Shown piece by piece: positions 1 to 64,000 of a DNA stretch of 64,000 nt (within the stretch, counting starts at the first letter, position 1; the number at the start of each line of letters is the position of its first letter). The translations under genes and the position numbers were made by a program. The stretch covers positions 4,464,001 through 4,528,000 of the forward strand of contig NZ_JAANOU010000001.1 in assembly GCF_011758765.1 (NCBI RefSeq), read 5' to 3'. Source of the stretch: Amycolatopsis viridis (GTDB taxonomy: Bacteria; Actinomycetota; Actinomycetes; Mycobacteriales; Pseudonocardiaceae). The notes beneath the pieces were generated by a model, which worked only from the letters and a program-made list of their open reading frames with translations, was not told the DNA's origin and did no database searches.

Positions 1-771
1 GAGGAACGTCACCGCGGCGAAGACCGGGCCCACCACGAACGACCCGAGCCGCCGGCGCCGGGCCGGGATGAACCGGCCGAAGTCCGCCGCGACGGGGATG
101 GTCCCGGCGACACCGAAGGCCGCGGCGAGCAGCTGCAGCACCGGTGGCCCGGCATCCGGACCGGCACCGGCGGCCGGCCGGTAGGACCAGAAGCCGACGT
201 CGACGGGCGTGTGCGCGGCATGCCAGATGGTCAGGGCCATGAACACCGCGAACACGGGAAGCGTCACCCACATCAGGATGTTCACCAGGCGCAGGCCGTA
301 CCAGGTCAGCGGGATGAACACGGCACCCGCACCGGCGTAGACCAGCCACCGCGGCACCGACGGCCACTGCGCCATCACCGCGTTCGCCATGATCGAGCCC
401 TCGAACGCGAAGAACAGCAGCGAGTTCACGGCGAAGATCAGCGACGTCACCGTAGATCCGAGGAAACCGAACCCGGCGCCGCGGGTCAGCAGGTCGGAGC
501 CGAGACCGCTGCGGGAAGCCGCGCTGGTCCACAGGTAGGCCAGCGCGCCGACGATCACGGTCGCGACGAGCAGCCCGACGACGAGGTTGACGGTGCCGTA
601 GGCGTGCACGAGCGTGCCGCCCCAGGAGAAGAAGAACATCGCAGTGGTGATGCCGAACATGACGCCGAACAGGGACGGCACGCTCCACCGCTGGTAGCTC
701 GAGGGCACCGGGCGCAGCGCGTAGTCCTCGCGGTTTTCGGCCCAGTTTTCGGAAACTTCGGTTGTGGTCAT
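1..771 (-). CDS. NCS1-family nucleobase:cation symporter (cytosine/purine permease type), C-terminus cut by window edge
   Basis: Reading leftward from ATG at 771, 257 codons stay open to the window edge. The product has a short soluble N-terminus with the motif ENREDYALRPVP and then evenly spaced hydrophobic segments (about residues 33-53, 60-80, 100-125, 138-160, 163-185), as in cytosine permease and purine-cytosine permease relatives. The motif VAGTIPVAADFGRFIP near residue 225 resembles the conserved NCS1 mid-region. NCS1 proteins import nucleobases or related compounds with H+ or Na+; the substrate here cannot be told. A Shine-Dalgarno GGGAGG lies 5 nt upstream and falls inside a hairpin (see the leader entry). 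The last third of the protein lies outside the window. Confidence 0.8.
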   Translation of the reverse strand, partial: MTTTEVSENWAENREDYALRPVPSSYQRWSVPSLFGVMFGITTAMFFFSWGGTLVHAYGTVNLVVGLLVATVIVGALAYLWTSAASRSGLGSDLLTRGAGFGFLGSTVTSLIFAVNSLLFFAFEGSIMANAVMAQWPSVPRWLVYAGAGAVFIPLTWYGLRLVNILMWVTLPVFAVFMALTIWHAAHTPVDVGFWSYRPAAGAGPDAGPPVLQLLAAAFGVAGTIPVAADFGRFIPARRRRLGSFVVGPVFAAVTFL

Positions 772-776
772 CGAGT

Positions 777-1083
777 CCTCCCGGACGGGAGCTGGGCCAG
801 GTCTCCGGCGCGCGAAAACGCCGTGACCAGGCTCTTCGGTCACCCGCGGCGACTCGCCGCGCAGGTACTTCCCGGTCGCCCCGAGGTTCGCGGTGGCGAC
901 CAAGGCACGGCGCCGCCGGAGGCGACGATGCCGGTGGTGCAGGCCGAGCCCGGCCCCGCGGTAGCGGCGGGCGGCGGCCCCGCAAACTCTGCGCCACCGG
1001 CCTCGTCCGGTGCATCCCGGTGAACTCGCTTTTGGCCTATGTGAAAATCCGCGGGTACGCCGACGGTGGGCGGCAGGGGTTTC
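777..1083 (-). promoter_or_regulatory. Long leader region of the permease gene with a Shine-Dalgarno-sequestering hairpin
   Basis: About 310 nt without a convincing gene separate smc from the permease start. On the minus strand the last part forms CTCCC-GTCC-GGGAG (791 down to 778), whose right arm is the GGGAGG ribosome site of the permease. Just before it (809-795) is GCCGGAGACCTGGCC, which resembles the 3' B12-box consensus of cobalamin riboswitches. The rest is G+C-rich with several possible stems. The sequence shows a hairpin able to hide the ribosome site; riboswitch identity is only a hypothesis, because I could not match the rest of the cobalamin core with confidence. Confidence 0.4.
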
Positions 1084-4000
1084 CTACGCCTCCTGGCGCA
1101 GGCGCTGGCTGATCACCTTCGTGATGCCGTCGCCCTGCATGCTCACGCCGTAGAGCGCGTCCGCGATCTCCATCGTCGGCTTCTGGTGCGTGATGATGAT
1201 CAGCTGCGAGGACTCGCGCAGCTGCTCCAGCAGGCCGATGAGCCGGCGCATGTTGGTGTCGTCCAGCGCGGCCTCGACCTCGTCCATCACGTAGAACGGC
1301 GACGGGCGGGCGCGGAAGATCGCGACCAGCATCGCCACCGCCACCAGGGACTTCTCGCCACCGGAGAGCAGCGACAGGCGCTTGACCTTCTTGCCCGGCG
1401 GGCGGGCTTCGACGTCGACACCGGTGGCCAGCATGTCGTCCGGTTCGGTCAGCACCATCCGGCCCTCGCCGCCGGGGAACAGCACCGAGAACACCGTCTC
1501 GAACTCGCGCGCCACATCGTGGTAGGCGGACGCGAAGACCTCGAGGATCTTGTCGTCCACCTCCTTGATGACCGTCAGCAGGTCCTTGCGCGTCGCCTTC
1601 AGGTCCTCCAGCTGGGTGGACAGGAACTTGTACCGTTCCTCCAGCGCGGCGAACTCCTCCAGTGCCAGCGGGTTCACCTTGCCCAGCAGGGACAGGTCCC
1701 GCTCGGCCCGCTTCGCGCGCCGCTCCTGCGTGCTCCGGTCGTAGGGGATCGACGGCGGCGCGCTGACCTGCTCGCCGAGCGCCTTGGCCTCCTCGTACTC
1801 GGCCATCTCCTGCGCGCTCGGCGGCACCGGCACGTCCGGGCCGTACTCGGCGACCAGGTCGTCCAGGCCGATGCCGAAGTCGTCGGCGATCTTCGTCTCC
1901 AGCTGCTCCAGGCGCAGCCGCTGCTCGGCGCGCAGCACCTCGTCCCGGTGCACCGCGTCGGTCAGCTTCTCCAGCTCGTGGGTCAGCTCGCGGACCCGGT
2001 TGCGAACCTGGGTGAGCGCCGCCTCGCGCTGCTGCCGCACCACCTGGGCCTCGTCGCGCTCGGCCGCGGCCCGCTGCACGGACAACTCGATCCGCTCCAG
2101 GGCCAGCTCACCGGCGTCGACCACGGCGGCGGCGATCGCCGCACCGCGTGCCCGGGCCGCGCGGGCCTTCTCCGCCCGCTCCCGCGCCGCCCGCTCGGCG
2201 TGCGCGGCCCGGCGCAGCGATTCGGCGCGGCCGGCGATGCTGCGCGCCCGCTCTTCGGACGTGCGCAGTGCCAGCCGCGACTCGACCTCCTCCTGCCGCA
2301 CCGCGGCGAGCCGTTCGGCGGCCTCGTCGCGGGCGCTGGTGTCCGGGTCCTCGTCCACCGGCTGTTCGGCCACCGCCGCCAGCCGCTCCTCCAGTTCGGC
2401 CAGGCTGGCCAGCGCCTGCTCGCGACTGGCCTCGACCTTCGCGCGCTGGTCCCGCAACCGGGTCACCTCGGCCTCGGCCGACCGGGCCGCCTGCTGCAGC
2501 CGGTTGAGCCGTTCCGACGACCGGGCCTGGCGGACCTTCGCCTCGGACAGCGCTTCCTTGGCCTGGCCCACCTCGTCGCGGCGGGCCTGCTGCTCGGCGC
2601 GGGCGCCCTCCAGCTCCGCGGCGGTCTGTTCCAGGCGCCGTTCCGCGGCCGCCAGCCGCTCCCGCGCCTCGTCGACCGCGGCCTGCACCTCGATGACGCT
2701 TTCGCTGCGGCCCGAACCACCGACGGCCCAGTGCGAGCCGAACACATCGCCCTCGGCGGTCACCGCGCTCACCTCGGGGTGCGCCGCGACCAGCCGCCGC
2801 GCGGCGTCGAGGGTATCGACCACGGCGATCCGGTCGAGCGCGCGCGCCACGGCCGGGCGCAGCACCTCGGGCGCGGTGACGACGTCACGCGCCCAGCGCG
2901 CACCGTCGGGCAGCGACGGCCAGGACGCGGTGCCCGCCGGGTGCGGCGCGCCGCCGAGCAGCACGCCCGCGCGGCCGGACTCGTTGTCCTTCAAGAACTT
3001 CAGCGCGGCGATGGCCTCCTCGCCGCCCTGGACGGCGACCGCGTCGGCGACCGGTCCGAGCGCCGCGGCGAGCGCCACCTCGTAACCCGGCTCGACGGAC
3101 AGCAGCGCCGCGACCGAGCCGAGCAGCCCCGGCAGCCGGTCACCGGCGCCGAGCAGCTCGCCCGCGCCGTCCTTGCGCCGCAGGCCCATCGACAGTGCGT
3201 CCACCCGCGCCTTTTCCGACGCGATCTCGCGCTCGGCCTGCCGCTCCGCCTTGACGAGCTCCTCCACCCGGGCCTTCGCGGCCTGGTTGGCCTGCACCGC
3301 GCGGTCGTGGCGGTCCTGCAGGCCGGCGTCGTCGGACTCCTCGGCCCCGCCCTCGGCCCGGGCTTCCTCCAGCTCCTCGACGGCGATCTCGGCGCGGGCG
3401 GCGGCCTCGTCAATGGCTGCGGTCAGGCGGTCGATCTCGTCGGAGGTGGCGCTGTTCTTGCTGCGCAACGCCTCGACCTGGCCGGTCAGCTTCGCCAGGC
3501 CCTCCCGCCGGTCGGCGATCGCGCGGACCGCCGCCATGTGGGCTTTCTCCGCGGCCTGGACCTCGTGCTCCAGCTCCTCCCGGCGCAGCACGGCCTCGGC
3601 GAGGGTCTCGCGGGCCATCATGACGGCCTCGTTGAGCTCCGCCTCGCGTTCGGCGACCTGCTCGGCCTCGGCCAGCAGTTCTTCCGGATCGCGGCCGCCG
3701 GTCGAGGAGTCGACGTCGGCGGACAGGTGCCGCTGCCGCTCGACGGCCAGCCGCACGGTGCCGCGCAAACGCTCCGCCAGCGCGGACAGCTTGAACCAGG
3801 TGTCCTGGGCGGCGTTCAGGCGCGGGGCATCCTCCGCGACCATGGCCTCGAGCTGGGCCTCCTCGGCGCCGGCGAGCTCCAGCGCCTGTTCGACCTCGGC
3901 GCGGCGGGCGCGGGCGGCGTTCTCGTCCGCTTCCTCCCGCGCGATCGCCGCGCGCTGGGTGACCAGGTCGTCGGCCAGCAGGCGCAGCCGCGCGTCCCGC

Positions 4001-4665
4001 AGCTCGGCCTGCACGGCCTGCGCCTTGCGGGCGATCTCGGCCTGCTTGCCCAGCGGCTTGAGCTGACGCCGCAGTTCGGCGGTCAGGTCGTTGAGCCGGT
4101 CCAGGTTCGCCTGCATCGCGGTGAGCTTGCGCAGCGCCTTTTCCTTGCGCTTGCGGTGCTTGAGGACACCCGCGGCCTCCTCGATGAAGGCGCGGCGCTC
4201 CTCCGGCTTCGACTCGAGGATCTGCGACAGCTGGCCCTGCCCGACGATGACGTGCATCTCCCGGCCGATGCCGGAGTCCGACAGCAGCTCCTGGATGTCC
4301 AGCAGCCGGCACGAGCTGCCGTTGATCTCGTACTCACTGGCGCCGTCGCGGAACATCCGGCGGGTGATCGAGACCTCGCTGTACTCGATCGGCAGGGCGC
4401 CGTCGGCGTTGTCGATGGTCAGCGTGACCTCGGCGCGGCCGAGCGGGGCGCGACCGGAGGTGCCGGCGAAGATGACGTCCTCCATCTTGCCGCCGCGCAG
4501 GTCCTTCGCACCCTGCGTGCCCATCACCCAGCGCAGCGCGTCGAGCACGTTCGACTTCCCCGACCCGTTCGGGCCGACGACACAGGTGATGCCCGGCTCG
4601 AACCGCAGGGTGGTAGCCGAGGCGAAGGACTTGAAGCCCTTCAGCGTCAAGCTCTTGAGATGCAC
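1084..4665 (-). CDS. smc: Chromosome segregation ATPase SMC
   Basis: 1193 residues, the usual length for bacterial SMC. Residues 1-40 carry the N-terminal head with Walker A GPNGSGKS (31-38). Two long coiled-coil arms (roughly 170-500 and 660-1020) flank a globular hinge around 510-640 that contains the glycine-rich dimer interface. The C-terminal head has the signature [11 protein letters not shown] and Walker [16 protein letters not shown] dimers with ScpA/ScpB entrap and align DNA for origin segregation. I start at GTG 4665 because [14 protein letters not shown] is the universal SMC N-terminus, although an open frame continues upstream without homology. acyP lies upstream in the same direction, as in mycobacteria. 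The Shine-Dalgarno site is weak (GAAGGG about 10 nt upstream). Confidence 0.96.
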
Positions 4666-4786
4666 GTGGCGGGACCCTTCAACGCCTGGGTGATCCGCCG
4701 AGTCTATCGGTGGCCGGCCCGCGTCCCGGTCTTGACCGTGGGCGTGTTGTCCCCAGCCGCCCCTGCTGTCACTCCCGGCATAGCAG

Positions 4787-5083
4787 TCACTCCTCCACGA
4801 AACCGTCCAGCCCGCCCGCCGCCGGTGACCAGTGTTCGACGACATGATCCACACGACCGGGTGACGACGAGGACCGGAGGAGGTCGAGCAGCTGCTCACA
4901 GTGGCTCCGTGCACCCTCGGCTACCACCCGAACACGGCCGTCGTCGAGGTTGCGCGCGCTGCCCACCAATCCGAGCTCGAGCGCCCGGCACCGGGTCCAC
5001 CAGCGGAAACCCACTCCCTGCACCCGCCCGGCGACCCATGCCGTGAGCCGGGCGGCATCCTTTTCACCTTCCACGGTCCCCAT
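4787..5083 (-). CDS. acyP: Acylphosphatase
   Basis: 98-residue product that hydrolyses acyl-phosphates such as acetyl- or carbamoyl-phosphate. The phosphate-binding loop GRVQGVGFR (about residues 19-27) supplies the conserved arginine, and the catalytic Asn is in [10 protein letters not shown] (about 43-52), both hallmarks of the family. The C-terminus is shortened relative to muscle acylphosphatase but typical of the actinobacterial gene beside smc. The start is uncertain: ATG 5083 has GGCAGG touching it, while the GTG three codons in (5074) would have GGATGGGG in front. The gene probably shares a transcript with smc about 120 nt downstream. Confidence 0.85.
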
Positions 5084-5241
5084 CCTGCCGGAAGCTTTCC
5101 GACTGCGGACAGTGATCATTTCGGCGCTCCTGGCGAGTCGGTCCTCACTCTTGGTGCTAATCTCACGGGCAGGCGCCACCATTCGGGCTCACTCGCCCGG
5201 GTGTGCTCAAGCCGCTTTCCCCGCCCAGTCAAGGAGCGACA

Positions 5242-5850
5242 ATGGCCCATGTGGGGTCACGATCGGGTCGTCGGACCGAGATCTCGCAGGTCTCACCGCC
5301 GCGCGACTCCGCCACGCGCAGCCAGCGCAGCGGGTACGTGCTGCTCGCGGTGAGCGGCGCCGTGCTGGCCACCGCCTTCGGCGGGCTGGCCACGATCATC
5401 GCGCCGGATGCGGCACCGAAGCTCGCGGGCCCGGGTGGCGTCAACTCGAGCTCGGGAGCGCAGCTGGTTCCCGGCGTCGCGGCCCCCGGCCAGACACCGA
5501 TGACGGTGAACGGCGTGGCGCTGCCCGCGGGAAACCGCACGGCCGTGGTCAGCACCAACCCGGACGGCACGCAGGTCGTGACGCTGCTCCCGCCGGCCGG
5601 ATCGAACGAGGCCCCGATCGTGTTGCCGCCGGGCACCCCGCCGCCCCCGCGCAGCGACGAGCCCGGCGGGTCGTCCTCGACCAAGCCGAGCAACCCCCCG
5701 TCGAGCGCGAGCACGGCGCCGTCGTCGACCCCGAGCAGCAGCAGCTCCCCGCCGCCGTCGTCGACGAGCAGCAGCCCGAGCGAGACGGCGTCGAGCAGCG
5801 CTCCGCCGGCCTCGTCCAGCGAAGGCGGCAGCAACCCGTCCGCCGGGTGA
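5242..5850 (+). CDS. Single-pass membrane protein with Ser/Pro-rich extracellular tail, function unknown
   Basis: 202 residues. A basic cytoplasmic N-terminus of about 30 residues is followed by one hydrophobic helix (YVLLAVSGAVLATAFGGLA, about 33-51), then a mixed region, and from residue 135 a tail made almost only of Ser, Pro, Thr and Glu. The tail suggests an exported, wall-spanning linker. I recognise no catalytic domain. AAGGAG lies 5 nt before the ATG, and TGCTAATCT (5155-5163) is a good extended -10, so transcription diverges from acyP. The next gene, kdpE, converges and ends 22 nt away. The gene is real by ribosome site and codon use; its role is unknown. Confidence 0.7.
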   Translation: MAHVGSRSGRRTEISQVSPPRDSATRSQRSGYVLLAVSGAVLATAFGGLATIIAPDAAPKLAGPGGVNSSSGAQLVPGVAAPGQTPMTVNGVALPAGNRTAVVSTNPDGTQVVTLLPPAGSNEAPIVLPPGTPPPPRSDEPGGSSSTKPSNPPSSASTAPSSTPSSSSSPPPSSTSSSPSETASSSAPPASSSEGGSNPSAG

Positions 5851-5871
5851 TCCACCGACCGCCGCGGACGG

Positions 5872-6564
5872 TCAGGCTTCGAAGCGGTAGCCCATGCCCG
5901 GTTCGGTGATCAGGTGCCGCGGTCGCGACGGTTCGCGCTCGAGTTTGCGCCGCAGCTGCGCCAGGTACACGCGCAGATAGTGCGATTCGTTCTCGTACCC
6001 CGGCCCCCACACCTCGCGCAGCAGCTGCTGCTGCGCCACCAGCCGGCCGCGGTTGCGCACCAGCAGCTCCAGCACGCCCCACTCCGTCTTCGTCAGGTGC
6101 ACCTCGACGCCGTCCCGGTGCACCTTCTTCGCCAGCAGGTCGAGCGTGAACGACCCGGTCTCGACCACCGCCTCGCCCTCGGACGCCGGCACCGCCGACC
6201 GTCGCAACGCGGCCCGCAGCCGGGCCAGCAGCTCGTCCATCCCGAACGGTTTCGTCACGTAGTCGTCCGCACCGAGGTCCAGCGCCTTCACCTTGTCCGG
6301 CGACTCGCCGCGCGCGGACAGCACGATGATCGGCACCGTGGTCCAGCCGCGCAGGCCGCTGATCACGTCGGTGCCGTCGATGTCCGGCAACCCCAGGTCC
6401 AGCACCACCACGTCCGGCTTCGTCTCGGCCACCGCCCGCAGCGCTGCCGCGCCGTCGTGCGCCGTCACCACCTGGTACCCGCGCGCGGTCAGGTTGATCC
6501 GCAGCGCGCGCACGATCTGCGGCTCGTCGTCGACGACCAGGACCGTGCCGGTCTGCTCGGTCAC
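5872..6564 (-). CDS. kdpE: KdpE, OmpR-family response regulator of potassium transport
   Basis: 230 residues. The N-terminal receiver domain (about 5-120) has the acidic pair VDDE, the phosphoacceptor D56 in VVVLDLGLPD, and the conserved Lys in YVTKPF. The C-terminal winged helix (about 130-228) ends RPRHLITEPGMGYRFEA, the KdpE-type signature. It receives phosphate from KdpD and controls the kdp genes. GTG 6564 overlaps the kdpD stop as GTGA, so it is translationally coupled and is the last gene of the operon. Likely targets are the repeats ahead of the operon at 13613-13653 (inference). Confidence 0.94.
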   Translation of the reverse strand: MTEQTGTVLVVDDEPQIVRALRINLTARGYQVVTAHDGAAALRAVAETKPDVVVLDLGLPDIDGTDVISGLRGWTTVPIIVLSARGESPDKVKALDLGADDYVTKPFGMDELLARLRAALRRSAVPASEGEAVVETGSFTLDLLAKKVHRDGVEVHLTKTEWGVLELLVRNRGRLVAQQQLLREVWGPGYENESHYLRVYLAQLRRKLEREPSRPRHLITEPGMGYRFEA

Positions 6565-9107
6565 GGAGCCACCTCCTTCAGCGTCACCGGCACCACGTCC
6601 GGAGCCTGGCACGCCTTGAGCGCCACGACCACCGTCAGTCCACCACCGGGGGTGTCCTCGGCGCGGACGGCGCCGCCCATCGCCTCGGTGAATCCTTTCG
6701 CGACGGACAACCCGAGCCCGACCCCCGGCGTGGCGTCCCGGTCGCCGAGCCGCTGGAACGGGGCGAACGCCGCGTCCGCCGCGCCCTTGCCCAGGCCCCG
6801 CCCGTGGTCGACGATCCGCAGCTCGACCCACTCCCCGTAGGCCGAGCCGCGCACCGCCACCGGCCCCGCACCGTGCCGCAACGCGTTGTCCAGCACGTTC
6901 GCGATCACCCGTTCCAGCAGACCGGGATCGGCCAGTACCGCGGGCAGTCGCTCGTCCACCTCGACGGCCACCGCCTCCGAACCGTCCACATTCGACAGCG
7001 CGTGCGCCACCACCTCGTCGTACCCCACGGGTCGCAGGTGGGTGCGCACCGCACCCGCCGCCAGCCGGGACGAGTCGAGCAGGTTGTTCACCAGCCGCGC
7101 CAGCCGGTCGGTGGACTCCTCCGCGGCCTCCAGCAGCTCCTCGGTGTCCTCCGGCGACAGGTCGATGTCACGCGCCCGCAGGCTCCCGATCGCCGCCTTG
7201 ATCGACGTCAGCGGGGTGCGCAGGTCGTGCCCGAGCGCGGACAGCAACGCAGTGCGCAGTTGCGTCGCCTCGGCCTGCCGCTCCGCCTCGGCCTGCGCCG
7301 CGGCCATCCGCTGCTGCCGCAACGCGAGCAGCGCCTGCCCGGCCGCCGCCTCCAGCGCCCGCCGGTCCGCCGCCGGCAACGCACGGCCCCGCAGCGTCAG
7401 GTGCACGTCCGCGGTCACCGGGATGTCCACATCGGCCTCGTCCGGCTTGCCGCACGGGTTGACCCCGGCGTGCTCGACCACCTGCCACCGGCCGTCCCGC
7501 TTCTCCAGCAGCACCACGCACTCCATGCCGAAGTTCTCACGCACCTTGTCCAGCAGCCGCGGGAGCGGCTCGGCGTGGGTCAGCACCGTGCGCGCGTACG
7601 ACGCCAGCAGCGACGCCTCGGTCCGCGCCTGCGCCGCCTGGGTGGCCCGCCGTGCGGCCCGGTCCACGACCAGCGCGACCAGCACCCCGACCAGCACCAT
7701 CGCAACCAGCGTGATCACGTTGCTCTGCGCGTGCACCGTCAGGGTGTAGAGCGGCTCGGTGAAGAAGAAGTTGAGCAACCCGGCCGACAGCAGCGCCGCG
7801 ACCAGAGCCGGTCCCAGCCCGCCGACCAGCGCGACCACGACCGCGGCGAGGAAGTAGTCGACCACGTCGGTGGAGAAGTCCAGGTCGCGGCGCAGCGCCA
7901 TCCCGGTCACGGTGGCCAGGGCCGGTGCGAGGAACGCGAGCACCCAGCCGATCAGCAGCCGCGACGGCGCCAGCGGACTGCGCCGCCCGAGCCACGACCG
8001 GAGCCGCCCGCCGGCCTCGGCGTGGGTGACCATGTGCACGTCGATCTGCCCGGACCGCTGCACCACGCTGGCGCCGATGCCCTCGTCGAACAGCCGCGCT
8101 ACCCGCGAGCGCCGGGACGTGCCCAGTACGAGCTGGGTCGCGTTGACGCCGCGGGCGAAGTCCAGCAGGGCGCTCGGGACGTCGTCGCCGACGACGGTGT
8201 GGAACGTGCCGCCCAGCTGCTCGGCGAGCTTGCGGTACCGGCCGGTCTCGACGTGCCCGAGCGGGGACAGCCCGTCGCCACGCAGGACGTGCAGCACCAG
8301 CAGGTCCGCCCCGGCGCGGGTGGCGATGCGGCTGCCGCGCCGGACGAGCGTCTCGCTCTCCGGACCGCCGGTGATGGCGACGACCACCCGCTCACGGGTC
8401 TCCCAGGTGTCGGTGATCCGCTGCTCGGCCCGGTACCGCTGGAGCGCCACGTCGACCTGGTCGGCCACCCACAGCAACGCCAGCTCGCGCAGGGCGGTGA
8501 GGTTGCCGGTGCGGAAGTAGTTGCCGAGCGCGGCGTCGATCCGCTCGGCCGGGTAGACGTTGCCGTGCGCGAGCCGCCGCAGCAGCGCCTCCGGCGTGAT
8601 GTCGATCAGCTCGACCTGCTCGGCCCGGCGCACCACCTCGTCGGGCACGGTCTCCTGCTGCGCGACGCCGGTGATGCGCTCGACCACGTCGCCGAGGCTC
8701 TCCAGGTGCTGCACGTTCACCGTGGACAGCACATCGATGCCGGCCGCGAGCAGCTCCTCGATGTCCTGCCAGCGCTTCTCGTTGCGTGAGCCGGGCACGT
8801 TGGTGTGCGCGAGCTCGTCCACGACGGCCACCTCGGGGGCGCGGGCGAGCACCGCGTCCACGTCGAGCTCGCCGAACTCGCGGCCGCGGTGGCGGATCCG
8901 CCGCCGCGGCACCGTCTCGATCCCGTCGAGCAGCGCCGCGGTCTTGACCCGCCCGTGCGTCTCGACCAGGCCGACGACCACGTCCGTGCCGCGCTCCCGG
9001 CGGCGCCGCGCCTCGCCCAGCATGGCGTAGGTCTTGCCCACCCCGGGCGCCGCGCCGAGGTAGATGCGCAGCTCCCCCCGGCGCGGCGGGTCCTTCTCGA
9101 CGTCCAC
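6561..9107 (-). CDS. kdpD: KdpD, membrane sensor kinase for K+ limitation
   Basis: 848 residues, close to the family norm of about 850-890. The N-terminal KdpD domain carries Walker A GAAPGVGKT (18-26) and the HTNVPGSRNEKRW motif, followed by a universal-stress-protein-like domain (about 250-370). Four membrane segments lie near 400-490, then a GAF-like region, the H-box ALGHDLRTPLTS (phosphorylated His about 625), and an ATPase domain with N (NVLDNALRHG), G1 and G2 (GVGLGLSV) boxes. It senses K+ or osmotic status and phosphorylates KdpE. The start is GTG, 4 nt after the kdpC stop. Confidence 0.95.
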   Translation of the reverse strand: MDVEKDPPRRGELRIYLGAAPGVGKTYAMLGEARRRRERGTDVVVGLVETHGRVKTAALLDGIETVPRRRIRHRGREFGELDVDAVLARAPEVAVVDELAHTNVPGSRNEKRWQDIEELLAAGIDVLSTVNVQHLESLGDVVERITGVAQQETVPDEVVRRAEQVELIDITPEALLRRLAHGNVYPAERIDAALGNYFRTGNLTALRELALLWVADQVDVALQRYRAEQRITDTWETRERVVVAITGGPESETLVRRGSRIATRAGADLLVLHVLRGDGLSPLGHVETGRYRKLAEQLGGTFHTVVGDDVPSALLDFARGVNATQLVLGTSRRSRVARLFDEGIGASVVQRSGQIDVHMVTHAEAGGRLRSWLGRRSPLAPSRLLIGWVLAFLAPALATVTGMALRRDLDFSTDVVDYFLAAVVVALVGGLGPALVAALLSAGLLNFFFTEPLYTLTVHAQSNVITLVAMVLVGVLVALVVDRAARRATQAAQARTEASLLASYARTVLTHAEPLPRLLDKVRENFGMECVVLLEKRDGRWQVVEHAGVNPCGKPDEADVDIPVTADVHLTLRGRALPAADRRALEAAAGQALLALRQQRMAAAQAEAERQAEATQLRTALLSALGHDLRTPLTSIKAAIGSLRARDIDLSPEDTEELLEAAEESTDRLARLVNNLLDSSRLAAGAVRTHLRPVGYDEVVAHALSNVDGSEAVAVEVDERLPAVLADPGLLERVIANVLDNALRHGAGPVAVRGSAYGEWVELRIVDHGRGLGKGAADAAFAPFQRLGDRDATPGVGLGLSVAKGFTEAMGGAVRAEDTPGGGLTVVVALKACQAPDVVPVTLKEVAP

Positions 9108-9111
9108 GCGT

Positions 9112-9699
9112 TCAGTGTGCTCCTGCCCGCTGGACCGCGAGGTTGAGTGCGAGCACGTTCACCCCGGGAATGCCGATGCCGTGACCAGTGGTGTTGTCCT
9201 CGACCAGCCGCCGGACCCGCTCCTCGCTCAGGCCGGTGTTGCGCGCGACGCGCGGCACCTGCAGCTGCGCGTAGGCCGTGCTGATCGACGGGTCCAGGCC
9301 GGAGCCCGAGGCGGTGACCGCGTCGGCCGGTACCGCATCCGGCGCGACACCCTCGCGCTGCGCGACAGCCGCCCTGCGCTGCTCGATCGCGGCGACCAGC
9401 GCGGGGTCGAAGCCACCCTTGTTCGACCCACCGGAGACCGCCGGGTCACCGGCCGCAGACGGCCGGGTGTGGAAGTACGGGTCGTGCACCGGGTCGGCCG
9501 GCACGGGGTCGATCCCGATCAGCGCGGATCCCGCGACCCGGCCGTCCACCGTCACCAGCGACCCTTCGGCCTGGTCGTGCAGGCCGGGCAGGCGGGACAC
9601 CGCCCACACGCCGAGGGGGTAGACCACCCCCAGCAGCACCGTGAACACCAGCAGGACGCGCAGGCCGGCACCGGCCTGGTTGAGCAGTGATTTCACCAT
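9112..9699 (-). CDS. kdpC: KdpC subunit of the K+-transporting KdpFABC ATPase
   Basis: 195 residues, typical length. One N-terminal membrane helix (about 12-35, LRVLLVFTVLLGVVYPLGVW) is followed by a periplasmic-side domain with the family motifs FHTRPSAAGD and SGGSNKG and a C-terminal helix ending NTTGHGIGIPGVNVLALN. KdpC stabilises the KdpA-KdpB complex and raises nucleotide affinity. ATG 9699 is 5 nt beyond the kdpB stop. It sits in the usual position between kdpB and kdpD. Confidence 0.94.
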   Translation of the reverse strand: MVKSLLNQAGAGLRVLLVFTVLLGVVYPLGVWAVSRLPGLHDQAEGSLVTVDGRVAGSALIGIDPVPADPVHDPYFHTRPSAAGDPAVSGGSNKGGFDPALVAAIEQRRAAVAQREGVAPDAVPADAVTASGSGLDPSISTAYAQLQVPRVARNTGLSEERVRRLVEDNTTGHGIGIPGVNVLALNLAVQRAGAH

Positions 9700-9704
9700 G
9701 TCGG

Positions 9705-11756
9705 CTACCCGATTCCAGGGATGAGGCGGACCAGGAGGTCCACGAGCCAGATGCCGAGGAACGGCGTCACGATCCCGCCGGCCCCGTAGATCAGCAGATT
9801 GCGCCGCAGCAGCGCGGACGCGCTCGACGGCCGGTACCGCACACCCCGCAGCGCGAGCGGGATCAACGCGACGATGACCAGCGCGTTGAAGATCACCGCG
9901 GACAGGATCGCCGAGCGCGGCGTCGCCAGGTGCAGGATGTTCAGCGCGGCCAGCTGCGGGAAGATCGCCACGAACATGGCAGGCAGGATCGCGAAGTACT
10001 TCGCGAGGTCGTTGGCGATGCTGAACGTGGTGAGCGCGCCGCGGGTGATCAGCAGCTGCTTGCCGATCTCCACGATCTCGATCAGCTTCGTCGGGTCGGA
10101 GTCCAGGTCGACCATGTTGCCGGCCTCCTTCGCGGCCGACGTGCCGGTGTTCATCGCGACCCCGACGTCGGAAGCCGCCAGCGCGGGGGCGTCGTTCGTG
10201 CCGTCCCCGGTCATCGCCACCAGGCGGCCGCCCTCCTGCTCCCGGTGGATCAGCGCCATCTTGTCCTCGGGCCTGGCCTCGGCGAGGTAGTCGTCGACAC
10301 CGGCGTCGGCCGCGATGGCCTTCGCCGTCAGCGGGTTGTCCCCGGTGATCATCACCGTCCGGATGCCCATCCGGCGCAGCTTGTCGAAGCGCTCCCGCAT
10401 GCCGGGCTTGACCACGTCGGACAGCCGGATCACGCCCCGCACCACCGCCCGGCTGCCGGTCAGCTCGGCGACCACCAGCGGGGTGCCGCCCTGCTCGCCG
10501 ATCTCGCCGGCGACGCGCTCGGTCTCGGCCGGGAACTCGCCGCCGTGCTCGGTGACCCAGGCGCGCACGGCGCTGACCGCGCCCTTGCGGACCTGGCGGC
10601 CGGGCAGGTCGGCACCGCTCATCCGCGTCTGCGCGGTGAACGGGACGAACTCGCCGCCGTCGGGGACCGGCGTCCCCTCGGTCAGTTCGACGACGCTGCG
10701 GCCCTCCGGTGTGCCGTCGGCCATGCTGGACAGCCGGGCAGCCTCGGCCAGCTGCTCCGGGGTCGTCGAGCCGACCGGGATCAGCTCGGTCGCCCGCCGG
10801 TTGCCGAAGGTGATGGTGCCGGTCTTGTCCAGCAGCAGCGTCGACACGTCCCCGGCGGCCTCCACCGCACGCCCCGACGTGGCGAGCACGTTGCGCTGCA
10901 CCAGCCGGTCCATGCCGGCGATGCCGATCGCCGACAGCAGCGCCCCGATCGTGGTCGGGATCAGGCACACCAGCAGCGCGGTCAGCACGATCACCGGCTG
11001 CTCGCGGCCGGAGTAGGCGGCCATCGGCTGCACCGCGACGACCGCGAGCAGGAAGATGATCGTCAGCGTGGACAGCAGGATCGTCAGGGCGATCTCGTTC
11101 GGCGTCTTCTGCCGCGAGGCGCCCTCGACCAGGGCGATCATCCGGTCCACGAAGGACTCCCCCGGCTTGCTGGTGATCCGCACGACGATCCGGTCGCTCA
11201 GCACGGTGGTACCGCCGGTGACGGCCGACCGGTCGCCACCGGACTCGCGGATCACCGGCGCGGACTCACCGGTGATGGCGGACTCGTCGACCGTGGCGAT
11301 GCCCTCCACCACGTCGCCGTCACCCGGCACGATCTCCCCGGCCTCGACGACCACCAGATCACCGGGCCGCAGCCCGGCGCCGGGCACGCGTTCCTCGCCG
11401 GCCGGGGTGATGCGCCGCGCGATCGTCTCCTTCTTGGTGCGGCGCAACGACTCCGCCTGCGCCTTGCCCCGGCCCTCGGCGACCGCCTCCGCCAGGTTGG
11501 CGAACACGACCGTGAACCACAGCCAGACCGCGATCAGGATGGTGAACACGTTCGGCTCGGCCACCGCGAACACCGTGGTCAGCAGCGATCCGGCCCACAC
11601 TACGAACATGACCGGGTTGCGGACCTGATGCCGCGGGCCGAGCTTGCGCAGCGCCTCGGGCAGCGCGGTCAGCAGCTGCCGCCCGCTGAACACCCCCGCC
11701 CCCACGCGTTCCGGTTCCGCCGGTGTGGCGACGGGTTTCTCTTCGGTGAGGGTCAT
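9705..11756 (-). CDS. kdpB: KdpB, P-type ATPase subunit of the K+ pump
   Basis: 683 residues. It contains the actuator motif ITGESAPV, the phosphorylation motif [10 protein letters not shown] (Asp about 310), the hinge motif [13 protein letters not shown], and membrane segments near the N-terminus, before the phosphorylation domain and at the C-terminus. This subunit hydrolyses ATP and drives K+ through KdpA. The start codon overlaps the kdpA stop as ATGA, so the two are coupled. I see no missing catalytic residue. Confidence 0.97.
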
Positions 11757-13414
11757 GCCAGGGCCTCCGCGACGGGACCGAGCGCGAGCGCGGGGACGAA
11801 CGTCAGCGCCGCGACGAGAACGATGGTGCCGGTGAGCACCGAGCCGAACAGCGGCCCGGTCGTGGGCAGGGTGCCCGCGGTCCGCGGCACCTTCTGCTGG
11901 GCCGCGAGCGACCCGGCCAGGCACAGCACCGCGATGATCGGCACGAACCGGCCGACCAGCATCGCCACCGACAGCGACGACTGGAACCACCCGCTGGTGG
12001 CGGTGAGCCCGCCGAACGCGCTGCCGTTGTTGTTACCGGCCGAGGTGTAGGCGTAGAGCACTTCGGACAGTCCATGCGGACCGCTGTTGCCCATCGCCGG
12101 CACCGTGCCCGGCACGAGCAGGGCGGCGCCGGTCCCGAGCAGGACGACCGCCGGCATCGCCAGCATCGCGATCGCCGAGGCGGTGACCTCGCGCTTGCCG
12201 AGCTTCTTGCCCAGGTACTCCGGGGTGCGCCCGACCATCAGGCCGGCCAGGAACATCGCGATGATCGCCATCACCAGGATGCTGTACAGGCCGGTGCCGA
12301 CCCCGCCGGGCGAGAGCTCGCCGAACAGCATGTGCAGCAGCGGCATCCCGCCGCCCAGACCGCTGAAACTGTCGTGCATGGCGTTGACCGCGCCGGTCGA
12401 GGTGCCGGTCGTGCTGGTGGCGAACAACGCGGACGAGCCGATGCCGAACCGCTGTTCCTTGCCCTCCAGGCCCGCCCCGGCCAGCAGCGCTGCGGGACCG
12501 TTCGGATGCGCCTCGGCCCACCAGGTCACCGCCAGCACGAACGTCCACAACAGACCCATCACCGACAGCAGCACGTACCCCTGCCGCGGATTGCCCACCA
12601 GCCGGCCGAACGTGCGGGTCAGCGACACCGGGATCACCAGGATCAGGAAGATCTCGACGAGGTCGGTCCAGGTGTTCGGGTTCTCGAACGGGTGCGCCGA
12701 GTTGGCGTTGAAGATGCCGCCGCCGTTGGTGCCCAGTTCCTTGACGACCTCCTGACTCGCCGCCGGCGCCAGCGCGATGGTGTTGCGCGCGCCGTCCGGC
12801 CCGGTGACGGCCACACCGGCGCGCAGGCTCTGCGTGACACCCAGCGCGACCAGCACGACCGCGAAGACGGCCGCGATCGGCAGCAGGATCCGCACGGTGC
12901 CGCGCGTCAGATCGACCCAGAAGTTGCCCAGCCGGTCGGTCTTCGCCCGCGTGATCCCGCGGACCAGGGCCATCGCGACCGACAGGCCGACCGCCGCGGA
13001 CAGGAAGTTCTGCACGGTCAGCCCGGCCATGGCGACGAGGTGTCCCATGGTCGTCTCGGGCACGTAGGACTGCCAGTTGGTGTTGGTGACGAAACTGACC
13101 GCGGTGTTGAACGCGGTGCCCGGCCCGACCGGGCCGCGGCCGAGGCTCAGCGGCAGCGACGACTGGAGGCGCTGCAACAGGTACAGGACAACGACGGACA
13201 CCAGCGAGAACCCGAGCACGCCGAGCGCGTAGGTGGGCCAGCGCTGCTCGGCGGACGGGTCCACCCGGCACACGCGGTACAGGCCGCGCTCGAACCGCAG
13301 GTGCCTCTCGCTGGTGAACACGCGCGCCATGTAGTCGCCCAGCGGCCGGTGCACGAGCGCGAGCGCCGCGAGCAGGATGCCGGCGGTGACCAGGCCGGAG
13401 GCTAGGTCGGACAT
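11753..13414 (-). CDS. kdpA: KdpA, K+-channel-like subunit of the Kdp pump
   Basis: 553 residues with about ten hydrophobic segments. The selectivity-filter-like loops are visible as [13 protein letters not shown] (about 108-120), [17 protein letters not shown] (about 228-244), the [18 protein letters not shown] loop (about 335-352) and [12 protein letters not shown] (about 460-471). It binds and conducts K+ into KdpB. The ATG overlaps the kdpF stop by one base (TGATG), so translation is coupled. Confidence 0.97.
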
Positions 13415-13515
13415 CAGAACCGCTCCGGCCGCAACAGCGCGACGAACAGGTAGACGATCAGGCCCAGCGCCAGCACCCCGCCGGCCACGTTGGCCACCAC
13501 CCCGGCGCCGTTCAC
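13414..13515 (-). CDS. kdpF: KdpF, small membrane subunit of the Kdp pump
   Basis: 33-residue peptide from GTG 13515. It is one hydrophobic helix (about residues 8-27) followed by LLRPERF, the characteristic KdpF C-terminus (family: ...RPEKF/RPERF). KdpF stabilises the KdpABC complex in the membrane. Its GTG overlaps the stop of the upstream 27-residue peptide (GTGA), and its TGA overlaps the kdpA start, so it is sandwiched by two coupling junctions. Confidence 0.9.
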   Translation of the reverse strand: MNGAGVVANVAGGVLALGLIVYLFVALLRPERF

Positions 13516-13595
13516 AGCCGCTCCAGTCCGCGCAACGTCAGCACCAGCACCGCGAACACCGCGATCAGCAGCACCGCGTACAGCAGATCCGCCAC
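13512..13595 (-). CDS. Uncharacterised 27-residue single-helix membrane peptide heading the kdp operon
   Basis: GTG 13595 opens a 27-codon frame encoding a leading MADLLYAV, a hydrophobic stretch through about residue 20, and a basic end LRGLERL. It has the strongest ribosome site of the operon (GGAAGG, 7-nt spacer), and its stop overlaps the kdpF start as GTGA, so it is very probably translated. It looks like a paralogue-sized partner of KdpF with the same pattern (helix then R-x-x-E-R-hydrophobic end). The role may be as a leader for coupling or as an extra pump subunit; neither is shown. Confidence 0.65.
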   Translation of the reverse strand: MADLLYAVLLIAVFAVLVLTLRGLERL

Positions 13596-13612
13596 TTCAC
13601 ACCTTCCGACAG

Positions 13613-13653
13613 GGTCACTCGTGGGTCACTCGATCGGTGACCGTTCCGGTGAC
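13613..13653 (-). promoter_or_regulatory. Four GGTSAC direct repeats upstream of kdp, candidate KdpE operator
   Basis: GGTCAC at 13613 and 13624 and GGTGAC at 13636 and 13648 are read in the same direction with start-to-start spacings of 11, 12 and 12 nt. Tandem half-sites about one helical turn apart are typical of OmpR-family regulators such as KdpE (family knowledge). The cluster lies 18-58 nt before the first kdp start codon. No convincing -10 or -35 could be fixed, so the position relative to transcription start is unknown. Confidence 0.45.
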
Positions 13654-13815
13654 AGCCTGCACTCGGGCGGGCTCGTTCCCGGCCTGCCTGACGGCACCTT
13701 GATACCGGTCCGGCGCGCGTTTACGAGTCATTGAGGTGCGTGTGCAACCGACCACAGTCCGTGCAACGCATCCGGTCAGAGCGGACCAATCGCGCAGACA
13801 GCTACCGAAGAGTTG

Positions 13816-13832
13816 TGTTACGACGGTGTTAC
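13816..13832 (+). promoter_or_regulatory. Direct repeat TGTTAC-N5-TGTTAC upstream of asnB, GlnR-like box
   Basis: GTTAC at 13817-13821 and 13828-13832 are separated by 6 nt, an 11-nt period. This matches the 5-6-5 layout of actinobacterial GlnR boxes (gTnAC-n6-GaAAC), although the second half here is GTTAC and not GAAAC. A possible -10, CATAGT, follows at 13834-13839. Control of an asparagine synthetase by nitrogen status would be sensible, but binding is inference. Confidence 0.35.
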
Positions 13833-13871
13833 ACATAGTTGTAGTTGCTCAGTATCTGGAGGGGAGCACGT

Positions 13872-15707
13872 ATGTGCGGCATCACGGGCTGGGTTTCCTT
13901 CGAGACCGACCTCACCCAGCGGCGCGAGGTGCTCGACGCCATGACCGAGACGATGGCCTGCCGCGGCCCGGACGATTCCGGGACGTGGCTCGCCCCGCAC
14001 GCCGCCCTCGGGCACCGGCGGCTGGCCATCATCGACCTGCCCGGCGGCCGCCAGCCGATGTCGGTGGCCACACCGGCGGGCGAGGTCGCCATGGTCTACA
14101 GCGGTGAGGCGTACAACTTCGCCGAGCTGCGCCGCGAGCTCGAGAGCAAGGGCCACACCTTCCGCACGGACAGCGACACCGAGGTCGTGCTGCACGGCTA
14201 CCTGGAGTGGGGCGAGCCCGTCGCCGAGCACCTCAACGGCATGTACGCCTTCGCGATCTGGGACGCGCGCGACGACGAGCTCGTCATGATCCGCGACCGG
14301 ATGGGCATCAAGCCGTTCTACTACTACCCCACCCGCGACGGGGTGCTCTTCGGCTCCGAGCCGAAGGCGATCCTGGCCAACCCCGTGGCGAAGCGGATCG
14401 TCGACGCCGACGGGCTGCGTGAGCTGTTCTCGTTCACCAAGCAGCCCGGCTGGTCGCTGTGGCACGGCATGTCCGAAGTGGAGCCGGGCACGATCGTCCG
14501 GGTCGGCCGCGACGGCCTGCGCACCCGCACCTACTGGAAGCTCGAGGCGCGCGAGCACACCGACGACCGGGACACGACGGTCGCGCGGGTGCGTGAGCTG
14601 ATGACCGACATCGTGCACCGGCAGCTGGTCGCGGACGTCCCGCGCTGCGTGCTCCTATCCGGCGGCCTGGACTCCAGCGCGATCACCGGTCTGGCCGCCG
14701 CGCGGCTGCGCGAGGAGGGCGAGCAGTTGCGCACCTTCTCGGTCGACTTCGTCGGGCAGGAGGAGAACTTCAAGCCCGACGAGATGCGCGACACCCCGGA
14801 CGCCCCGTTCATCCGGGACGTGGCGAAGCTGGTCGGCTCGGCGCACCAGGACGTCGTCCTCGATCCCGCCGCACTGACCGATCCGGCCGTGCGGCGCGCC
14901 GTCCTCGCGGCCCGGGACATCCCGGTCGGCCTCGGCGACATGGACACCTCGCTGTACCTGCTGTTCAAGGCGATCCGCGCGGAGTCGACGGTGGCGCTGT
15001 CCGGCGAGTCGGCCGACGAGGTGTTCGGCGGGTACCGGTGGTTCCACGACGGCACCGCCCGTACCGCCGACACCTTCCCGTGGCTGGCGTTCCGCACCGG
15101 CGCCCACGACCGGGGCGGTCTGCTGCCCCGGGACGTGCAGTCCCGGCTCGACCTGGAGGGCTACATCGCCGACCAGTACCGCACGGCGCTGGCTCAGGTC
15201 GAGCACCTGGACGGCGCGAGCGCGCTGGAGCGGCGGATGCGCGAGGTGTGCCACCTGCACCTGACCCGCATGGTGCGGGCACTGCTGGACCGCAAGGACC
15301 GGGCGTCGATGGCAGTGGGGCTGGAGGTGCGGGTGCCGTTCTGCGACCACCGGCTCGTCGAGTACGTCTACAACACGCCGTGGTCGCTGAAGACGTTCGA
15401 CGGCCGCGAGAAGAGCCTGCTGCGGCACGCCACCAGGCACGTGCTGCCGCAGTCCGTTGTGGACCGGGTGAAGAGCCCGTACCCGTCCACACAGGACCCG
15501 GGGTACGCCGCGGCGTTGCAGCAGCAGGCGAAGGAGGTGCTGGCTTCGCCCGACGACCCGGTGTTCGCGCTGGTGGACCGGGCCTGGGTGACCGGCGCGG
15601 TGGGACAGGACCCGGCGACGATGCCGTCGCGGACGCGCCACGGCCTGGATCGGCTGCTGGACCTGCACCACTGGCTCGACCTCCGCCGCCCGGAGCTGCG
15701 AATCTGA
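13872..15707 (+). CDS. asnB: Asparagine synthetase, glutamine-hydrolysing
   Basis: 611 residues. ATG 13872 is chosen because it places Cys at position 2 (MCGITGW), the N-terminal nucleophile of class II glutaminases. The glutaminase domain (2-210) has GHRRLAIIDL and the oxyanion region YNGE-like SGEAYNF. The synthetase domain starts near 240 with the PP-loop SGGLDSS (about 262-268) and has SGESADEVFGGY further on. It converts Asp, Gln and ATP to Asn. AGGGGAG lies about 8 nt before the start. The gene diverges from kdp. The sequence AYNF where many homologues have NGEIYN is a mild variation. Confidence 0.93.
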   Translation: MCGITGWVSFETDLTQRREVLDAMTETMACRGPDDSGTWLAPHAALGHRRLAIIDLPGGRQPMSVATPAGEVAMVYSGEAYNFAELRRELESKGHTFRTDSDTEVVLHGYLEWGEPVAEHLNGMYAFAIWDARDDELVMIRDRMGIKPFYYYPTRDGVLFGSEPKAILANPVAKRIVDADGLRELFSFTKQPGWSLWHGMSEVEPGTIVRVGRDGLRTRTYWKLEAREHTDDRDTTVARVRELMTDIVHRQLVADVPRCVLLSGGLDSSAITGLAAARLREEGEQLRTFSVDFVGQEENFKPDEMRDTPDAPFIRDVAKLVGSAHQDVVLDPAALTDPAVRRAVLAARDIPVGLGDMDTSLYLLFKAIRAESTVALSGESADEVFGGYRWFHDGTARTADTFPWLAFRTGAHDRGGLLPRDVQSRLDLEGYIADQYRTALAQVEHLDGASALERRMREVCHLHLTRMVRALLDRKDRASMAVGLEVRVPFCDHRLVEYVYNTPWSLKTFDGREKSLLRHATRHVLPQSVVDRVKSPYPSTQDPGYAAALQQQAKEVLASPDDPVFALVDRAWVTGAVGQDPATMPSRTRHGLDRLLDLHHWLDLRRPELRI

Positions 15708-15784
15708 GGATTCGCTGTGAAATCCGGACATCGGGCACAAGTGGGTGTACGGCGGCGTTGGACAGGTCAGGAGAGGTGAGACAG

Positions 15785-16306
15785 ATGACCCAAGCATTCA
15801 CGCAGACCGCGTTCACCAGCGCGCGCACGAGCACGCGGCTCCCGACCCTGCCCACCGGCTGGCCGATCGGGTCCTACGAGTCCTACGAAGAGGCCCAGCG
15901 GGCGGTCGACCACCTCGCCGACAACGACTTCCCGGTGGCTGACGTCACGATCGTCGGGGTGGAGCCGATGCTGGTCGAGCGCGTCGCCGGCAAGCTCAGC
16001 TGGGGCCGGGTCCTCAGCAGCGCGGCGATGTCGGGTGCCTGGTTCGGTATCTTCGTCGGCCTGCTGCTGACGATGTTCACCCCGGGCGCCGGGCTGCTGC
16101 CGATCCTGTTCGGGCTCGTCGCGGGTGTGGCGTTCAGCATGGTGTTCGCCGCCATCAGCTACGGCGCCACGCGCGGTCGCCGCGACTTCGTGTCGCAGAC
16201 CCAGCTGGTGGCGCGCCGCTACGACGTGCTGAGCCAGCCGCGCAACGCCGAGAAGGGCCGCGAGCTGCTGGCAAACCTCGCCGCGCGGGCGCACGTGTTC
16301 AACTGA
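15785..16306 (+). CDS. Membrane protein with general-stress-protein 17M-like domain
   Basis: 173 residues. Residues about 28-75 (GWPIGSYESYEEAQRAVDHL... VADVTIVGVEP) match the ferredoxin-like fold of general stress protein 17M/YflT proteins. Two hydrophobic segments (about 83-103 and 106-124) with Gly-rich faces follow, then a basic C-terminal region. Such proteins are widespread in actinobacteria and have no established reaction; a stress role is inferred from the name family only. The ribosome site GGAGAGG sits 7 nt before the ATG. The gene ends at a strong terminator. Confidence 0.7.
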   Translation: MTQAFTQTAFTSARTSTRLPTLPTGWPIGSYESYEEAQRAVDHLADNDFPVADVTIVGVEPMLVERVAGKLSWGRVLSSAAMSGAWFGIFVGLLLTMFTPGAGLLPILFGLVAGVAFSMVFAAISYGATRGRRDFVSQTQLVARRYDVLSQPRNAEKGRELLANLAARAHVFN

Positions 16307-16323
16307 CCGGTCGAGCTCATGGC

Positions 16324-16354
16324 GAGCCCCGGGCCGGTTTCCGGCCCGGGGCTC
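16324..16354. terminator. Bidirectional hairpin terminator between the stress-like gene and idi
   Basis: A perfect 14-bp stem (16324-16337 with 16341-16354) and a TTT loop separate two converging genes. There is no long T-run, as is usual in high-G+C actinobacteria. Confidence 0.85.
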
Positions 16355-16369
16355 TTCCGCGCCCGGGGT

Positions 16370-16915
16370 TCATCGGGGTGCGGCACCTGCCGCGAGGGCT
16401 TCGGCGAGCCGCGGCACCTGGAGCTGTGACCACGGGCTGAACACGAACGGCGTGCGGCTCATGCTCTCCACCAGATCGGCCCACCCGGCCCAGCGCCATT
16501 CGCACACCTCGTCAGGCGCCGGCAGCGGGTCGGACTCGGCCTGCGCGATCCACACCGGGCAGAACTCGTTCTCCACCACCCCGCCGGCGTCGGTCGCGGT
16601 GTAGCGGAAGTCCGGCAGCACCGTGCGCAGCCCGCCGACCGCCAGCCCGAGCTCCTGCTGCGCCCGGCGGACGATGGCCTCCGCCATGTCCTCGCCCGGC
16701 CCGGGGTGCCCGCAGAACGAGTTGGTCCACACCCCCGGCCACGTCTTCTTGCCGATCGCGCGCCGGGTCATCAGCACCCGGCCGGAGCGGTCGAAGACGT
16801 AGCAGGAGAACGCCAGGTGCAGCGGCGTGTGCGCGTCGTGCACCGTGCTCTTGGGCGCGGTGCCCACCGGCGCGAAGCGTTCGTCGAGCAACACCACGAG
16901 TTCTTCCTGGGGCAC
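16370..16915 (-). CDS. idi: Isopentenyl-diphosphate delta-isomerase, type I
   Basis: 181 residues, the type I (Nudix-fold) size. It interconverts isopentenyl and dimethylallyl diphosphate. Catalytic Cys is in TNSFCGHPGPGE (about 65-76) and the metal-binding and catalytic Glu region is ENEFCPVW (about 115-122). The conserved HxxxH-type residues are in STVHDAHTPLHLAFS. GTG 16915 is preceded by GGAAGG at 8 nt. mutM starts upstream in the same direction with 20 nt between, so the pair may be cotranscribed. Confidence 0.92.
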   Translation of the reverse strand: MPQEELVVLLDERFAPVGTAPKSTVHDAHTPLHLAFSCYVFDRSGRVLMTRRAIGKKTWPGVWTNSFCGHPGPGEDMAEAIVRRAQQELGLAVGGLRTVLPDFRYTATDAGGVVENEFCPVWIAQAESDPLPAPDEVCEWRWAGWADLVESMSRTPFVFSPWSQLQVPRLAEALAAGAAPR

Positions 16916-16935
16916 GTGTCCCGCCTTCCGTGGGG

Positions 16936-17799
16936 TCAATGGGTGCGCCGCGGCCGGGGCTGGCAACGCGGGCAGAAGTAGGACGACCGGTTCATGAACG
17001 GCTCCCGGCGGATCGGCGTGCCACAGCGGCGGCACGGGCGATCGCCCTGGCCGTACACGTTGAGCGAACGGTCGAAGTAGCCGGACTGGCCGTTGACGTT
17101 GACGTACAACGCGTCGAACGACGTGCCGCCCGCCCGCAGCGCCTCGTTCATCACCTCGGCGGCCGCTTCCAGCACCGCCGCGCCCTGCGCGCGCGTCAGC
17201 TTCTCCGTGGGGCGGGCCCAGTGCAGCCGCGCCCGCCACAACGACTCGTCGGCGTAGATGTTGCCCACCCCGGACACCAGCGTCTGGTCGAGCAGCGCGC
17301 GCTTGATCTCGGTGCGCCGGGAACGCAGCGCCGTGACCGCCGCGGCCGGATCGAACTCCGGGTCCATCGGGTCGCGTGCGATGTGCGCGATCGGCGCAGG
17401 CAGCAGCGTGCCGTCCGAGGTCACCAGATCCGCCAGCGCGAGCCCGCCGAACGTGCGCTGGTCGACGAACCGCAGCTCCGGACCGCCGTCGTCGAAGCGG
17501 ATGCGCACCCGCAGGTGCTTCTCGTCGGGGGCGCCCTCGGGCTGGACGAGCATCTGGCCGCTCATGCCCAGGTGCGCGAGGATCGCCTCCTTGTCGGAGA
17601 GCTCCAGCCACAGGTACTTGCCGCGGCGGCGCGCCGCCTCCACGCGAGCCCCGGCGAGACGGCCGGTGAAGTCCTCCGGACCCAGCTCGTGACGGCGGAT
17701 CGCGCGCGGGTGCAGCACCTCGACGCGCGCGATCCCGCGGCCCGCCACGTGGGCCTCCAGCCCGCGGCGCACCACCTCGACTTCGGGAAGCTCAGGCAC
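16936..17799 (-). CDS. mutM: Formamidopyrimidine-DNA glycosylase
   Basis: 287 residues. Excises 8-oxoguanine and formamidopyrimidines and cuts at the resulting AP site. N-terminus PELPEVE carries the catalytic Pro2 and Glu3; the helix-two-turn-helix has [10 protein letters not shown] (about 168-177); the C-terminal zinc finger is [24 protein letters not shown] with its DNA-binding Arg. The start is GTG 17799. A TAGGGT hexamer ends 6 nt before it and no Shine-Dalgarno is present, suggesting a leaderless message. In mycobacteria mutM directly follows rnc; here a repeat array separates them. Confidence 0.95.
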
Positions 17800-17805
17800 C
17801 CCATC

Positions 17806-17811
17806 ACCCTA
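17806..17811 (-). promoter_or_regulatory. -10 hexamer TAGGGT for leaderless mutM
   Basis: TAGGGT lies 6 nt before the GTG start of mutM; no Shine-Dalgarno is present. This spacing puts transcription start at or next to the start codon. Confidence 0.5.
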
Positions 17812-17886
17812 ACCGCCACCAACGACAGTTCCCGAGATCCGACCGGGTCGCCGCGTCACAACAGACGGTGACGGCCCTCCCGCACC

Positions 17887-18153
17887 AGCCAACTCACCAC
17901 CCGCACCAGCAAACACAGCGTCACCAACGGCAAACACGCTGCCCGCACGGGTGAACACGCCGACCCCACCGGCAAACACGCCCCCGGCGGCGTGTTCGCC
18001 GCCCCCGGCGGCGTGTTCACCGCTCCCGGCGGCGTGTTCGCCCCTCCCGACGGCGTGTTCGCCCCTCCCGGCGGCGTGTTTGCCGCTCCCGGCGGCGTGT
18101 TTGCCGCTCCCGGCGGTGGGTTGGCCGCTCCCGGCGGTGGGTTGGCTGGGAAA
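17887..18153. repeat. Mirrored array of 21-bp repeats (large imperfect palindrome)
   Basis: Right arm: eight 21-bp units from 17986 to 18153 with core GGCGTGTTCGCC or variants. Left arm: five units with inverted cores starting at 17887, 17908, 17929, 17950 and 17971, also exactly 21 bp apart. Inner cores on both arms are GGCGTGTTYRCC, whereas the outermost on both arms are of the GGTGNGTTGGCY type, so the arms mirror each other. The centre (17971-18000) forms a hairpin with 11 of 12 stem positions paired. The array fills most of the 427-nt gap between rnc and mutM. Confidence 0.85.
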
Positions 18154-18156
18154 CGG

Positions 18157-18195
18157 CGAAGCCGGGCCGCCGCGCGTGGCGGCGACCCGGCTTCG
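18157..18195 (-). terminator. Hairpin terminator after rnc
   Basis: CGAAGCCGGG (18157-18166) pairs perfectly with CCCGGCTTCG (18186-18195); the inner bases can add a second small stem. It lies 32 nt beyond the rnc stop. Confidence 0.7.
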
Positions 18196-18205
18196 CGGGA
18201 ACGAA

Positions 18206-18238
18206 AACTACTCCGAGCCTCGGGAACTACTCCGAGCC
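18206..18238 (-). repeat. 19-bp-offset duplication spanning the end of rnc
   Basis: AACTACTCCGAGCC occurs at 18206-18219 and again at 18225-18238. The second copy contains the rnc stop codon and the last Gly-Ser-Glu codons (read on the minus strand); the first is a non-coding copy just downstream. Confidence 0.75.
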
Positions 18239-18967
18239 CTCGGGCTTGAGCTCCTCGGAGAGCGCGCGCCAGGCCGTCTCGGCGGCCTTCTGCTCGGCTT
18301 CCTTCTTGGTGGTGCCGGAGCCGTTGCCGAAATCGCGCCCGGCCACCAGAACCGTGGCGCTGAACTCCTTGCGGTGGTCGGGCCCGGTGTCCTCGACCTT
18401 GTACTCCGGCACGCCCAGCCCGGCCGACGCGGTCAGCTCCTGCAGGCTCGTCTTCCAGTCCAGCCCGGCGCCGCGCAGCGGGGCCTCGGCCAGCAGGTCG
18501 TCGAAGAGCCGGTGCACGAGCGCGCGGGCCGCGTCGATGCCGTCCGCCAGGTAGACCGCGCCGATGACGGCCTCGAGCCCGTCGGCCAGAATGCTCGCCT
18601 TGTCGCGCCCGCCGGTGAGCTCCTCGCCCTTACCCAGCAGCAGGTGCGCACCGAGCCCGCCCGGGCCGAGCCCGCGCGCGACCCCGGCCAGTGCATGCAT
18701 GTTGACCACGCTGGCCCGCAGCTTCGCGAGCTGGCCTTCCGGCAGCTCGGGGTGCGTGCGGTACAGGTGGTCGGTGACGACCAGCCCGAGCACGGCGTCA
18801 CCGAGGAACTCGAGCCGCTCGTTCGGCGGCAACCCACCGTTCTCGTACGCGTACGAGCGGTGGGTGAGCGCCAGCGTGAGCAGCTCGGCGTCGAGTTCGA
18901 CGCCGAGCGCTTCGAGCAACGGTTTCGGGTCGGCGGCCGGCCCTCCCGATCTCGACCTGCCCCCCAT
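18227..18967 (-). CDS. rnc: Ribonuclease III
   Basis: 246 residues. The RNase III signature [16 protein letters not shown] (about 51-66) carries the catalytic Asp and Glu pair, with a second acidic site in [15 protein letters not shown] (about 126-140). The dsRNA-binding domain occupies about 170-240. It processes rRNA precursors and structured mRNAs. I chose ATG 18967, 14 nt after the rpmF stop; it lacks a good ribosome site, so a TTG start further in (at PLLEALGV) is possible. The last codons are duplicated just past the stop. Confidence 0.93.
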
Positions 18968-18981
18968 CCTGGTCAGCGACC

Positions 18982-19164
18982 TCAGGCGGGCTCGACGACC
19001 TGACGACCGTCGTACTGGCCGCAGGTCGGGCAGGCCACGTGCTGCGGCTTCGGCTGCCGGCAGGCCCGGTTCGAGCAGGGCACCAGCTGCACGGGCGTCG
19101 CCTTCCACTGCGCACGACGGTGGCGCGTGTTGGAGCGCGACATCTTCCGCTTCGGGACGGCCAC
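18982..19164 (-). CDS. rpmF: Ribosomal protein bL32 (zinc-ribbon form)
   Basis: 60 residues. The N-terminus [16 protein letters not shown] is the bL32 signature. C-S-N-R-A-C and C-P-T-C form a four-cysteine zinc site (about 30-35 and 45-48), so this is the zinc-dependent paralogue type. GTG 19164 has AGGAG 8 nt ahead. It is followed closely by rnc and preceded by the yceD gene, the conserved yceD-rpmF-rnc order. Confidence 0.96.
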
Positions 19165-19240
19165 GACTGAATCTCCTCATCCACGGTTCGCTCACGCGGG
19201 CGCGAGCGTGCTTACTCACTGCTTACGAGCTGCTGCCCGT

Positions 19241-19828
19241 TCAGGCTTGCCGGCCGGGCCCACCCGCGGACGAGTCGCCGAAGCGCTCGACCAGCGCGGC
19301 CCACCGAGGGTCTATCGTCTCATGCCCGTGTCCGGGGCCGAGATCGGCCCACTTCCCACCGCATTCGGGGCACAGCCCGGGGCAGTCCTCGCGGCACAGC
19401 GGGACCTGCGGCAGGGCGAGCACGACCGCGTCGCGAACCAGCGGCTGGAGGTCGATCCGGTCGTCGACCAGGCGCATGACCTCGTCTTCGTCGGTCGTCT
19501 CGTCGGTGGTGGAGTCCGGGTAGGCGAACAGCTCGGTCAGCTCGACCTCGACCTCGTCGTCGATCGGGTCGAGGCAGCGCGAACAGGCCCCGGTCGTCCG
19601 CACCGCGGCGGTGCCGGTGACCAGCACACCCTCCACGACCGACTCGAGCAGCAGGTCCAACTCGACCTCGGCGCCCTGCGGCACCACGATCACGTCGGGC
19701 ACGCCCAGCTCGACGCCGGTCGGCGCGGTGCGCTGGATGGTGCGGCTCAGGCCGGCGCGCCGGCCCAGCTCACGGGTGTCGACGACCCACGGGTCGCGGG
19801 CGTCGGGGGAGACATTCTGCTGAGACAT
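19241..19828 (-). CDS. YceD/DUF177 family protein
   Basis: 195 residues. DUF177 proteins accompany rpmF in most bacteria and are linked to 23S rRNA or ribosome assembly in some; the activity is not established. Visible features are a conserved CSRCLDP (about 82-88), an acidic stretch DSTTDETTDEDE, and a second motif CREDCPGLCPECG (about 147-159) that resembles a metal site. The ATG at 19828 is supported by homology of the first residues (DTRELGRRAG). It is equivalent to the mycobacterial gene between rnc and sepIVA. Confidence 0.88.
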   Translation of the reverse strand: MSQQNVSPDARDPWVVDTRELGRRAGLSRTIQRTAPTGVELGVPDVIVVPQGAEVELDLLLESVVEGVLVTGTAAVRTTGACSRCLDPIDDEVEVELTELFAYPDSTTDETTDEDEVMRLVDDRIDLQPLVRDAVVLALPQVPLCREDCPGLCPECGGKWADLGPGHGHETIDPRWAALVERFGDSSAGGPGRQA

Positions 19829-19894
19829 CGGTCCGTTGGGTAGAGGGTGTGCAGAGGGCTGCGGGCAACCTCACCACTCTACGCCCTCCCCCGG

Positions 19895-20620
19895 TCAGGG
19901 CTGGAAGTCGTACAGGGGCGTGGGCCGCTGGCCGCCGAGGCCGGACGGGGCGCGCAGGTGGTTGCGGCCGGAGTCGACCGTGCGCAGGGTCGTGGACAGC
20001 AGTTCGGAGAACTCGGCGAGCTTGCCGTCGACGTAGGCGTCGCAGTCGGCGCGCTGGCGGTCGGCCTCGGTGTGGGCCTCGTCCACGATCCGGGCGGACT
20101 CGGCGTGCGCGGCCTGCACGACCTCGGTCTGGGACACCAGGCGGGCCTGCTCGTGGCGGCCGTCCTCGACGGCGCGCTCGTAGGCGTCGCGACCGGCCTG
20201 CATCATGCGCTCGGCCTCGGCGCGGGCCCGCTCGGTCAGGTTGTGGTACTCGGCTTGGCCCGCGGAGATCATCCGCTCGGCTTCGGCGCGGGCGTCGGCC
20301 ATGATCTGCTCGGCGCGCGCGTGCGCGTCGGCGACCATGCGCTCGGCCTCGGCGGCCGCCTCGGAGGTGACGCGGTCGGCCTCGGCGTTGGCGTCGGTCA
20401 CCGTGGTCTCGGCCTGCGTGCGTGCCTTTTCGAGCAGGTCGTCCCGCTGGTCGAGGACGTCCTGGGCGTCGTCGACCTCGCGGGGCAGCGCGTCCCGCAC
20501 GTCGTCGAGCAGTTCGAGCACGTCCCCGCGCGGGACCACGCAGCTGGAGGTCATCGGCACACCGCGTGCCTCTTCCACGATCGTGACGAGCTCGTCCAGC
20601 GCCTCGAACACCCGGTACAC
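19895..20620 (-). CDS. sepIVA: SepIVA, DivIVA-domain septation protein
   Basis: 241 residues. The N-terminal 30 residues (YRVFEALDELVTIVEEARGVPMTSS) are the conserved SepIVA start; then a long coiled coil (about 40-200) rich in Ala, Glu and Arg with repeated A-E-A-E-R-M heptads. In mycobacteria SepIVA, a DivIVA relative, is needed for late septum formation and sits in the same place upstream of yceD-rnc. GTG 20620 has AGGGAG at 6 nt. It probably starts the transcript running through yceD, rpmF and rnc. Confidence 0.85.
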   Translation of the reverse strand: MYRVFEALDELVTIVEEARGVPMTSSCVVPRGDVLELLDDVRDALPREVDDAQDVLDQRDDLLEKARTQAETTVTDANAEADRVTSEAAAEAERMVADAHARAEQIMADARAEAERMISAGQAEYHNLTERARAEAERMMQAGRDAYERAVEDGRHEQARLVSQTEVVQAAHAESARIVDEAHTEADRQRADCDAYVDGKLAEFSELLSTTLRTVDSGRNHLRAPSGLGGQRPTPLYDFQP

Positions 20621-20747
20621 AGCAACTCCCTAGGTGGCCTGTCCCCATCCGGCTTGCCCCAAGTCTGCCCGGTTCGCGGCGCAAAGGGCGGGAGGCGCGA
20701 TACCGGGCGTGTCCGAGTGGTGCCGCCGCGGTGGCCGGGAACGGGAC

Positions 20748-20769
20748 CGACGGCCCCCGGGAGCCGTCG
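20748..20769 (-). terminator. Hairpin downstream of coaD
   Basis: CGACGGC and GCCGTCG form a perfect 7-bp stem around an 8-nt loop 6 nt past the coaD stop; it may end the rsmD-coaD message ahead of sepIVA. Confidence 0.5.
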
Positions 20770-20774
20770 TCCGG

Positions 20775-21257
20775 TCAGGCGCGTCCGGCCAGCTTCGCCG
20801 TCAGCTTCGCGAACACGACGTCCGGGACCAGGTTCTTCACGTCCCCGCCGTAGGTGGCGACCTCCTTGACCAGCGAGCTGGACACGAAGCCGTAGGCGGG
20901 ATTGTTCGACATCAGCAGTGTCTCGACGCCGGAGAGCTCGCGGTTCATCTGCGCCATCTGCAGCTCGTAGTCGAAGTCGCTGACCGAGCGCAGGCCCTTC
21001 GCGATGGCCACGATCTCGTTGCGCCGGCAGTACTCGACGAGCAGGCCGTGCCAGGAGTCCACGCGCACGTTCGGCAGGTGCGCGGTGATCTCCCGCAGCA
21101 TTTCCATCCGCTCGTCGATGGAGAACAGGCCCTGCTTGGACTTGTTGATCATGACCGCGACCACGACCTCGTCGAACAGCTTGGCCGCCCGCTCGATGAT
21201 GTCGAGGTGGCCGTTGGTCACCGGGTCGTAGGAGCCTGGACACACCGCACGCCGCAT
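20775..21257 (-). CDS. coaD: Phosphopantetheine adenylyltransferase
   Basis: 160 residues, the standard length. Catalyses the fourth step of CoA synthesis: ATP plus 4'-phosphopantetheine to dephospho-CoA. The nucleotidyltransferase motif GSYDPVTNGHLDII (8-21) has the T/HxGH signature, and the C-terminal ISSSxxR-type element appears as FVSSSLVKE. A TAGCGT hexamer 7 nt before the ATG suggests its own leaderless promoter in the 20-nt gap after rsmD, in addition to read-through. Confidence 0.96.
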   Translation of the reverse strand: MRRAVCPGSYDPVTNGHLDIIERAAKLFDEVVVAVMINKSKQGLFSIDERMEMLREITAHLPNVRVDSWHGLLVEYCRRNEIVAIAKGLRSVSDFDYELQMAQMNRELSGVETLLMSNNPAYGFVSSSLVKEVATYGGDVKNLVPDVVFAKLTAKLAGRA

Positions 21258-21264
21258 GGCGCGG

Positions 21265-21270
21265 ACGCTA
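21265..21270 (-). promoter_or_regulatory. -10 hexamer TAGCGT for leaderless coaD
   Basis: TAGCGT lies 7 nt before the coaD ATG, inside the rsmD-coaD gap; no Shine-Dalgarno is seen. Confidence 0.45.
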
Positions 21271-21277
21271 TCAAGCT

Positions 21278-21850
21278 CTACCCGCCCTGGCGCGGTGAAG
21301 TGACGTACTCCGCCCAGTACAACGCCGTGTCGCCGTAGCGCGAGGTGCGCATGGGGTGGAACCCGGACGGCCAGTCCGGTTCGCCGTCGCGCAGCGCGCG
21401 TTCGACGATCAGCAGACCGTCCTCGGCGATCCAGCCGTTGGCGGCGAGCGTGGCCAGCACGGCCCCGATCTTCGCCGCGTCGACCGAGTAGGGCGGATCG
21501 GCCAGCACCAGCTGGAAGGGTTCGTCCGCCGGCTGCGCCAGCACGGTCTCCACCGGACCGGAGCGCACCGACCCGCCCAGCCCCAGCGCGGCCACGTTGG
21601 CCTTGAGCACCTGCGTGGCCCGCCGGTCGGACTCGACGAACACCGCCTCCGCCGCGCCGCGGGACAACGCCTCCAGGCCCAGCGCACCGGAACCGGCGTA
21701 GAGGTCCAGCACCCGCGCGCCGGTCAGCTCCCCCGCCGCCTCCAGCGCGTTGAACAACGCCTCCCGCACGCGTTCGGACGTCGGCCGGGTGCCCTGCGCC
21801 GGCACCTTGAGCCGCCGTCCGCTCGCCGCCCCGGCCACGATCCTCGTCAC
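21278..21850 (-). CDS. rsmD: 16S rRNA (guanine966-N2)-methyltransferase
   Basis: 190 residues. SAM-binding motif LDLYAGSGALGLEALSRGA (about 47-65) and catalytic NPPY-type motif LADPPYSVD (about 118-126) identify RsmD. It methylates G966 of 16S rRNA in the small subunit. I use GTG 21850 since VTRIVAGAASGRRLKVP is the conserved beginning; an open frame continues upstream with no homology. rsmD-coaD is a conserved pair. Confidence 0.92.
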   Translation of the reverse strand: MTRIVAGAASGRRLKVPAQGTRPTSERVREALFNALEAAGELTGARVLDLYAGSGALGLEALSRGAAEAVFVESDRRATQVLKANVAALGLGGSVRSGPVETVLAQPADEPFQLVLADPPYSVDAAKIGAVLATLAANGWIAEDGLLIVERALRDGEPDWPSGFHPMRTSRYGDTALYWAEYVTSPRQGG

Positions 21851-21968
21851 ACCCCCATCATCGCGCTGTGTTCTGCGCGGTGTTTTGCCCAGGACCCGGT
21901 GAACGGTGCGCGCGGCACGCGTAGAGTCAATCTTCCTGTTGCCGGCGAGTGAGCTGTAGGAGCGCTGC

Positions 21969-24101
21969 GTGTCGGAACCTCGGGTCAGACGGGCCGAGAT
22001 CGCCATCGAACAACACCACGTGGACCGCGTCTACACCCGGCTCGCCGAACTCCGGGTGCAGGCGGAGGCCATGCGGGCCAAGGGTTACGAGATCGGCCAC
22101 GGCGCCCAGCGCGAAGCTGTTTTCGAGCAGGCGTCGATGCTGTTCGAGCGGGACATGATGGTCCACCACGCGACCCAGACGCTGCAGACCCTCGACGCCG
22201 AGTACGAGGGCCTGGTGTTCGGCCGCCTCGACCACACCACCGGCGAGAAGATCTACGTCGGCCGCCTGGGCATCCGCGACGCCGAGTTCGACAACCTCGT
22301 GACCGACTGGCGTGCCCCCGCGGCCGCCGCCTTCTACCAGGCCACCGCCGAGGAACCGATGGACGTGGTGCGCCGCCGCGTCATCCGCTGCTCCGGGCAG
22401 ACGGTGCTCGACGTGGACGACGACGTGCTGATCCCGGACGCCGTCGGCGACGACATGCAGGTGGTCGGCGAGGGTGCGCTGATGGCCGCGCTGGGCCGGT
22501 CGCGCGGCGACCGGATGCGCGACATCGTCGCCACGATCCAGAAGGAGCAGGACGAGGTGATCCGCGCACCGTGGCGCGGGGTCACCGAGATCACCGGCGG
22601 GCCGGGCACCGGCAAGACCGCGGTCGCGCTGCACCGCGCGGCGTACCTGCTGTACCGGCACCGGCGGCAGCTCGGCGGGGCCGGTGTCCTGGTCGTCGGG
22701 CCGTCCGGCGTGTTCACGAACTACATCTCCCGGGTGCTGCCCTCGATGGGCGAGACGAACGTGGAGCTGCGTGCGCTCGGCGCGGTGCTCGACGGCATCG
22801 AGACCGACCGGCAGGACCCGGCGCCGCTGGCCGCCATCAAGGGGTCGCTGCGCATGCGCAAGGTCCTGCTCAAGGCGATGCGGGACACGCCGCCGGACGT
22901 GCCGGGCGAGATGCGGATCCTCTACAAGGGCGACGTCCTCAAGCTGGGCCGCAAGGAGCTGGAGAAGGTCCGCCGCAAGGTGCACGGGCACGGCGGGCCG
23001 CCGAACCGCTCGCGGGTGCGCGCGGCCGAGGCGCTGCTGGCGGCCCTGGCCGACCGTGCCGAGGAGAACGCGCGCACCGACGGCCGCACGGTCGACCGCG
23101 ACGAGCTGATCCACGATCTCGGCGAACGGATCGACTTCCACCGCTTCCTCGTGGTGTGGTGGCCGGTGCTGTACCCGGGCGAGATCCTGCGGTGGCTGGG
23201 CGATCCGAAGCGGCTGGCCAAGGCCGCGCGCGGCGTGCTGACCCCGGACGAGGTCGACCTGCTGGCTGCGTCGTTCGCGGATCGCGAGCGCGAGTGGACG
23301 GTCGCCGACGTCGCCCTGCTCGACGAGTTGCGCGTGCTGGCTGGGCCGCCGCCCAAGCGGCGCCGCCGGGCGCAACAGGTCGAGCTGGACGCGGCACCGC
23401 CGGAGCGCGGGTTCCAGGGCAAGCCGCACCGGCCGGAGCACTACGACGAGTACTCGCACATCGTGGTCGACGAGTCGCAGGACCTCTCGCCGATGCAGTG
23501 GCGCATGGTCGGCCGCCGCGGCAAGTACGCGAGCTGGACGGTCGTCGGTGACCCGGTGCAGAGCTCGTGGCCGGATCCGGAGGAGGCCGCGCTGGCGCGG
23601 ACCCAGGTGTTCGGCGCGCGGACCCCGGTCCGCCGCTACACGCTGCGCACCAACTACCGGAACTCCGCGGAGATCTTCGACCTGGCGGCGAAGGTGGTCG
23701 CCGGGCACGCCGCGGAGGGTGAGCTGCCACGCGCGGTCCGCACCACCGGGATCGAGCCCGACGTGCGCGTGGTCGAACCCGGCGGCGTGGAGAGCGCGGT
23801 GCCGGCCGCGGCGAAGGAGCTGCTGGACGCGGTCGAGGGCACGGTGGGCGTGATCTGCGCCATGGACCGGGTCGCCGAGGTCGCCGCGTGGGTGCGCGGC
23901 CAGGCGGACGAACGGCTCAAGGTCGTCGGCAGCCTCGACGCCAAGGGCCTGGAGTACGACGCGGTCGTGCTGGTGGAGCCGACCGAACTGATCACCGAGT
24001 CGCTGACCGGCCGCCGCGTGCTCTACGTCGCGCTGACCCGCGCCACGCAGCAACTGACCGTCGTGGCGTCCGACGACGACTGGCTGCCTGCGGAAAGGTA
24101 G
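21969..24101 (+). CDS. helD: HelD-type RNA polymerase-recycling ATPase (UvrD-like superfamily 1)
   Basis: 710 residues. The N-terminal helical arm (about 1-75) is followed by a superfamily 1 ATPase: Walker A GGPGTGKT (about 210-217), [13 protein letters not shown] (about 499-511), TNYRNSAEI, and the C-terminal [10 protein letters not shown] motif. Actinobacterial HelD enters RNA polymerase channels, frees it from DNA and can protect against rifampicin (family knowledge). Helicase activity is doubtful. GTG 21969 follows TAGGAG by 7 nt. Transcription diverges from rsmD. Confidence 0.87.
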
Positions 24102-24207
24102 GCGGACGCCCGGTCACATCGCCCCTTGTCGCCCGGCTCGGGACATCCCGGCGCGGGGTTCTCCTCCGCGGGGAAGAGGCGCGGCGTGCCGGGCGTTGGA
24201 GGTTGCC

Positions 24208-25197
24208 GTGAGTTCCCTGTCCGAGGTCGCGCTGTCCGTGCTGGACCTGTCCCCCATCCCGAGCGGCGCGGACGCGCGCACCGCGCTCCGCAACACCGTC
24301 GAGCTGGCCCGGCACACCGAGCGACTCGGTTACCGCCGGTTCTGGGTCGCCGAGCACCACAACATGCCGGGCATCGCGAGCTCGGCCACGACCGTCCTGA
24401 TGAGCCACGTCGCCACCGCGACGGAGACCATCCGCGTCGGGTCCGGCGGCATCATGCTGCCCAACCACGCGCCGCTGGTGGTGGCCGAGCAGTTCGGCAT
24501 GCTGGAGGCGTTCCACCCGGGCCGCATCGACCTCGGCATCGGCCGGGCGCCCGGCACCGACCATCGCACGGCGATCGCGCTGCGCCGGTCCGCGCAGGCG
24601 CTGGGCGCCGACGACTTCCCACAGCAGCTGACCGAGCTGATGGCTTACTTCGACGGCGAGGGCGCGGTGCGCGCGGTGCCGAGGTACCAGCCGCCGATCT
24701 GGCTGCTCGGATCGAGCGGGTTCAGCGCCCGCCTGGCCGGGGAGCTCGGGCTGCCGTTCGCGTTCGCGCACCACTTCAGCGCCCGCAACACGATCCCGGC
24801 CGTGGAGCTGTACCGCGAGTCGTTCCGGCCGTCCGCGGCGCTGTCCGAGCCGTACGTGATGCTCGGCGCGGCGGTGATCTGCGCCGAGACCGACGAGCGG
24901 GCACGGTGGCTGGCCGGTCCGAGCGGACTGCAGTTCCTCAGCCTGCGCCGCGGCAACCCGATCCCGCTGCCCACCCCCGAGGAAGCCGCCGGGTACGCGT
25001 ATTCGGACCTCGACCGGCTCCTGGTGGACGAACGCCTGGGCACCACGATCCACGGCTCGCCGTCGACGGTGCGCAAGGGCCTGGAGACGCTCGCCGGCGA
25101 CACCGGCGCCGACGAGATCATGATCACCACGATGGTGCACGGCGTGGCCGATCGGCACCGGTCGTACGAGCTGGTCGCGGAGCTGACGCGGGGGTGA
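24208..25197 (+). CDS. LLM-class (luciferase-like) flavin-dependent oxidoreductase
   Basis: 329 residues. It has the bacterial luciferase-like TIM barrel with the early motif [22 protein letters not shown] (seen in two parts), [19 protein letters not shown] and [12 protein letters not shown], typical of the MsnO8-like subgroup. Such enzymes use FMNH2 or F420H2; the substrate is unknown. I chose GTG 24208 over the upstream TTG because GGAGG lies 5 nt before it. It follows helD by about 100 nt and stands ahead of a strong terminator. Confidence 0.82.
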
Positions 25198-25240
25198 CAC
25201 CGAGGACGGGCGTCACTCGGGTTTCACCGCGCAGAGGCGA

Positions 25241-25275
25241 GGGAGCCAGGCCGGCGCCCGGCCGGCCTGGCTCCC
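25241..25275. terminator. Bidirectional terminator between the LLM gene and cfa
   Basis: Fifteen perfect base pairs (25241-25255 with 25261-25275) around a 5-nt loop separate converging genes. Confidence 0.85.
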
Positions 25276-25278
25276 CGG

Positions 25279-26571
25279 TCAGGACAGCCAGGCGGTACGC
25301 ACCGGCGGCATCCCGCTGCCGCCGCGCACCGTCGGCTTCACCGCGAGGATCTGGTTCACCCCGATGGCGCCGCGTTCGAAGCTCAGCGCCGACGCGGCCA
25401 TGTACAGCCGCCACACGCGGGCGCGTCCGGGGCTGCTGAGGCGCACCGCCTCGTCCCAGTTCGCCTCCAGGTTCGCCACCCACGCGCGCAGCGTGCGCCC
25501 GTAGTGCTCACGCAGCGCCTCGACGTCCCGCACCTCGAAGCCAGCGTCCTCGAGCGCCCCGGCCATCACGCTGACCGGTTCCAGCTCGCCGTCCGGGAAC
25601 ACGTACCGGTCGATGAACGACGTCCGCTGGTCACGGGCCGGCGCGGACGGGTGCCGCGAGATGGCGTGGTTGAGCAGCCGCCCCTCCGGGCGCAGCAGCT
25701 CGAACAGCGACTTCGCGTACACCGGCAGCATCGAGGCGCCCACGTGCTCGGCCATCCCGATGCTGGAGATCGCGTCGAACGGCCCGTCGGACACCTCGCG
25801 GTAGTCCTGCACCCGGATCTCCACGAGATCCGAGAGGCCCTCCTCCGCGACCCGCTTGCGCGCGAAGTCCGCCTGCGCCTGCGACAGCGTGACGCCGACC
25901 GCGTGCACGCCGTACTCCTTGGCCGCGTGGAGGACGAACGTGCCCCAGCCACAGCCGACGTCGAGCACCCGCATGCCCTCGCGCAACCCGAGTTTGCGCG
26001 CCACCAGGTCGACCTTGGCGATCTGCGCCTGCTCCAGCGTCGTCTCCGGCTCGGCCCACACCGCGCACGAGTAGGTCATGGTCGGCCCGAGCACGAGCGA
26101 GTAGAAGTCGTTGCCCACGTCGTAGTGGTGCGAGATCGCCGCCGCGTCCCGCTTGCGCGAGTGCATCCGCCCGCCGAGCCGGATCTCCTCCGGCGGCGGC
26201 TTCGGCGGAAAACCCACCACCCCCAGCTTCAGCGCCGTGCGGGCGAGCTCCCGGCGCACGGCCCAGGTCAGGTCGAGGTCGAAACTGCCCTGGTGCACCA
26301 GGGCGTCGAGCCGTTCCAGCCCTTCGACGAACGGGCCCTCGAGGTCGATCTCCCCCGCGACGTACGCCCGCGACACGCCCAGCTCGTTGGGCTCGAACAG
26401 CAGGCGCCGCAACGCGCGCCGGTGTTTGATGTGCAGCAGCGGAGCGTCCGGCGGACCGGTCTCCGTGCCGTCCCAGCAACGAATCCGAATCGGGACATTC
26501 TGGCCCAGCGCCGTGTGCAAAAGCTTTCCTACGGCGCCGGCGACTCCGCCTGCGCTACCCACGAGGCTCAT
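25279..26571 (-). CDS. Cyclopropane-fatty-acyl-phospholipid synthase family methyltransferase
   Basis: 430 residues. An N-terminal lipid-binding-like domain (about 25-130) precedes a SAM methyltransferase with VLDVGCGWGTFVLHAA (about 204-219), preceded by AAISHHYDVGNDFYSLVLG, the family signature. It transfers a methylene from SAM to unsaturated acyl chains of membrane phospholipids. Close relatives in mycobacteria (UfaA1) are similar, though branched-chain methylation is also possible. The ATG has no good ribosome site. The upstream 30 nt to the arginase-like gene stop are A+T-richer than average. Confidence 0.87.
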   Translation of the reverse strand: MSLVGSAGGVAGAVGKLLHTALGQNVPIRIRCWDGTETGPPDAPLLHIKHRRALRRLLFEPNELGVSRAYVAGEIDLEGPFVEGLERLDALVHQGSFDLDLTWAVRRELARTALKLGVVGFPPKPPPEEIRLGGRMHSRKRDAAAISHHYDVGNDFYSLVLGPTMTYSCAVWAEPETTLEQAQIAKVDLVARKLGLREGMRVLDVGCGWGTFVLHAAKEYGVHAVGVTLSQAQADFARKRVAEEGLSDLVEIRVQDYREVSDGPFDAISSIGMAEHVGASMLPVYAKSLFELLRPEGRLLNHAISRHPSAPARDQRTSFIDRYVFPDGELEPVSVMAGALEDAGFEVRDVEALREHYGRTLRAWVANLEANWDEAVRLSSPGRARVWRLYMAASALSFERGAIGVNQILAVKPTVRGGSGMPPVRTAWLS

Positions 26572-26601
26572 TCAAGCACGCGTCGCGGGAAATAGCTTGT
26601 A

Positions 26602-27405
26602 TCAGCGAAGTAGTTCACCAATGCAGTGCATCACCGGAGCCAGGACCGCCAGTTCATCCGGTTTGCCGGAAACGCATTCGGTGATCGCCGCGCCCACGAC
26701 CTCGAACTCCGCGAGTGCGGACAGCGCCGCGACGAGCTGGTCGATACGCATCCCGCCGGGTTCCGGATAATCCATGCCGGCGAACACAGTGGGATCCAGC
26801 ACGTCGAGATCGAGGTGCACGTACAGCCGTTCGATTCCGGCGGCCCGCAGCTCGGCGACGATCCGCGACGGTTCCCCGTCCACCGAACGGACCAGCCCCG
26901 CCTCGATCGCGGCCCGCTCGGCCGGGTCGACCGACCGGGTGCCGACGAGCACCGCGCGGCCGGGCGCGATCGTCGGCACGGCCGCGAAAGCGGGGTCCCC
27001 GTCCCCCAGCAGCGACCGCAGAACCATCCCGTGGAAGCCGCCCGACGGCGAGCTGCCCGGCGTGTTGAGGTCGGCGTGCGCGTCGAACCACACCACGCCG
27101 AAACGTTCACCGTGCTTCGCGCGAGCAGCCGCGACCGGCACCAGATCGGCGGCGCAGTCGCCGCCGATCGTGAGCACCGGACCGTCGGCGAGCGCGCCGG
27201 TGTGCCGCTTCCGGTTGTCCAGCAACGCGTCCCGGTTCGCGATCCCGTCCACCACGGGCGTGCCACCGGGCGCCAGCGGCACCTCCCGCACCGGCACACC
27301 CAGCACGTCACCCGCCCACGCGGACAGGGCCCGGCACCCCGCGGGCAGATCGCCCGCCCGGGGTGTCCGGGCCCCTTGCCACTGCGGTACCGCCTGGATC
27401 AGCAC
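26602..27405 (-). CDS. Arginase/ureohydrolase-family protein with an altered metal site
   Basis: 267 residues. The fold motifs are visible: GGDCAADLV (about 81-89), WFDAHADLNTP (about 105-115) and DLDVLDP (about 198-204). In arginases and agmatinases the first motif is GGDHS and its His binds Mn2+; here it is Cys, while the Asp-rich motifs are intact. The substrate cannot be assigned: it may be a ureohydrolase, formiminoglutamase-like or other. TAGAGT lies 7 nt before GTG 27405 with no Shine-Dalgarno, so it is probably leaderless. Confidence 0.8.
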   Translation of the reverse strand: MLIQAVPQWQGARTPRAGDLPAGCRALSAWAGDVLGVPVREVPLAPGGTPVVDGIANRDALLDNRKRHTGALADGPVLTIGGDCAADLVPVAAARAKHGERFGVVWFDAHADLNTPGSSPSGGFHGMVLRSLLGDGDPAFAAVPTIAPGRAVLVGTRSVDPAERAAIEAGLVRSVDGEPSRIVAELRAAGIERLYVHLDLDVLDPTVFAGMDYPEPGGMRIDQLVAALSALAEFEVVGAAITECVSGKPDELAVLAPVMHCIGELLR

Positions 27406-27412
27406 GGCGCCG

Positions 27413-27418
27413 ACTCTA
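27413..27418 (-). promoter_or_regulatory. -10 hexamer TAGAGT for the leaderless arginase-like gene
   Basis: TAGAGT lies 7 nt before the GTG start; no ribosome-binding site is seen. Confidence 0.5.
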
Positions 27419-27452
27419 GCCAGCGGCGCGCCGGCGGCGCCACGCGGTCGGT

Positions 27453-30400
27453 TTACTCGAGCACGATCAGCAAATCGCCACCCTCGACCTGCTGGACCGA
27501 GTTGATCGCCAGACGCGCCACCCGGCCCGACTCGGCCGCGGTGATCGCCGCCTCCATCTTCATCGCCTCGATGGTCGCGACCGTCGCGCCCGCGGACACC
27601 TCGTCGCCCTCGGCGACCTGCAGCGTGACCACCCCGGCGAACGGCGCGGCGACGTGCTTGGGGTTGGCCTTGTCGGCCTTCTCCGCCGCCGGCAGGTCCG
27701 CGGCCACCGACCGGTCGCGGACCTGGATCGGGCGCAGCTGGCCATTCAGCGTGGCCATCACGGTCCGCATGCCCCGCTCGTCGGCCTCACCGACGGCCTC
27801 CAGCTCGAACAGCAGCCGCACACCCGGCTCCAGGTCGACCGCGTACTCCTCGCCCGGGCGCAGACCGTAGAAGAAGTCCTTGCTGGGCAGCACGCTGGTG
27901 TCGCCGTAGGCGCGGCGGTGCTCCTCGAACTCCTTGGTGGGGCCGGGGAACAGCAGCCGGTTCAGCGTCGCGCGGCGGTCCTTCGCCAGGCCCTCGCGGT
28001 CCTCCGCGGACAGCTCGGTCTCCCGCTTCGGCTCGGCACGGCCCTCCAGCGCCTTGGTGCGGAACGGCTCCGGCCAGCCGCCGGGCGGGTCACCCAGCTC
28101 GCCGCGCAGGAACCCGATCACCGAGTCCGGGATGTCGTAGCGGTTCGGCTCGGCCTCGAACTTCTCCGGCTCCACGCCGGCACCGACGAGGTGCAGCGCG
28201 AGGTCGCCGACGACCTTCGACGAGGGCGTGACCTTGACCAGGTGACCGAGGATGCGGTCGGCGGCGGCGTACATCGCCTCGATCTCCTCGAAGCGGTCGC
28301 CCAGGCCCAGCGCCTTCGCCTGCGTGCGCAGGTTCGACAGTTGCCCGCCGGGGATCTCGTGGTCGTACACGCGCCCGGTCGGCGCGGCGAGGCCCGCCTC
28401 GAACGGCGCGTAGATCTTGCGCACGATCTCCCAGTACGGCTCGAGGTCACCGACCGCCCGCAGGCTCAGTCCGGAGGGCCGCGGCGAGTGGTCGGTCGCC
28501 GCGACGATCGCCGACAGCGACGGCTGGGAGGTCGTGCCCGCCATCGACGCGACCGCGCCGTCCACCGCGTCCGCACCGGCGTTGATCGCCGCCAGGTAGG
28601 TTCCCAGCTGACCACCCGCGGTGTCGTGGGTGTGGATGTGCACCGGGAGGTCGAACTCCTTGCGCAACGCGGAGACCAGCTTCTCGGCGGCGGGTGCGCG
28701 CAGCAGGCCGGCCATGTCCTTGATCGCCAGGACGTGCGCGCCGGCACCGACGATCTGCTCGGCCAGCTTGAGGTAGTAGTCCAGCGTGTACAGCTTCTCG
28801 CCCGGGTCGGACAGGTCCGAGGTGTAGCACAGCGCCACCTCGGCGACGGCCTTGCCGGTCTCGCGGACCGCGTCGATCGCCGGGCGCATCTGCTCGACGT
28901 CGTTGAGGGCGTCGAAGATGCGGAAGATGTCGATACCGGTGCTGGTGGCCTCCTCGACGAAGGCGTTGGTCACCTCGGCCGGGTACGGCGTGTAGCCGAC
29001 GGTGTTCCGCCCGCGCAGCAGCATCTGCAGGCAGATGTTCGGCACGGCCTCGCGCAGCTGCGCCAGCCGCTCCCACGGGTCCTCGGCGAGGAACCGCAGC
29101 GCCACGTCGTAGGTCGCGCCGCCCCAGCACTCCAGGGACAGCAGCTGGGGCAGTGTGTGCGCCACGACCGGGGCGACGGCCAGCAGGTCCTTGGTGCGCA
29201 CCCGGGTCGCGAGCAGCGACTGGTGCGCGTCCCGGAAGGTCGTGTCGGTCACGCCGAGCGTCGGCGATTCGCGCAGCCACCGCGCGAAGCCCTCCGGGCC
29301 CAGCTCGGTCAGCTTCTGCTTCGACCCCGCCGCCGGCTCGCCCGCGGGCAGCGACGGCAGCTTCGTGGCCGGGTCGATCAGCCGCGGCCGTTCGCCGTGC
29401 GGCTTGTTGACCGTGACGTCGGCGAGGTAGGTCAGCAGCCGGGTGCCGCGGTCGGCCGAGTGCCGCGCGGTCAGCAGGTGCGGCCGCTCCTCGATGAACG
29501 AGGTGGTGACGCGGCCGGCGGCGAAGTCCGGGTCGTCGAGCACGGCCTGCAGGAACGGGATGTTCGTGGACACGCCGCGGATGCGGAACTCGGCCAGGGC
29601 GCGCCGGGCGCGGCCCACCGCGGTCTTGAAGTCGCGGCCGCGGCAGGTGAGCTTCACCAGCATCGAGTCGAAGTGCGCGCTGATCTCGGTGCCGGCGAAC
29701 GCGGTGCCGCCGTCGAGGCGGATGCCGGACCCGCCGGGCGAACGGTAGGCGCTGATCATGCCGGTGTCCGGGCGGAACCCGTTGGCCGGGTCCTCGGTGG
29801 TGATGCGGCATTGCATCGCGGCGCCGCGCAGGTAGACCTTGTCCTGCGACAGGCCGAGGTCGGCGAGCGTCTCACCGGCGGCGATGCGCAGCTGCGACTG
29901 CACCAGGTCGACGTCGGTGACCTCCTCGGTCACCGTGTGCTCGACCTGGATGCGCGGGTTCATCTCGATGAAGACGTGGTTGCCGTCCTTGTCGAGCAGG
30001 AACTCCACGGTGCCGGCGTTGCGGTAGCCGATCCGGCGGGCGAAGGCGACGGCGTCGTTGCAGATGCGCTCACGCAGCTCGGGGTCGAGGTTGGGCGCCG
30101 GTGCCAGCTCGATCACCTTCTGGTGCCGCCGCTGGACCGAGCAGTCGCGCTCGAAGAGGTGGATGACGTTGCCTTCCCCGTCGGCAAGAATCTGCACCTC
30201 GATGTGCCGCGGGTCGACGACGGCCTTCTCCAGGAACACCGTGGGATCGCCGAAAGCGGATTCCGCTTCGCGCATCGCGGCCTCGATCGACTCGCGCAGG
30301 TTCGCGGGGTCGTTGACGCGGCGCATCCCGCGGCCGCCACCGCCGGCGACGGCCTTGACGAACACCGGGAACCCGATCTCCTCGGCGGCCGCGGTCAGCT

Positions 30401-30827
30401 CGTCGAGGTTGGTCGACGGCTGCGACGAGCCGAGGACCGGCACGCCGGCCTCACGGGCGGCGGCGACGGCGCGTGCCTTGTTCCCGGTCAGTTCCAGGAT
30501 TTCCGCGCTCGGGCCGACGAACGTGATGCCGGCGTCCTCGCACGCGCGCGCGAGATCGGGGTTTTCGGACAGGAATCCGTAGCCGGGGTAAACCGCGTCC
30601 GCGCCGGCCTTGCGCGCGGCGCGGACGATTTCGTCGACGTCGAGGTAGGCGCGGACCGGGTGTCCCGGCTCGCCGATCTCGTAGGCTTCGTCGGCCTTCA
30701 GACGGTGCAGCGAGTTGCGGTCCTCGTAGGGGAACACCGCCACTGTGCCCGCGCCCAGCTCGTAGCCCGCGCGGAACGCCCGGATGGCGATCTCCCCGCG
30801 GTTGGCGACCAGCACCTTGCGAAACAT
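27453..30827 (-). CDS. pyc: Pyruvate carboxylase
   Basis: 1124 residues, full-length single-chain enzyme. Biotin carboxylase domain 1-450 (MFRKVLVANRGEIAIRA at the start, ATP-grasp GGGGRGMRRV, EMNPRIQVEHTVTE), carboxyltransferase barrel about 530-810 (TTFRDAHQSLLATRVRT, CLQMLLRGRN), and a C-terminal biotinyl domain with EAMKMEA, the biotin Lys at about 1089. Makes oxaloacetate from pyruvate, feeding the TCA cycle and gluconeogenesis. ATG 30827 has GGGAAGGA 6 nt upstream. The order pyc near rsmD-coaD is conserved in mycobacteria. Confidence 0.97.
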   Translation of the reverse strand: MFRKVLVANRGEIAIRAFRAGYELGAGTVAVFPYEDRNSLHRLKADEAYEIGEPGHPVRAYLDVDEIVRAARKAGADAVYPGYGFLSENPDLARACEDAGITFVGPSAEILELTGNKARAVAAAREAGVPVLGSSQPSTNLDELTAAAEEIGFPVFVKAVAGGGGRGMRRVNDPANLRESIEAAMREAESAFGDPTVFLEKAVVDPRHIEVQILADGEGNVIHLFERDCSVQRRHQKVIELAPAPNLDPELRERICNDAVAFARRIGYRNAGTVEFLLDKDGNHVFIEMNPRIQVEHTVTEEVTDVDLVQSQLRIAAGETLADLGLSQDKVYLRGAAMQCRITTEDPANGFRPDTGMISAYRSPGGSGIRLDGGTAFAGTEISAHFDSMLVKLTCRGRDFKTAVGRARRALAEFRIRGVSTNIPFLQAVLDDPDFAAGRVTTSFIEERPHLLTARHSADRGTRLLTYLADVTVNKPHGERPRLIDPATKLPSLPAGEPAAGSKQKLTELGPEGFARWLRESPTLGVTDTTFRDAHQSLLATRVRTKDLLAVAPVVAHTLPQLLSLECWGGATYDVALRFLAEDPWERLAQLREAVPNICLQMLLRGRNTVGYTPYPAEVTNAFVEEATSTGIDIFRIFDALNDVEQMRPAIDAVRETGKAVAEVALCYTSDLSDPGEKLYTLDYYLKLAEQIVGAGAHVLAIKDMAGLLRAPAAEKLVSALRKEFDLPVHIHTHDTAGGQLGTYLAAINAGADAVDGAVASMAGTTSQPSLSAIVAATDHSPRPSGLSLRAVGDLEPYWEIVRKIYAPFEAGLAAPTGRVYDHEIPGGQLSNLRTQAKALGLGDRFEEIEAMYAAADRILGHLVKVTPSSKVVGDLALHLVGAGVEPEKFEAEPNRYDIPDSVIGFLRGELGDPPGGWPEPFRTKALEGRAEPKRETELSAEDREGLAKDRRATLNRLLFPGPTKEFEEHRRAYGDTSVLPSKDFFYGLRPGEEYAVDLEPGVRLLFELEAVGEADERGMRTVMATLNGQLRPIQVRDRSVAADLPAAEKADKANPKHVAAPFAGVVTLQVAEGDEVSAGATVATIEAMKMEAAITAAESGRVARLAINSVQQVEGGDLLIVLE

Positions 30828-30938
30828 GCCCGGTCCTTCCCTGTTCACGGATCGGTGGTGCTGTGACGTTACCCTGCCGATCCCGCTTTTCGGGAGTTCA
30901 GTCCCGGGTGATGGACCTCATTCGCGCGCATGCGTATA

Positions 30939-30954
30939 CCGCACGCCTGTGCGG
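30939..30954 (-). terminator. Small hairpin after the subtilase-like gene
   Basis: CCGCAC-GCCT-GTGCGG lies 5 nt past the stop of the subtilase-like gene; it is a short candidate terminator or an element of the pyc leader. Confidence 0.35.
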
Positions 30955-30959
30955 GGAAC

Positions 30960-31895
30960 TCAGCCTGCCGCCGCCGGGGTGCCGGACCGGGTGTAGAGCA
31001 GCCGGTTCGGGGTGCCCTGCGGTACGCCGGTCAGCACGTCCGGCGTCGCGTTGCGGATCAGGGCGTCGGTGACCTGCTGGGGCGTCGCCTCCGGGTGCTG
31101 GGCGCGGTAGAGTGCCGCGGCGCCCGCGGCGAGCGCCGCCGACATCGAGGTTCCGGAGAACGGCGACGCCGGCGTGCTGCCGGACGCGGTGGACGGCACG
31201 TCCACCCCCGGCGCCAGCAGGTCGACCCCCTGCCCGGAGTTGGACTTCGGGGCGAAGGCGTCCGCCTGGTCCACCGCGCCGACGGTCAGGACCTCGGGGA
31301 TCCGCGCCGGGGAGGAGAACGACGAGTCCACGCCCGACCAGCCGGCCGCGGCGACCACCGGCATCGTCCCGGCGAGCCGGCGCACCGCGTTGTCCAGGGC
31401 GTCGCTGGCCGGGCCGCCGAACCCGATGACCGCGACCGCGGGCTGCTTCGCGTTCTGCGACACCCAGTCGACCCCCGAGATGATGTTGTTGAGCCGCCCG
31501 TTGCCCGCGTTGTCGAGCACCTTGACCGGCACGATCCGCGCGGCCTTGGCGACCCCGTACCGGGTGCCGGCGACGAGCCCGGCCATCCGGGTGCCGTCGC
31601 CGTTGCCGTCGGCCGCGTTGTCCGTGCCGTCCACCAGGTTGCGGCCCGGGCCCACCCGCCCGGACAGGTCCGGCAGCGCCGCGTCGACCCCGGTGTCGAT
31701 CACGTAGACCGTCACGCCCTCGCCGGTGCTGTCGTAGTGGTAGACGTGGTCGGCGGCCTTGTCCCGCTGGTCGATCCGGTCCAGCGCCCAGCTGGGCGGG
31801 TCCTGCTGCGCACCCGGGGCCGCAGCGGCGGGTGCCGCGGCGGCGAGGACGAGGAGTACCGAACCGGCGACCGCGCGCAATCCTGAAAACAGCAC
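30960..31895 (-). CDS. Secreted subtilisin-fold protein lacking the catalytic His and oxyanion Asn (probable pseudoprotease)
   Basis: 311 residues. A signal peptide (hydrophobic run about 9-25, AAAAP) is followed by an S8 fold: VYVIDTGVD (Asp), then DGNGDGTRMAGLVAG where active subtilases have G-H-G-T-H, then VVAAAGWSG where an AGN oxyanion motif is expected, then FSGTSMSAALAAG with the Ser intact. Thus the catalytic His is Asp and the oxyanion Asn is Trp, and the frame is otherwise intact and coding. A non-proteolytic, binding or decoy role is inferred. No C-terminal membrane helix is seen, unlike mycosins. GTG 31895 has a weak ribosome site. Confidence 0.8.
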   Translation of the reverse strand: MLFSGLRAVAGSVLLVLAAAAPAAAAPGAQQDPPSWALDRIDQRDKAADHVYHYDSTGEGVTVYVIDTGVDAALPDLSGRVGPGRNLVDGTDNAADGNGDGTRMAGLVAGTRYGVAKAARIVPVKVLDNAGNGRLNNIISGVDWVSQNAKQPAVAVIGFGGPASDALDNAVRRLAGTMPVVAAAGWSGVDSSFSSPARIPEVLTVGAVDQADAFAPKSNSGQGVDLLAPGVDVPSTASGSTPASPFSGTSMSAALAAGAAALYRAQHPEATPQQVTDALIRNATPDVLTGVPQGTPNRLLYTRSGTPAAAG

Positions 31896-31953
31896 GCCCC
31901 AGCGTTGCGCCGCTGTCGATCATGCACAACTCGGACCGTCGCCCGATCGTGCG

Positions 31954-34113
31954 TCAGGACTTCTCGAGGTACTCCGCGCGATCGGAGTCGACCAGGTCCG
32001 AGACCATCAGCGCCAGGCCGGGATGCCGCTCCAGGGCCGGGTCGCCGCTCACGATCTCCTGCGCCCGTTCCCGCGCCCGCGCGATGACCTCCTCGTCGCG
32101 CAGCAGGGACAGCAGCTTGAGCCCGGACCGCTTACCGGACTGGGCCGCACCGAGGATGTCGCCCTCCCGCCGCAGCTCCAGGTCCAACCGGGACAGTTCG
32201 AAGCCGTCCGTTGTGGACTCCACCGCGGCCAGCCGCTCCCGTGTCGCGGTGCCGTCCAGCGTTTCGGTGACCAGCAGGCACAAGCCCGGCACGCTGCCCC
32301 GGCCCACCCGGCCACGCAGCTGGTGCAGCTGGCTGACACCGAACCGGTCGGCGTCCATGATCACCATCATGGTCGCGTTCGGCACGTTCACGCCGACCTC
32401 GATCACCGTGGTCGCGACCAGCACGTCCAGGTCTCCCGCGGCGAACGCCCGCATCACCGCGTCCTTCTCGTCCGGCGGCATGCGGCCGTGCAGGATGCCG
32501 ATCCGCAGCTGCGACAGCGGGCCGTTCGCCAGTTCCGCGGCGACGTCGAGCACCGCCAGCGGCGGCCGCCGGTCACCGCCGTTCGCGTTCGACGCCGGTT
32601 CGTCGCCGATCCGCGGGCACACCACGTACGCCTGGTGACCCTTGCGGACCTCCTCGATCAGCCGCTGCCACGCGCGGTCCAGCCACGCCGGCTTCTCCGC
32701 CACCGGCACCACGCTGGTCTTGATCGGCGAGCGGCCGACCGGCATGTGCCGCAGCGCCGAGGTCTCCAGGTCGCCGTACACCGTCATGGCGACCGTCCGC
32801 GGGATCGGCGTCGCCGTCATCACCAGCACGTGCGGGCTGCCGCCGTTCGCCGCGCGCGAGCGCAGCGCGTCCCGCTGCTCGACGCCGAACCGGTGCTGCT
32901 CGTCCACCACCACGAGCCCCAGGTCGGCGAAGGACACGGTGTCCTGGATGAGCGCGTGCGTGCCGACGACGATCCCCGCGGCACCACTGGCGGCGTCCAG
33001 CAACGCCTGCTTGCGTTCCTTCGCCGGCATCGACCCGGTCAGCAGCGTCACCTTCGTCGCGTTCTCCGCCGCACCCAGCTCCCCCGCCTGGCCCAGGTCG
33101 CCGAGCATCTCCCGCAGCGACCGGGCGTGCTGCGCGGCGAGCACCTCGGTGGGCGCGAGCATCGCCGACTGCCGCCCGGCGTCGACCACCTGGAGCATCG
33201 CCCGCAGTGCCACCACCGTCTTGCCGCTGCCCACCTCGCCCTGCAGCAACCGGTTCATCGGGTGCTCTCCCGACAGATCGGCCGCGATGTCCTCGCCCAC
33301 CGCGCGCTGACCCTCGGTCAGTTCGAACGGAAGCCGCCGGTCGAACGCATCGAGCAGACCGCCGGTGGTGCGCGCGCAGGCCGGCGCCGGCCGCGACACC
33401 GCGGAGAACCGGCGCTGCGCGAAGATCAGCTGCACCGCCATCGCCTCGTCCCACTTGAGCCGCTTCTCCGCGGCTTCGCGGGCGGCGTGGTCCTTGGGGC
33501 GGTGGATGTTCTGCAGCGCGTCGAACAGGTCCATCAGGTGGTAGCGCTCGCGCAGCGCACGCGGCACCGGGTCCTCCTCCCGCTCCAGGGTGTCCAGCAC
33601 CTGCCGCACACAGCGGGCGATGGACCAGGACGGGATGCCGGATGCCGCCGGGTAGACCGGGATGATCGCGCCGAGGAAGTCGTCGAGCGCGCTGTCGTCG
33701 TCGCCGTCGACCATCTGGTACTCGGGATTGGCCAGCTGCAACGTGTTGCGGAACGCGGTCACCTTGCCCGCGAACAACCCGGTGCGGCCCAGCCGCAGCT
33801 GCCGCTCGTGCTGGTGCGGGCGGCCGAAGAACGCGCAGGACAACCGGCGGTGGCCGTCGGTGATGACCAGCTCCAGGATGTGACCCGGCTTGTTGCGCAT
33901 GCGGCGCATGGTGACCTTCTCCACCCGGGCCATCACGGTGGCGTGCTCGCCGATCTCCAGCCCCGCGATGTCGGTCAGCTCGCCGCGCTCGGCGTAGCGG
34001 CGCGGGTAGTGGCGCAGCAGGTCGGCGACGGTGTGGATGTCCAGCGACTCGGCGAGCGCCTTCGCGGTCTTGGCGCCCAGCAGCGGGGTCAGCTTGTCAC
34101 GCAGTCCGGTCAC
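31954..34113 (-). CDS. recG: ATP-dependent DNA helicase RecG
   Basis: 719 residues. N-terminal wedge (OB-fold) domain about 50-150, then superfamily 2 motors: Walker A LLQGEVGSGKTVVALRAM (about 288-305), VVDEQHRFGVEQR (DEQH box, about 397-409), VMTATPIPRT, and the RGRVGRG motif VI. It regresses stalled forks and remodels Holliday junctions. The start GTG 34113 is 6 nt after the DAK2-gene stop, an arrangement shared with mycobacteria and firmicutes, so the two are cotranscribed. Confidence 0.95.
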   Translation of the reverse strand: MTGLRDKLTPLLGAKTAKALAESLDIHTVADLLRHYPRRYAERGELTDIAGLEIGEHATVMARVEKVTMRRMRNKPGHILELVITDGHRRLSCAFFGRPHQHERQLRLGRTGLFAGKVTAFRNTLQLANPEYQMVDGDDDSALDDFLGAIIPVYPAASGIPSWSIARCVRQVLDTLEREEDPVPRALRERYHLMDLFDALQNIHRPKDHAAREAAEKRLKWDEAMAVQLIFAQRRFSAVSRPAPACARTTGGLLDAFDRRLPFELTEGQRAVGEDIAADLSGEHPMNRLLQGEVGSGKTVVALRAMLQVVDAGRQSAMLAPTEVLAAQHARSLREMLGDLGQAGELGAAENATKVTLLTGSMPAKERKQALLDAASGAAGIVVGTHALIQDTVSFADLGLVVVDEQHRFGVEQRDALRSRAANGGSPHVLVMTATPIPRTVAMTVYGDLETSALRHMPVGRSPIKTSVVPVAEKPAWLDRAWQRLIEEVRKGHQAYVVCPRIGDEPASNANGGDRRPPLAVLDVAAELANGPLSQLRIGILHGRMPPDEKDAVMRAFAAGDLDVLVATTVIEVGVNVPNATMMVIMDADRFGVSQLHQLRGRVGRGSVPGLCLLVTETLDGTATRERLAAVESTTDGFELSRLDLELRREGDILGAAQSGKRSGLKLLSLLRDEEVIARARERAQEIVSGDPALERHPGLALMVSDLVDSDRAEYLEKS

Positions 34114-34119
34114 GCGCGT

Positions 34120-35715
34120 TCACTCCACACCGATCAGCAGCACGGCGTCCGCCTGCCCGCCGGGGTAATCCACGAACTCCACCTCCGGTCGCCGCGCGCG
34201 CAGCCGCTCCCGCAGCTCGCCGGTCAGGCCCGCGGGCGCCGCCGTCCCGGTCAGCACCGTGACCAGCTCGCCACCGACGGCCAGCATCCGCTCCAGCACA
34301 CCCATCGCGGCGTCCGCCGGGGAGGACCCTTCCGGTTCGACGAGCACGACCTCGCCGTCGACGAACCCGATCAGGTCACCCGCGTGGGCCCGCCCCACCC
34401 AGGTTATCGACTCCTCCGCGGCCACCACGAGCTCGCCACGCCGGGTCGCCGCGGCCGCCTCCGCCATGGCCACCACGTCGTCGTTCGCGCGGCGCTGCAG
34501 GTCGTGCACCGCCAGCGCGGCGAGCACCTGGACCGGGGAGGCGCACGGGATGACCACGACGTCCCGGTCGCCGATCATCGGGTGTCCCGCGGCGTCGTCG
34601 GCGGCCCTGGTCAGCCCGGCGCCGCCGGCCAGGACGGTGACGTGCCCGGCCGCCCGTTCGGTGATCAGGCCGAGCATCTCCTCGACGCTGGGGGTGGCGT
34701 GGTCCGGTACCGCGAGCACCGCGAAACCCTCGTCACGCAGCAGCGCGGCCAGCTCCTCGCCGTGCACCACGGCGACCACGGCGCGGTCCGGGCCGGACGG
34801 CGGCTCGATCGGCGTCGGGGTGATGAGCGGTTCGACGCGGATCCCGCTCGGACGGCCGGCCCGCAACCCGGCCTCGATGGCGGCGCCGATGTCCGCGCAG
34901 TGCACGTGGACCGCGTGTCCCCCGGCGCCGTCGCCGGCCACCGTGACGCTGTCACCGAGCTCGGACAGCGCGCGGCGCAGCACCGGCACCTCCGCGTCCG
35001 CGACGCCGTCCAGCAGGTACATGACCTCCCACGCGTAGGGGGCCGGGCCGGTGTCCGGTTCGCCGCCGCTGTGCGCTTCGCACGAGTGCGGGACCTCGGT
35101 CTCGCTGCCGGTGACCACGCCGGCGAGCGCGTCGAAGACGGCGACCAGCCCGCGCGCACCGGCGTCGACCACCCCGGCCGAGGCGAGGACGGGCAGCTGG
35201 TGCGGGGTCTGTTCGAGCGCTTCGGAGGCGGCCTTCGCGGCGACGGCCACGACGTCCGGCAGCTCCCCGGGCTGCACGGCGACCGCCTGGGCGACGGCCT
35301 GCAGGACGCTGAGCATCGTGCCCTGGACCGGCCGGGCGACGGCGTCGGTGGCGGCGCGGTGCGCGCTGGCCAGCGCCTTCGCCAGGGCCGGGCCGTCCAG
35401 TTCACCGGCGCTGCTGGTGCTGCCGGTGCTTTCGGCGAGACCGCGCAGGACCTGCGAGAGGATGACGCCCGAGTTGCCGCGCGCGGCGGCGACGGCCCCA
35501 CGGGCGAGGACGGACAACGCGTGCGCAGCGCTCGTGACCGGCTCGGCGGCCAGCCGGGCGTGCGCACCGGACATGGTGTGCAGCAGGTTGGAGCCGGTGT
35601 CGGAGTCGGCGACCGGGTAGACGTTGATGCCGTTGATCGCCGGGCACAGCACCTCCAGGCTGTGCACGCAGGCCGCCGCCCACGCTGTGATGGCATGCTC
35701 GTCCAGAGCCCGCAC
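34120..35715 (-). CDS. DAK2-domain protein, fatty-acid kinase (FakA)-like
   Basis: 531 residues. The N-terminal DAK2 domain (about 8-195) carries INVYPVADSDTGSNLLHTM, the nucleotide and Mg-binding loop with three acidic residues, and ARGNSGVILSQVLRG. A central ACT-like and a C-terminal DegV-like half follow, as in FakA/YloV proteins that phosphorylate fatty acids bound to FakB. No FakB is seen in this window. GTG 35715 has GGAGGAGG 6 nt ahead, and TACCCT farther upstream may be its -10. It leads the recG operon. Confidence 0.83.
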   Translation of the reverse strand: MRALDEHAITAWAAACVHSLEVLCPAINGINVYPVADSDTGSNLLHTMSGAHARLAAEPVTSAAHALSVLARGAVAAARGNSGVILSQVLRGLAESTGSTSSAGELDGPALAKALASAHRAATDAVARPVQGTMLSVLQAVAQAVAVQPGELPDVVAVAAKAASEALEQTPHQLPVLASAGVVDAGARGLVAVFDALAGVVTGSETEVPHSCEAHSGGEPDTGPAPYAWEVMYLLDGVADAEVPVLRRALSELGDSVTVAGDGAGGHAVHVHCADIGAAIEAGLRAGRPSGIRVEPLITPTPIEPPSGPDRAVVAVVHGEELAALLRDEGFAVLAVPDHATPSVEEMLGLITERAAGHVTVLAGGAGLTRAADDAAGHPMIGDRDVVVIPCASPVQVLAALAVHDLQRRANDDVVAMAEAAAATRRGELVVAAEESITWVGRAHAGDLIGFVDGEVVLVEPEGSSPADAAMGVLERMLAVGGELVTVLTGTAAPAGLTGELRERLRARRPEVEFVDYPGGQADAVLLIGVE

Positions 35716-35781
35716 CGTCGCCCTCCTCCCTGGTCAGGCCAGGGTAGCGACCCGGGCGCGGGGCGGCGAAGCACCGTCGTT

Positions 35782-35787
35782 TACTAT
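35782..35787 (+). promoter_or_regulatory. -10 element TACTAT of rpmB
   Basis: TTTACTATGG (35780-35789) is a near-consensus -10 about 60 nt ahead of the rpmB start; no clear -35 is visible. Confidence 0.5.
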
Positions 35788-35851
35788 GGTCACCAGTGTC
35801 CGGCCCGCGCCGGGCGTGTTTTGTCTTCCCTGATCGTCAAAGGAGTTCGAC

Positions 35852-36043
35852 GTGGCTGCCGTGTGCGACGTCTGTGGCAAGGGACCGGGCTTCGGCAAGT
35901 CCGTCTCGCACTCCCACCGGCGTACCAACCGCCGCTGGAACCCGAACATCCAGACCGTGCACGCCAGGATCGGCGTGTCGCAGCGCAAGCGGCTGAACGT
36001 CTGCACGTCGTGCCTGAAGGCCGGCAAGGTCGTTCGCGGCTAG
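35852..36043 (+). CDS. rpmB: Ribosomal protein bL28 (zinc-binding form)
   Basis: 63 residues with the bL28 signature ([11 protein letters not shown]-x-P-N). C-D-V-C-G-K at the start and C-T-S-C near the end give a four-Cys zinc site. GTG 35852 follows AAGGAG by 7 nt. The gene is monocistronic, between its own promoter and terminator, and diverges from the DAK2-recG unit as in other actinobacteria. Confidence 0.96.
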
Positions 36044-36060
36044 TTTCTGCAGACTTCACG

Positions 36061-36094
36061 AAACGGCGGGTGCCCTGAGGCATCCGCCGTTTTC
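36061..36094 (+). terminator. Terminator of rpmB
   Basis: A 14-bp stem with one G-T pair (36061-36074 with 36079-36092) and a CTGA loop is followed by T residues. Confidence 0.8.
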
Positions 36095-36112
36095 GCGTGC
36101 CCGGGGTGGCGC

Positions 36113-36118
36113 TAGAGT
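36113..36118 (+). promoter_or_regulatory. -10 hexamer TAGAGT for leaderless ung
   Basis: TAGAGT lies 8 nt before GTG 36127 and there is no Shine-Dalgarno, supporting that start. Confidence 0.5.
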
Positions 36119-36126
36119 ACGCCGCC

Positions 36127-36804
36127 GTGGCTGGGAAACCGTTGCACGAAATCGTCGAGGCCGGCTGGGCGAAAGCACTGGATCCGGTGGCGGACCGCAT
36201 CGCCGCGATGGGCGAGTTCCTGCGGGCGGAGATCGCCGCCGGACGCAAGTACCTCCCGGCGGGCGAGCACGTGCTGCGGGCGTTCCAGCAGCCGTTCGAC
36301 GACGTCCGGGTGCTGATCGTCGGACAGGACCCGTACCCCACGCCCGGGCACCCGATCGGGCTGTCCTTCGCGGTGGCGCCGGACGTGCGGCCGCTGCCGA
36401 AGAGCCTGATCAACATCTACCGGGAGTACTGCGACGACCTGGGCCACCCGGCGCCGTCCAACGGTGACCTGACGCCGTGGGCGGAGCAGGGGGTGCTGCT
36501 GCTCAACCGGTCGCTGACCGTGCGGCCGGGCTCCCCCAACTCGCACAAGGGCAAGGGCTGGGAAGAGGTCACCGAGCAGGCGATCCGCGCGCTGGCCGCC
36601 CGCGGCAAGCCGATGGTGGCGATCCTGTGGGGCAGCAACGCGCGCAGCCTGAAGCCGCTCCTCGGTGGCGTGCCGTGCCTCGAGTCGGTGCACCCGAGCC
36701 CGCTGTCCGCGCACAACGGCTTCTTCGGCTCCCGCCCGTTCAGCCGGGCGAACGAGCTGTTGCAACGGCAGGGCGCCGAGCCGGTGGACTGGAAGCTCCC
36801 CTAA
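36127..36804 (+). CDS. ung: Uracil-DNA glycosylase, family 1
   Basis: 225 residues, family-typical. Motif [18 protein letters not shown] (about 65-81) has the water-activating Asp, and motif [14 protein letters not shown] (about 190-202) has the catalytic His and intercalating Leu. It removes uracil arising from cytosine deamination. The start is set by a TAGAGT -10 and by usual length. The stop overlaps the stop of the converging gamma-carbonic-anhydrase-like gene by 4 nt (CTAA). Confidence 0.96.
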
Positions 36805-37322
36805 TCCAGCCGCCGCAGGGCGCCGCGGAACCACTGCGCCCGCTCGACGTAGCCGTCCACCACCTGCTTGATCTTGTCCGCCCCGAAGGACTTGTTCTCC
36901 CGCACCTTCGCCGGCACACCGAGCGCGATGTGCCCGCCCGGCACGTGTGAGCCGTACGACAGCACCGCACCGGCGCCGACCATCGCGCCGTCGTCGAGCA
37001 CGCTGCCGTTGAGCACCACCGAACCGGACGCGATCAGGCATCCGCTGCCGATCCGCGCGCCCTCGACGTGCACCGCGTGCCCGATCGCCGACGACGGGCC
37101 CAGGATCGTCGGGTCCTTGGCCGTGCAATGCAGCACGGATCCGTCCTGCACGTTGGACCGCGCGCCGATCTCGATGAACCCGTGGTCGCCGCGCAGCACC
37201 GCCTGCGGCCACACCGACGCGTCCGGCCCGATCCGGACGTCACCGATCACCGTCGCGTCCGGATGCACGAACGCGGACGGGTGGATCGACGGGGTCAGCT
37301 CACCGAGTGCGTAGATCGCCAC
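36801..37322 (-). CDS. Gamma-carbonic-anhydrase-like hexapeptide-repeat protein
   Basis: 173 residues. Repeated hexapeptides (for example [22 protein letters not shown]) predict a left-handed beta-helix trimer. The three zinc His of the family are visible in VLHCTAKDP and IGHAVHVEG (about residues 65-87). Members hydrate CO2 or act as transferases of unknown substrate (PaaY/YrdA type). GTG 37322 lies inside the end of the upstream acetyltransferase gene (23-nt overlap), so translation may be coupled. Confidence 0.83.
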
Positions 37323-37779
37323 GATCGTCCTCCAGGTCTTTGCCCAGGCACACCGAGAGCGGATCGTCCCGGTAGATGCCGAACTTCGGGATGCCGGTGT
37401 AGCCGGCGGACCGGTACAGCGCGATCGCCTCCGGCTGCTTGCGCCCGGTCTCCAGCACCAGCCGCCTGCGCCCGGCCACGCGCGCCGTCCGCTCCAGTTC
37501 GGCGAGCACCGCCCGGGCGAAACCCCTGCCCCGCGCGGAATCCACCACGTACATCCGTTTCAGCTCGGCCTCGTCCTCGCCGCGGACCCGCCAGCCACCG
37601 CACGCCACCGGTTCCCCGTCCACGTAACCGACCAGGAACAACCCGTGCGGCGGTGCGAACTCGGCCGGATCGACCGGGGTCGCGTCGGTGTCGCCGTACC
37701 GCACCACGTACTCCTGCTGCACGGCGTCGATCAGCTTGACCGCGTCCGGCTCGTCGTAGGCCACCACCCGGAGTTCCAC
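37300..37779 (-). CDS. GNAT-family N-acetyltransferase
   Basis: 159 residues. Acetyl-CoA-binding motif A is ELKRMYVVDSARGRGFARAVL (two parts, about 70-90), followed by LVLETG and IALYRSAGYTGI. The substrate is unknown. I chose GTG 37779: TAGATT lies 7 nt before it and no Shine-Dalgarno is seen, consistent with a leaderless mRNA. An in-frame TTG three codons upstream would overlap that hexamer. The 3' end overlaps the next gene by 23 nt. Confidence 0.8.
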   Translation of the reverse strand: MELRVVAYDEPDAVKLIDAVQQEYVVRYGDTDATPVDPAEFAPPHGLFLVGYVDGEPVACGGWRVRGEDEAELKRMYVVDSARGRGFARAVLAELERTARVAGRRRLVLETGRKQPEAIALYRSAGYTGIPKFGIYRDDPLSVCLGKDLEDDRGDLRTR

Positions 37780-37786
37780 GACGGCC

Positions 37787-37792
37787 AATCTA
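37787..37792 (-). promoter_or_regulatory. -10 hexamer TAGATT for the leaderless GNAT gene
   Basis: TAGATT lies 7 nt before GTG 37779, just past the thiL stop. Confidence 0.5.
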
Positions 37793-37797
37793 GAGAG

Positions 37798-38766
37798 CTA
37801 ACGCCAATGCTCCCAGCCGCTTTCGCCGTGGTACTGCTCACCGTCCACGGTCACGCCGGAATCCGGCATGGTGACCGAGCCGATCCGGCGCCACCCGCCC
37901 GGCAGGTCCGCGAACGACGGGAACGTCGCCACCAGCGCATGGTCCTCACCGCCGGTCAGCACCCACGTCATCGGGTCGGCACCCAGCGCGGTGCCCACGT
38001 CCACCAGCTTCTGGTCGACCTCCAGGTGCTCGGTGAGCACGTCGATGCCCACACCGGACGCCTCGGCGATGTGACCGAGGTCGGCGAGCAGCCCGTCGGA
38101 GACGTCGATCATCGCCGTCGCCCCGGCCACCGCGGCCGCGGGGCCGGCCGCGTAGTCGGGCTCGGGCGCGCGCTGCGCGTTGACCACCGCGACCGGCGAA
38201 CGGAACCCGCGGCCGAGCGTGGCGAGGCCCGCCGCCGCCCAGCCGAGCCGTCCGGACACCGCGACGATGTCACCGGGCCGCGCACCGGACCGCGTGACCG
38301 GCTCGCGGCCCTCCAGGTCGCCGAGCGCCGTGATGCTGACCACCAGCTGGTCGGCGCGCACCATGTCGCCACCCACCACCCCGGCGCCGGCGCGCTGAGC
38401 TTCCGCCCACAGCCCGTCGCTGAGCTCCTGGACGACGTTCGCCGGGGTGTCCGGCGGGCAGGCGAGCCCGACGAGGACGGCGGTGGGCACCGCGCCCATC
38501 GCGGCCACGTCGGCGAAGTTCTCCGCGACCGCCTTGCGCCCGACCTGCTCCGGCGAGGACCAGTCCAGCCGGAAGTGCACGCCCTGCACGAGGACGTCCG
38601 TCGTGGCGACGACGCGCCCGTCCACCGCGGCCACGACCGCGGCGTCGTCCCCCGGGCCGAGCAGGGTGGACCCGGGCTGCCTCCGGTTCCCGGTCACCGC
38701 CCGGATCAGGCCGAACTCACCCATCCCGGCGACGGTCCCGGAGCCGGATGCCTGGTTGCCTGACAT
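37798..38766 (-). CDS. thiL: Thiamine-monophosphate kinase
   Basis: 322 residues. Makes thiamine diphosphate from the monophosphate. GEFGLIRAV (about 16-24), GPGDDAAVV with the metal Asp pair (about 37-45), TTDVLVQGVHFRLDW (about 55-69), MGAVPTAVLVGLA and IDVSDGLLADLGHIA are the PurM-like kinase signatures. GAGGTGA lies 5 nt before the ATG. The sequence around and above this start is found again, degenerate, at 40043-40116. Confidence 0.95.
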   Translation of the reverse strand: MSGNQASGSGTVAGMGEFGLIRAVTGNRRQPGSTLLGPGDDAAVVAAVDGRVVATTDVLVQGVHFRLDWSSPEQVGRKAVAENFADVAAMGAVPTAVLVGLACPPDTPANVVQELSDGLWAEAQRAGAGVVGGDMVRADQLVVSITALGDLEGREPVTRSGARPGDIVAVSGRLGWAAAGLATLGRGFRSPVAVVNAQRAPEPDYAAGPAAAVAGATAMIDVSDGLLADLGHIAEASGVGIDVLTEHLEVDQKLVDVGTALGADPMTWVLTGGEDHALVATFPSFADLPGGWRRIGSVTMPDSGVTVDGEQYHGESGWEHWR

Positions 38767-38817
38767 GCGTCACCTCGGTCGCTCGACGGTCGGATGATGC
38801 GGCGCGTTCTGACCACG
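38761..38817. repeat. Copy A of a repeat at the thiL start, left flank of an insert
   Basis: Includes the thiL start codon. Matches 40043-40116 at about 32 of the first 39 positions (including TCGGTCGCTCGA and GTCGGATGA), then, after an 17-nt length difference, at all of GTTCTGACCACG. Same orientation in both copies. Confidence 0.7.
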
Positions 38818-39040
38818 CACACGCAGGTTAATCGGCCCACCGCGCCGCCCGGGCAGGACGCGCCGGACACCCGCCGTGAGCCGTGGCCGGAGCCGCGGAT
38901 AACGCGGGAAACGGGACACTGCGCCTTTTGACGTTGCGCCGGGCGCAAGAGGCACCCGCGAATGGTGATACGGGCCACATCTACTGCCTGCTAAGGTGTC
39001 GAGCGCGCAGCTGAGCGCCATGGGGAGGGAGCGCCACGGC

Positions 39041-39472
39041 ATGGCCGACTGGACGGACACCGGCTTGACGGAAGTATTCGGCGACCGGGAACAGCTCAGA
39101 GAAATGGGCGATCAAGCTCGGCACTTGCTGGCCGAAGCCAAGTCCGGTGGCTGGGCCGTGGACGAAGAAACCGGCACCCATCTCCGCAACGCGATCGCCC
39201 AGGCCGAGGACCGGTTCTCGCGGATCGCGATCAACATCAACCGGTTGCGCCGTAAACCAAATTTCGGCCACGACGACTACGCCCAACAGGCAGCTGCTCA
39301 CTTTCAGGCCGCGATGGACTCCGACCAGCAGTCGCTGATACCCGTTCTTGAAACAATGCTGGAAAATCTCGGGACCATTCGTGAAGCACTGGACGTAGCG
39401 ACGAAAAACTACGACGCATCGAACCAGGTAGCCACGCAATACCTCGGCACATTCAGGGATGCGGAGCAGTGA
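39041..39472 (+). CDS. Small helical protein of unknown function (possible WXG100-like ESX partner)
   Basis: 143 residues, no Cys, predicted mostly alpha-helical with two long amphipathic segments (about 12-70 and 80-140). It contains SGGWAVDEETG, a W-x-V element near a turn, loosely recalling W-x-G proteins, but a canonical WXG motif is absent. The first Shine-Dalgarno-supported start is ATG 39041 (GGGAGGGAG upstream). Its stop overlaps the next gene as GTGA. Codon use is less G+C-biased than the neighbours. The pairing with a DUF3558-type lipoprotein is common in Pseudonocardiaceae (family knowledge); the function is unknown. Confidence 0.6.
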   Translation: MADWTDTGLTEVFGDREQLREMGDQARHLLAEAKSGGWAVDEETGTHLRNAIAQAEDRFSRIAININRLRRKPNFGHDDYAQQAAAHFQAAMDSDQQSLIPVLETMLENLGTIREALDVATKNYDASNQVATQYLGTFRDAEQ

Positions 39473-39978
39473 CCAGAAGAATGGCGATAATCGCGCTCAC
39501 CTGCGCGGTAATTTCCACGGCCGGGTGCACCACCACCGTGTCTGGCATGCCATCCCCGGCGACAAGCGGGAAATCAACCTCAGCACACACCGACGATCCG
39601 TTCGGCGGAATGGTCGCCTGTCAAGTGTTGGACCAGCTCAATGCCAGTCAGGGCTTCAATCCCGGCGACAACATCAGCCATCGCAACGAGTGCACCGCGA
39701 CAAAACCTGGTCTCGGCAGTAACGGACTGGCCCTTGATCCAGTGCAAGGGCTCGCCGAATTCCGCAGAACCGACCCGCAGGCGATCGACACCAACGTGAG
39801 CGGTCGCCGGGCACTACAGGTACAGAACCCACTCGATTGCACCATCGCGTTCGAGGTGAGCGAACACGCCCGTGTTCTCGCCCAGATGGCCATGTCGATG
39901 CCGGAACGCAACGCGGAGGCGTGCCCGCTGGCGCACGACCTGGCCGTGCGCGTGGAGGCGCTGTTGCCGCAGCGCTGA
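39469..39978 (+). CDS. DUF3558-type secreted lipoprotein
   Basis: 169 residues. A lipoprotein signal is clear: MTRRMAIIALTCAVISTAGC, with lipobox S-T-A-G-C, then a Ser/Thr/Pro-rich linker and a folded domain with four Cys that could pair (VACQVLDQ, NECTATKPG, PLDCTIAF, EACPLA). These match DUF3558 proteins, abundant in Amycolatopsis-like genomes and of unknown role. Translation is coupled to the preceding gene (GTGA). Base composition is visibly lower in G+C than flanking genes. Confidence 0.75.
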   Translation: MTRRMAIIALTCAVISTAGCTTTVSGMPSPATSGKSTSAHTDDPFGGMVACQVLDQLNASQGFNPGDNISHRNECTATKPGLGSNGLALDPVQGLAEFRRTDPQAIDTNVSGRRALQVQNPLDCTIAFEVSEHARVLAQMAMSMPERNAEACPLAHDLAVRVEALLPQR

Positions 39979-40042
39979 GAAGGGCGGGACCAGCCTGCCG
40001 CCGGCTCCCGGATCGGGCCGGACCCGCCCGTCTCCGGGTGGT

Positions 40043-40116
40043 TGACCTGCATCACGTCGGTCGCTCGATAGTCGGATGACCTAGATTCGTGCTCGGTGCG
40101 GTAGGTTCTGACCACG
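40043..40116. repeat. Copy B of the thiL-start repeat, right flank of the insert
   Basis: Degenerate copy of 38761-38817 in the same orientation, 17 nt longer in the middle, lying ahead of the Lrp-domain gene. The bases equivalent to the thiL start read CTG where thiL has CAT. Confidence 0.7.
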
Positions 40117-40124
40117 TTCCTACC
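40100..40124 (+). promoter_or_regulatory. Inverted repeat GGTAGG-N13-CCTACC before the Lrp-domain gene
   Basis: Six-base arms (40100-40105 and 40119-40124) end 35 nt before the start codon. It may be an operator or a leader hairpin. Confidence 0.35.
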
Positions 40125-40159
40125 TTGAGTTCAACGCCGGAGACGAAGGGGCGCGCGCC

Positions 40160-40393
40160 GTGGTCCACGCATACATCCTCATCCAGACCGAAGTCGGCAA
40201 GGCGGCCGCGGTCGCGGCGGAGATCGCCGGCATCCCCGGTGTCACCAGTTCCGAGGATGTGACCGGCCCCTACGACGTCATCGTGCGCGCCGAGGCCGAC
40301 AACGTCGACCAGCTCGGGCAGCTGGTCGTCGCGAAGGTGCAGGGTGTCGAGGGCATCACCCGCACGCTGACCTGTCCCGTGGTGCATCTGTAA
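40160..40393 (+). CDS. Stand-alone Lrp/AsnC ligand-binding (RAM) domain protein
   Basis: 77 residues with no helix-turn-helix. The whole protein is the alpha/beta RAM domain: AYILIQTEVGKAAAVAAEIA, then GVTSSEDVTGPYDVIVRAEA and the C-terminal ITRTLTCPVVHL. Such single-domain proteins bind amino acids and oligomerise, sometimes modulating full-length Lrp proteins. GTG 40160 follows AAGGGG by 10 nt. It is followed by the DUF3515 gene after 3 nt, hence an operon. Confidence 0.85.
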   Translation: MVHAYILIQTEVGKAAAVAAEIAGIPGVTSSEDVTGPYDVIVRAEADNVDQLGQLVVAKVQGVEGITRTLTCPVVHL

Positions 40394-40396
40394 GCG

Positions 40397-40930
40397 ATGC
40401 CGGAAACCGAGACCGGGGCACCGCCGCGGACACTGCTCGTGCTCGCGGCCGTGCTGGTCCTCGTCCTCGCGGCCGGGGTGGCGGTCGCTGGGCTGGTGAT
40501 GCGCTCCGGCCGCGACGAGAACGGTGCGCTGGCGCTCGTGCCGGTGGACGCACCGCAGGCCGCAGCGCCCGAGTGCGCGCAGCTGATCCCGGCGCTGCCC
40601 GCCCAGCTGGACTCGAAGGGCACCGCGCTGACCCGCCGGACGATCGCGGAGCCCGCCCCGCCGGCCACAGTGGCGTGGGGTGCGCCGGACGCCATCGTCC
40701 TGCGCTGCGGTCTGGGCAAACCGCCGGAGCTGACCCAGACGAGCCAGCTGCGGCTGGTCAGCGGCGTGCAGTGGCTGCCGGTCGAGGGCCCCGGGTCCTC
40801 CACCTGGTACGTGGTCGACCGCGCGGTGTACATCGCGCTGACCGTGCCGGACTCCGCGGGCACCGGACCGCTGCAGGAAATCTCCGACACCATCGCGGCG
40901 ACGCTGCCGCCGGTGCCGCTGCGGTTCTAA
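40397..40930 (+). CDS. DUF3515 membrane-anchored protein
   Basis: 177 residues. One N-terminal membrane helix (about 12-35, Leu/Val/Ala only) and an extracellular domain with two Cys (PECAQLIP and [13 protein letters not shown]) likely disulphide-bonded. The family is confined to actinobacteria, usually next to ddl and thiL as here; the function is unknown. The stop overlaps the ddl stop by 4 nt (CTAA), the genes being convergent. Confidence 0.85.
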
Positions 40931-42012
40931 CGCAGCCCGGTGCCGCGCGCCAGCGCCGTGTCGATCAGGGTCGTCAGCAGCGTGCGGTAGTCCACGCCGG
41001 TGACCTGCCACATCTTCGGGTAGGCCGAGGTCGCGGTGAACCCGGGCATCGTGTTGACCTCGTTGACCGTCAGGTCACCACCCGCGCCCACGAAGAAGTC
41101 CACCCGCGCCAGGCCCTGGCAGTCCAGCGCCCGGAACGCCTTCACCGCCTGCGCGCGCAGCTTTTCGGTGACCGAGTCGTCCAGCTTGGCGGGGATGTCC
41201 AGCTCGGCGTCCTCGCCGAGGTACTTCGTCTCGAAGTCGTACCAGGCGGACTCGTCGTCGGAGAGCACGCGCACCTCGGCCGGCAGCGACGCCTCCACCC
41301 GGCCGTCCGGGAACTCCAGCACCCCGCACTCGACCTCGCGCCCCGGCACCGCCGCCTCGACCAGCACCTTCGGGTCGGTCTCCCGCGCCAGTGCGATCGC
41401 GGCGTCCAGGTCCGCCCAGTCGGTCACCTTGCTGATGCCGATCGAGGACCCGGCCCGCGACGGCTTGACGAACACCGGCAGGCCCAGCCGTTCCCGGTCC
41501 GCGTCGTCCAGAGTGGACTGGTCGCGGCGCAGCTCGACGTACCGGCCGACCGGCAGCCCTTCGGCGGCGAGCAGCTTCTTCGCGTAGCCCTTGTCCATCG
41601 CCACCGCGCTGGCCAGCACGCCGGGCCCCACGTACGGGATCCCGGCCAGCTCCAGCAGGCCCTGCAGCGTGCCGTCCTCGCCGAACGCACCGTGCAGCAC
41701 GGGGAACACGACGTCGACCCCGCCGAGCGCGTCGGCTCCGGGCTCGGTCACGACCAGCTCGCGCAGCGTCGGGTCCCCGGCCAGGACGAGCGACCGGCCA
41801 CCGTCCACCGAGGGCAGCCGGCGGTCCTGGATGGTCAGGGTCTCCGGGTCGGCGGTGCCGAGCACCCAGCGGCCCTCGCGGGTGATGCCGATGGGCACGG
41901 CCTCGAACCGGTCGCGGTCCAGGTGCGCCAGCACGCTGCCGGCCGACACGCACGAGATCGTGTGCTCGGTGCTCCGGCCGCCGAACACCACGGCCACCCG
42001 CGTCTTCCTCAT
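40927..42012 (-). CDS. ddl: D-alanine:D-alanine ligase
   Basis: 361 residues. ATP-grasp ligase: [15 protein letters not shown] (about 6-20), [19 protein letters not shown] (about 105-123), [15 protein letters not shown], and the C-terminal [10 protein letters not shown] and [10 protein letters not shown]. The omega-loop has KYLGED, with Tyr as in D-Ala-D-Ala and not D-Ala-D-Lac enzymes. It makes the dipeptide end of peptidoglycan precursors. TAGGGT lies 8 nt before the ATG with no clear ribosome site; it overlaps the mocR-like gene stop codon. Confidence 0.95.
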
Positions 42013-42020
42013 GGCCGGTC

Positions 42021-42026
42021 ACCCTA
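42021..42026 (-). promoter_or_regulatory. -10 hexamer TAGGGT for leaderless ddl
   Basis: TAGGGT lies 8 nt before the ddl ATG; its TAG is also the stop codon of the upstream regulator gene. Confidence 0.45.
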
Positions 42027-43415
42027 CCGGGCTCTTGCGTCGTCCGATCGCCGCAGTAAACCCATTAGCGTGTCCAGCGCACCGCCGAGCGCCGCGCGGG
42101 AACACCCGGCGTACCCGATCGCCAGCCCGAAGGCCGTCGGCGTGCCCGCGAAGTGCCGGGCCAGCCCGTCCAGGCGGATCCCCCGCGCCCGCCCGGCCGC
42201 CAGGCACTCCCGCTCCATCCGGGCCGAGGCGAACGGCACGACCAGGTGCGCGCCCGCGTCGTCCCCCAGCACCGGAACGCCATTTCGGCGCAGCGCCGAG
42301 ACCAGCATCACCCGTCGCTCGGACAGCTCGCGGCGCAGTTTCCGCAGGTGCCGCCCCAGATCGCCGTGCCGCGCGAGCTCGACGAGCACCCGCTGACCGG
42401 CCGGGGAGGGCCGCGTCCCGGTGCGGTCGCGGTGCCCCAGCACGGACGAGGCAACGGCTCCGGGCGCGACCATCCAGCCGGCGCCGAGCGTGGGGGTGAG
42501 GATCTTGCTCGTGGTTCCCAGATGCACCACGACATCCGGGGCGAGCGCGGCGAGCAGCGGCAGCGGGGCGACGTCGAAGCGCAGCTCGCCGTCGTAGTCG
42601 TCCTCGATGATGAGCATGTTCTCGGCGCGGGCGCGCTCGACGAGCTCGACCCGGCGGGCCGCGTTGAGCCGCGAGCCCATCGGGTACTGGTGCGCGGGCG
42701 AGCAGTAGACCCCGCGCACGCCGGCCGGGATCGCGTCGGTGCGCAGGCCCTCGCCGTCCACCGGGACGCCGACGACCTTCAGTCCCGCGCTCAGGAACGC
42801 CTCCACCGCGCGCTGGTAGCCCGGTTCCTCCACGGCGACCGTGTCGCCCGCCCGGAACACCGCGCCGGCCAGCTCGAACACCGCGGCGGTGGTGCCGCCG
42901 GTGGCCAGTACCGAGTCGGTGCCGACGGCCAGCCCGCGGTGCCGCAGCAGGTGCTCGGCGATCGCCGCCCGGTACTCCGGCAGACCGGCGCGGTGCGCGT
43001 GGGTCAGCGGCGGGCTGTCCGCGGCCGCCCGCCAGGCCCGCCGCCACGCGGCGCGGTCGATGCCCGCCGCCCACGGCGCACCCGGGGTGAGGTCGAGCAG
43101 CTCGTCCGGCTCCGCCGCCTCGCCCGGCACCACGGGGTGGGCGGGACGGTCGCCGGGTGGTGAGGTGGTGACGTAGGTGCCGGACCCGTGGCGGCCGGTG
43201 ATCCAGCCTTCGGCGTGCAGCTGTTCGTACGCCGCCGAGGTCACCGTGCGGCTGACGCCCAGCCGCGCGGCCAGTGCCCGGGTGGACGGCAGCCGGTCAC
43301 CGCCGCGCAGGTGACCGGCCGCGGCGGCGTCGCGCAGCGCGTCCGCGAGTTGCACGGCCAGCGGGGTCACGGCCGCGCGGTCGAGGGTGACGGGCAGGGC
43401 CGCGGGCTGGGACAC
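42024..43415 (-). CDS. MocR-type (GntR winged helix plus aminotransferase) regulator, PdxR-like
   Basis: 463 residues. N-terminal winged helix (about 12-82, RLPSTRALAARLGVSRTVTSAAYEQL) then a fold-type I aminotransferase domain from about 105, with GGTTAAVFELAG, IIEDDYDGELRFD and TTSKILTPTLGAGWM, whose Lys would bind PLP. Such proteins sense PLP and control vitamin B6 or amino-acid genes. It diverges from a pyridoxamine-phosphate-oxidase-like gene, and the operator-like repeats lie between them. Start GTG 43415. Confidence 0.88.
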   Translation of the reverse strand: MSQPAALPVTLDRAAVTPLAVQLADALRDAAAAGHLRGGDRLPSTRALAARLGVSRTVTSAAYEQLHAEGWITGRHGSGTYVTTSPPGDRPAHPVVPGEAAEPDELLDLTPGAPWAAGIDRAAWRRAWRAAADSPPLTHAHRAGLPEYRAAIAEHLLRHRGLAVGTDSVLATGGTTAAVFELAGAVFRAGDTVAVEEPGYQRAVEAFLSAGLKVVGVPVDGEGLRTDAIPAGVRGVYCSPAHQYPMGSRLNAARRVELVERARAENMLIIEDDYDGELRFDVAPLPLLAALAPDVVVHLGTTSKILTPTLGAGWMVAPGAVASSVLGHRDRTGTRPSPAGQRVLVELARHGDLGRHLRKLRRELSERRVMLVSALRRNGVPVLGDDAGAHLVVPFASARMERECLAAGRARGIRLDGLARHFAGTPTAFGLAIGYAGCSRAALGGALDTLMGLLRRSDDARAR

Positions 43416-43422
43416 GACAGAA

Positions 43423-43467
43423 GTGGCCTTTCGGTTTGCTCTCCTGGTGGATCTTTCGAAAGTCCAC
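43423..43467. promoter_or_regulatory. MocR-type operator: direct repeat plus inverted half-site
   Basis: GTGGCCTTTCGG (43423) and GTGGATCTTTCG (43447) are direct repeats 24 nt apart; CGAAAGTCCAC (43457-43467) is an inverted third half-site, making 43447-43467 nearly palindromic. A TATACG -10 for the flavoprotein gene follows at 43468-43473. Direct-plus-inverted layouts are known for MocR proteins. Confidence 0.5.
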
Positions 43468-43489
43468 TATACGCGGCAGGCTGACCGGC

Positions 43490-44140
43490 ATGACCGTTCT
43501 CTCGCCGACTCCGCGCAGCACGCTGACCCGGAAGAAGGATCGGGCAGCCACCGATCGCGAGCGCCTGTACGAGGTGCTCGACGAGGGACTCATCTGCCAC
43601 CTCGGGCTCGTGCTCGACGGCTCCCCCGTCGTGCTGCCGACCGGGTACGGCCGCGACGGCGACACGCTGTACTTCCACGGTTCGACCGGCTCCGGGAACG
43701 TGCGGGCCGCGGCGGTCGGCATCGACGTGTGCGTCAGCATCACGCTCCTCGACGGCCTCGTCTACGCGCGCTCGCTCAACAACCACTCGATGAACTACCG
43801 CAGCGCGGTGGTGCACGGCAGGGCGCGCGCGGTGACCGGCGAGGAGAAGGTGCACGGGTTGCGAGCGGTGACCGAACACCTGACGCCGGGCTCGTGGGAC
43901 CACGCGCGCGCGGTGAACGCGAAGGAACTCGCGTCGGTGGCGGTGCTGGCGCTGGACCTCACGGAGGCCTCGGTGAAGATCCGCGCGGGCGAGCCGGTCG
44001 ACGACCCGGAAGACATGGACAGCCACCAGATCTGGGCCGGCGTGGTTCCGGTCCGGACCACCTTCGGCGAGCCGGTCCCGGCCGGGTACACGCCCGCCGG
44101 GGCGCCGGTTCCGCCGCACGTGCGGTCCCGCCGCCGGTAG
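43490..44140 (+). CDS. Pyridoxamine 5'-phosphate oxidase-family flavoprotein (NimA/PPOX-like)
   Basis: 216 residues with the split-barrel fold: GLICHLGLVLDGSPVVLPTGYGRDGDTLYFHGS (in parts, about 33-65), SITLLDGLVYARSLNNHSMNYRSAVVHG (in parts). It resembles nitroimidazole-reductase-like FMN or haem-binding proteins and not true PdxH. Divergent transcription from a PLP-binding regulator hints at a vitamin B6 or flavin link, unproven. I chose ATG 43490 on fold grounds; GGCAGG is 10 nt upstream. Confidence 0.78.
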   Translation: MTVLSPTPRSTLTRKKDRAATDRERLYEVLDEGLICHLGLVLDGSPVVLPTGYGRDGDTLYFHGSTGSGNVRAAAVGIDVCVSITLLDGLVYARSLNNHSMNYRSAVVHGRARAVTGEEKVHGLRAVTEHLTPGSWDHARAVNAKELASVAVLALDLTEASVKIRAGEPVDDPEDMDSHQIWAGVVPVRTTFGEPVPAGYTPAGAPVPPHVRSRRR

Positions 44141-44177
44141 CCGTCCACCGGGTACCTCCGGTGGGACCCCGCAGGGG

Positions 44178-44642
44178 TCAGTCGCGGACCGGACCGTCGA
44201 TCGGGTCCAGGTGGTAGGGCCGCATGACCCGCCCGCCGGTGCGGTAGACGTGCACGCTGATCGCCGGGTCCGGGCCGTCGTTGCGCACCTGGTGCACGTA
44301 GCCGGGCCCGAACACGCGGGACTGCCCGGCCGACAGCCGGTGCACCTCGGTGACCCCGCGCCGCGCGACGGTCTCGGACAACCGGCCGGTGACGACGGTG
44401 AACGCACCCGTCGAACCGCCGTGGTCGTGCAGGTCGGTCTGCTGGCCGGGCAGCCAGCCCATCAGCCAGATCTCTTCGTCGTCGCGCGCCTCGACGAGCG
44501 CGGAGAACCGCTTGTCCGGGTCGTAGCGCAGCAGCCGGCGCCAGCGGTCGCGGTCGGCGGCGAATTCGAGCGCGACCCGCACCGGGTGGCGCAGGACGGG
44601 CTTCTCGGCCAGGGCAACGGTGTTGTCCGGAACGGCGAACAT
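44178..44642 (-). CDS. Cysteine dioxygenase type I family protein
   Basis: 154 residues, smaller than mammalian enzymes but bacterial in size. Cupin fold with the iron-binding H-x-H in TDLHDHGGSTGAF (about 70-82) and the third His in GPGYVHQVRND (about 112-122). It oxidises cysteine to cysteine sulfinate with O2, an exit route for excess cysteine. AGAGGA lies about 12 nt before the ATG. A cysteine-rich leader peptide is encoded 50 nt upstream, and part of its Cys-codon region is complementary to this ribosome site. Confidence 0.85.
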   Translation of the reverse strand: MFAVPDNTVALAEKPVLRHPVRVALEFAADRDRWRRLLRYDPDKRFSALVEARDDEEIWLMGWLPGQQTDLHDHGGSTGAFTVVTGRLSETVARRGVTEVHRLSAGQSRVFGPGYVHQVRNDGPDPAISVHVYRTGGRVMRPYHLDPIDGPVRD

Positions 44643-44692
44643 GAAAAAGGTGTCCTCTGGGAAAAGGTGGTTGTCGGACTGGCTGGGCTGGG

Positions 44693-44767
44693 TCAGCGAC
44701 AACAACAAGGACACAGCGCGGCGCCACGGCGGAGCTCCCGCCGGGTCATCAGGCCACGCGTCGTCAT
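44693..44767 (-). CDS. Cysteine-rich leader peptide (uORF) of the cysteine dioxygenase gene
   Basis: A 24-codon frame from ATG 44767 ends L-C-P-C-C-C-R then stop. All four Cys codons are TGT, the rare codon in this genome, and they cluster in the last seven codons. On the mRNA, GUGUCCUU in that region can pair with GAGGACAC, the ribosome site region of the dioxygenase gene. Polycysteine leader peptides upstream of sulfur genes are established in mycobacteria, and many are leaderless. Here a possible promoter TTGACG-N17-TTGGGT ends 7 nt before the ATG. Start choice (44767 or 44749) is uncertain. Confidence 0.7.
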   Translation of the reverse strand: MTTRGLMTRRELRRGAALCPCCCR

Positions 44768-44769
44768 GG

Positions 44770-44799
44770 CGCCCACCCAACCAGCGGGCCGGGTGGGCG
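44770..44799 (-). terminator. Hairpin between gpsA and the Cys leader
   Basis: CGCCCACCC and GGGTGGGCG form a perfect 9-bp stem (44770-44778 with 44791-44799) around a 12-nt loop, 19 nt past the gpsA stop. It likely ends gpsA transcription. Confidence 0.5.
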
Positions 44800-44817
44800 T
44801 CAACCTCGTTCCACTTG

Positions 44818-45849
44818 CTAGGACCACTCGTGTTTCTGACGGCGGCCGAGCAGCTCGGCGCCGACCCGGCGCGGGTCCGCACCCTCGTGGCACACGCGGT
44901 GCATCGCGTCCGTGATCGGCATGTCGACACCGTGCTTGCGGGCCAGTTCCCGGATCGAGGTGCACGACATCACGCCCTCGGCGACCTGACCGCCGGTGGC
45001 CCGCTGCGCCTGTTCCAGCGTCTCGCCCCGGCCGAGCCGTTCGCCGAAGGTGCGGTTGCGCGACAACGGCGACGAACAGGTCGCCACCAGGTCGCCGACA
45101 CCGGCGAGCCCGGCGAACGTCAGCGGATCGGCCCCCAGTTTCGTGCCCAGCCGGGCCATCTCCGCCAGCCCGCGGGTGATGAGGGTGGCTGTCGTGTTGG
45201 CACCCAGTCCCATGCCGACGGCCATGCCGCAGCTCAGCGCGATGACGTTCTTGGCGGCGCCGCCGACCTCGCAGCCCACCACGTCGGTGTTGGTGTAGGG
45301 CCGGAAGTAGGAGTTGAAGCTCGCCTGCTGGATCGCCACCGCGCGGTCGTGGTCACTGCACGCGAGCACGGCCGCCGCCGGCTGCCCCTGCGCGATCTCG
45401 CGCGCCAGGTTCGGCCCGGACACCACGACGATCTCGTCCCCGGACACCACGACGATCTCGTCCCCGGACACCGCGGTGATCTCCGCGATCACCTCGCTCA
45501 TCCGCTTCAGGGTGCCGAGTTCGACGCCCTTGGCGAGGCTGACCAGGATCGCGCCGCGCGGCAACAGCTCCCGCCAGCCCGACAGGTTCCTGCGCAGGCT
45601 CTGGCTCGGCACGGCCAGCACGACCGCCTCCGCGCCGGCCAGCGCCTCGGCCGGATCGGGTGTCGCGGTGAGACTGCCGGGCAACGTGATGTCCGGCAGG
45701 TAGCCGCTGTTGGTGTGCTTGTCGCGGATCTCCCCGGCGACCTCGGCGCGCCGGGCCCACATGGTCACGTCCCGGCCGGCGTCGGCGAGCACCTTCGCGA
45801 ACGCGGTGCCCCAGGACCCCGCACCGAGCACGGTGATGCGCTGCACCAT
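44818..45849 (-). CDS. gpsA: Glycerol-3-phosphate dehydrogenase [NAD(P)+]
   Basis: 343 residues. Dinucleotide motif GAGSWGTAF (about 9-17), GPNLAREIA and the catalytic Lys in GGAAKNVIA (about 205-213) identify GpsA. It makes sn-glycerol 3-phosphate for phospholipids. An exact 24-bp tandem duplication gives V-S-G-D-E-I-V-V twice, just before GPNLAREIA, so the enzyme has eight more residues in the loop entering the substrate-binding strand. Two nt after the plsC stop, so it is an operon with plsC. Confidence 0.94.
45421..45468 (-). repeat. Exact 24-bp tandem duplication inside gpsA
   Basis: Two identical units, 45421-45444 and 45445-45468, in frame with gpsA. Confidence 0.9.
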
Positions 45850-45851
45850 CG

Positions 45852-46553
45852 TCAGTCCGCCACCTCGGGCTTGCGTGCCGGGGGCTGTTCGCCCCGGATG
45901 TCGGTCAGCAGCCCGGTGACCCGTTCCATGAGCAGTTCCGTCACCTCCCGCAGCAGCGCCCCGGTCTGCGGCTTGCCGCGGTAGGCGGACAGGTCGACCG
46001 GCTCACCGACCTTGTGGGTCACGGTCGTGCGCGGCAGCAGCCGCACCTTCTTGTGGTAGAAGTCGAGGATCTGCTGGGTGCCCCAGCGCGCCACCGGGAT
46101 CACCGGCACGTCGTTGTCCAGCGCGAGCCGCGCCACCCCGGTGTGCGAGCGCTTCGGCCAGCCCTCCGGGTCCTTGGTGATGGTGCCCTCGGGGTAGATG
46201 ACGACGACCTTGCCCTCGGACAGCGCCTGGTGCGCGGCGCGGAGGCTGTCGCCGGCTTGGACGGAACCGCGGTAGACGGGGATGCTGCCGGCGCCCACCA
46301 GGATCTTGCCGAAGATCGGGGCGCGGGCGAGGCTGTCCTTGGCCAGGAACCGCGGCACGCGCTTCTGGCGGTGGATGAACACGGCGTCGACGGCGGGGTC
46401 CATGTGCGAGACGTGGTTCATCACCACCAGCGCGGGCCCCTCCCGCGGGATCCGTTCGGCGCCGAGGTAGACGCGCCTGCCGATCCAGCTCACCGGGTAG
46501 AACAGCACGGCGGCGGCTCCGACCCAGAACCCGCCCTTCTCGCGACCGGCCAA
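45852..46553 (-). CDS. plsC: 1-acyl-sn-glycerol-3-phosphate acyltransferase
   Basis: 233 residues. The acyltransferase motifs NHVSHMDP (HX4D, about 46-53), [16 protein letters not shown] and [12 protein letters not shown] (about 119-130) are intact, and a hydrophobic N-terminal segment (about 10-24) suggests membrane association. It adds the second acyl chain to make phosphatidic acid. The start is TTG 46553: AGGAGG lies 4 nt before it and the frame above has no better candidate. gpsA follows immediately, uniting two consecutive steps. Confidence 0.88.
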
Positions 46554-46622
46554 GACTCCTCCTGCTGTGGTGTGTGCTGCTGCGAGCTGATCCTAGGTGC
46601 ATGATTGCGGAAAGATGGGGGT

Positions 46623-47261
46623 GTGCCCGTACCCGTCGAAATCTCCGGCCTGATCTTGCCCATGAAGCAGCCCAGCGTGGGCAAGTCCCGCCTGCGCGGC
46701 GCCGTCGACGAGCGCGACCACGCGGCGCTGGTGCTGGCCCTGGCCTGGGACACCCTGGCCGCGGCGACGGCGGCGGGGGTGCGGCGGGTGCTCGTGGTGG
46801 CCGCCGACCCGGCCGCGGTGGCCGGTCTGCGCCGTCCCGGCGTGGAGATCGTCGGCGAAGCCGGTCCCGGCGATCTGAACTCGGCGCTGCGGCAGGGCGA
46901 GGCGCTGCTGCGCGAGCGGGACCCCGCGGCCGTCGTCGGGGCGGTGCAGGCCGATCTGCCCGCGCTGCGTCCCGCGGAGCTGGCCGCCGCGTTCGCCGAA
47001 GCGGCCGGGCGCCGCGCGTTCACCGCGGACGCCGAGGGCACCGGCACGACCCTGTTGCTCTCCGCCGCCGGCGGCCCGCTGGATCCGCGCTTCGGTCCCG
47101 GTTCGGCGGCGGCGCACGCGGCGTCCGGTGCGGTGGCGCTGGAGCTGGCGGCACCCAGCCTGCGCCGCGACGTGGACACCCCGGCCGACCTCGCACAGGC
47201 GGGGGAACTCGGCGTGGGTGAGCGCACCCGGGCGGTGCTGCGTGCACGGGAGGTGGCGTGA
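46623..47261 (+). CDS. cofC: CofC/FbiD guanylyltransferase of coenzyme F420 synthesis
   Basis: 212 residues. [20 protein letters not shown] carries the K-P-x-x-x-K-S-R-L nucleotide signature, and [12 protein letters not shown] the catalytic metal Asp pair region. It activates phospholactate or, in actinobacteria, phosphoenolpyruvate with GTP to start F420 side-chain assembly. It sits between gpsA-plsC and ppk, the same place as mycobacterial fbiD. I prefer GTG 46623 to the upstream TTG 46605, with GATGGGGG just ahead; uncertain. Confidence 0.9.
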
Positions 47262-47377
47262 ACATCACCCGGCCGCTGGGCGAACTGCTCCGGGTGGTCC
47301 TGCGGAGCACGGGTGAACTGCTCAACCTCTCACTCGGTGTGTCGGCGGGCAGGCCCGAAGTGAGGAACAATGCCAGA

Positions 47378-49564
47378 GTGAGCAGCGACGAGAACAGCAC
47401 CCCGCCAACGACCCCACCGGCGTCCGGCGAGACCGCCGCGCCCACGAGGTTCCGCGCGATCCCCTCCGCACCGCCGGCGGTGACCCCGTCCGCCGACGTC
47501 CCGCCCGCCTCCCTGCCCGACGACCGGTACTTCAACCGGGAGCTGTCGTGGCAGGACTTCAACGCCCGGGTGCTCGCCCTGGCCGAGGACGCCTCCCAGC
47601 CGCTGCTGGAGCGGGCCAAGTTCCTCGCCATCTTCGCGTCCAATTTGGACGAGTTCTACATGGTCCGGGTGGCCGGCCTCAAGCGCCGCGACGAGACGGG
47701 CCTGCCGGTGCGCAGTGCCGACGGGCTGACCCCGCGCGAGCAGCTGGCCTACATCGCCAAGCGCAACCAGGACCTGGTCGAGCGGCACACGGCCGCGTTC
47801 GAGGAGCACGTGCGCCCGGAACTGGCCAAGCACGACATCCAGATCGTGTCCTGGGCCGATTTGGAGGCATCCGACCAGGCGCGGTTGTCGGACTACTTCA
47901 CCGAGCAGATCTTCCCGGTGCTCACCCCGCTGGCGGTCGACCCGGCGCACCCCTTCCCCTACATCTCGGGCCTGTCGCTGAACCTGGCGGTCACGGTGCG
48001 CGACCCGGAGCTGGGCACCGAACGGTTCGCCCGCGTGAAGGTGCCCAACAACGTGCCGCGCCTGATCCGCGTCGAGCAGCACCGGGAGAGCCGGGTGGCG
48101 ACCTTCCTCCCGCTGGAGGAACTGATCGCCGCGCACCTCGGCGAGCTGTTCACCGGCATGGAGGTGACCGAGCACCACGTGTTCCGGGTGACCCGCAACG
48201 CCGACGTGGACGTCGACGAGGACCGCGACGAGGACCTGCTGCAGGCGCTGGAGCGGGAGCTGGCGCAGCGCCGGTTCGGCCCGCCGGTGCGGCTCGAGGT
48301 CGCCAGCGACATGAGCGAGCACGTGCTCGACCTGCTGCTGCGCGAGCTGGAGGTGGACCCGCACGACGTGGTCGAGGTGCCCGGTCTGCTGGACCTGACC
48401 TGCCTGCAGCAGCTCTCCAGTTTGGACCGCAAGGAACTGAAGGACCGCCCTTTCGTCCCGGCCACGCACCCGGCGTTCGGTGAGCACGAGACGCCGAAGA
48501 GCGTCTTCGCCACCCTGCGCGAGGGCGACGTGCTGGTGCACCACCCGTACGACTCGTTCTCCACGAGCGTGCAGCGGTTCATCGAGCAGGCCGCCGGGGA
48601 CAGCAAGGTGCTGGCCATCAAGCAGACCCTGTACCGCACGTCCGGTGACTCCCCCATCGTGAACGCGCTGATCGACGCCGCCGAGGCCGGCAAGCAGGTC
48701 GTGGCGCTGGTGGAGATCAAGGCCCGGTTCGACGAGGAGGCCAACATCACCTGGGCCCGCACGCTGGAGCGGGCCGGGGTGCACGTGGTCTACGGGCTGG
48801 TCGGGCTGAAGACGCACTGCAAGGTCGCGATGGTGGTGCGCCAGGAGGGATCCACGATCCGGCGCTACTGCCACCTCGGCACCGGCAACTACAACCCGAA
48901 GACGGCCCGGCTGTACGAGGACGTCGGCCTGCTGACCGCCGACCCGGACATCGGTGCGGACATCACCGACCTGTTCAACGTGCTGACCGGGTACTCACGG
49001 CAGGACACCTACCGCAACATCCTCACCTCGCCGGCCGGGATCCGGCGGGGCATCCTGCGGCTCATCGACGAGGAGATCGAGCACAAGCACGCCGGCGCGG
49101 AGACCGGGATCCGGATCAAGTGCAACTCGCTCGTCGACGAGCAGATCATCGACGCGCTGTACCGGGCGTCCCGGGAAGGTGTTCCGGTGGAAATCGTCGT
49201 GCGGGGCATCTGTGCCCTGAAACCCGGGGTGCCGGGACTGTCCGAAAACATTTCCGTCCGCTCCATTCTCGGGCGGTTCCTGGAGCATTCCCGCATCTTC
49301 CACTTCCTCGGCGGCGGCACCTACTGGATCGGCAGCGCCGACATGATGCACCGCAACCTCGACCGCCGGATCGAGGCGATGGTGCAGGTCAAGGACGTGC
49401 GGCTGACCAGGCAACTGGACGACATCATGGACTCCGCACTGGACCCGGTCACCCGCTGCTGGGTGCTGACCGAGAACGGCGAGTGGGATCCGTCGCCCGC
49501 GGACACCTCGCAGGTCCGCGACCACCAGACCGAGTTGTTGAGGAAGCACGGGGCCAACGGGTGA
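47378..49564 (+). CDS. ppk: Polyphosphate kinase 1
   Basis: 728 residues. After a Pro/Thr-rich, poorly conserved N-terminus, the conserved region begins [16 protein letters not shown]. The two catalytic His sites are visible: [10 protein letters not shown] (His about 480) and [15 protein letters not shown]. It makes inorganic polyphosphate from ATP reversibly. GTG 47378 fits the usual length, but an in-frame GTG at 47258 overlaps the cofC stop (GTGA) and has GGGAGG in front, adding 40 residues; either may be used. Its 3' end overlaps mutT1. Confidence 0.94.
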
Positions 49565-50499
49565 GTTCTGTTCGTGTCCGCGCCGCGGGTGCGGTGCTGT
49601 GGCGCAGGGGTCCGCACGGCGCCGAGGTGGCGGTGGCGCACCGGCCGCGCTACGACGACTGGTCGCTGCCGAAGGGGAAGCTCGACGACGGGGAGACCGT
49701 TCCCGCCGCGGCGGTGCGGGAGATCGCGGAGGAGACCGGGTTCCGGGCGAAGCTGGGGCGGCACCTGCTGACGGTGCGGTACCCGGTGGCGTCCGGGCCG
49801 AAGAGCGTCGACTACTTCAGCGCGGCGGTCGTCTCGGGGGCGTTCGAGCCCAACGAGGAGGTCGACGAGCTGCGCTGGCTGGCACCGGCCGACGCCGCCG
49901 GGCTGCTGTCCTACGACAGCGACCGGTCGGTGCTGGCGGAGTTCACGGCGCTGCCCGCGGGGCTCACGACCTTGTTGCTCGTGCGGCACGCCAAGGCGGG
50001 CAAGCGGGACGACTGGAGCGGCGACGACGATCTACGGCCGTTGTCGCCGAGCGGGGTCCGGCAGGCGGGGGCGCTGCGGGTGCTGCTGCCGCTGTTCGGT
50101 CCGGACCGGGTGCTGGCGGCTCCGCGGTTGCGTTGCGAGCAGACCGTGCGGGGCCTGGCGGACGATCTCGGGCTGCCGGTGGAGCACGAGGACCTGATGA
50201 CCGAGGAGAAGTACTGGGAGGACCGGCAGGCGGGACTGGCCCGGCTGCTGGCGATCGTGTCGGCGGGCGGCACGCCGGTCCTGTGCAGCCAGGGCGGGGT
50301 CATCCCGGACCTGGTGGCACACGTCGCCAACCGCGGTGGCGTCCGCCTGCCGGTCGACGAGGGCGAGAAGGTGCCGAGTAAGAAGGGCTCGGTGTGGGTC
50401 CTGTCCTTCCGCGCCGCTCCCGGTAACGGCGGTCCGCAGCTCGTCGCGGCCGACTACCTGCCCACCGCACTCCCGGTGCCCGCGGCGAGCCACGCCTGA
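49561..50499 (+). CDS. mutT1: MutT1-like Nudix hydrolase fused to a histidine phosphatase domain
   Basis: 312 residues. The N-terminal Nudix domain has [22 protein letters not shown], a full Nudix box shown here in parts (about 36-57). The C-terminal domain begins [15 protein letters not shown] with the RHG-type phosphatase motif and later [10 protein letters not shown]. The two-domain layout is that of mycobacterial MutT1, which sanitises 8-oxo-dGTP and hydrolyses dinucleoside polyphosphates. Coupled to ppk by GTGA, an arrangement conserved with mycobacteria. Confidence 0.92.
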
Positions 50500-50525
50500 G
50501 TCCGTCCGCGCCCGAGTCCGTCCGC
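50498..50525. repeat. Direct repeat with 16-bp period at the mutT1 stop
   Basis: GAGTCCGTCCGC at 50498-50509 and 50514-50525; the first copy contains the end of mutT1. Confidence 0.6.
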
Positions 50526-50619
50526 AACGGTGCCCGATCGGGCACGCGGTTCCGTGCACCCCGGACAGCGCCCCCGGATCGGCTCACGCGGTTCGGCGCC
50601 AGGCGCTTCGCGCCGCTAA

Positions 50620-50651
50620 AGACATCGCTGTCTCCAGACATCGCTGTCTCC
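50620..50651. repeat. Tandem pair of 16-bp palindromic units
   Basis: AGACATCGCTGTCTCC occurs twice in direct succession (50620-50635, 50636-50651); each contains the dyad AGACA-TCGC-TGTCT. The rest of the 319-nt gap between mutT1 and hupB (50500-50818) holds the hairpin below and no gene I can support. Confidence 0.8.
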
Positions 50652-50759
50652 GGGCCAACACCGCGGACGTGAGGGGCGGGGACTTTTCCGGATGTAGCCG
50701 GCGCGCGGTCCGGCACCGTCGCGCCACGACCGGCCGGCGCCGGAAACCGCCCGGAACGC

Positions 50760-50797
50760 GGCAGGGCCCCCGCGAGACGGATCGCGGGGGCCCTGCC
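50760..50797. terminator. Bidirectional terminator between mutT1 and hupB
   Basis: Sixteen perfect base pairs (50760-50775 with 50782-50797) around a 6-nt loop. Confidence 0.9.
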
Positions 50798-50818
50798 GAG
50801 AAGCAATGCGCTGACGGC

Positions 50819-51442
50819 CTACTTCTTCTTCCGGGTCGTGGTGGCCTTCTTCGCGGCCGTGGTCTTCGACGCCGTCGCCTTCGGGGCGGCCTTCGCGGCC
50901 GTGGTCTTCTTCGCCGTGGCCGACTTCGCCGCGGTGCTCTTCGACGCCGTCGCCTTCGGGGCGGCAGCCGTCTTGGTGGCGGCCGCGGCACGGGTGCGCG
51001 TGCTGGTGCTGCGGGTCGCGGTGGGACGGGTCGCCGTCGCCTTCGCGGTGGTGGACCGCGAGGAGGTGGCGCGCGAGGCGGTGGTACCGGTGCTGCGGGT
51101 CGAGGCCGCGGAGCTACGGGTCGAAGTCGTCGTGCGCTTCGCCGCCGTGGCCTTCGGCAGCTTCTTGGCACCGCTGATGACGTCCTTGAAGGTCGTGCCG
51201 GCGCGGAAGGCCGGAACGTTGGTCTTCTTCACCTTGACCGTCTCACCGGTACGCGGGTTGCGGGCGGTGCGGGCCGCGCGGGCGCGCTTCTCGAACACCC
51301 CGAAACCGGTGATGTTGACCTTCTCGCCCTTCTGCACGGTGCGAATGATGATGTCCACCAGGTTGTCGACTGCCTGGGAAGCAACCTTCTTGTCGCCCAG
51401 ACGCTCGGAGAGCGCCTCGATCAGCTGGGCCTTGTTGGCCAT
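50819..51442 (-). CDS. hupB: HU-like nucleoid protein HupB with Lys/Ala-rich tail
   Basis: 207 residues. Residues 1-90 are a classic HU fold ([18 protein letters not shown] start, [22 protein letters not shown] arm in parts). Residues 95-207 form a long tail of Lys, Ala, Thr, Ser and Arg typical of mycobacterial HupB/Lsr2-era histone-like tails that bind DNA nonspecifically. The segment A-P-K-A-T-A-S-K-[ST]-T-A-A-K occurs twice, showing duplication. GGAGG is 6 nt before the ATG. Order hupB-leuD-leuC is conserved with mycobacteria. Confidence 0.95.
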
Positions 51443-51502
51443 TCCAGTCCTCCATGAAGAACTACGTGTCACACGGCCACATCGGCCGACTTCACGCACA
51501 CG

Positions 51503-51530
51503 GTATTACCAACTCGCCCAAAATTCCAAA
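51503..51530 (-). promoter_or_regulatory. Promoter of hupB
   Basis: On the minus strand TTTGGA (51530-51525), a 16-nt spacer and TAATAC (51508-51503) form a good sigma70-type promoter about 60 nt before the start, in an unusually A+T-rich patch. Confidence 0.6.
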
Positions 51531-51669
51531 CGGCGCGCGGAATTTTTCGGCAGGCGGGGCGTGGTTTCCGCCTCCTGAGCGACCCGGTGCGGGTCTTCCG
51601 CGCGCCGTTCGGCGTGGTGTGCCCGGCCGGTGGCCGGGTGCGAATCCCTTGCTGATCAGGGAATTCGTG

Positions 51670-52272
51670 TTATCCGGCGGCCGCCGGGGTGGTCACCGGC
51701 TTCCAGCTGGGACGCTGCTCCTCGAACCGGTCGATGTCCTCGGCGTGTCGGAGGGTGAGGGCGATGTCGTCGAGCCCCTCCAGCAGCCGCCAGCGGGTGT
51801 AGTCGTCGATCGAGAAGGTCGTCTGGAAGTCCTTGGCCCGCACGGTCTTCGACTCGAGGTCGACCGTGACCTCCGCGCCGGGGTCGTTCTCGAGGATCTT
51901 CCACAGCTGCTCGACGTCCGACTGCGCGCACTCGGCGGCCACGAGCCCCTGCTTGCCGGAGTTGCCGCGGAAGATGTCGGCGAAGCGGGAGGAGATGACG
52001 ACCCGGAAGCCGTAGTTCATCAATGCCCAGACAGCGTGTTCGCGCGAGGACCCGGTGCCGAAGTCGGGCCCGGCGACGAGGACGCTGCCCGAGGAGAACG
52101 GCTCCTGGTTGAGGATGAAGTTCTCGTCGGCCCGCCAGGCGGCGAACAGGCCGTCCTCGAAACCGGTGCGGCTGACCCGCTTGAGGTAGACGGCCGGGAT
52201 GATCTGGTCAGTGTCCACGTTGGACCTGCGCAGGGGCACTCCGATACCGGTGTGCGTCTTGAACGGCTCCAT
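51670..52272 (-). CDS. leuD: 3-isopropylmalate dehydratase, small subunit
   Basis: 200 residues. [16 protein letters not shown] (about 12-27) and [14 protein letters not shown] (about 72-85) are LeuD signatures. With LeuC it converts 2-isopropylmalate to 3-isopropylmalate. ATG 52272 has AAGGAG 9 nt ahead, 14 nt after the leuC stop. A small imperfect hairpin follows the stop at about 51640-51666. Confidence 0.96.
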
Positions 52273-52286
52273 GGTGGCTGGCTCCT

Positions 52287-53702
52287 TCAGTTCAGGTCTT
52301 CGGGCGAGGACAGCGTGCCGCGGACCGCGGTGGCGGCCGCGACGAGCGGCGAGACGAGGTGGGTGCGGCCCCCCTTGCCCTGCCGGCCCTCGAAGTTGCG
52401 GTTGGAGGTGGAGGCGCTGCGTTCGCCGGGGGCGAGCTGGTCCGGGTTCATCCCCAGGCACATCGAGCAGCCGGCCTGGCGCCACTCGGCACCGGCGTCG
52501 AGGAAGACCTTGTCCAGTCCCTCGGCCTCGGCGGCCTGGCGCACCCGCATCGAGCCGGGCACCACGAGCATCCGGACCCCCTGCGCCACCTTGCGCCCCT
52601 GGAGCACCTCCGCGGCGGCCCGCAGGTCCTCGATCCGGCCGTTGGTGCACGAGCCGAGGAAGACGGTGTCGACCTTGATCTCCCGCAGCGGGGTGCCCGG
52701 CTCGAGGTCCATATAGGACAGGGCCTTCTCCGCGGCGATGCGCGCGGTCTCGTCGGCGATCGCGGCCGGGTCCGGCACCGACTCCGCCAGCGGCAGGCCC
52801 TGGCCGGGGTTGGTGCCCCAGGTCACGAACGGGGTCAGGGTGTCGGCGTCGAGGTCGACCTCGGCGTCGAACCGCGCGCCCTCGTCGGTGCGCAGCGACT
52901 TCCAGTACTCGACCGCGGCGTCCCAGTCGGCGCCCTTGGGGGCGTGCGGGCGGCCCTCCAGGTAGGCGAAGGTGGTCTCGTCCGGGGCGATCATGCCGGC
53001 GCGGGCGCCCGCCTCGATCGACATGTTGCAGATCGTCATCCGGGCCTCCATGGACAGCGCCTCGATGGCGCTGCCCCGGTACTCCAGGACGTAGCCCTGC
53101 CCACCGCCGGTGCCGATCTTGGCGATGACGGCGAGGATGATGTCCTTCGCCGTGACGCCGGGACGGAGCTTGCCGGTCACGTTGATCGCCATCGTCTTGA
53201 ACGGCCTCAGCGGCAGGGTCTGGGTCGCCAGCACGTGCTCCACCTCGGAGGTGCCGATGCCGAACGCCATCGCACCGAAGGCGCCGTGGGTGGAGGTGTG
53301 GCTGTCGCCGCAGACGACCGTCATCCCCGGCTGGGTCAGGCCCAGCTGCGGGCCGATGACGTGCACGATGCCCTGCTCGGCGTCGCCCATCGGGTGCAGG
53401 CGGACGCCGAACTCCTTGCAGTTCTTCCGAAGCGTCTCGACCTGGGTGCGCGACACCGGGTCGGCGATCGGGAGTTCGATGTCGACGGTCGGGACGTTGT
53501 GGTCCTCGGTCGCGATGGTCAGGTCGGGACGCCGGACCTGGCGGCCGGCCAGGCGGAGACCGTCGAACGCCTGCGGGCTGGTGACTTCGTGCACGAGGTG
53601 CAGGTCGATGTAGAGCAGGTCGGGCTCCGCTCCTTCACCGCGGCGCACCGTGTGCGCCTCCCACACCTTCTCGGCCAGAGTGCGCGGCCGCGTGGTGGTC
53701 AT
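52287..53702 (-). CDS. leuC: 3-isopropylmalate dehydratase, large subunit
   Basis: 471 residues. Aconitase-type enzyme whose [4Fe-4S] ligands are visible: Cys in [13 protein letters not shown] (about 345-357) and the pair in [10 protein letters not shown] (about 408-417). [13 protein letters not shown] is another signature. ATG 53702 is preceded by GGGAGGAG. It starts the leuCD message and is divergent from its likely regulator gene. Confidence 0.97.
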
Positions 53703-53785
53703 CTGTCGCTCCTCCCACGAGGTTGATTGGGAGCAAAGGAACCTGAGCGGCGCCGCCGGGCGGCGTCCGGATCTCCGGTTCGATT

Positions 53786-53818
53786 TTCCCAGATTCTGGA
53801 CTTCCCAAATCCCGGGAA
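53786..53818. promoter_or_regulatory. Operator-like dyads between leuC and the IclR gene
   Basis: TTCCC at 53786 and 53802, a CCAGATTCTGG dyad (53789-53799), and TTCCC-N7-GGGAA (53802-53818) crowd into 33 nt just before the IclR-gene -10. This is where NdgR-type regulators act in streptomycetes. Confidence 0.45.
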
Positions 53819-53820
53819 GC

Positions 53821-53826
53821 TAGTAT
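53821..53826 (+). promoter_or_regulatory. -10 hexamer TAGTAT for leaderless IclR-family gene
   Basis: TAGTAT lies 6 nt before GTG 53833; no ribosome-binding site is visible. Confidence 0.55.
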
Positions 53827-53832
53827 CGCGTC

Positions 53833-54552
53833 GTGGGACAGCATAGCTCTACTGACCAGCAGAGCGGTATCGGTGTGCTGGACAAGGCCGTCGCCGTGCT
53901 CCAGGCCGTCGCGGAAGATCCGTGCGGGCTGGCGGAACTGTGCAGCCGGACGGGCCTGCCGCGCGCGACTGCGCACCGGCTCGCCGTCGGGCTGGAGGTG
54001 CACCGCCTCCTGCGCCGCGGCCCGGACGGGCGCTGGCGCCCCGGCTCCGCGCTCGCCGAACTGGCCGGCGGCACCGCGGATCCGCTGCTGGACGCGGCGA
54101 GCTCGGTCCTGCCGAAGTTGCGGGACCTCACCGGCGAGAGCGTGCAGCTGTACCGGCGCGACGGGGTCCAGCGGGTGTGCGTGGCGAGCGCGGAACCGAT
54201 GAGCGGCCTGCGCGACACCGTGCCCATCGGCACACGGCTGCCCATGACGGCCGGTTCCGGCGCGAAGGTCCTCGCCGCGTGGTCGGATCCGCACACGCAA
54301 CGGACGGTCCTGGCCGACGCGGTGTTCGGGGAGCGGACCCTGCTCGAGGTCCGGCGCCGCGGCTGGGCGCAGAGCGTGGCCGAGCGCGAGCCGGGCGTGG
54401 CGAGCGTTTCCGCACCGGTACGGGATTCCGCGGGCAACGTCATCGCGGCCGTGTCGGTTTCCGGTCCGGTGGAACGGATCGGGCGCAAGCCGGGGGCGCG
54501 CTGGGCCGCGGATCTGCTCGCGGCGGCGGAGGCGTTGCAGGAACGGCTGTAG
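53833..54552 (+). CDS. ndgR: IclR-family regulator, NdgR/AreB type
   Basis: 239 residues. The N-terminal winged helix is at about 13-75 (DPCGLAELCSRTGLPRATAHRLAVGLE in parts), followed by the IclR effector domain with LRDTVPIGTRLPMTAGSGAKVLAAW. Location beside and divergent from leuC matches NdgR of Streptomyces and AreB of Amycolatopsis, which regulate leucine and other amino-acid genes and link to antibiotic production. Probably leaderless (see the -10 entry). Confidence 0.88.
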   Translation: MGQHSSTDQQSGIGVLDKAVAVLQAVAEDPCGLAELCSRTGLPRATAHRLAVGLEVHRLLRRGPDGRWRPGSALAELAGGTADPLLDAASSVLPKLRDLTGESVQLYRRDGVQRVCVASAEPMSGLRDTVPIGTRLPMTAGSGAKVLAAWSDPHTQRTVLADAVFGERTLLEVRRRGWAQSVAEREPGVASVSAPVRDSAGNVIAAVSVSGPVERIGRKPGARWAADLLAAAEALQERL

Positions 54553-54586
54553 CGCCGAACTGTTCGCACATCCGTTCGATTCGGTG

Positions 54587-54592
54587 TAGCGT
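54587..54592 (+). promoter_or_regulatory. -10 hexamer TAGCGT for the leaderless AlkB-like gene
   Basis: TAGCGT lies 6 nt before ATG 54599; TTCGCA (54563-54568) 18 nt upstream may be the -35. Confidence 0.5.
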
Positions 54593-54598
54593 CGTGGT

Positions 54599-55225
54599 AT
54601 GACCGCAGGGCTGCAGGGGTCGCTGTTCGGTCAGGCCGAGGAATGCTCGCTCGGGTCCCTGACCACGACGCGGCGCACGGAACTGGGCGACGGCGCGTGG
54701 ATCGATCTGCGGCCGGGGTGGCTGACGGGTGCGGACGTCCTGTTCGAGCGCCTGGCGGCGGAGGTGCCCTGGCACGGGGAGCGGCGCCGGATGTACGAGC
54801 GGGTGGTCGACGTGCCCCGGCTGCTGTGCTTCTACGGCGAGGAGGACAGGCTGCCGGACCCGGTGCTGGACGCGGCCCGGGAGGCGCTGAGCCGGCACTA
54901 CGCCGAGGAGCTCGGCGAGCCGTTCCGCACCGCCGGGCTGTGCTTCTACCGCGACGGCCGGGACAGTGTGGCCTGGCACGGCGACACGATCGGCCGCGGT
55001 TCGCGGGAGGACACCATGGTGGCCATCGTGTCGGTGGGCGCGCCGCGGAGCATGCTGCTGCGCTCCCGCGGCGGCGGCCCGGCCGTGCGGCAGCTGCTCG
55101 GCCCCGGCGACCTGATCGTGATGGGGGGTTCGTGCCAGCGGACGTGGGAGCACGCGATCCCGAAGACCAGCAAACCGGTGGGCCCGCGGATCAGCATCCA
55201 GTTCCGGCCCCGCGGGGTGCGCTGA
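54599..55225 (+). CDS. AlkB-like Fe(II)/2-oxoglutarate-dependent dioxygenase
   Basis: 208 residues. The metal triad is visible as H-x-D in WHGDTIGRG (about 125-133) and the distal His in WEHAIPK (about 183-189), with the 2-oxoglutarate Arg in RISIQFRPR near the C-terminus. AlkB enzymes demethylate alkylated bases in DNA or RNA; this could also be an ALKBH8-like variant. No Ada or AlkA gene is next to it. The start is defined by a leaderless promoter pattern. Confidence 0.85.
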   Translation: MTAGLQGSLFGQAEECSLGSLTTTRRTELGDGAWIDLRPGWLTGADVLFERLAAEVPWHGERRRMYERVVDVPRLLCFYGEEDRLPDPVLDAAREALSRHYAEELGEPFRTAGLCFYRDGRDSVAWHGDTIGRGSREDTMVAIVSVGAPRSMLLRSRGGGPAVRQLLGPGDLIVMGGSCQRTWEHAIPKTSKPVGPRISIQFRPRGVR

Positions 55226-55397
55226 CCGCCGGGGCTCCGGTGAGGTCGGCCGAGGAGGAGGACGACCGGGAACAAGTCCCGGGAAAGACAGCAGCTTCTC
55301 CCCCAGTGCGGCCCGCGCGTGGCGGGCAGGTCCGTCGGCGGGGGCATACAGCTTCGGATGCCCTCAGCGACGTGTCGGCATCATCCCGGCAGGGATG

Positions 55398-55991
55398 TCA
55401 GTAGCGCGCCCAGCGGTCGCCGAGCGTGGCCCATTCGGTTTCCCACCGCGCCGCACGACGGCGGTCCAGCACCAGGCGCGTGATCCAGTACGCGGCGCTC
55501 AACGCGAGAGCGGCGACGAGCCAGGCGAAGAGTCCGGCCAGCACACCGGTCGTGGTCGCGTCCGTCTCGGTGATCGGCGCGGGCGTCGGGTTTCCGGCCT
55601 CGTCGATCCACACCGGGATCCGCGCCCCCGCGGTCGCGCCCGGGTCCGCCGGCACGATGCCCGTCTTCGGCTCCCCGCCGTTGTAGGTCCACGCCGCGCG
55701 CACCCCGGCCGAGGTGCTCGTCGAAAACGCGCCCTCGGTGGCCGGCACCGGCGCCGCCGCGTCCTCGACGACCGTCGCGGTCACCAGGTGACGAGAAGCG
55801 TGCTGCTGCTCGGACACCGCCAGCTGGCCCCCGTACGTCCGGGAACCGGTGAACACCGCCAGCGGAATCGCGACCAGGAGCCCCAGCACCACGACCAACA
55901 GCAACGCGGCTTCGACCCGGTCGGACGTTCTGGCCAACGGGTTGCGACCGATGTGCAGGCGCCGCCAGAAACGCCCGAGTGGTCCGGTCAC
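55398..55991 (-). CDS. Two-helix membrane protein of the Rv1733c family
   Basis: 197 residues. A basic N-terminus, one hydrophobic helix (about 28-48), an extracellular loop of about 95 residues with VWIDEAGNPTPAP, a second helix (about 149-170), and an Arg/Trp-rich cytoplasmic tail. This layout and motif match mycobacterial Rv1733c-type proteins of unknown function. AAGGGGG is about 8 nt before GTG 55991. It faces a long intergenic region and is not in an operon. Confidence 0.75.
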   Translation of the reverse strand: MTGPLGRFWRRLHIGRNPLARTSDRVEAALLLVVVLGLLVAIPLAVFTGSRTYGGQLAVSEQQHASRHLVTATVVEDAAAPVPATEGAFSTSTSAGVRAAWTYNGGEPKTGIVPADPGATAGARIPVWIDEAGNPTPAPITETDATTTGVLAGLFAWLVAALALSAAYWITRLVLDRRRAARWETEWATLGDRWARY

Positions 55992-56510
55992 GGTCAGATC
56001 CCCCTTCCTCAGCTACCTCGGCAAGCACAAACGCAATACCTACTGTGCCGCGCCCGTACCCGAATTGGCACCGAAACGAGACCAACACCGCTGTGAGTCG
56101 CCGCTCACAGCGGAACGAGATCGGGATGTATCCATGCTGGCACCGGACAACGCTTGACGGCATCGACCGAAAGGGCTTTCCGCGCCACACCAGTGCCACG
56201 CTGCGTGACCGCATCCACCTGGCGATCGGCGCCTCCGGACGATCAGGCAGCGGATTGCGCACCGGCGACCCCTGGCCACCCCGCCGTCGCCCCTGTTATC
56301 GTCCGGTTGATGTGACGCGGTGATTCCACGATCGCAGAATGCGCGCCCGCGTTACACAATTGCGCAACACTTTTCGTCACACGTTTTTCGTTTCTCCAGG
56401 TGATCGAAATCGGGCAGGATCACGCGTGAGCCTCCACCGAACGAGTGATGACGCGCGTGCCGGGGGCAGTCGGGGTCACCGCGCGTCTCGAGAACACCAC
56501 TGGAGTCACT
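55992..56510. other. Intergenic region of 519 nt with one strong hairpin
   Basis: Separates divergent genes. It is A+T-richer than average near both ends, as expected for promoters. CCGCTGTGAG-TCGCCG-CTCACAGCGG (56088-56113) is a perfect 10-bp stem-loop; TTGCGCAA (about 56359) and repeated TTTTCG-type tracts near 56370-56395 are further features. I see no gene, tRNA or recognised riboswitch. Confidence 0.5.
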
Positions 56511-57212
56511 TTGCGTCAGCCCTTGGGCCGCCTCGCGGCGGCCGTGATCAGCGGTGCGCTGATCACCCTCACCGTGGCGCCGGCCGCGCTCGCCGAAGAG
56601 AGCACGACCCCGGCGACCACCACCACGACCACGGTCACCGCGCCGGAGACCACCACGACGACCAGCTCCGCCGCCACGACCACGACGTCCTCGGCCGCCA
56701 CCACCACGACGACGACCCGGCCTTCGCTGACCAGCAGCCCGGCCACCTCGTCGAGCTCGACGACCCCGGGCACGACGCAGTCGCACGGATCGACCTCGTC
56801 CGGCAGCACGCCCGCGGAGCCGCCCTACGCCGACGACACCGCCTACGGCATCGACCTGGGCGACGGCACCGGTGTGCTGATCATCGCGTGCGCCGCCGGC
56901 GAGCCGGCCGGCGTGCGGTCCCCGGACTTCGACGTCGTCGACGGCCCGTACCAGGAGGAGCAAGACGGCCGGTACTGGGACTACCTGGTCCAGCTGCACG
57001 AGGGCAAGTCCTTCGCCGCCGGCGGCGTCCGGGCGGACTGGACGTGCGCGGGCGTCCCGCAGGGCGGCGGCGCCTCCGGCGGCGGCGTGACCCCCGTCCC
57101 GGGCTCCGGCGGCGCCGGTGACTGGCAGCAGAGCAACGGCGGCCACGCGCAGGTCTCGTTCGCACCCAAGGACGGTGTCGAGACCGGCTTCGGCGGCACG
57201 GCGCGGTTCTGA
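56511..57212 (+). CDS. Secreted protein with Thr-rich linker, function unknown
   Basis: 233 residues from TTG 56511, with GGAG 5 nt before it. A signal peptide (hydrophobic about 10-27, cleaved after A-L-A) is followed by a Thr/Ser-rich low-complexity stretch (about 30-100), then a folded domain (YGIDLGDGTGVLIIACAAGE onward, about 108-175) and a Gly-rich tail with no LPxTG or membrane anchor. The domain type is not recognised. A sortase gene follows after 4 nt, so the two are probably coexpressed. Confidence 0.7.
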   Translation: MRQPLGRLAAAVISGALITLTVAPAALAEESTTPATTTTTTVTAPETTTTTSSAATTTTSSAATTTTTTRPSLTSSPATSSSSTTPGTTQSHGSTSSGSTPAEPPYADDTAYGIDLGDGTGVLIIACAAGEPAGVRSPDFDVVDGPYQEEQDGRYWDYLVQLHEGKSFAAGGVRADWTCAGVPQGGGASGGGVTPVPGSGGAGDWQQSNGGHAQVSFAPKDGVETGFGGTARF

Positions 57213-57216
57213 CGCC

Positions 57217-57816
57217 ATGCGCAACCCGTTCGCCGGCCGGGGCGGCCGCGTTCTCGCGGCCGCCCCGGCGGTCCTGCTCGCCCTCGCCCTCACCGGCTGC
57301 GGTTCCGATCCCGCACCGGCGCAGGCGGCACCGCCCGCCACGTCGGTCCCGGTGACCAAGCCCTACGACAAGCTGCGGCCCACCCAGGTCCGGATCCCGA
57401 AGATCGGCGCCGAGTCCTCGCTCATCTCGGTCGCGGTCAACAAGGACGGCCAGATCGCGGTGCCGTCGGTGGACAAGCCGATGCAGGCCGCCTGGTACCG
57501 CCTGTCCCCCGTGCCCGGGGACCTCGGCCCGGCGATCATCCTGGGCCACGTCGACGGCAACCACCAGCCCGGTGTCTTCGCCAAGCTCAAGGACGTCCGG
57601 CCGGGCGACGAGATCTTCGTCGAGCGCAGCGACGGACAGCAGCTGAAGTTCGTGGTCGACCACACCACGCAGGTGCCCAAGGACCGGTTCCCGCAGGACG
57701 CGGTCTACGGCAACACCGACCGGCCGCAGCTGCGGCTCATCACGTGCGGCGGCGTGTTCGACCACGCCGAGCACAGCTACGTCGACAACATCGTCGTCTA
57801 CGCGAACCTGGCGTGA
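57217..57816 (+). CDS. Class F-like sortase with lipoprotein signal
   Basis: 199 residues. The signal ends L-A-L-T-G-C-G, a lipobox, so the mature enzyme is probably a membrane lipoprotein. The sortase core has VRIPKIGAESSL, catalytic His in ILGHVDGN (about 110-117) and catalytic Cys in LITCGGVFD (about 175-183). The usual positively charged third residue cannot be placed with certainty. Class F sortases of actinobacteria attach proteins to the wall. No LPxTG protein is visible in this window. It converges on an acetyltransferase gene. Confidence 0.83.
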   Translation: MRNPFAGRGGRVLAAAPAVLLALALTGCGSDPAPAQAAPPATSVPVTKPYDKLRPTQVRIPKIGAESSLISVAVNKDGQIAVPSVDKPMQAAWYRLSPVPGDLGPAIILGHVDGNHQPGVFAKLKDVRPGDEIFVERSDGQQLKFVVDHTTQVPKDRFPQDAVYGNTDRPQLRLITCGGVFDHAEHSYVDNIVVYANLA

Positions 57817-57819
57817 CCT

Positions 57820-57852
57820 CCGGTGGTGCCGCCGCCCGCGCGGCACCACCGG
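57820..57852. terminator. Terminator between the sortase and AAC(2')-like genes
   Basis: CCGGTGGTGCCGC and GCGGCACCACCGG (13 bp) form a perfect stem around a 7-nt loop between convergent genes. Confidence 0.85.
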
Positions 57853-57853
57853 C

Positions 57854-58387
57854 TCACCAGACGTCCCCGTCGCGCCAGTCGCACGTCAGCTCGCCATCGA
57901 GGTCGAGCGGTGCGGAGACCGGGAGCACGAAAACGCCACCCGCTTCCTCGGGGGTCGGCGTGGTCCCGGACGGCGTGAGCGCGGACAGCGGCCCGCGCCA
58001 GCACGACCAGCCGCGCGCGCGGTAGAACGGGATCGCCTCGTCCGCCGCACCGAGCGCACCCACCTCGTACGCCTCGCGAATCACCCGCTCCAGCGGCGCC
58101 ATCACCGCGCCCCCGTGGCCGCGCCGCCGGCGGTCCGCGCGCACGCCGACCGCCTCCACGTACCCGGCGCGCCACGCGCGCCCCTGGTGCACCAGCCTGC
58201 GCTGCACGACGGACGCGTGGGCCACCAGCTCACCGCCTTCCCAGAGCACCGCGTGCACACCGCCCAGGGCGTGCTCCCAGTCGTGCTCGGACAGGTCGCC
58301 CTCGAAGACGTCGGACAGCAGCGCCCGGACCTGGCGGAGAACCGCGGCACCGAGATCGGCGGTGTGGGCGACGAGGAGCTCGGACAT
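57854..58387 (-). CDS. Aminoglycoside 2'-N-acetyltransferase (AAC(2')-I) family protein
   Basis: 177 residues. The sequence follows the mycobacterial AAC(2')-I pattern closely: SEHDWEHALGGVHAVLW, AHASVVQRRL, GYVEAVGVRADRR (acetyl-CoA motif), YRARGWSCWRGP and the end CDWRDGDVW. These are intrinsic chromosomal enzymes in mycobacteria that acetylate aminoglycosides; their native substrate may be different. I used ATG 58387 with GGAAG in front; a GTG 39 nt upstream is possible. No other resistance gene is nearby. Confidence 0.85.
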   Translation of the reverse strand: MSELLVAHTADLGAAVLRQVRALLSDVFEGDLSEHDWEHALGGVHAVLWEGGELVAHASVVQRRLVHQGRAWRAGYVEAVGVRADRRRRGHGGAVMAPLERVIREAYEVGALGAADEAIPFYRARGWSCWRGPLSALTPSGTTPTPEEAGGVFVLPVSAPLDLDGELTCDWRDGDVW

Positions 58388-58470
58388 CTTCCGGACACCA
58401 ATCGGGACGGTGGGGTCGCTCACCACGATTGTCCATCGTGGACGAGCGAACTCCCTTGCGGCGCAATGGA

Positions 58471-58506
58471 AAAAGGTCCGCCAGCCGCATGGCTGGCGGA
58501 CCTTTT
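58471..58506 (-). terminator. Terminator after tRNA-Glu
   Basis: A perfect 16-bp stem (58471-58486 with 58491-58506) with a GCAT loop and T-tract on the tRNA strand, 6 nt past the tRNA end. Confidence 0.9.
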
Positions 58507-58511
58507 CGATG

Positions 58512-58584
58512 TACCCCCGATGGGATTCGAACCCACGCTACCGGCGTGAGAGGCCGGCGTCCTAGGCCGCTAGACGACGGGGGC
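58512..58584 (-). tRNA. tRNA-Glu (anticodon CTC)
   Basis: 73 nt. Acceptor GCCCCCG pairs with CGGGGGT, discriminator A. The anticodon stem C-C-G-G-C encloses C-T-C-T-C-A-C with anticodon CTC, and the T-arm has GGTTCGAATC. CCA is not encoded. It decodes GAG, the dominant Glu codon here. Confidence 0.95.
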
Positions 58585-58639
58585 TAGGTCTTCCGTGTTG
58601 CGAGAGAGATCTTACCAGAGCGGTTTTTCCCTCTTGCAG

Positions 58640-58711
58640 CTGGGGTACCAGGACTCGAACCTAGACTAACAGAGCCAGAATCTGTCGTGCTGCCAATTAC
58701 ACCATACCCCA
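58640..58711 (-). tRNA. tRNA-Gln (anticodon CTG)
   Basis: 72 nt. Acceptor TGGGGTA pairs with TACCCCA, discriminator G. The anticodon loop carries CTG (between ACAGATT and GCTCTGT), and the T-arm has GGTTCGAGTCC. It precedes tRNA-Glu and lies near gltX. In actinobacteria this tRNA is first charged with Glu by GltX and then amidated (family knowledge). Confidence 0.95.
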
Positions 58712-58804
58712 ACGGTTCGCCCCTCCGATTCGCGACTCGGAGCAGCTCCGCTGGGAAGAAATATAGCCCAGGCCCGTCAGCGGTGCGTAACCGGGGGGTG
58801 GGGT

Positions 58805-59596
58805 TCAGCGCTGCGCGGGCACCCCGATCATGGCGAACTCGCTGACCAGCAGCTGCGGGAGCTCGTCGAGGCCGCCGATGACGTGCACGCCGTCCGGCAC
58901 CTCCGGCTCGCCGCCACTGCGGTCGAGCCAGATGCCCTCGAGCCCGGCGTCCCGGGCACCGACGGCGTCGGTGTGCAGCTTGTCACCGACGTGGGCGGCC
59001 TCACCCGGGTCGCAGTCGAGCACCGCGCAGACCGAGTGGAACATCACCGGATCCGGCTTGGCGGCACCCACCTCCCCCGCGATGGCCAGGTGGTCGAAGA
59101 ACCGGGTCAGCCCGAGATCGGCCAGCTTGGCCCGCTGGTGCGCGCCCGAGGCGTTGGTCACCGCGGCGATGAGGACGTCCGCGGCGCGCAGCCACTCCAG
59201 GCACGGCAGGACGTCGTCGAACAGCCGCCACGACCGGCGCAGCACCTCCTTGCGACGGCACTCGAACCGGGTCACGTCCTCCGGTTCCACCACGATGCCG
59301 ATCTCGGCGAGGAAGTACTGGGTGCGCCGGTGGTGCATGCAGGCGTAGTCGATCTCACCCGCGACGACCTGGGCGACGTGCCAGTCGGTGATCCGCTCCC
59401 ACAGCGGCCACATGTCATCGCGGCCGAGGAGCAACGACAGCGCCCGCTTGCCGGCCGACGTGAAGTCGATCAGCGTGTCGTCGATGTCCAGGCACACCAG
59501 CCGCAGCCGGGACGGTCTCCACGGATCCGCCGGGTCCCCCAGACCAGGCTCGGGGACACGGACGCGGGTAGGTGTGCCGGGACGCGCGAAATCCAC
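58805..59596 (-). CDS. HAD-superfamily hydrolase
   Basis: 263 residues. Motif I LVCLDIDDTLIDF (about 33-45) has the nucleophile Asp, motif II AAVTNASGAHQ (about 143-153), motif III Lys in GAAKPDP (about 177-183) and motif IV HVGDKLHTDAVGARDAG. It has the YjjG/pyrimidine-nucleotidase or epoxide-hydrolase-like layout with an alpha-helical cap at about 50-125. The substrate is unknown. TAGCCT lies 6 nt before GTG 59596 with no ribosome site, so it is likely leaderless. Confidence 0.85.
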   Translation of the reverse strand: MDFARPGTPTRVRVPEPGLGDPADPWRPSRLRLVCLDIDDTLIDFTSAGKRALSLLLGRDDMWPLWERITDWHVAQVVAGEIDYACMHHRRTQYFLAEIGIVVEPEDVTRFECRRKEVLRRSWRLFDDVLPCLEWLRAADVLIAAVTNASGAHQRAKLADLGLTRFFDHLAIAGEVGAAKPDPVMFHSVCAVLDCDPGEAAHVGDKLHTDAVGARDAGLEGIWLDRSGGEPEVPDGVHVIGGLDELPQLLVSEFAMIGVPAQR

Positions 59597-59602
59597 CCAG
59601 CG

Positions 59603-59608
59603 AGGCTA
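59603..59608 (-). promoter_or_regulatory. -10 hexamer TAGCCT for the leaderless HAD gene
   Basis: TAGCCT lies 6 nt before GTG 59596. Confidence 0.5.
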
Positions 59609-59676
59609 GGCGAGAACTACGCTGAGCGGTTCGGCCGACAAGGTGATTCAGCGTGTCGATTCCACGGCCGCTGCTT

Positions 59677-61158
59677 CTACTCTGCGTTGACGGGCAGAGC
59701 GTTACGCAGTCGTCCGAGTGAAACTTCGCGCCCGAGCAGCTCCATCGATTCATACAACGGCGGCGACACGGTGCGACCGGTGATCGCGACGCGAACCGGG
59801 GCGAAAGCCTTGCGCGGCTTGAGTCCGAGACCGTCCACCAGGGCGTCCTTGAGCGCCTGCTCGATCGCCGCGGTCTCCCACGACGGCAGTGCCTCCAGCG
59901 CCGCGATCGACGCGCGCAGCACCGGCTCGGCGTCCGGCTTGAGGTTCTTGGCCGCCGCGTCCTCCTCGGGCGCGAACTCCTCCTCCGGCACGAACAGGAA
60001 CCGCACCAGCGGCGCAGCGTCGCCGAGCACCGTCACGCGCTCCTGCACCAGCGGCGCGATGGTGCGCCACTTGGTCATCTGCTCCGCGGACGGCTCGGCG
60101 GGCAGCACACCGGCGGCCTGGAGGTAGGGCACCACGCGCTGCACGAAGTCCTCGGCATCCAGCGCGCGGACGTGCACGCCGTTGATCGCCTCCGCCTTCT
60201 TCACGTCGAACCGGGCCGGGTTGGCGCTCACCTTGGAGATCTCGAACGCATGCACCAGCTCGTCCACGGTGAACGTGTCGCGGTCGTCGGCGATCGACCA
60301 GCCGAGCAGCGCCAGGTAGTTCAGCAGGCCCTCGCGGATGAAGCCGCGATCGCGGTAGTTGAACAGGTTGGACTGCGGGTCCCGTTTGGACAGTTTTCGG
60401 TTGCCCTCGCCCATGACGTACGGCAGGTGACCGAACTGCGGGGTGAACGCGGCGACACCGATCCGCTCCAGCGCCCGGTACAACGCGATCTGCCGGGGCG
60501 TGGACGGGAGCAGGTCCTCCCCGCGCAGCACGTGCGTGATGCGCATCAGGGCGTCGTCGACCGGGTTGGTCAGCGTGTACAGCGGATCGCCGTTCGCCCG
60601 CACCAGGACCGGGTCCGGAATCGATCCGGCCGGGAAGCTGATGTCCCCGCGCACCAGGTCGTGCCAGGCCAGGTCCTCCTCAGGCATCCGCAGGCGCAGC
60701 ACCGGCGCGCGACCCTCGGCGCGGTAGGCCGCGCGCTGCTCGTCGGTGAGGTCGCGGTCGAAGTTGTCGTAGCCCAGCTTCGGGTCCTGACCCGCGGCCT
60801 TGCGGCGCTCCTCGACCTCCTCGTTGGTCGAGAACGCCTCGTACAGCTCACCGGCCTCGAGCAGCCGGCGCGCGACGTCGGCGTAGATGTCGCGGCGCTC
60901 GCTCTGCCGGTACGGGCCGTACTCGCCGCCGGCGTCCGGGCCCTCGTCCCAGTCCAGACCGAGCCAGCGCAGCGCCTCGAGCAGCTGCTGGTACGACTCC
61001 TCGCTGTCCCGGGCGGCGTCGGTGTCCTCGATGCGGAACACCAGGCTGCCGCCGTGGTGCCGGGCGAAGGCCCAGTTGAACAGCGCCGTGCGGATGAGCC
61101 CCACGTGCGGGGTTCCGGTGGGCGACGGGCAGAAGCGGGCGCGGACTGTCTCAGTCAT
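59677..61158 (-). CDS. gltX: Glutamate-tRNA ligase
   Basis: 493 residues. Class I synthetase: [19 protein letters not shown] carries the HIGH-type motif as H-V-G-L (about 18-21), and KLSKRDP (about 254-260) is the KMSKS-type loop. The C-terminal helical anticodon-binding region follows. In actinobacteria it is typically non-discriminating and also charges tRNA-Gln. The two tRNA genes lie downstream. TAGGCT lies 9 nt before the ATG. Confidence 0.96.
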
Positions 61159-61167
61159 AACCCGTTC

Positions 61168-61173
61168 AGCCTA
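61168..61173 (-). promoter_or_regulatory. -10 hexamer TAGGCT of gltX (near-leaderless)
   Basis: TAGGCT lies 9 nt before the gltX ATG, implying a leader of only a few nucleotides or none. Confidence 0.4.
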
Positions 61174-61212
61174 TCCCGCTTGACCAGTCATCCGGAGAGC
61201 GCCATGCTGGTG

Positions 61213-61235
61213 TTATTCAACATCAGATGAATTAA
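61213..61235 (+). promoter_or_regulatory. A+T-rich palindrome upstream of the FAD monooxygenase gene
   Basis: TTATTCA (61213-61219) and TGAATTAA (61228-61235) form an inverted repeat with an 8-nt centre in an unusually A+T-rich stretch; the right arm ends at the AAGGGG ribosome site. Its size suits a MarR- or TetR-type regulator. Confidence 0.45.
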
Positions 61236-61248
61236 GGGGTTGTCCGGG

Positions 61249-62463
61249 ATGGAAGAGCGCACGACCTGTCTCATCGCCGGTGGCGGACCGGCCGGAATGG
61301 TGCTGGGGCTGCTGCTCGCGCGGGCCGGGGTCGAGGTGACGGTCCTGGAAAAGCACGCCGATTTCCTGCGTGACTTCCGCGGCGACACGGTGCACCCGTC
61401 GACACTCCAGCTGCTGGACGAGCTGGGCCTTGGCGAGAAGTTCGGCAAGCTGCCGCAGAGCAGGCTGGACACCGTGTCGCTGCCGGGGCCGCCCGCGCTG
61501 ACGATCGCCGACTTCCGCAAGCTCAAGGTGGCGCACCCCTACGTGGCGATGGTGCCGCAGTGGGACCTGCTGGACCTGCTGGCCGACGCGGGACGGGCCG
61601 AGCCGGCGTTCCACCTGCGGATGAACACCGAGGTGGTCTCGCTGATCCGGGAGGCCGGCCGGGTGGCCGGGGTGCGGTACCGGACGGCGGACGGGACGAC
61701 CGGCGAGATCCGCGCGGAGGTCACCATCGGCTGCGACGGACGCTGGTCGGTGGTCCGGCAGGACGCCGGACTACGGCCGCGCGAGTTCCCGGTGCCGGTG
61801 GACACGTGGTGGTTCCGGCTGCCGCGGTACGACCACGACGAGGCCCGGCTGACACCCTCGATGCACCACGGTCATTTCGCGGTCGTCATCCCGCGGGACG
61901 GCTACTTCCAGGTCGCCTACCTGGCGGCGAAGGGGCTGGACGCGCAGTTGCGGGCGGACGGGGTGGCGGCGTTCCGCAACCGGATCCGCACGGTGCTGCC
62001 GCAGCTGGCGGACCGGGTGGACGCGATCACCGCCATGGACGACGTGAAACACCTGGATGTACGGCTGAACCTGGTGCCCCGGTGGCACAGTGCGGGCGTG
62101 CTGTGCATCGGCGACGCCGCGCACGCGATGTCGCCCGTGGGCGGGTTCGGGATCAACCTGGCGGTACAGGACGCCGTGGCCACGGCCCGGTTGCTGGCCG
62201 GCCCGCTGCGGCGCGGACGGGTGAGCGGACGGGACCTCGCGCGCGTCCAGCGCCGCCGGGTGGTGCCGACGATGCTGGTGCAGGCCATCCAGCGCGCCAT
62301 GCACCGGGTGGTGATCCGCCCGGTGATCGAGGGCCGCCGGAACGGGCCGCCGCGCGCGCTGGTGGCGATGATGAACGCGGTACCGGCCGCGCGGTTCGTT
62401 CCCGCCTACCTGGCCGGGGTGGGCTTGCTGCCGGAGCACGCACCGGACTGGGCGCGACGCTGA
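61249..62463 (+). CDS. FAD-dependent aromatic-hydroxylase-type monooxygenase
   Basis: 404 residues. N-terminal FAD dinucleotide motif IAGGGPAGMVLGLLLARAG (about 9-27), FRGDTVHPST (about 45-54), the IGCDGRWSVVR motif (about 161-171) and the second FAD motif GDAAHAMSPVGGFGINLAVQDA (in parts, about 285-305) define PHBH-type enzymes. The substrate is unknown; such enzymes act on phenols or polyketides. ATG 61249 follows AAGGGG at 9 nt. The gene diverges from gltX with no clear operon partners. Confidence 0.87.
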   Translation: MEERTTCLIAGGGPAGMVLGLLLARAGVEVTVLEKHADFLRDFRGDTVHPSTLQLLDELGLGEKFGKLPQSRLDTVSLPGPPALTIADFRKLKVAHPYVAMVPQWDLLDLLADAGRAEPAFHLRMNTEVVSLIREAGRVAGVRYRTADGTTGEIRAEVTIGCDGRWSVVRQDAGLRPREFPVPVDTWWFRLPRYDHDEARLTPSMHHGHFAVVIPRDGYFQVAYLAAKGLDAQLRADGVAAFRNRIRTVLPQLADRVDAITAMDDVKHLDVRLNLVPRWHSAGVLCIGDAAHAMSPVGGFGINLAVQDAVATARLLAGPLRRGRVSGRDLARVQRRRVVPTMLVQAIQRAMHRVVIRPVIEGRRNGPPRALVAMMNAVPAARFVPAYLAGVGLLPEHAPDWARR

Positions 62464-62725
62464 ACCACCGGGACATGGGGCGCCGGCTCAGCAGCCGCCA
62501 CCCGCAGCAAGACGGCACCGGCCACGCACCGGACCTCTGCCGCCCCGATCTCCAGCCCGCGCCGCCCCCTGGCAACGAAAACGGAACGGCGGCACCCAGA
62601 CCTCCCCAACCGCCATCCGGCAACCCGAACCAAGCCGTGCGGCGCCCCAGCCAACGGCCGGCGAAAAGATCAAGAGATCGTCCTCGCCGGACTTGGCGGG
62701 GTGGTCGCTGGGGTGGGGTTGCCCG

Positions 62726-63484
62726 CTAGGCGTTCTGGACCGGGTTGGTCAGGGTGCCGATGCCCTCGATCGTGATCGAGACGGCCTGGCCGTCGGTGAT
62801 CTGGCCGACGCCGGCCGGGGTGCCGGTCAGGATGACGTCCCCGGGCAGCAGCGTCATCACGCCGGACACGAACTCGACCAGCTCCGGGATCTTGTGGATC
62901 AGCAGCGAGGTGCGTGAGTCCTGCTTGACCTCGCCGTCGACCTCGGTGCGGATCGCCAGGTCGGACGGGTCCACCGCGGTCTCGATCCACGGGCCCAGCG
63001 GGCAGAACGTGTCGAACCCCTTCGCTCGGCCCCACTGGCCGTCGCTCTTCTGCAGGTCCCGCGCGCTGACGTCGTTGGCGATCGTGTAGCCCAGGATCAC
63101 CGCCGGCGCCTGCGCGGCTTTCACGTTGCGCACCGGCTGGCCGATCACCACGGCCAGCTCGCCCTCGAAGTCGACCCGCTGGGACGCGGCCGGCAGCTTG
63201 ATGGCGGCGTTCGGGCCGATGACGCTCGTCGACGGCTTGAGGAACATCATCGGCGACTCGGGCACCTCGTTGCCGAGCTCCGCCGCGTGCTCGGCGTAGT
63301 TCCGCCCGATCGCGATGACCTTCGAGGGCAGGATCGGCGCGAGGAGCCGCACGTCGGCCAGCGCGAACCGCTTACCCGTGTAGTTCGGCTGTCCGAACGG
63401 GTGGTCGGCGATTTCCAGGAGCTCGTCGCCGTCGACGGACACGAAGGCGACCCCACCGGCATGAGCAACTCGAGCTAGACGCAC
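62726..63484 (-). CDS. Fumarylacetoacetate-hydrolase-family protein
   Basis: 252 residues. The FAH fold has SKVIAIGRNYAEHAAELG (about 54-71), the metal ligands in DFEGELAVVIG (about 104-114), GYTIANDVSARDLQ and LTGTPAGVG near the C-terminus. Relatives hydrolyse or decarboxylate oxo-acids (acylpyruvates, oxaloacetate). Same neighbour of gltX as in mycobacteria. TAGGCT lies 6 nt before GTG 63484, so it is likely leaderless. The 262 nt from 62464 to its stop contain no gene I can support. Confidence 0.9.
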   Translation of the reverse strand: MRLARVAHAGGVAFVSVDGDELLEIADHPFGQPNYTGKRFALADVRLLAPILPSKVIAIGRNYAEHAAELGNEVPESPMMFLKPSTSVIGPNAAIKLPAASQRVDFEGELAVVIGQPVRNVKAAQAPAVILGYTIANDVSARDLQKSDGQWGRAKGFDTFCPLGPWIETAVDPSDLAIRTEVDGEVKQDSRTSLLIHKIPELVEFVSGVMTLLPGDVILTGTPAGVGQITDGQAVSITIEGIGTLTNPVQNA

Positions 63485-63490
63485 ACACCC

Positions 63491-63496
63491 AGCCTA
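63491..63496 (-). promoter_or_regulatory. -10 hexamer TAGGCT for the leaderless FAH-family gene
   Basis: TAGGCT lies 6 nt before GTG 63484; no ribosome-binding site is seen. Confidence 0.5.
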
Positions 63497-63562
63497 ACCA
63501 GCACCGCTCCCCCGCCACCGGGGTGGTGGCCACCCCGGACCGGCGAGTGCCAGTATCGGCGG

Positions 63563-63985
63563 ATGGATCATCTCGTCGTCGCCGCGGAACCGGACCTGAC
63601 CACGGACGAGCTGCTGCCGCTGTACGAGTCCGTCGGCTGGTCGGCCTACACCCGCCGCCCCGAACAGCTGCGCACCGCGATCGCGGGCTCGTCCTATGTG
63701 GTCACCGCGCGGCGGGCCGGGCGCCTGGCCGGCCTGGCCCGCGCGCTCTCCGACGACGCGACGATCTGCTACCTGCAGGACGTGCTCGTGCACCCGGACG
63801 AACAACGGCGCGGTATCGGCCGCGCGCTCGTGCGGGCGGTGCTGGACCGCTACGCCGCGGTGCGCCAGAAGGTGCTGCTCACCGATGACGAACCCGCGCA
63901 GCGCGCCTTCTACGAAAGCCTCGGCTACGCCGAGATCCGCGACTTCGGCGAGGGCACGCTGCGCGCGTTCGTCCGGTTCGACTGA
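63563..63985 (+). CDS. GNAT-family N-acetyltransferase
   Basis: 140 residues. LYESVGWSAYTRRPEQLRTAIA is the start of a common actinobacterial GNAT subgroup; the acetyl-CoA site is in LQDVLVHPDEQRRGIGRALVRAVL (two parts, about 71-94), and AFYESLGYAEI follows. The substrate is unknown. CAGTAT 6 nt before the ATG resembles the leaderless pattern of this window though without the leading T. The stop is 15 nt before the window end. Confidence 0.85.
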   Translation: MDHLVVAAEPDLTTDELLPLYESVGWSAYTRRPEQLRTAIAGSSYVVTARRAGRLAGLARALSDDATICYLQDVLVHPDEQRRGIGRALVRAVLDRYAAVRQKVLLTDDEPAQRAFYESLGYAEIRDFGEGTLRAFVRFD

Positions 63986-64000
63986 GGACCGCGTCCCTCA

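Follow-up and report, generated by a model that had tools for sequence, protein, structure and literature searches.

A probable cysteine-responsive attenuator upstream of a thiol dioxygenase gene in Amycolatopsis and its relatives

An enzyme that degrades cysteine is expected to be ON when cysteine is plentiful. What, then, is a run of cysteine codons doing at the end of a short upstream open reading frame (uORF) just before a gene of the cysteine dioxygenase type, in an arrangement in which a ribosome stalled on scarce cysteine would seem to open that gene? The question was raised by a sequence-only reading of the window, by which we mean the whole stretch of 64,000 nucleotides that was analyzed. 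The source genome has 5.68 Mb in one contig, and among the named genomes of the single collection that was scanned its nearest relatives belong to Amycolatopsis; the dioxygenase of A. tucumanensis, for example, is 92% identical. The answer that we favor, and consider fairly probable on the strength of sequence comparison, modeling and analogy, is that the region is a cysteine-responsive attenuator that would be ON when charged tRNA-Cys is scarce, much like the polycysteine uORFs of mycobacteria.

The leader and its gene lie on the minus strand. The uORF has 24 codons (44767–44693) and encodes the peptide MTTRGLMTRRELRRGAALCPCCCR, whose tail, CPCCCR, is followed directly by the stop. All four of its Cys codons (4/4) are TGT, and a gap of 50 nt separates its stop from the start codon of the dioxygenase, an ATG at 44642; all of this agrees with the earlier description. 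The gene, for a thiol (cysteine-type) dioxygenase of 154 amino acids, occupies 44178–44642 with the stop included, and its orthologues have an ATG at the position aligned with 44642. The end of the uORF takes part in two helices. In H2, the strand GUGUCCUU (44714–44707), which overlaps the codons of Cys19 and Pro20, matches GAGGACAC (44657–44650), the Shine–Dalgarno (SD) strand of the dioxygenase gene, over 8 bp; the pairing that had been proposed for this ribosome site is thus present. In H1, GUUGUCG (44703–44697), made up of the codons of Cys22, Cys23 and Arg24, is the exact complement of CGACAAC (44676–44670) over 7 bp, and between this 3′ arm and the SD lies a pyrimidine-rich tract (44659–44669) that is U-rich in the Amycolatopsis clades. 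Both helices are present in the minimum free energy folds of the free leader RNA, and the folds as a whole are unremarkable against chance (z = −0.86 and −1.59 for two folds). Upstream, a −35-like hexamer, TTGACG (44803–44798), stands 36 nt before the uORF ATG and is followed after 17 nt by the −10-like TTGGGT (44780–44775), again as had been noted; the latter is a weak match, and many relatives have a GTTNNNT-like element in its place while others do not. A scan with the sigma-70 consensus gave no promoter in the window leader, Rfam gave 0 matches at E up to 1 in positions 44100–45000, and the leader peptide matched none of the NCBIfam and Pfam models (0 hits in NCBIfam at E up to 10). Elsewhere in the window, the gpsA gene contains two identical 24-nt units in tandem (45416–45463) with a partial third reaching to 45472, in frame, so that GDEIVVVS is encoded twice.

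The relatives of this locus come from a scan of genome contigs, of which the best 80 of 94 loci were used, and from additional searches of unnamed relatives. After two loci lacking upstream sequence (L015 and L100) were dropped and 16 sets of duplicates merged, there were 105 distinct upstream regions, all from Pseudonocardiaceae. In 96 of the 105, an appropriately spaced short ORF has at least two Cys among its last nine codons, and in 74 of the 105 it has at least three. The two-Cys test is passed by 1.1% of 1653 control windows drawn at random from these loci and by 3.7% of 2100 shuffled sequences. The nine regions that failed it comprise eight with a single Cys, in leaders of the ASALC type, and L130 with none. 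The alignment of relatives that the sequence-only reading had called for therefore does reveal conserved Cys codons. The 104 leaders range in length from 8 residues (MFALCPCR) to 36, and the number of Cys in them from 1 to 6. The choice of codon is marked: TGT accounts for 292 of the 330 Cys codons in the last nine uORF codons. In the portions covered of 25 sir (sulfite reductase) ORFs from relatives its share is 9 of 136, and in five other ORFs within the window it is 3 of 17, in keeping with the remark that a codon rare in the genome is used in the uORF.

The spacing of the promoter-like element is conserved as well. In 88 of the 105 regions an exact TTGAC is placed 35–37 nt ahead of a start codon that is in frame, and in 10 TTGCC is. 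Seven of eight permuted control 5-mers give counts of 0–1; the eighth, CTTGA, which would overlap TTGAC by a shift of one base, gives 27. This spacing puts the uORF start at about the start of transcription, and therefore the uORF is probably leaderless, as had been suspected from the window.

The pairing of the Cys codons with the ribosome site had to be judged with some care. Contiguous helices of 6 bp over the SD arise by chance at a frequency of 0.30–0.58 when the uORF ends are shuffled, and are observed in 59 of 104 loci overall, 6 of 33 in clade II and 6 of 15 in clade IV; because this count is too permissive, swap and rank tests were used instead. For these and all other clade analyses L130, in which no Cys uORF was found, was omitted, leaving 104 loci. 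The clade labels were assigned from the tails of the leaders and later compared with the protein tree; L075 and L119 are in clade IV by their leaders, though in the tree the former groups with Lentzea and the latter with Amycolatopsis rows. When uORF ends and SDs were swapped between clades, the mean cognate duplex was better than the swapped ones, in both directions, in seven of eight clades, namely I, I2, III, IV, V, VI (one locus) and VII. Among the 71 loci outside clade II, the cognate SD is better than at least half of the SDs of foreign clades in 63, and better than at least three quarters of them in 49. In clade IV the cognate energy equals that of shuffled SDs (−14.8 for both). In the clade of the window, all nine loci (9/9) have an SD helix of 8–12 bp.

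There are also instances in which both strands differ together. These include GUGUCCUUG/CAAGGACAC as against GUGUCCUCG/CGAGGACAC, GUCCUUCGUG/CACGAAGGAC as against GUCCUUCGCG/CGCGAAGGAU, and GUCCUU/AAGGAC as against UCUCUG/CAGAGA and UCUUUCUCGG/CCGAGAAGGA; CCUUGUUGUCG/CGACAACAAGG is a further pair with both strands changed. In a table of 53 loci, made without clades II and III, the core SD positions are 77–92% paired with several types of pairs, figures that lean towards a helix because the table was fitted to one. In some Lentzea the anti-SD strand has moved to codons 2–3 of the uORF (AUGUCCUUC). As judged by these sequence comparisons, the helix between Cys codons and SD is retained while both of its strands change, with the exception of clade II.

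That exception is a sizeable one. In clade II, an Amycolatopsis group of 33 of the 104 loci, the SD duplex is no better than shuffled (−10.3 vs. −10.9), and the Cys codons pair with the spacer instead, with GUGUCG/CGACAC in 28 of the 33. In two more loci of this clade, L021 and L024, both strands of the hairpin differ and read UCGUGUG/CACACGA. The compensatory changes that the sequence-only reading had proposed to look for in the SD pairing are thus seen in relatives outside clade II, where both strands change; these 33 Amycolatopsis loci lack the SD pairing, and 30 of them have the other hairpin, so that SD pairing cannot be called universal. In the protein tree the clade II members fall together inside Amycolatopsis with L035, at a three-way fork in which L035 and L042 make up one branch (support 94/91, with the bootstrap not settled). 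L035 retains both GUGUCCUUG and UGAGGACAC, and therefore the SD pairing was probably present earlier and was lost, at least once, within this group.

Beyond Pseudonocardiaceae, a Cys-rich short ORF together with a TTGACA-like box (at least 4 of 6 matching) precedes 19 of 68 further homologues, nearly all of them from other actinobacterial families; on the opposite strand, the control count is 1 of 68. Several families have no Cys leader in the few loci seen (for example, 0 of 16 in f15). The richest case is family f33, Streptomyces-like by our judgement of gene content, where a Cys leader and a perfect TTGACA (6/6) are found in 14 of 14 loci. Here the Cys run can pair with the first codons of the gene, AUGAACAGCGACAGCG, over 9–14 contiguous bp in 13 of the 14; the remaining locus, L205, has 7 pairs with its first codons. 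Only nine of the 14 f33 duplexes have energies that stand out from those of shuffled sequences by z −1.5 or better, and because the genomes are related, we count them as one lineage and not as 13 independent cases. Thiol dioxygenases of other actinobacterial families (L150, L151, L162, L168, L172 and L176) are preceded by a leader of the FWxSRRGxxFDECC type. Amycolatopsis palatopharyngis has the dioxygenase twice (L070 and L071), in opposite orientation and some 36 kb apart on a single contig, and the 200 nt upstream of the two copies are identical. Second paralogues in Amycolatopsis have a Cys leader in 0 of 11 loci. One of the paralogues is the second thiol dioxygenase of the source genome (L251, G000:C1:1466940–1467260), which has no Cys leader that we could see and is followed by a rhodanese-like gene, recognized by eye. 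In L136 and L194, from other families, a gene recognized in the same way as rhodanese-like adjoins the dioxygenase; among the gene neighbors of 18 loci viewed by eye, those of 10 Pseudonocardiaceae loci have no link to sulfur.

How such a leader could act is best described with the help of a folding model in which the footprint of a stalled ribosome is masked. Over the 71 loci outside clade II, masking raises the probability that the SD is unpaired from 0.16 to 0.35; the gain exceeds 0.05 in 53 of them, and there is a drop in 8. In clade II there is no consistent change of the SD on stalling (8 of 33 rise and 8 fall). For the window's own sequence the gain is small, from 0.17 to 0.25, and opening the SD becomes no cheaper (7.3 kcal/mol before and 8.0 after). 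When sir leaders (21 of 25 loci) were put through the model as a control, the SD did not change (0.33 to 0.34), and therefore the control lends the model no validation; a different step may be the regulated one in sir. Given the modeled geometry, a ribosome waiting for Cys-tRNA would thus open the dioxygenase gene, and the worry about the sign that accompanied the original reading stands.

The proposed sequence of events is as follows. The leaderless mRNA would begin at the uORF ATG. With plentiful charged tRNA-Cys, ribosomes translating the uORF would pass its Cys codons and depart, and the RNA of these codons would then pair with the dioxygenase ribosome site and keep translation low; in Amycolatopsis, the hairpin and the U-rich tract behind it may add a premature termination of transcription. 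With scarce charged tRNA-Cys, a ribosome would wait on the Cys codons and mask that strand, and the ribosome site would open. Of this, the comparison of relatives shows the uORF, its Cys run, the spacing of the promoter and the compensated pairing; that the uORF is translated, that ribosomes stall on it, the sign of the response, the part played by termination and the substrate of the enzyme are things we infer. No conserved competing structure of the kind that could invert this logic was found across the folded loci. At first, an inverted logic looked possible for Lentzea, with a spacer helix set against the SD helix; those Lentzea rows whose SD reads AAGGAC have it paired, in the free fold, with a GUCCUU in codons 2–3 of the uORF. 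It was ruled against by the mean SD accessibility of clade III, which rises on stalling from 0.14 to 0.36. In some Lentzea rows (L063), the SD re-pairs with a spacer GUCCU after stalling, and a second regulatory layer may exist there.

There are other ways in which a leader of this kind might work. Should H1 and its U-rich tract form a terminator once the ribosomes clear the uORF, regulation would be by transcription attenuation and the SD pairing would be secondary. The spacer hairpin of clade II fits this well, being kept in 28 of 33 loci and in two more with both strands altered, and so does the U content after the 3′ arm of the hairpin, which is 0.44 in clade I, 0.34 in I2 and 0.48 in II against a background of 0.15; from these sequence features, termination is a possible component in Amycolatopsis. 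However, the U content is lower in clades IV (0.14), V (0.25), VII (0.29) and VI (0.08, one locus), the 0.38 of clade III belongs to an arm that runs into the SD, and most clades retain the SD pairing. A terminator scan of the window did not report H1, which the scan's loop limit of 8 excludes. As the main mode of control, termination seems to us unlikely. The uORF could also be a constitutive leader that senses nothing, a loading site or an element of RNA stability, with Cys codons that serve for pairing only. It is true that TGT codons can pair with ACA or GACA and that the pairing is conserved. But the Cys run persists where its partner differs, be it the SD, the first codons or the spacer, and the sir leader of the same genome, with its SALC-type end, passes an NCBIfam leader model, so that we would give such a passive role very little credence.

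The one alternative that would give the sign expected of a catabolic enzyme is a TnaC-like arrest peptide, in which high cysteine stalls the ribosome at the end of the uORF and the gene opens at excess. Judging by the geometry, the anti-SD strand would be covered as well by a ribosome that has halted at the stop, and some lineages do have a common peptide core like GHIDLRLVASALC. Arrest peptides, however, usually need specific residues in the tunnel, and the leaders, which differ in length and in number of Cys (MFALCPCR and MSFNACCCCTWR are examples), have, by eye, no residue beyond Cys that is common to all. With so much variation in the peptide apart from its Cys run, and with leaders as short as 8 residues, this logic, which the sequence-only reading had suggested in the form of a release-dependent step, is disfavored; we regard it as quite improbable.

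If low cysteine does switch the gene ON, the identity of the enzyme deserves a second look. Its assignment to the family is clear enough: the fragment from 44621 scores 57.1 bits against PF05995 (CDO_I; cut-off 23), and the protein has H72, H74, H117, S129, H131 and Y133, that is, three histidines and a Ser-His-Tyr motif. These are the three iron-binding His and the motif whose roles are known for the CDO_I family and are described in part in PMC10966181. In cysteine dioxygenase, Arg60 interacts with the bound cysteine (excerpt of PMC8050391). The window protein has R45-F-S-A-L49 in this part of the sequence, and the Pseudonocardiaceae rows read R-F-(S/A)-x-L; Tyr47 is found in 0 and Arg49 in 1 of the 28 Pseudonocardiaceae rows, as compared with 22 and 25 of the 32 other rows, though an Arg or Lys does occur at this place in some members when more sequences are counted. 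Aligned to the human-type enzyme, either Ser47 or Leu49 falls at the place of Arg60, depending on the register, which is uncertain. The closest solved chains are 8qfl–8qfr, named cysteine dioxygenase in the PDB; 8qfl we take to be an ergothioneine dioxygenase. The target named at the outset, a cysteine dioxygenase, is thus right as to the CDO_I family with its His and Ser-His-Tyr motifs and uncertain as to cysteine: no residue of the window protein clearly corresponds to Arg60, and it may therefore act on a different thiol. W-Y-H-R is kept, however, in the three f33 rows that were aligned, so that for f33 the paradox of the sign remains.

The predicted sign, ON at low cysteine, is odd for cysteine catabolism. 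A tentative way to make sense of it, which we consider less likely than not, is that an attenuator running in the apparently wrong direction is used in several actinobacterial families: the enzyme would set sulfite free from a thiol other than cysteine, stored or foreign, as the Arg that cannot be recognized in the Pseudonocardiaceae enzymes and the nearest solved protein, 8qfl, suggest, sulfite reductase would make cysteine of it again, and the sensor would be kept while its partner, be it the SD, the first codons or the spacer hairpin, was exchanged between lineages. Should the gene indeed be ON at low cysteine, the so-called cysteine dioxygenases of these organisms may serve sulfur recovery, not cysteine disposal. 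The scarcity of Cys in the enzyme itself (2 Cys in 16534 aa) was considered as a sign of expression at low cysteine and not used, because other members are low too (1 in 1790 aa for the second paralogues and 28 in 10204 for other families).

A leader of related appearance is found elsewhere in the same genome. The leader of the sulfite reductase (sir) operon, MTYAGVLLVVRRHVDFRRVASALCRETN (L274 12010–12096; G000:C1 about 4192509–4192595), has one Cys, and its core is similar to that of the HIDLxxVASALC leaders found before some of the dioxygenase genes. In the sir leaders of L275–L291, the codons for Asp-Leu/Phe-Arg (CUCCGG or CUUCCGG), about 7–9 before the Cys, match the SD (CCGGAGG or CCGGAAGG), and the two seem to change together. 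This geometry differs from that of the dioxygenase leaders, and the duplex energies are mostly no better than shuffled. Pattern searches of the genome for Cys leaders gave 85 and 31 matches. The requirement of a short ORF ending in Cys and preceded by a −35-like box was applied to only part of these, and therefore other leaders of this genome may have been missed. One that passed the Cys-leader filter is a short ORF, MRLCSCPCRVDR, near 898708 (L261, G000:C1), with a weak −35-like box.

It is worth comparing the dioxygenase leaders with systems that are already known. TnaC is a leader peptide of the tna operon that also precedes a catabolic gene for the amino acid sensed; here, no conserved arrest peptide is seen and the predicted sign is the opposite. 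Among models of leader peptides, NF042934 (a cis_reg_atten entry named ‘putative leader peptide’, cut-off 27) comes close to the present leaders: of the ten tested, an f16 dioxygenase leader (29.2 bits) and the sir leader of the source genome (30.8) pass it, and two HIDL-type dioxygenase leaders of Pseudonocardiaceae score 25.4 and 16.8. The window leader differs from this model and also from NF042936 (Ms4527A) and NF042933 (Ms5788A), with 0 hits at E up to 10. In 2005, leaders in which, as here, several Cys codons in a row come shortly before the stop were predicted ahead of actinobacterial cys operons and cbs; no conserved terminator hairpin was found for them (PMC1262725), whereas here the SD pairing is backed by changes in both strands. 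No leader-peptide attenuator or uORF for cysteine dioxygenase was found in the literature excerpts consulted, which did not cover the target list of Canestrari et al., and the word ‘dioxygenase’ is absent from the main text of two papers on polycysteine leaders that were searched for it.

The closest likeness is with the polycysteine uORFs shown in Mycobacterium smegmatis (Canestrari et al. 2020, as cited in excerpts of PMC9094748 and PMC9031893), where, according to an excerpt of PMC13236596 that also cites that work, a stalled ribosome opens the cysteine genes. As far as these excerpts go, in both systems a gene linked to sulfur is preceded by a short ORF (leaderless there, probably leaderless here) that contains Cys codons and whose RNA can occlude the downstream SD; the probably leaderless Cys uORF and the SD pairing found here make good the likeness to mycobacteria that had been drawn from the window. 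The differences are that the target here is a thiol dioxygenase, that the window leader is unmatched by the NCBIfam models of the mycobacterial leaders, and that the pairing partner varies by lineage. The fairly probable attenuator described above would thus extend control by cysteine codons from the cysteine genes of mycobacteria to the thiol dioxygenase genes of several families of actinobacteria. Its sensor, the Cys codons, keeps its place, whereas the RNA masked by it is not the same in every lineage.
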